DNA of 13,737 nucleotides from Competibacteraceae bacterium UBA2792 (GTDB lineage Bacteria > Pseudomonadota > Gammaproteobacteria > Competibacterales > Competibacteraceae): contig DEHU01000009.1 of the NCBI GenBank assembly GCA_002352125.1, positions 1 to 13,737 on the forward strand, in the 5' to 3' direction. This document shows, one piece after another, positions 1 through 13,737 of the stretch (position 1 is its first letter; the number at the start of each line of letters is the position of its first letter). A model generated the notes under the pieces. The model did no database searches, was not told where the DNA came from, and saw only the letters and a list, made by a program, of their open reading frames with translations. The position numbers and the translations under genes were made by a program.

Positions 1-1449
1 CAGGTCGCCATTCGCGCCATCAACGAACTGGTGGTCGAGGCGGGCGTACAGCCGTGGAGCTGGCAACCGCCGGCCGGCGATGAAGCATTGGCAGGTGCGG
101 TCGCCGCCGAAGCCGAAGCTGCCCTGATCGATGCCTACCAGATCCCCGAAAAGCTGACTCGCCAGCAGCGGGTACGCGAGATTCACGAGCGGTTAGCCGC
201 GCAACTGACCGCCCAGGCGGCGGACCGTTGGACCGCGCGAGCGATCGACGATGCATTCGCGACCTTGGAAAAAAAGATCGTGCGCGGTCGCATCCTGTCT
301 GGTCAGCCGCGAATCGATGGCCGCGACACGCGCACCGTGCGGCCGATCACCATCCGGGTTGGCGTGTTGCCGCGCACCCACGGATCGGCACTGTTCACGC
401 GCGGCGAAACGCAGGCGCTGGTGGTGACCACCCTCGGCACCGACAAGGATGCCCAGATCATCGATGCCATCGAAGGCGAATACCGGCAGCCGTTCCTGTT
501 TCATTACAACTTTCCGCCATATTCGGTCGGCGAGATCGGTCAGATCGGCAGCCCCAAACGCCGGGAAGTCGGCCACGGCCGGCTGGCCAAGCGCGGCGTG
601 CAGGCTGTAGTCCCCAAACCCGAACAGTTCCCGTACACGGTGCGGGTGGTGTCGGAGATCACCGAATCGAACGGGTCCAGTTCGATGGCTTCGGTTTGCG
701 GCGCTAGTTTGTCGCTGATGGATGCCGGTGTGCCGATCAAGGCGCCAGTGGCGGGGATCGCCATGGGTTTGATCAAAGATGCCGACCGCTTCGCGGTATT
801 GACCGACATCATTGGCGACGAGGATCATCTGGGCGACATGGACTTCAAGGTGGCCGGTACTAGCGGCGGCGTCACCGCCCTGCAGATGGACATCAAGATC
901 GATGGCATCACCCGCGAGATCATGGAGCGGGCGCTGGAGCAGGCTCGGGAGGGGCGACTGCACATTCTCGGCAAGATGGGCGAAGTCATCACCCAGTCGC
1001 GTCAGGAACTGTCAGAGCATGCGCCGCGCTTTACCACGCTACGCATCAACCCCGAAAAGATCCGCGACGTGATCGGTAAGGGAGGCGTGACCATTCGCGC
1101 CATCACCGAGGAAACCGGTACCACCATCGACATCGCCGACGACGGCACCATCAAGATCGCTTCGGTGGACAAGGCCGCTGGGGACGAAGCACGACGTCGC
1201 ATCGAGCAAATCACCGCCGATGTGGAAGTGGGCCAAATCTACGAGGGCAAGGTGGTCCGCATCATGGATTTCGGCGCGTTCGTGGCGATTTTGCCTGGTC
1301 GTGATGGCATGGTTCATATCTCGCAGATTTGCGAGGAGCGCGTGCAAAACGTCGGCGACAAGCTGACGGTGGGCGATGTGGTTAAGGTCAAAGTGCTGGA
1401 GATCGACAAGCAGGGCCGCGTTCGCTTGAGCATGAAGGGCTTGAACTGA
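1..1449 (+). CDS. pnp: Polyribonucleotide nucleotidyltransferase (PNPase), C-terminal part, 5' end outside window
   Basis: PNPase degrades RNA 3'->5' by phosphorolysis, releasing nucleoside diphosphates, and is a trimeric core component of many RNA degradosomes. The reading frame is open from base 1, so the visible 482 codons are the last two thirds of a protein usually about 700 residues long. In order, I see the helical linker between the two RNase PH domains (visible residues 1-95), the second RNase PH domain (about 100-330) with the family signatures [36 protein letters not shown] and [12 protein letters not shown], and the catalytic acidic cluster GDMDFK (D279, D281, K283). The KH domain follows with its GKGG loop near residues 360-363, then an S1 domain (about 411-479) with DFGAFVAI and GMVHISQI. 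The protein stops three residues after the S1 signature RLSMK, so it lacks the Ala/Pro/Glu-rich tail of the E. coli enzyme. The usual upstream partner rpsO would lie outside the window. Identification is essentially certain. Confidence 0.98.
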
Positions 1450-1474
1450 GATCGAAGCGACGATTCCGGGCTGC

Positions 1475-1504
1475 TTGCCTCAATACTGCTGCTTCAAGTA
1501 TATT
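1475..1504 (+). promoter_or_regulatory. Candidate sigma-70 promoter for tRNA-Ser
   Basis: TTGCCT (1475-1480, 4/6 match to TTGACA) and TATATT (1499-1504, 5/6 match to TATAAT) are separated by 18 bp. This would start transcription near 1511, about 30 bases before the mature tRNA. It lies in the 92-bp gap after pnp, where I see no terminator, so the tRNA could also be reached by readthrough from pnp. Assigned by eye only. Confidence 0.45.
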
Positions 1505-1541
1505 TTCCAGTCCAATCTTTAGAGAGGCATCGTGGTATCTC

Positions 1542-1631
1542 GGAGAGATGGCCGAGCGGTCGAAGGCGCAGCACTGGAAATGCTGTTTAGGGGTAACTCT
1601 AACGAGGGTTCGAATCCCTCTCTCTCCGCCA
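1542..1631 (+). tRNA. tRNA-Ser (anticodon GGA)
   Basis: This is a 90-nt class II tRNA with encoded CCA. The acceptor stem GGAGAGA (1542-1548) pairs perfectly with TCTCTCC (1621-1627), followed by discriminator G1628 and CCA 1629-1631. The anticodon stem CAGCA/TGCTG (1569-1573 and 1581-1585) encloses the loop CTGGAAA, giving anticodon GGA at 1576-1578, which reads UCC and UCU. A long variable arm follows, as expected for tRNA-Ser. The T arm is GAGGG-TTCGAAT-CCCTC. The gene has its own candidate promoter upstream and a terminator 33 bp downstream, so it appears to be a single-gene transcription unit. Confidence 0.97.
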
Positions 1632-1663
1632 AATAGCCGTACATAACCTTTCCTGACGGAAGC

Positions 1664-1690
1664 AAAAAACCCGCCGAGTGCGGGTTTTTT
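1664..1690 (+). terminator. Intrinsic terminator after tRNA-Ser
   Basis: A perfect 11-bp inverted repeat, AAAAAACCCGC (1664-1674) and GCGGGTTTTTT (1680-1690), surrounds the 5-nt loop CGAGT. The GC core with a T6 tract on the 3' side makes a textbook rho-independent terminator. The A6 tract on the other side would allow it to act on the opposite strand too. It separates the pnp/tRNA unit from the sensor gene. Confidence 0.93.
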
Positions 1691-1973
1691 GTCCGCCACC
1701 GTCTGTGACCTTCCGCTTCCCATCCAGGATAAGCTTAAGGATGCAACGTAGGATTGCTACCCAGTTCGAGATTCGGCAACCCTTGTTGTTTCCCTCCTTC
1801 AAGGCGTCGAGTGGAGTCCTTCAAAGTGACGCAAGATGCTTTATAGATTCCTGTCTTTAAGTCATAAATCTGGTGTTTGCTGATGAGAATAACGTAATAT
1901 TTTATGCTAAATTAAAAAGTTATCTGGATAATTTCGCGAAAACCCTAACCATCATCCGATAATTTTATTTTTG
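1691..1973 (+). promoter_or_regulatory. Non-coding leader, AT-rich promoter region of the CHASE2 sensor gene
   Basis: I see no credible gene in these 283 bases. From about 1850 the sequence becomes strongly AT-rich, unlike either flank. Two identical GATAATTT boxes (1927-1934 and 1958-1965) lie 31 bp apart, and each begins with GATAAT, a 5/6 match to a sigma-70 -10 box. Another possible -10 is TAATAT at 1895-1900. No good -35 partner is visible for any of them. Starts from the two GATAAT boxes would fall near 1939 and 1970, the second giving an almost leaderless message. No clear Shine-Dalgarno sequence precedes the ATG at 1974. The region probably holds the promoter, but the exact elements are uncertain. 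Confidence 0.4.
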
Positions 1974-4900
1974 ATGTTAATTCGCAACTTCATATACATA
2001 TTGAATTTTCTAAACGGAGCTATTCTTGCCGTCATAGTATCGTTGGTAACTTTTTCATTGCATTTCATTGGCGTTTTTCAGCTTCCCGACGCAGTGATTT
2101 ACGATTTGGCTGTGCGCTACGGTCCCGCCGGATCGGCGATCCCCCGGGTATTGCTCGTCGGGGTTGATCCAGAGGATCGCAACGCTGGCGACCAGACGTG
2201 GTTACGCGTTCTGGACACGCTGGAGAAGCTGGAAGCGCGGCAAATCCTGTTCGCTTTTGTTCCCCCTAACGCCTCGCCAAATTTTTATCGGCGAGCCCTC
2301 GCGATGGATAAAATTGTCTTCGGACGTGGTCTTGTCGCCGACCCGTCCGGCCATCTCGACGAAGCCCGGCTGGAACCGTGGCCGGCAGCGGTCGATGCTC
2401 TCGAACGGGAGCTTCCGTTTGGCGTGGTAGCGGTACCGCCAGCCGACAGGGGTATCTATCGCCGCCAGTACGCTTGGTATGCGCTGCAAGGTCAACCTTA
2501 CCCCGCCCTGGAAGCCCGGGCAGCCAGCCAGTTGGCCGGTGATCGGCCACCTTTGCCGGAACGGTCGTACTGGGTCAATTTTCGAGGCGGCCCGGCCTAT
2601 CTACCGATGGTTACGCTGCAACGGTTGTTGCGGAATGGCCTGATCCCCGAGCTGGTTCGGGGGCGAAGCGTTCTGATCGGTTTACTGCCCTCGCCCCAGA
2701 CGCCGAGCCTGCACACCCCTCTCGACCAGCCGCCCGATGCCGGTATGACGTTGCTGGCGTTTCAGGGTTATGCGCTCGAAACCCTGCTTCGCGACCAGCC
2801 GATCCGGCCGTTGTCGGCGCCGGTTGTCCTCGCCATTCTGGCCGTGGTGGTTTTCGCCAACCTCATCGTTTATCAGTGGGGATGGCTACGCTTCGGGTTG
2901 TGGGTGACCGGCGCCTTTCTGGCAGCCTACGCGGCATCGGCTTGGCTGGCGTTGTACGCGCAACGGTGGCCGCCGGTGACGGCTCTGATCGTGGTCCAAG
3001 CGGCGGTCTTTGCCGTGGTGTTTTGGCATAAATCGCTGGTTCAAGATAGGGCGCTGCGTTCGCTCGTCGTCGATCTGGCGAGCCGATCGCGCGAGCAGGC
3101 CATACTGCCCGGATTCTACGCATCCCCCGAGCCTTGGAACCAAGTTGTCGAACTGGTTCGGCAAACGCTCGACCTTGGCTGGCTGATCTTCCTGGAGCGC
3201 ATTCCCGACCAATATTACGTCCGGGAAATCGCTGCGCTGAATTGTCGGTTCGCCGATATCGACGAGCGCCGCCGGGATTACCGGCGAGTACCCTACAGCG
3301 ACGCCGTGGCCGAACGCCAGACCGTGCGGTTAGAGCAGCGTCTGTTTCTGAAAGCGGATTCCGCTATCGATCAATATATGACGCCGCTGCTGTTCGGCGG
3401 CGAGCTGTTGGGGTTCTGGGCGATGGGCGTCTCGCCTGACAAGGTTGCGGCCAATCCCGATTTTTTCGTGCTGGTGGACGATATTCGCGATCAGATTGCC
3501 GAAATGCTCTATCACCGTTTGCAATGGCAGCAGCAGCAGACATCGCAAACCAGCGGCGAAAGATTCCGATACTTGCGGCTCGATGGCGGCGAGAATTTGC
3601 ATCACGCGCTGCAGCAGGCGTTGCGAGTGTTCGAAAGACGGCTGCTCAGACTGGAGCGGGTTTTCCAAGAGATGGAAACCGCCGCCATTTTTTACAATCC
3701 CTTCGGGCGGGTTCTGCAAGCCAATGAAGCGATGGCCGCGATCCTGCGGCAAGGCCAACTGCCGGCTTACGAGATGACTGCTCTGGATTTGTTGAGCACG
3801 CTCTGCGGTATCGACCTTTCCGAAGGGCGGCAAGCCTTGCGGCGGGTTTTCGTCGATCACCAGACGGTGACCTTGCCCGCCGATGTGCCCGGCGATACCC
3901 GGCACCGCTATACCTTGCGCGCTCAGCCGGTTCTAGCGGCCGAAGGTGCGCGGTTGCCCGACGAAGCGGCGGAAGCGCTTCCGTTCCAGCTCCAGGGTGT
4001 TCTCATCGAACTGTTCGACGTGACGACTTTGCACAATCTGAGCCTAGTCAAGACCGAATTGACGGCGCGGGTTCACGAGCAACTGCGCGATCATCTTCAG
4101 GCGATGGTTTTGGCAACGGATTTGCGCGAGGCGGAACAATCCCAGGAACGCGGTCGGCAATCGGTACGGTTGATCCTGCGCCAGCAGGTGGAAACGGCTG
4201 TAGCCCTACTCAACCGGGCGCAAAAATATTTGCTGACCGATTTGATTGCGTTGCAGCAATTCGATCGCTATCCGGTCGAGCCGCGGGCACCGTTGCGCGC
4301 GGCGCTAGCGGAACTGTCCAGACAGATGGATGAGCGGCAGGTGCGGACAGCGGTGGACATGCCGGAACTGCTCAGCTTGGTGATGGCCGATTCCGATGCC
4401 TTGCGGGAAGCCTTGGAAACGCTGTTGGCGGTGCTGATCGAGGACGCGATGGTCGGCAGTCAATTGACGATCAAATTGCGGGAACAGGCGGGATGGCTGG
4501 TTTACGAGTTGCGCAATCAGGGGTTCGGCATGCCCAACGCCAAGTTCCAGTCTTGGCTGGGCCGTGACGACAGCGAAGCCACGCCACTGTTTCGGCGGCT
4601 GCGAGCGGTCCGGCGCCGGATCGTGGATTGGCAGGGTGTATTGCAGGGCTCCAGCGCGCTGGGCGATGGCGTGCGGTTCGTGCTGCGCCTGCCGTGCTTT
4701 GGGGGCGAGGAGCGAGGCGAAGGCGACGACACCACGCGCAGCCAGTTGTATCTGGCGCAGGCCGAAAACAAACGGATTTTAGTGGTGGACGACAGCAAGA
4801 TGATCCAGAGGTTAGTCACCTGGTCCTTGCGGAAAGAGGGGTACGATGCCCGCGCCGCCGCCGACGGCCAGCGGGCGATTGCGGTGTTGCAAGCGTGGAT

Positions 4901-5150
4901 GCCGGATCTCATCGTGCTGGACATGATGATGCCGGTCATGGACGGCTTGCAGTTTCTGGAGTGGCGCAACCAGTATCATCCGCGCCTGCCGGTTTTGGCG
5001 CTGACGGGCATGGAGCGTCCAGACGTCGAAGAGCAGATTCTGGCAGCCGGCGCCGATGCCGTGCTGTTCAAGCCGATGCATGTGCCGGAGTTGCTGGCCA
5101 AGGTCAAGCGGTTGTTGGACCTTGGCGATGCGCCGCCAACTGCTCATTGA
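1974..5150 (+). CDS. CHASE2-domain membrane sensor, hybrid histidine-kinase-like protein with C-terminal receiver
   Basis: Predicted inner-membrane signalling protein of 1058 residues. A first membrane helix (about 14-35) leads into a CHASE2-type extracytoplasmic sensor domain (about 36-270), with the typical start DLAVRYGPAG...PRVLLVGVD. Three hydrophobic helices follow (about 280-300, 305-328, 334-351), the usual CHASE2 topology. The cytoplasmic part shows a GAF-like region (about 385-510), a PAS-like region (about 560-690), a kinase-like core and a receiver domain (about 934-1050). The receiver is intact: acidic pair D939/D940, phospho-acceptor D983 in LDMMMPVMDG, T1011 and K1033. The kinase core is divergent. 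H701 in TARVHEQLRDHLQA resembles a HisKA_3-type phospho-acceptor site. The N box LIEDAM has Asp where Asn is expected, and the G1 box NQGFG has Asn where Asp is expected, while a G2-like GDGVRFVLRLP is kept. ATG 1974 is preferred over TTG 1971; neither has a clear ribosome site. It may control the downstream operon, but only proximity suggests this. Confidence 0.93.
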   Translation: MLIRNFIYILNFLNGAILAVIVSLVTFSLHFIGVFQLPDAVIYDLAVRYGPAGSAIPRVLLVGVDPEDRNAGDQTWLRVLDTLEKLEARQILFAFVPPNASPNFYRRALAMDKIVFGRGLVADPSGHLDEARLEPWPAAVDALERELPFGVVAVPPADRGIYRRQYAWYALQGQPYPALEARAASQLAGDRPPLPERSYWVNFRGGPAYLPMVTLQRLLRNGLIPELVRGRSVLIGLLPSPQTPSLHTPLDQPPDAGMTLLAFQGYALETLLRDQPIRPLSAPVVLAILAVVVFANLIVYQWGWLRFGLWVTGAFLAAYAASAWLALYAQRWPPVTALIVVQAAVFAVVFWHKSLVQDRALRSLVVDLASRSREQAILPGFYASPEPWNQVVELVRQTLDLGWLIFLERIPDQYYVREIAALNCRFADIDERRRDYRRVPYSDAVAERQTVRLEQRLFLKADSAIDQYMTPLLFGGELLGFWAMGVSPDKVAANPDFFVLVDDIRDQIAEMLYHRLQWQQQQTSQTSGERFRYLRLDGGENLHHALQQALRVFERRLLRLERVFQEMETAAIFYNPFGRVLQANEAMAAILRQGQLPAYEMTALDLLSTLCGIDLSEGRQALRRVFVDHQTVTLPADVPGDTRHRYTLRAQPVLAAEGARLPDEAAEALPFQLQGVLIELFDVTTLHNLSLVKTELTARVHEQLRDHLQAMVLATDLREAEQSQERGRQSVRLILRQQVETAVALLNRAQKYLLTDLIALQQFDRYPVEPRAPLRAALAELSRQMDERQVRTAVDMPELLSLVMADSDALREALETLLAVLIEDAMVGSQLTIKLREQAGWLVYELRNQGFGMPNAKFQSWLGRDDSEATPLFRRLRAVRRRIVDWQGVLQGSSALGDGVRFVLRLPCFGGEERGEGDDTTRSQLYLAQAENKRILVVDDSKMIQRLVTWSLRKEGYDARAAADGQRAIAVLQAWMPDLIVLDMMMPVMDGLQFLEWRNQYHPRLPVLALTGMERPDVEEQILAAGADAVLFKPMHVPELLAKVKRLLDLGDAPPTAH

Positions 5151-5193
5151 GAGCCCGCGCAGAAATCGACCCGATGAAGACCTTAGAAAGATA

Positions 5194-5325
5194 TTCGAAG
5201 TCCTACGCTCCGCTCTCTCTCGTTTTGGGAAAGGGCAAAGGTGAGAGGGTCAGGTCGTCGAAAAGGAATCTTCGCTCCCGGCCGCTTTCCCGGCGGAAGC
5301 GGGGCGATTTCGCGTAGGGTTCGAA
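5194..5325. repeat. 132-bp segment bounded by imperfect inverted repeats, with internal hairpins
   Basis: The left arm TTCGAAGTCCTACGC (5194-5208) is nearly the reverse complement of the right arm GCGTAGGGTTCGAA (5312-5325); TTCGAA and CCTACGC pair fully around a 1-2 nt mismatch. Inside are a CTCTC...GTGAGAGGG motif (about 5213-5250), which resembles the degenerate dispersed repeats common in GC-rich proteobacterial intergenic regions, and a hairpin CCGCTT/AAGCGG (5282-5287 and 5297-5302). The segment fills most of the 191-bp gap between the sensor gene and the CapC-like operon, and its right arm ends 16 bp before the start codon. It could be a MITE- or REP-like element or a structured leader. 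No transposase is present, and target-site duplications are not evident. Confidence 0.45.
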
Positions 5326-5341
5326 CGGAAATCGGCCGATC

Positions 5342-8300
5342 ATGCCCGTGGCGCTGTTTCCCGAAAGCTTGGCCAGTTCCGTTGCCACCACGGTCTGGGT
5401 CGGCGTGATGGTGGCGGTGTTTTGCACCCTGCGTTTCGGCTGGAATTTGTCTGGGCTGGTGGTGCCCGGCTACATGACACCCCTGCTGCTGGTCAAGCCG
5501 TTGTCGGCGGCAGTGGTGTTCGCCGAGGGCGTCATCACCTACCTGCTGGTGCACGGTTTTTCGGAGCGCTGTTCCCGCTTTGGCGCTTGGAGCAGCCTGT
5601 TCGGGCGGGATCGCTTCTTCGGGCTGGTACTGGTCAGCGTGGCGGTGCGGCTGGTCGGCGACGGCTGGCTGTGGCCGGCGGTGGGCGAGCTTTGGAGCGA
5701 TTACTTTCACGCGGACTTCGATTATCGTGGCGAGCTGCACAGCTTTGGCTTGATCGTCGTATCGTTGATTGCCAACCAATTTTGGAAGACGGGCATACGC
5801 GGCGGGTGGATGCCGGTGTTCGCGACGGTCGGCCTGACTTTTCTGATCGTCCGCTATGGCCTGATGGAATTCACCAATTTCAGCATCGCCAACCTGAGCT
5901 ACGCCTACAACGATCTGGCCGCCTCGCTGCTGGCCACGCCCAAGGCGTACATCGTGCTGCTGACCACCGCTTTCCTGGCCTCGCGCATGAACCTTTACTA
6001 CGGCTGGGAATTCAACGGCATCCTGATTCCGTCGCTGCTGGCATTGCAGTGGTATCAGCCGGCCAAAATCCTCACTTCCTTCCTGGAAGCCTTCCTCATT
6101 CTAGGCGTGGCCCGCCTGCTGTTTAGAATTCCCGCCGTCGCCGGCTTGCACCTGGAAGGACCGCGTCAACTGCTATTTTTCTTCAATCTAGGGTTTTGCT
6201 ACAAGTTAGCGCTCGGCTGGTTGTTGCCGCTGGTGTGGCCGACGGTGCTGGTCGGGGACGCTTATGGGTTTGGTTATCTGCTCACCACTCTGGTCGCCAT
6301 GCGGATGCACGACAAGGAAATCATCGCCCGGCTGACACGCGCCACGCTACAAACCTCGCTGGTGGCGGTCGGGGTCGCCAGCGTGCTGGGGTTCGCGCTC
6401 GCGCTCCTGTCAGAGCATCGGCCGTGGTTGGAGCAGCCGGCGGTCGGGACCGGGGCGATCGTCCGGTCGGCCTCGCGCCCGCTCTCGGAACTGCTGAGCG
6501 ATGACAGCGTGCGGCTTCGCCGTTTCTGGTTGCAAGTCGGTGCGCCGGTACCGCTGCCGACGGAGCTAGCGGCGTTCGAGGCGGGCATCGAGCAATTGCG
6601 GGCGTATCTGGGCGGCGACCGGACCGCTCTCGACCGTGCCGCCGAGCGGTTGGCCGTCGCCAGATATCGGATTGACTGGGTAGAGCGGCGCTATCTCTAT
6701 CTGCATGAAGAGGAGCCGGCGCGCGGCTGGGGGTTTTACGTGCTCGATACCCGTGCCGCCAACAACCTGGTGGTCGAAGTCCCGGCGCCGCTGGACGAGC
6801 AGGGCACGCTGGCTGCCGCCAGCGGGCTGTTCGGTGCCTTGGAAGGGCGGGCGCTGGCGGTTGCGGGTGCCCAGCGCGCCATCAATCCCAACGGGTCGCT
6901 GGATGTGTTGCGTAGCTGGGACACGCCGTTCCATCGGTTCCATCAAGTCATGGCGCGACGGGATGTATTGCAGGTGCGCGCCTATACGACCCGGAGCAGC
7001 GAAGCGCTGGCCGGCGTGCCGGCCGGGGCGTTCCGGGCGGGAACGATGTCGCCGCCCACCACCCTATGGGTGCGGGCCAGCCTGCCGCCGAGCTTGGATC
7101 TTGCGCGGTTGCGAGGATTGGTCGATGAACTGCCGGTCAACTGGACCAGCACGCCGTCGGCCAATTTGCAGCGGGAGACGAGCGAGGGCGGGTTTGCCGA
7201 ACTGGTGCTCAACCGCGTCGATCTGCGCCGGTTGCGGCTGTCCGTCCGGATCGCTCCCCAGGCCGAGGCGATGTTGCGAGTGGGAGATATCCGGATCGAC
7301 GGTTATCTGCGGGAATGGCTGCTGGCCGACAAGCAGCGTTTGGCTGGACGCGGCACCGACCGGTACCGTCCGCCGCGACTGGAAGATTTGCTGTATTTCG
7401 ACGAGGAGATCTTGACGCCTTTGTTGAGCCTGTCGCGGAGCGGCCGCCCGAACGGCGAATGGAGCGCAGCGGGGCTGGCGGAATTGCACGCGCTCACCGG
7501 CGCCGCCCAGGCGGTGGGTTACAAGCTGTTGCGGTACCGCCATTGGGCCAGCGGCCAAGAATATTTGGTTCTGGCCGAGGACGAGGCCAGCGGCGAACGC
7601 CGTTACTGGGGAACCTACGTCTTCCGGCTGGCGGCGGGGCAAAATTATCTGGTGGCGGTTCCGCATCCCCTGTTCGAGATCAACAGTTTCGAGTACGGCG
7701 TCTCCCTGTTCGAGCGGATGCAGGCGAACGTTCTGTTGCTGGCAGGTGCTCATCCCCAGGCCAACCGGGATGGCACTGCCGACGTGACGGCCGCCGCCAA
7801 CGCCAGCAGTCTGTTCACGCTGGTCGGTCAAGTGGTATTGCGGGAGGCTGGGGACGCGCCCTGGCTGATCGTGAGCGTGCGGGCCTATGGCGTCCGGCCG
7901 GAGACGCCGGCGCCGACCGCCGATGCGGTGCTGGCCTGGAGTGGCGGAGCGGCAAGGCCGGATTCTCTCGGCCCGCTGGGGCGGCAGTTGCTGGCCGCGC
8001 TGAACGAGGATGGCCTGAGCGTGCGGTTCGCGGATGGCGCTCCCGAGACCGCCGGTTACGAAGCGGCTGGCTCGCCGCAGGCGCGCTATCTCAACGCTGC
8101 GGTCAATAAGGAGTTCTGCACGGTTTGGTTGTCGCCGCTGGTCCGGGCCACCTTAAGCCAGCAGGGCGAAAATGCCGCGCAGGAAATTCAGTTCGCGGTG
8201 TTGGGAATTCCCACCCGGCAAGACGATCTCTATCGCTATCTTGCCAGCCTGCCGGTCACGGTCGAAGGTACGCCGCCGGCCTGGCGGGAAGCGGTGCGGG

Positions 8301-8560
8301 CTTACGTCGAACGGCGCGATATCCTCAATCTGCGTCAGTTGCGCGATTGGCCGGGGTTCCGCTACGAGCGTCTGATCGACCGCGACACGCAGCAAGCGTT
8401 TCTGTTGGCGCTCGATGGCGCCGGCCGCCTGCGGTTGGCGGTGAATCTGACGCCGCGCCAGCCGGATGCCGAAGTGGTCGCCAGCATACCGCCGCAGGCC
8501 ATCGAGGTGGAGCGGTTTAAGAGCGCCCAGGCGATCTGGCTGCTGTTTAGCGCGCCATGA
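5342..8560 (+). CDS. Tandem CapC/PgsC-type membrane protein fused to two hydrolase-like soluble domains
   Basis: A 1072-residue protein. Residues 1-355 are strongly hydrophobic and match the CapC/PgsC family, the small membrane subunit of poly-gamma-glutamate synthesis and export, usually about 150 residues. The family signature GLVVPGY is at 38-44, and FGLIVVSLIANQFWKTGI at 135-152 fits its second conserved block. The module seems duplicated: GILIPSL (226-232) and FGYLLTTLVAMRMHDKEI (310-327) repeat the same two blocks. About 710 soluble residues follow, probably periplasmic. Two related domains lie there (about 390-635 and 660-935), both similar to the whole secreted product of the gene starting at 11064. 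They have lost most or all of its candidate catalytic residues: A482, R524, R546 and V622 in the first; A817, R847 and W929 in the second, which keeps H775. A C-terminal region (about 940-1072) is unrecognised. The start at ATG 5342 places the CapC motif as in the family, although the ribosome site is weak. The stop overlaps the next start (ATGA). CapC identity is probable; the polymer handled is unknown. Confidence 0.85.
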   Translation: MPVALFPESLASSVATTVWVGVMVAVFCTLRFGWNLSGLVVPGYMTPLLLVKPLSAAVVFAEGVITYLLVHGFSERCSRFGAWSSLFGRDRFFGLVLVSVAVRLVGDGWLWPAVGELWSDYFHADFDYRGELHSFGLIVVSLIANQFWKTGIRGGWMPVFATVGLTFLIVRYGLMEFTNFSIANLSYAYNDLAASLLATPKAYIVLLTTAFLASRMNLYYGWEFNGILIPSLLALQWYQPAKILTSFLEAFLILGVARLLFRIPAVAGLHLEGPRQLLFFFNLGFCYKLALGWLLPLVWPTVLVGDAYGFGYLLTTLVAMRMHDKEIIARLTRATLQTSLVAVGVASVLGFALALLSEHRPWLEQPAVGTGAIVRSASRPLSELLSDDSVRLRRFWLQVGAPVPLPTELAAFEAGIEQLRAYLGGDRTALDRAAERLAVARYRIDWVERRYLYLHEEEPARGWGFYVLDTRAANNLVVEVPAPLDEQGTLAAASGLFGALEGRALAVAGAQRAINPNGSLDVLRSWDTPFHRFHQVMARRDVLQVRAYTTRSSEALAGVPAGAFRAGTMSPPTTLWVRASLPPSLDLARLRGLVDELPVNWTSTPSANLQRETSEGGFAELVLNRVDLRRLRLSVRIAPQAEAMLRVGDIRIDGYLREWLLADKQRLAGRGTDRYRPPRLEDLLYFDEEILTPLLSLSRSGRPNGEWSAAGLAELHALTGAAQAVGYKLLRYRHWASGQEYLVLAEDEASGERRYWGTYVFRLAAGQNYLVAVPHPLFEINSFEYGVSLFERMQANVLLLAGAHPQANRDGTADVTAAANASSLFTLVGQVVLREAGDAPWLIVSVRAYGVRPETPAPTADAVLAWSGGAARPDSLGPLGRQLLAALNEDGLSVRFADGAPETAGYEAAGSPQARYLNAAVNKEFCTVWLSPLVRATLSQQGENAAQEIQFAVLGIPTRQDDLYRYLASLPVTVEGTPPAWREAVRAYVERRDILNLRQLRDWPGFRYERLIDRDTQQAFLLALDGAGRLRLAVNLTPRQPDAEVVASIPPQAIEVERFKSAQAIWLLFSAP

Positions 8561-11067
8561 TCCGCTTTCTGGGCCATCTCCTGCGCCGCTTGCTCCTGCT
8601 CGGCGCGCTCGGCTGGGTAGCCTGGTGGGTTTGGCCATCGCTGGAAACCCTCCGGCAGCGTTTCGATCTGAGCGGCATGGCCGATGCAGATCTGGCGCGG
8701 TTCGTCGACGCGATGCCCGACATCGCGTACCCGCTGGAAGACGAACGCTGGATAGAATTTTCTATTCCCGGCCAAGGCGGCAGCCTCAAGGTGGTGAGCA
8801 ACGCCAACCTGGATGCCCAGCAAGCGGCGCAACCCGGCATCGAATGGCGCTACGCGCTCCATTACCAGCTTGTGGACGGCTCGGGCCGGTTGCTGAAAGA
8901 CGCTATCTATCACCATCGAACGACGGTGAGCTGGTACCGGCCGCCGGGCGAGCCCCGACCGCTGACGGCGGCATTCTATCTAGATCGCCAGATCGTTCCC
9001 GCCGACGGCCGCGTGCTGATGATCGACCTTGCAGAAACTCCCGGCGCGGCGTGGTTGCGGCTGGGGTTGGCCAGCCGTGCGCCCGAAATCGAAAGTGTGG
9101 TGGCGCGGGTGTACACCCGGCAACACCTGTTCGACCCGCCCGCCGCTTTGCGCTGGCAGCGCATCGCCCGCCACCAACAGGAGGCGCTGGCGCGAGCCAG
9201 CATCTATGGTCCGGAGCTGCTTCGCCAGAGCGAGCAGATCCAACTGTTGCGCCAACGTTGGAATCCGGTTGGCCCGATTGGGATCGAGGGCCGGGATTAT
9301 CGGACCTACCGGCTTTACGGTGCGCTCAACATCGAAGCGGAGCCGTTGCGGCAACCGGTCATGCCGACGGGTTTGTACGTGGATCGCGACCTGCGCGGCA
9401 CGCTGCCGATTCCGGAGCCAGGTGGTTGGGTCACCTTGGAGTTTTCGGAGATCGATCCGGCACTGAGCGGGGCTGGCACCGGCGGCGCGGCTGCCCCGGC
9501 CCAAGCCGAGGCGGAATTGGTTTGGCATGGCCGCCAGCCCGGCCCACCCGTCATCTATCGGGTTTCTCTGAACGGATCATCGGCCACTCTCTGGTTGGAG
9601 AAGCTGGGCGCCGGTCTGCTGGAGGTGGTGGCGCCGCGCCCGCTCATCGTGAACGCAGCCGGCTATTGGACGGTTGGCGAACCGCTCGATTTGTTGCCGG
9701 CACCGCTGTATTTGCGGCTGTACCGGCTGCAACCGGATTTGCCGCTGGAATTCGCCATCGCGCACGTTGATGGACAGCCTACGCTCTGGCGGGTGGATTT
9801 GCGGTTGGCCGCGCCGGGCTCGGCCACCGAGGCGATGGTGCATTACGAGTGGCTCGACTCGCGCGGTGCGACGTTGCGCCAGGGAAACTTGGTCCCGAAC
9901 GGCGCGGCATCCCTCTACGACCGGCTGCTGGATGGGACCATATTGGCCGGACGCGTTTCCGAAGCCGCCACCTATGGGTTCGCCTTACCAGCGACGGTGG
10001 CCCGGGTGCGTTTAACGGCGACCGCTGCCCCGGTGTTGGCGAACGCTTATACCCGGCCAGTTGACTTGCGGCGCGAGCTGCGGGCGCCGGAAGATTATCA
10101 GCCTGTCAGCGCGGGAGAAACGCGCGGTCAACCCGTGTGGTTTCCGGTATTGCCGCTGGCGGCGACAGCGTGGATGCAGGACGGCCGGACGGTTCTGCTC
10201 GACAAGCAGACCCGTCCTCCTCAACGCGACCCGGAGATCTTGGCGGGGCGCTACGATTGGGAGGATTATTACCCCGATGGCGACTGGCGGGGCCGCTATC
10301 TGCTCAACCCGCGCGACCCGCAAGCCCCGCTGCGCGATCTGGCCCTGGGTGCAGTGTTCCAACCGCTGGCGGCCGGGACTCCGGTGCGGCTGGAACTGCG
10401 CGGCCCGCCGGGCCGGACGGCGGTGGCGCCCACCTTCTTGGTGTTGCGCGATACCGAGCGGCCCGATTTGGTGCAAATTAGCGTGGACGGTCAGCCGGTT
10501 TTCGCCGAGATGCTGGTGCTGCGGCGCGCGCAACTGCGATTGCCGCCGTTACCGGTCGGTGCCCACACGGTGCTGGTGCAGGGCGCGGGACCGGCCCGCT
10601 GGTTTGTCAATTACGCTGGCGGCGGAGCCGGTAGCCTGAACCGGCGGTTGGCCTATCGCCTGGATCGGGAGGGGCTAGAGTTCGTCTACGCCAAGACCAG
10701 CCCGGACATGGACGTGTTATCCGGCGTTTTGCAGACGCCGTTCGGCACCGGCCGGCGCGCTCGTTTGCGGGCGACGGTGCAAATGCCGGGTAGCGCCCGC
10801 CCGGGGCCATTCACCCGGCCGACCGTGCGCGAGTGGCTGTACGACCTGCGACCCGACAACGGCAGTCCGGTGCCGGTGCTGGATACGCCTACCGAACAGG
10901 CGGGTTTGGGGCAACGGTTTTTTTTGCCGCTGGGCGACGACGCGCCGCCCGGCGGCTATCGAATCCGGCTGTGGCTGGAAGAAGGCAGCGGATATCTGAC
11001 GCTCTATCGGGTGACGCCGGGCCTGCCGGCGGTGCTCGAACTGTTCAGCGAAGAAGGGCGGCTGTGA
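8557..11067 (+). CDS. Membrane-anchored, beta-rich envelope protein of unknown function
   Basis: I do not recognise this 836-residue protein. It begins MIRFLGHLLRR followed by one hydrophobic stretch (about residues 11-28, LLLLGALGWVAWWVWPSL), which looks like an uncleaved N-in anchor that leaves about 800 residues in the periplasm. The remainder has alternating hydrophobic and polar residues with many Gly, Pro and aromatic turns, as in stacked beta-sandwich domains. There is no obvious enzyme motif. Notable segments are YDWEDYYPDGDW starting at residue 566, and VDGQPVF (643-649) followed by LRLPPLPVGAHTVLV. The latter resembles VDG...LELPDGDHELTL in the gene starting at 12008. The start codon overlaps the stop of the CapC-like gene (ATGA at 8557-8560), and the end overlaps the next start (GTGA at 11064-11067). 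A structural or polymer-binding role next to the CapC-like protein is inferred from context only. Confidence 0.88.
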   Translation: MIRFLGHLLRRLLLLGALGWVAWWVWPSLETLRQRFDLSGMADADLARFVDAMPDIAYPLEDERWIEFSIPGQGGSLKVVSNANLDAQQAAQPGIEWRYALHYQLVDGSGRLLKDAIYHHRTTVSWYRPPGEPRPLTAAFYLDRQIVPADGRVLMIDLAETPGAAWLRLGLASRAPEIESVVARVYTRQHLFDPPAALRWQRIARHQQEALARASIYGPELLRQSEQIQLLRQRWNPVGPIGIEGRDYRTYRLYGALNIEAEPLRQPVMPTGLYVDRDLRGTLPIPEPGGWVTLEFSEIDPALSGAGTGGAAAPAQAEAELVWHGRQPGPPVIYRVSLNGSSATLWLEKLGAGLLEVVAPRPLIVNAAGYWTVGEPLDLLPAPLYLRLYRLQPDLPLEFAIAHVDGQPTLWRVDLRLAAPGSATEAMVHYEWLDSRGATLRQGNLVPNGAASLYDRLLDGTILAGRVSEAATYGFALPATVARVRLTATAAPVLANAYTRPVDLRRELRAPEDYQPVSAGETRGQPVWFPVLPLAATAWMQDGRTVLLDKQTRPPQRDPEILAGRYDWEDYYPDGDWRGRYLLNPRDPQAPLRDLALGAVFQPLAAGTPVRLELRGPPGRTAVAPTFLVLRDTERPDLVQISVDGQPVFAEMLVLRRAQLRLPPLPVGAHTVLVQGAGPARWFVNYAGGGAGSLNRRLAYRLDREGLEFVYAKTSPDMDVLSGVLQTPFGTGRRARLRATVQMPGSARPGPFTRPTVREWLYDLRPDNGSPVPVLDTPTEQAGLGQRFFLPLGDDAPPGGYRIRLWLEEGSGYLTLYRVTPGLPAVLELFSEEGRL

Positions 11068-12011
11068 AAAAAATCGACGAAAAGCGCCAAAATTTCCGAG
11101 GAAAACCGGTTTCGGAGCGAAAAAAAGCTATTGGGCGACGCTGGCGCGGCTGGCTGGCCGTCTTGCTGGCGTTATCGGCGCCAGCGCTCGCCGCCCGCCC
11201 GGCGACCCTAGAGAGCCTGTTCCGGGACAGCCAGGGCCGTGATTATCAGCCGCCATCTCCAGACGAACTGCGCCAGGCCGAGCAGCTCTTCCAACGCGCG
11301 TTCGCTGGCCAGGTCGAGACGGCGGACTGGGCGGCGCTGGGTTTCCAGGTGGAGCGATTGACCGAACAGGGCGGCGTTTTGACCGTGATCCGGGAATCGC
11401 CCGACCAGCGGCGCGGGCGTGGTTTTTACGCCTTCGCCGCTCCGCTGGCCGGCGCTCCGATCCTGCAAGCACCGCACGCTTTGAGCGACCGGTATACCGG
11501 TATCATCGCCGTTAAGCTGTTCGCCAGCGGCCGTTTCGCCGCCGGAGCTTGGAGCACCGCGCCGCGCGCGTATCAGGACGACGATGAGGACGTGGACGCC
11601 GACATGGCTCACCGGCCGGACAGCTACTTCGTGGCCTTCAGTCGCGCCGCCGCCGTGTCCCGGCCGGCCGGGGCCGTCATCCAGTTGCACGGATTCGCCG
11701 CCGAGAAGCGCAAAACCGGGGCCGGCCGCAAGGCGGGGGCCATCGTCAGCGCCAGCCAGCGCCAACCGACGCCAGCGGCCGAGGGGATCGCCCGCTGCTT
11801 GGGCGGCGCGTTCGCCGAACCGGTGCTGCTGTATCCCCTTCAAGTCAAGGAATTGGGCGGATTGACCAATCAAATCGCCCAGACCTTGCGAATGTTGGGT
11901 CATTCCGGTTTCGTGCACCTCGAACTGGCGCAGCCGCTGCGGGAACAACTGCATCGGGACGCCGAAGCGCGGCAGCGGTTCGGCACCTGTCTGGCCGGAG
12001 CGCGGCCGTGA
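11064..12011 (+). CDS. Secreted hydrolase-like protein, resembling zinc-dependent poly-gamma-glutamate hydrolases
   Basis: A 315-residue exported protein. The GTG start at 11064 overlaps the previous stop (GTGA) and follows GAAGAAGG about 8 nt upstream. The frame is open further upstream, but only within the preceding gene. A long basic N-region (about 29 residues) leads to a hydrophobic core and ALA-A cleavage site near residues 41-44. The mature part has a pattern similar to the gamma-PGA hydrolase (PghP/DUF867) group of zinc amidohydrolases, as I recall that family. A strand ends in PH (H138), followed by D142 and T145. DMAH...S follows with H183, then QLHGF with H209, and near the C-terminus VHLELAQPLRE with E287, like the LE..RGLR motif of those enzymes. 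H138, D142 and H209 would be metal ligands and E287 the catalytic Glu; this is inference from motif spacing. Two fused copies of the same domain in the gene starting at 5342 lack most of these residues. Gene prediction is firm; enzyme assignment is moderate. Confidence 0.82.
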   Translation: MKKIDEKRQNFRGKPVSERKKAIGRRWRGWLAVLLALSAPALAARPATLESLFRDSQGRDYQPPSPDELRQAEQLFQRAFAGQVETADWAALGFQVERLTEQGGVLTVIRESPDQRRGRGFYAFAAPLAGAPILQAPHALSDRYTGIIAVKLFASGRFAAGAWSTAPRAYQDDDEDVDADMAHRPDSYFVAFSRAAAVSRPAGAVIQLHGFAAEKRKTGAGRKAGAIVSASQRQPTPAAEGIARCLGGAFAEPVLLYPLQVKELGGLTNQIAQTLRMLGHSGFVHLELAQPLREQLHRDAEARQRFGTCLAGARP

Positions 12012-13737
12012 GACGGCCGGGCCGGTTTCGCTCCTGGGCGTTATTGGCGCTGCTGCTCGGAGCGGGGGCCGAGGCTGGTCCCGATCAGGTGCAAATCGAC
12101 ATGGCCGGCCGTTACCCGCTGCCGCTGCGCTGGGACAATGTATCGAGCGAACCGCTCTGGGTGGAGGGCGTCAAGCCATTTTCCGCGCCGGACAACCGCG
12201 TTCGGGATGGAGAACGGCACGAAACCCGAATGCATCGGGTGCGCTTGGCGCCGGGCGAGAGCGTGACGGTCTGGGTGCCGGCCAGCGAGGGGCTACGGGT
12301 TTATCGGCCCGATGGCCGCTTGGCGTTGGCGGATCTGGAAATCGCCGTTTCCAACGGTTCCGGGTTGTATGTTGGCGCACCGGCGCAACCTTCGGCACAA
12401 GGTGATTCGCTGCTGTTGCCGCCGGATTGGCCGGAGGAGCGCTTGGCGCGCGTAAGCCGTCCGGCGCGGGCAAGCGAAGCGGTGGAGGTTGCGCTGTTTG
12501 TGTCCCGGCGGGAGGCGTTGGGCGAATTGGCGCCGTACCGGGATGTGGCACGGCCCGAACCGGGGCCGGAACCGGAACCAGCTTCGGCGCCGGAAGCGCA
12601 GCCGGTCTTTGCAGCCGAGCCGGTGGCCGCTGCGGCCCAACCACCGCAAGCCCCTGCCGGGGAAGCGCCGCCGCTGGCCGGCGTGCCGGCTGCATTGTTG
12701 CGCCCGACTGACGAGGCGACCGCGCAGCCGTTCTGGCCGCTGCAAGCGCAGCCCCCGCTGCGAATCCGCTTGCGGGGGCCGTCGCGGCTGGCCTTGGAAC
12801 ACCGGTTGCGCTATCCGCCGGGGGAGACCCAAACCCGGCAAGCCTATCGAGTTTACGCTTGGCTGGACGGCCGACCTTGGCAGGCGTTGGATTTCGTGGC
12901 CGGCCCCGAGATGCGCCGGGCGGTTTGGGTGGACGGCTGCGCCGAAACGCTGGGTCGCCTGGAGACCGGCTATCTGGAGCTGCCGGACGGCGATCACGAA
13001 CTGACCCTGACAGCGACGCAACCACTTCACGCGCGATTGTTGATCCAACAAGATCCCGATTATCTGTTTCCCAGATTGAACGCGCCGAAGCTGACCGCTG
13101 CCGAGGCCCGCGCCGCGCGGCCGGTGGCGCACGGTTCGATTTGGGATTTGGGTTTGACCGGGCTGAGCGCTCTGTCGAACGGATTGCCTTTGGCCGATGC
13201 AGAGCGGGTCGCGCTGCGGCTGGGGCGCGACAACGGTTATCGCGACGGCGGGTTGACGGCGGCGCTGGCCATGCGTCAAACGGCGCTGGCCCACCGCGAG
13301 GTCCCGCGCCTGACTCCACAAGCACAGGATTTAATGGGGCTATTTACGTTTTACCGCGCTTTGTTGCCGGTTGCTAAGCCGACCATCGCACCACCCCGGT
13401 TCGCTTGGTTGCGCGGTCGTCGCTTGCTGGGCTTGACCGAGCGGCCGCGCGAAGCGCTGGTCGCGGAACGCTTTAGCGATGAGGGGCTGGATGCGTTGGC
13501 TTCGGCCCATTTCCTCGAACTGACGCCGGACGTGGAACTGGAATACCGCTTGCCGGAACGGTCGGCGCCGTCGCTGTTGCGCGTCGCGGTGGAACCGCAC
13601 GCTTCCGCCGGGGCGGAGCTCTTGCTGCGTTTCGACGACCAGGCTCCGCTGCGGCTGCGGGCGCAGCCGCCGGAACTGGCCGCACGGCTGTTTTTGCCGG
13701 CGGCGAGCGAGGTGGCGCTGGCGTTGGTGGGCGCGCG
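12008..13737 (+). CDS. Secreted protein with Pro/Ala/Glu-rich linker, unknown function, 3' end outside window
   Basis: This frame starts with GTG at 12008, overlapping the previous stop (GTGA), with GGAG at 11997-12000 as a well-placed ribosome site. It stays open for 576 codons to the right edge. A signal peptide is clear: MRRPGRFRSW, then a hydrophobic core and AEA-G cleavage near residue 23. Next comes a beta-rich domain (about 25-180), then a low-complexity linker rich in Pro, Ala and Glu (about 182-228, with repeated PEP-like units). A second beta-rich domain (about 240-350) contains VDG (308-310) and LELPDGDHELTLT, which resembles a segment of the gene at 8557. A helical region follows (about 355-450), then more beta-rich sequence to the edge. 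I do not recognise a family. A long antisense frame (12171-13325) overlaps it but is a codon-bias shadow. Operon position suggests it works with the CapC-like and hydrolase-like proteins in the cell envelope. Confidence 0.83.
   Translation, partial: MRRPGRFRSWALLALLLGAGAEAGPDQVQIDMAGRYPLPLRWDNVSSEPLWVEGVKPFSAPDNRVRDGERHETRMHRVRLAPGESVTVWVPASEGLRVYRPDGRLALADLEIAVSNGSGLYVGAPAQPSAQGDSLLLPPDWPEERLARVSRPARASEAVEVALFVSRREALGELAPYRDVARPEPGPEPEPASAPEAQPVFAAEPVAAAAQPPQAPAGEAPPLAGVPAALLRPTDEATAQPFWPLQAQPPLRIRLRGPSRLALEHRLRYPPGETQTRQAYRVYAWLDGRPWQALDFVAGPEMRRAVWVDGCAETLGRLETGYLELPDGDHELTLTATQPLHARLLIQQDPDYLFPRLNAPKLTAAEARAARPVAHGSIWDLGLTGLSALSNGLPLADAERVALRLGRDNGYRDGGLTAALAMRQTALAHREVPRLTPQAQDLMGLFTFYRALLPVAKPTIAPPRFAWLRGRRLLGLTERPREALVAERFSDEGLDALASAHFLELTPDVELEYRLPERSAPSLLRVAVEPHASAGAELLLRFDDQAPLRLRAQPPELAARLFLPAASEVALALVGA

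Follow-up and report, generated by a model that had tools for sequence, protein, structure and literature searches.

The window analysed here is the whole of contig C311 with a length of 13,737 nucleotides, and it belongs to a source genome of 3.59 Mb which is 75 % complete. The following genes and features were located in the window:

Window start, forward strand: end of a gene resembling PNPase (by eye)
1542-1631, forward strand: tRNA-Ser, 5′ of the CHASE2 gene
1971..5150, forward strand: upstream neighbour, CHASE2 sensor with HATPase and response-regulator receiver (Pfam)
5342..8560, forward strand: C, CapC fusion protein of 1072 aa (PF14102) composed of the CapC membrane half, D1, D2 and an unmatched C-terminal part
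6464..7291, forward strand: D1, first altered hydrolase-like domain, residues about 375-650 of C (hhalign to S 98.0 %)
7292..8161, forward strand: D2, second altered hydrolase-like domain, residues about 651-940 of C (hhalign to S 95.9 %, to D1 99.6 %)
8557..11067, forward strand: T, 836 aa, N-terminal hydrophobic segment (by eye), no known family
11064..12011, forward strand: S, 315 aa, likely secreted enzyme with a zinc-peptidase fold (structure model, fold matches, conserved residues)
12008..13737, forward strand: U, open frame truncated by the contig end after 576 of about 1830 aa

The genes for C, T, S and U each overlap by 4 bases (C/T at 8557-8560, T/S at 11064-11067 and S/U at 12008-12011), an arrangement as found in a tightly coupled operon.

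The CapC model PF14102 matched C in two stretches (E 2.8e-40, 137.9 bits at a cut-off of 27), and the PgsC equivalog TIGR04011 scored 57.3 bits, which is under its cut-off of 96.45. At least 136 relatives of C were found in a search limited to 7992 candidates, and the fusion set used for all counts given below comprised 121 rows, i.e. the window's protein and 120 listed relatives, with 8 rows shorter than 900 aa. The structure of C was modelled with an alignment of the window's protein and 70 of the 120 listed relatives (pLDDT 83.6, pTM 0.62). C is likely a polymer exporter, and its D1-D2 tail is predicted to face the periplasm on the basis of a block rich in K/R that precedes the last helix and, weakly, of a low cysteine content, for which the result was mixed. 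T was matched by no Pfam or NCBIfam model; 16 proteins of its kind were found, itself included, and it could be a periplasmic bridge.

In a preliminary description of this DNA, S and two segments of C had been aligned by eye as one domain in three copies. The anchor blocks of that alignment are indeed present at their places in S, D1 and D2. Single-sequence BLASTP gave a strong match for D1-D2 (E 7.9e-12), a weak one for S-D1 (0.004) and a non-significant one for S-D2 (0.17). Family profiles were then compared by hhalign, for which the S profile contained 46 rows and the D1 and D2 profiles 121 rows each. The underlying S alignment (A1) had 47 rows, namely the window's S and 46 of the 48 proteins found, leaving out P0001, which is the protein of the window itself, and P0047, whose match covered 27 %; P0048 was also left out of the profile for the hhalign and shuffle tests. 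All three profiles hit each other, with 98.0 % and E 1.9e-13 over 226 columns for S-D1, 95.9 % and E 5.1e-9 over 234 columns for S-D2, and 99.6 % and E 2.1e-24 over 172 columns for D1-D2. With insert columns dropped, the scores were 90, 62 and 171, respectively, whereas 40 column shuffles per pair reached at most 21.4, 22.5 and 22.9 and reversed profiles 14.5-18.4. As judged from these profiles, S, D1 and D2 belong to one family. No third copy was detected in residues 936-1072 of C (D3), since hhalign yielded 0.1 % for S-D3, 0.8 % for D1-D3 and 1.2 % for D2-D3.

In a search of the open reading frames of the nine fusion loci examined, the S profile (hmmsearch) matched the fusion protein in all nine, at two places each, with whole-protein E values from 4e-8 to 2e-16. 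Searching genomes with the same profile, with at most eight candidates scored per genome, reported fused domains in two of the six fusion genomes and none in the other four: in the window's genome the fusion protein was matched in D2 only (7490-7831, E 3.1e-5) and in G140 both fused domains were matched (7.0e-9 and 1.8e-5). The four S relatives with names comprised Competibacteraceae, Contendobacter and Proteobacteria records at 62-69 % identity and an Acidobacteriota record at 37 %.

S is probably exported, as judged by eye from its export signal. Its structure model (pLDDT 89.0) shares the overall fold with 3a9l and 5onj (PghP/PghL, M86), so that the PghP-like fold proposed earlier gains support from modelled structures, and the top VIA fold match was 2odf, which has the N-formylglutamate amidohydrolase fold. 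The assignment to the DUF867 (PF05908) family that had been proposed with it was not supported. The window's S had no Pfam match to PF05908 at E up to 1, none of the 47 S sequences matched it, and PF05908 was absent among the nine families matched by any of them at E up to 10, a scan in which the HMMER filters discard most matches above about 0.1. Neither D1 nor D2 matched the PF05908 set by hhalign (0.2 and 0.1 %). PF05908 members were present in 1 of 240 genomes in the second genome search, one already known. The identification of S as N-formylglutamate amidohydrolase (PF05013; 2odf, 2q7s) by sequence was rejected, as there was no Pfam match and no profile likeness to 25 family members (hhalign 0.3 %). 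The S profile yielded only chance matches among PDB sequences, the best being a centrin at 0.063, and the viral fold library contained two matches at E 0.001 or better, both uncharacterised.

According to the accessible part of PMC6506827, zinc is bound in PghL by His41, Glu46 and His102, the substrate is anchored by Arg171, and activity is harmed by changes at the PghP counterparts of these three ligands, His77 and Glu165. H138 is conserved in 46 of the 47 S sequences and D142, H209, N269, E287 and R293 in all of them, while 38 have His at position 183 (H183), the likely partner of PghL His77. Each of the 12 S-like proteins encoded at the loci examined, including the window's S and two free-standing relatives, has H138, D142, H209, E287 and R293. 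The spacing from E287 to R293 equals that from Glu165 to Arg171 in PghL, and the only matching stretch between the S profile and the PF05908 set pairs these residues with each other. By this equivalence, which is based on motif order, fold and E-x5-R spacing and not on a residue-level superposition, H138, D142 and H209 are predicted to hold zinc, with E287 as the base and R293 gripping a glutamate carboxylate.

This candidate active-site set, intact in S, is altered in D1 and D2, in agreement with what had been read from the window. The residues given there (H,H,H,E for S, A,R,R,V for D1 and H,A,R,W for D2) are correct for the window, but the His of D2 is atypical and the acidic ligand position had been omitted. 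H775 of D2 represents a minority state at a position with Arg in 107 and His in 14 of 121 proteins, and the acidic residue is kept in all three copies of the window (D142 in S, E486 in D1 and E779 in D2). The window's D1 thus has A482, E486, R546 and V622, and across the fusion set the first ligand position of D1 is Ala in 101/121 and His in none, the second Glu in 118/121, the third Arg in 118/121 and His in 3/121, and the position of the catalytic Glu never carries an acid, being F, V, L or I in 107/121. D2 of the window has H775, E779, R847, W929 and R935; its second ligand position is Glu in 118 and Asp in 3 of 121, R847 at the third ligand position and W929 at the position of the catalytic Glu are invariant (121/121), and R935, which corresponds to the substrate-gripping Arg, is kept in 116/121. 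The residue opposite H209 of S in D2 is S845 in the S-D2 profile alignment and R847 in the D1-D2 alignment as well as in the earlier block. An intact residue set occurs in D1 or D2 of none of the 121 fusion proteins. Because several of the substitutions are fixed across the 121 proteins, the window's included, they do not represent random loss, and the terms "degenerate" and "retired" used earlier for the two copies are unsupported. D1 and D2 are predicted from their residues to lack a catalytic zinc, and the Arg-Glu pair at the former metal site would form a pocket for a polyanion.

The origin of the domains was addressed with a tree of 64 rows drawn from 20 of the 47 S rows, 20 of the 121 fusion rows and free-standing relatives, in which P0048 was entered twice under two names and only a midpoint root was available. 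D1 and D2 each formed one clade (100/100 and 100/99), and a branch with 99/98 separated both from S and the free-standing relatives. It follows that the pair is old and no recent copy of this S, by which the duplication proposed earlier is refined. The simplest reading is that an active ancestor was duplicated in tandem long ago in fusion with CapC and that catalysis was lost afterwards, while S continued in parallel as an active line. Free-standing relatives at L055:7978-9354 and L056:8941-10263 have the intact residue set and are matched by both the S and the C profiles, the latter of which often matches S proteins too. They may resemble the ancestral state and are possible degraders of such polymers. 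There was no fusion gene in the stretches fetched around these two genes, and the L056 protein has a PKD-like domain.

The polyglutamate-type setting suggested for the locus is corroborated by relatives in which a PgsB-type ligase is encoded in the same operon (TIGR04012). Where the contigs of relatives extend further, the order is C, T, S, U, V, and V combines HEAT repeats with a PgsB-type ligase domain. Its TIGR04012 matches (E 3.6e-53 in L001, 6.4e-52 in L003 and 1.7e-55 in the window's genome) stay in every case under the equivalog cut-off (222.7 bits). The ligase of the window's genome was located on C138 (974 aa from the edge of that contig). In L001:16326-20702, L003:16341-20687 and L048 the ligase domain is preceded by almost 800 residues containing HEAT repeats, and a hydrophobic segment was seen by eye between both parts of V. 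Full-length relatives of U have 1817-1842 aa (L001-L003); their C-terminal end alternates like an outer-membrane barrel by eye, and no family model matched it above cut-off.

T is located directly 3′ of C in 9/9 fusion loci examined and S 3′ of T in 8/9. The exception is G052 (L053/L054), where C and T are on one contig and S and U on another; since the first contig runs on for 11 kb past T without S, the operon can be split. The Acidobacteriota locus L004 has the order CHASE2 gene, C, T, S with no recognised U 3′ of S. Among 299 genomes of the phylum C was found in 6, S in 9 and a strong PgsB match in 7, and all 6 genomes with C also have S and a PgsB-type ligase. The C of G221 was present as two contig pieces, and a seventh C hit, in G001, is a free-standing relative. 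CapA (PF09587) was detected in 0/6 genomes with the system, four of which are only 75-87 % complete, and in 7/14 control genomes; CapA is accessory in the model given in the accessible part of PMC5542703. Gamma-glutamyltransferase family members occur in 6/6 genomes with C, in no case on the contig that carries the fusion gene. S was present without a detected fusion protein in G077 (L052), and in G185 (L051) part of U was detected together with the ligase but neither C nor S; incomplete genomes or contamination may be the cause of these partial sets.

Taken as a whole, we consider it moderately probable that the CapC protein with its two site-altered hydrolase-like domains and the probably secreted, likely active copy belong to an operon that makes, trims and exports polyglutamate across two membranes. 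The ligase V would build the chain in the cytoplasm and the CapC half of C, with its two model matches, would move it through the inner membrane. There the periplasmic D1-D2 tail would take the chain from the CapC half and hold it without cutting, and T and U would receive it from D1-D2 and carry it outwards. S would cut gamma-glutamyl bonds in the periplasm, either shortening the chain or clearing strays. The comparison provides the parts and their conservation; the identity of the polymer, the zinc, cutting and chain binding, the barrel of U and the side on which the tail lies are predictions. A more specific version, put forward only tentatively, is a dedicated polyamide secretion system of two-membraned bacteria, in which the tandem of pseudohydrolases with Arg in place of zinc, next to a Glu that was kept, forms a carboxylate clamp that ratchets polyglutamate to an outer-membrane pore and the free active sibling sets the chain length.

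Several other explanations were weighed against this operon for polyglutamate. It is rather doubtful that the PgsB-like ligase makes another amide-linked chain: the PgsB and PgsC matches under the curated equivalog cut-offs and the lack of a CapA hit in the six genomes would fit such a product, but gamma-glutamyl chains are what the nearest families of both the ligase and the membrane protein indicate, as do some of the top fold matches of S, and E287-x5-R293 of S mirrors the glutamate-binding pair of PghL. Pseudoenzymes often are scaffolds for an active relative, and D1 and D2 might be regulatory or assembly modules which bind S, T or U and build a trans-envelope complex with no contact to the polymer. 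The invariant W929 and R847 could form an interface for this purpose, and the constant succession of the fusion gene, T (9/9 loci) and S (8/9) would suit it; a pure scaffold, however, need not keep the acidic residue, the new Arg at the old active site and the Arg at R935 (116/121), and we regard this explanation as unlikely.

Quite improbable is the view that S acts on cell-wall peptides instead of the exported polymer, as a peptidase or amidase for peptidoglycan or for the periplasm in general that has the fold of MpaA or Csd4: within the operon its gene shares 4 bases with the gene on either side, S and the ligase are present in all six genomes with the fusion protein, and its family is that of domains of the CapC protein itself. 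The chance that the three-way likeness is an artefact of composition or of alignment by eye is negligible: pairwise BLASTP alone left S-D2 without significance (0.17), but the profile matches are far above the 40 shuffles for each pair and reversal, by which composition was ruled out as a cause, and the fold matches of the D2 model agree with those of S.

Under the polyglutamate reading the system would operate as a polyglutamate synthase does, with a cutter in the periplasm. In formal terms S lies outside PF05908, C is a CapC protein by Pfam but below the PgsC equivalog cut-off, and V is PgsB-like but also below its own. S differs from PghP/PghL (YndL; PF05908, MEROPS M86) in having no PF05908 match, H-x3-D instead of H-x4-E and a greater length, and it is likely exported and encoded in a synthesis operon; PghP, by contrast, belongs to a phage and PghL derives from phage (PMC6506827). 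A CapC-type membrane protein and a PgsB-type ligase are common to this system and PgsBCA/CapBCA of Bacillus and others, but here the CapC model matches twice, a D1-D2 tail is attached to the CapC protein, T, S and U are added, the ligase begins with a long HEAT-repeat region, and the CapA family was found in none of the six genomes. Alginate and cellulose are exported by synthase-dependent systems with a periplasmic trimming enzyme. Inner-membrane export, a likely periplasmic cutter and a likely outer-membrane protein of which a long part lies in the periplasm are shared with these, but the product here is likely a polyamide and not a polysaccharide, and the exporter has altered relatives of the cutter attached to it.

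PgsB/PgsC pairs have been reported from 250 bacterial species in 58 genera, and production of polyglutamate by a Gram-negative bacterium is on record for Fusobacterium (reported and cited, respectively, in PMC4497714). CapB and CapC were reported as gamma-polyglutamate genes in clam symbionts, with no mention of these fused domains in the accessible part of PMC11168628. In literature searches with subscription journals mostly outside their reach and sources partly accessible, no account was found of dedicated parts that take polyglutamate through the periplasm and the outer membrane, or of hydrolase-like domains fused to CapC, and nothing on point for polyglutamate in Competibacter or polyglutamate pseudoenzymes. 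The operon offers a testable parts list in which S, T and U gain a proposed job, and D1-D2 would, if the reading is true, be a clear case of an enzyme turned polymer holder via the exchange of metal ligands for arginines.

The upstream neighbour was matched by CHASE2 (1e-15 in Pfam when its N-terminal 376 residues were scanned alone, unlisted in the whole-protein scan), HATPase_c (1.3e-4, below the Pfam cut-off) and Response_reg (3.9e-25). CHASE2 genes are also located upstream of the fusion gene in L001 (1141-3837), with weak kinase-domain matches, and in L004 (3551-4840), with CHASE2 only. The CHASE2 protein may sense a signal that controls the operon, and it is encoded immediately 5′ of the fusion gene in two phyla.
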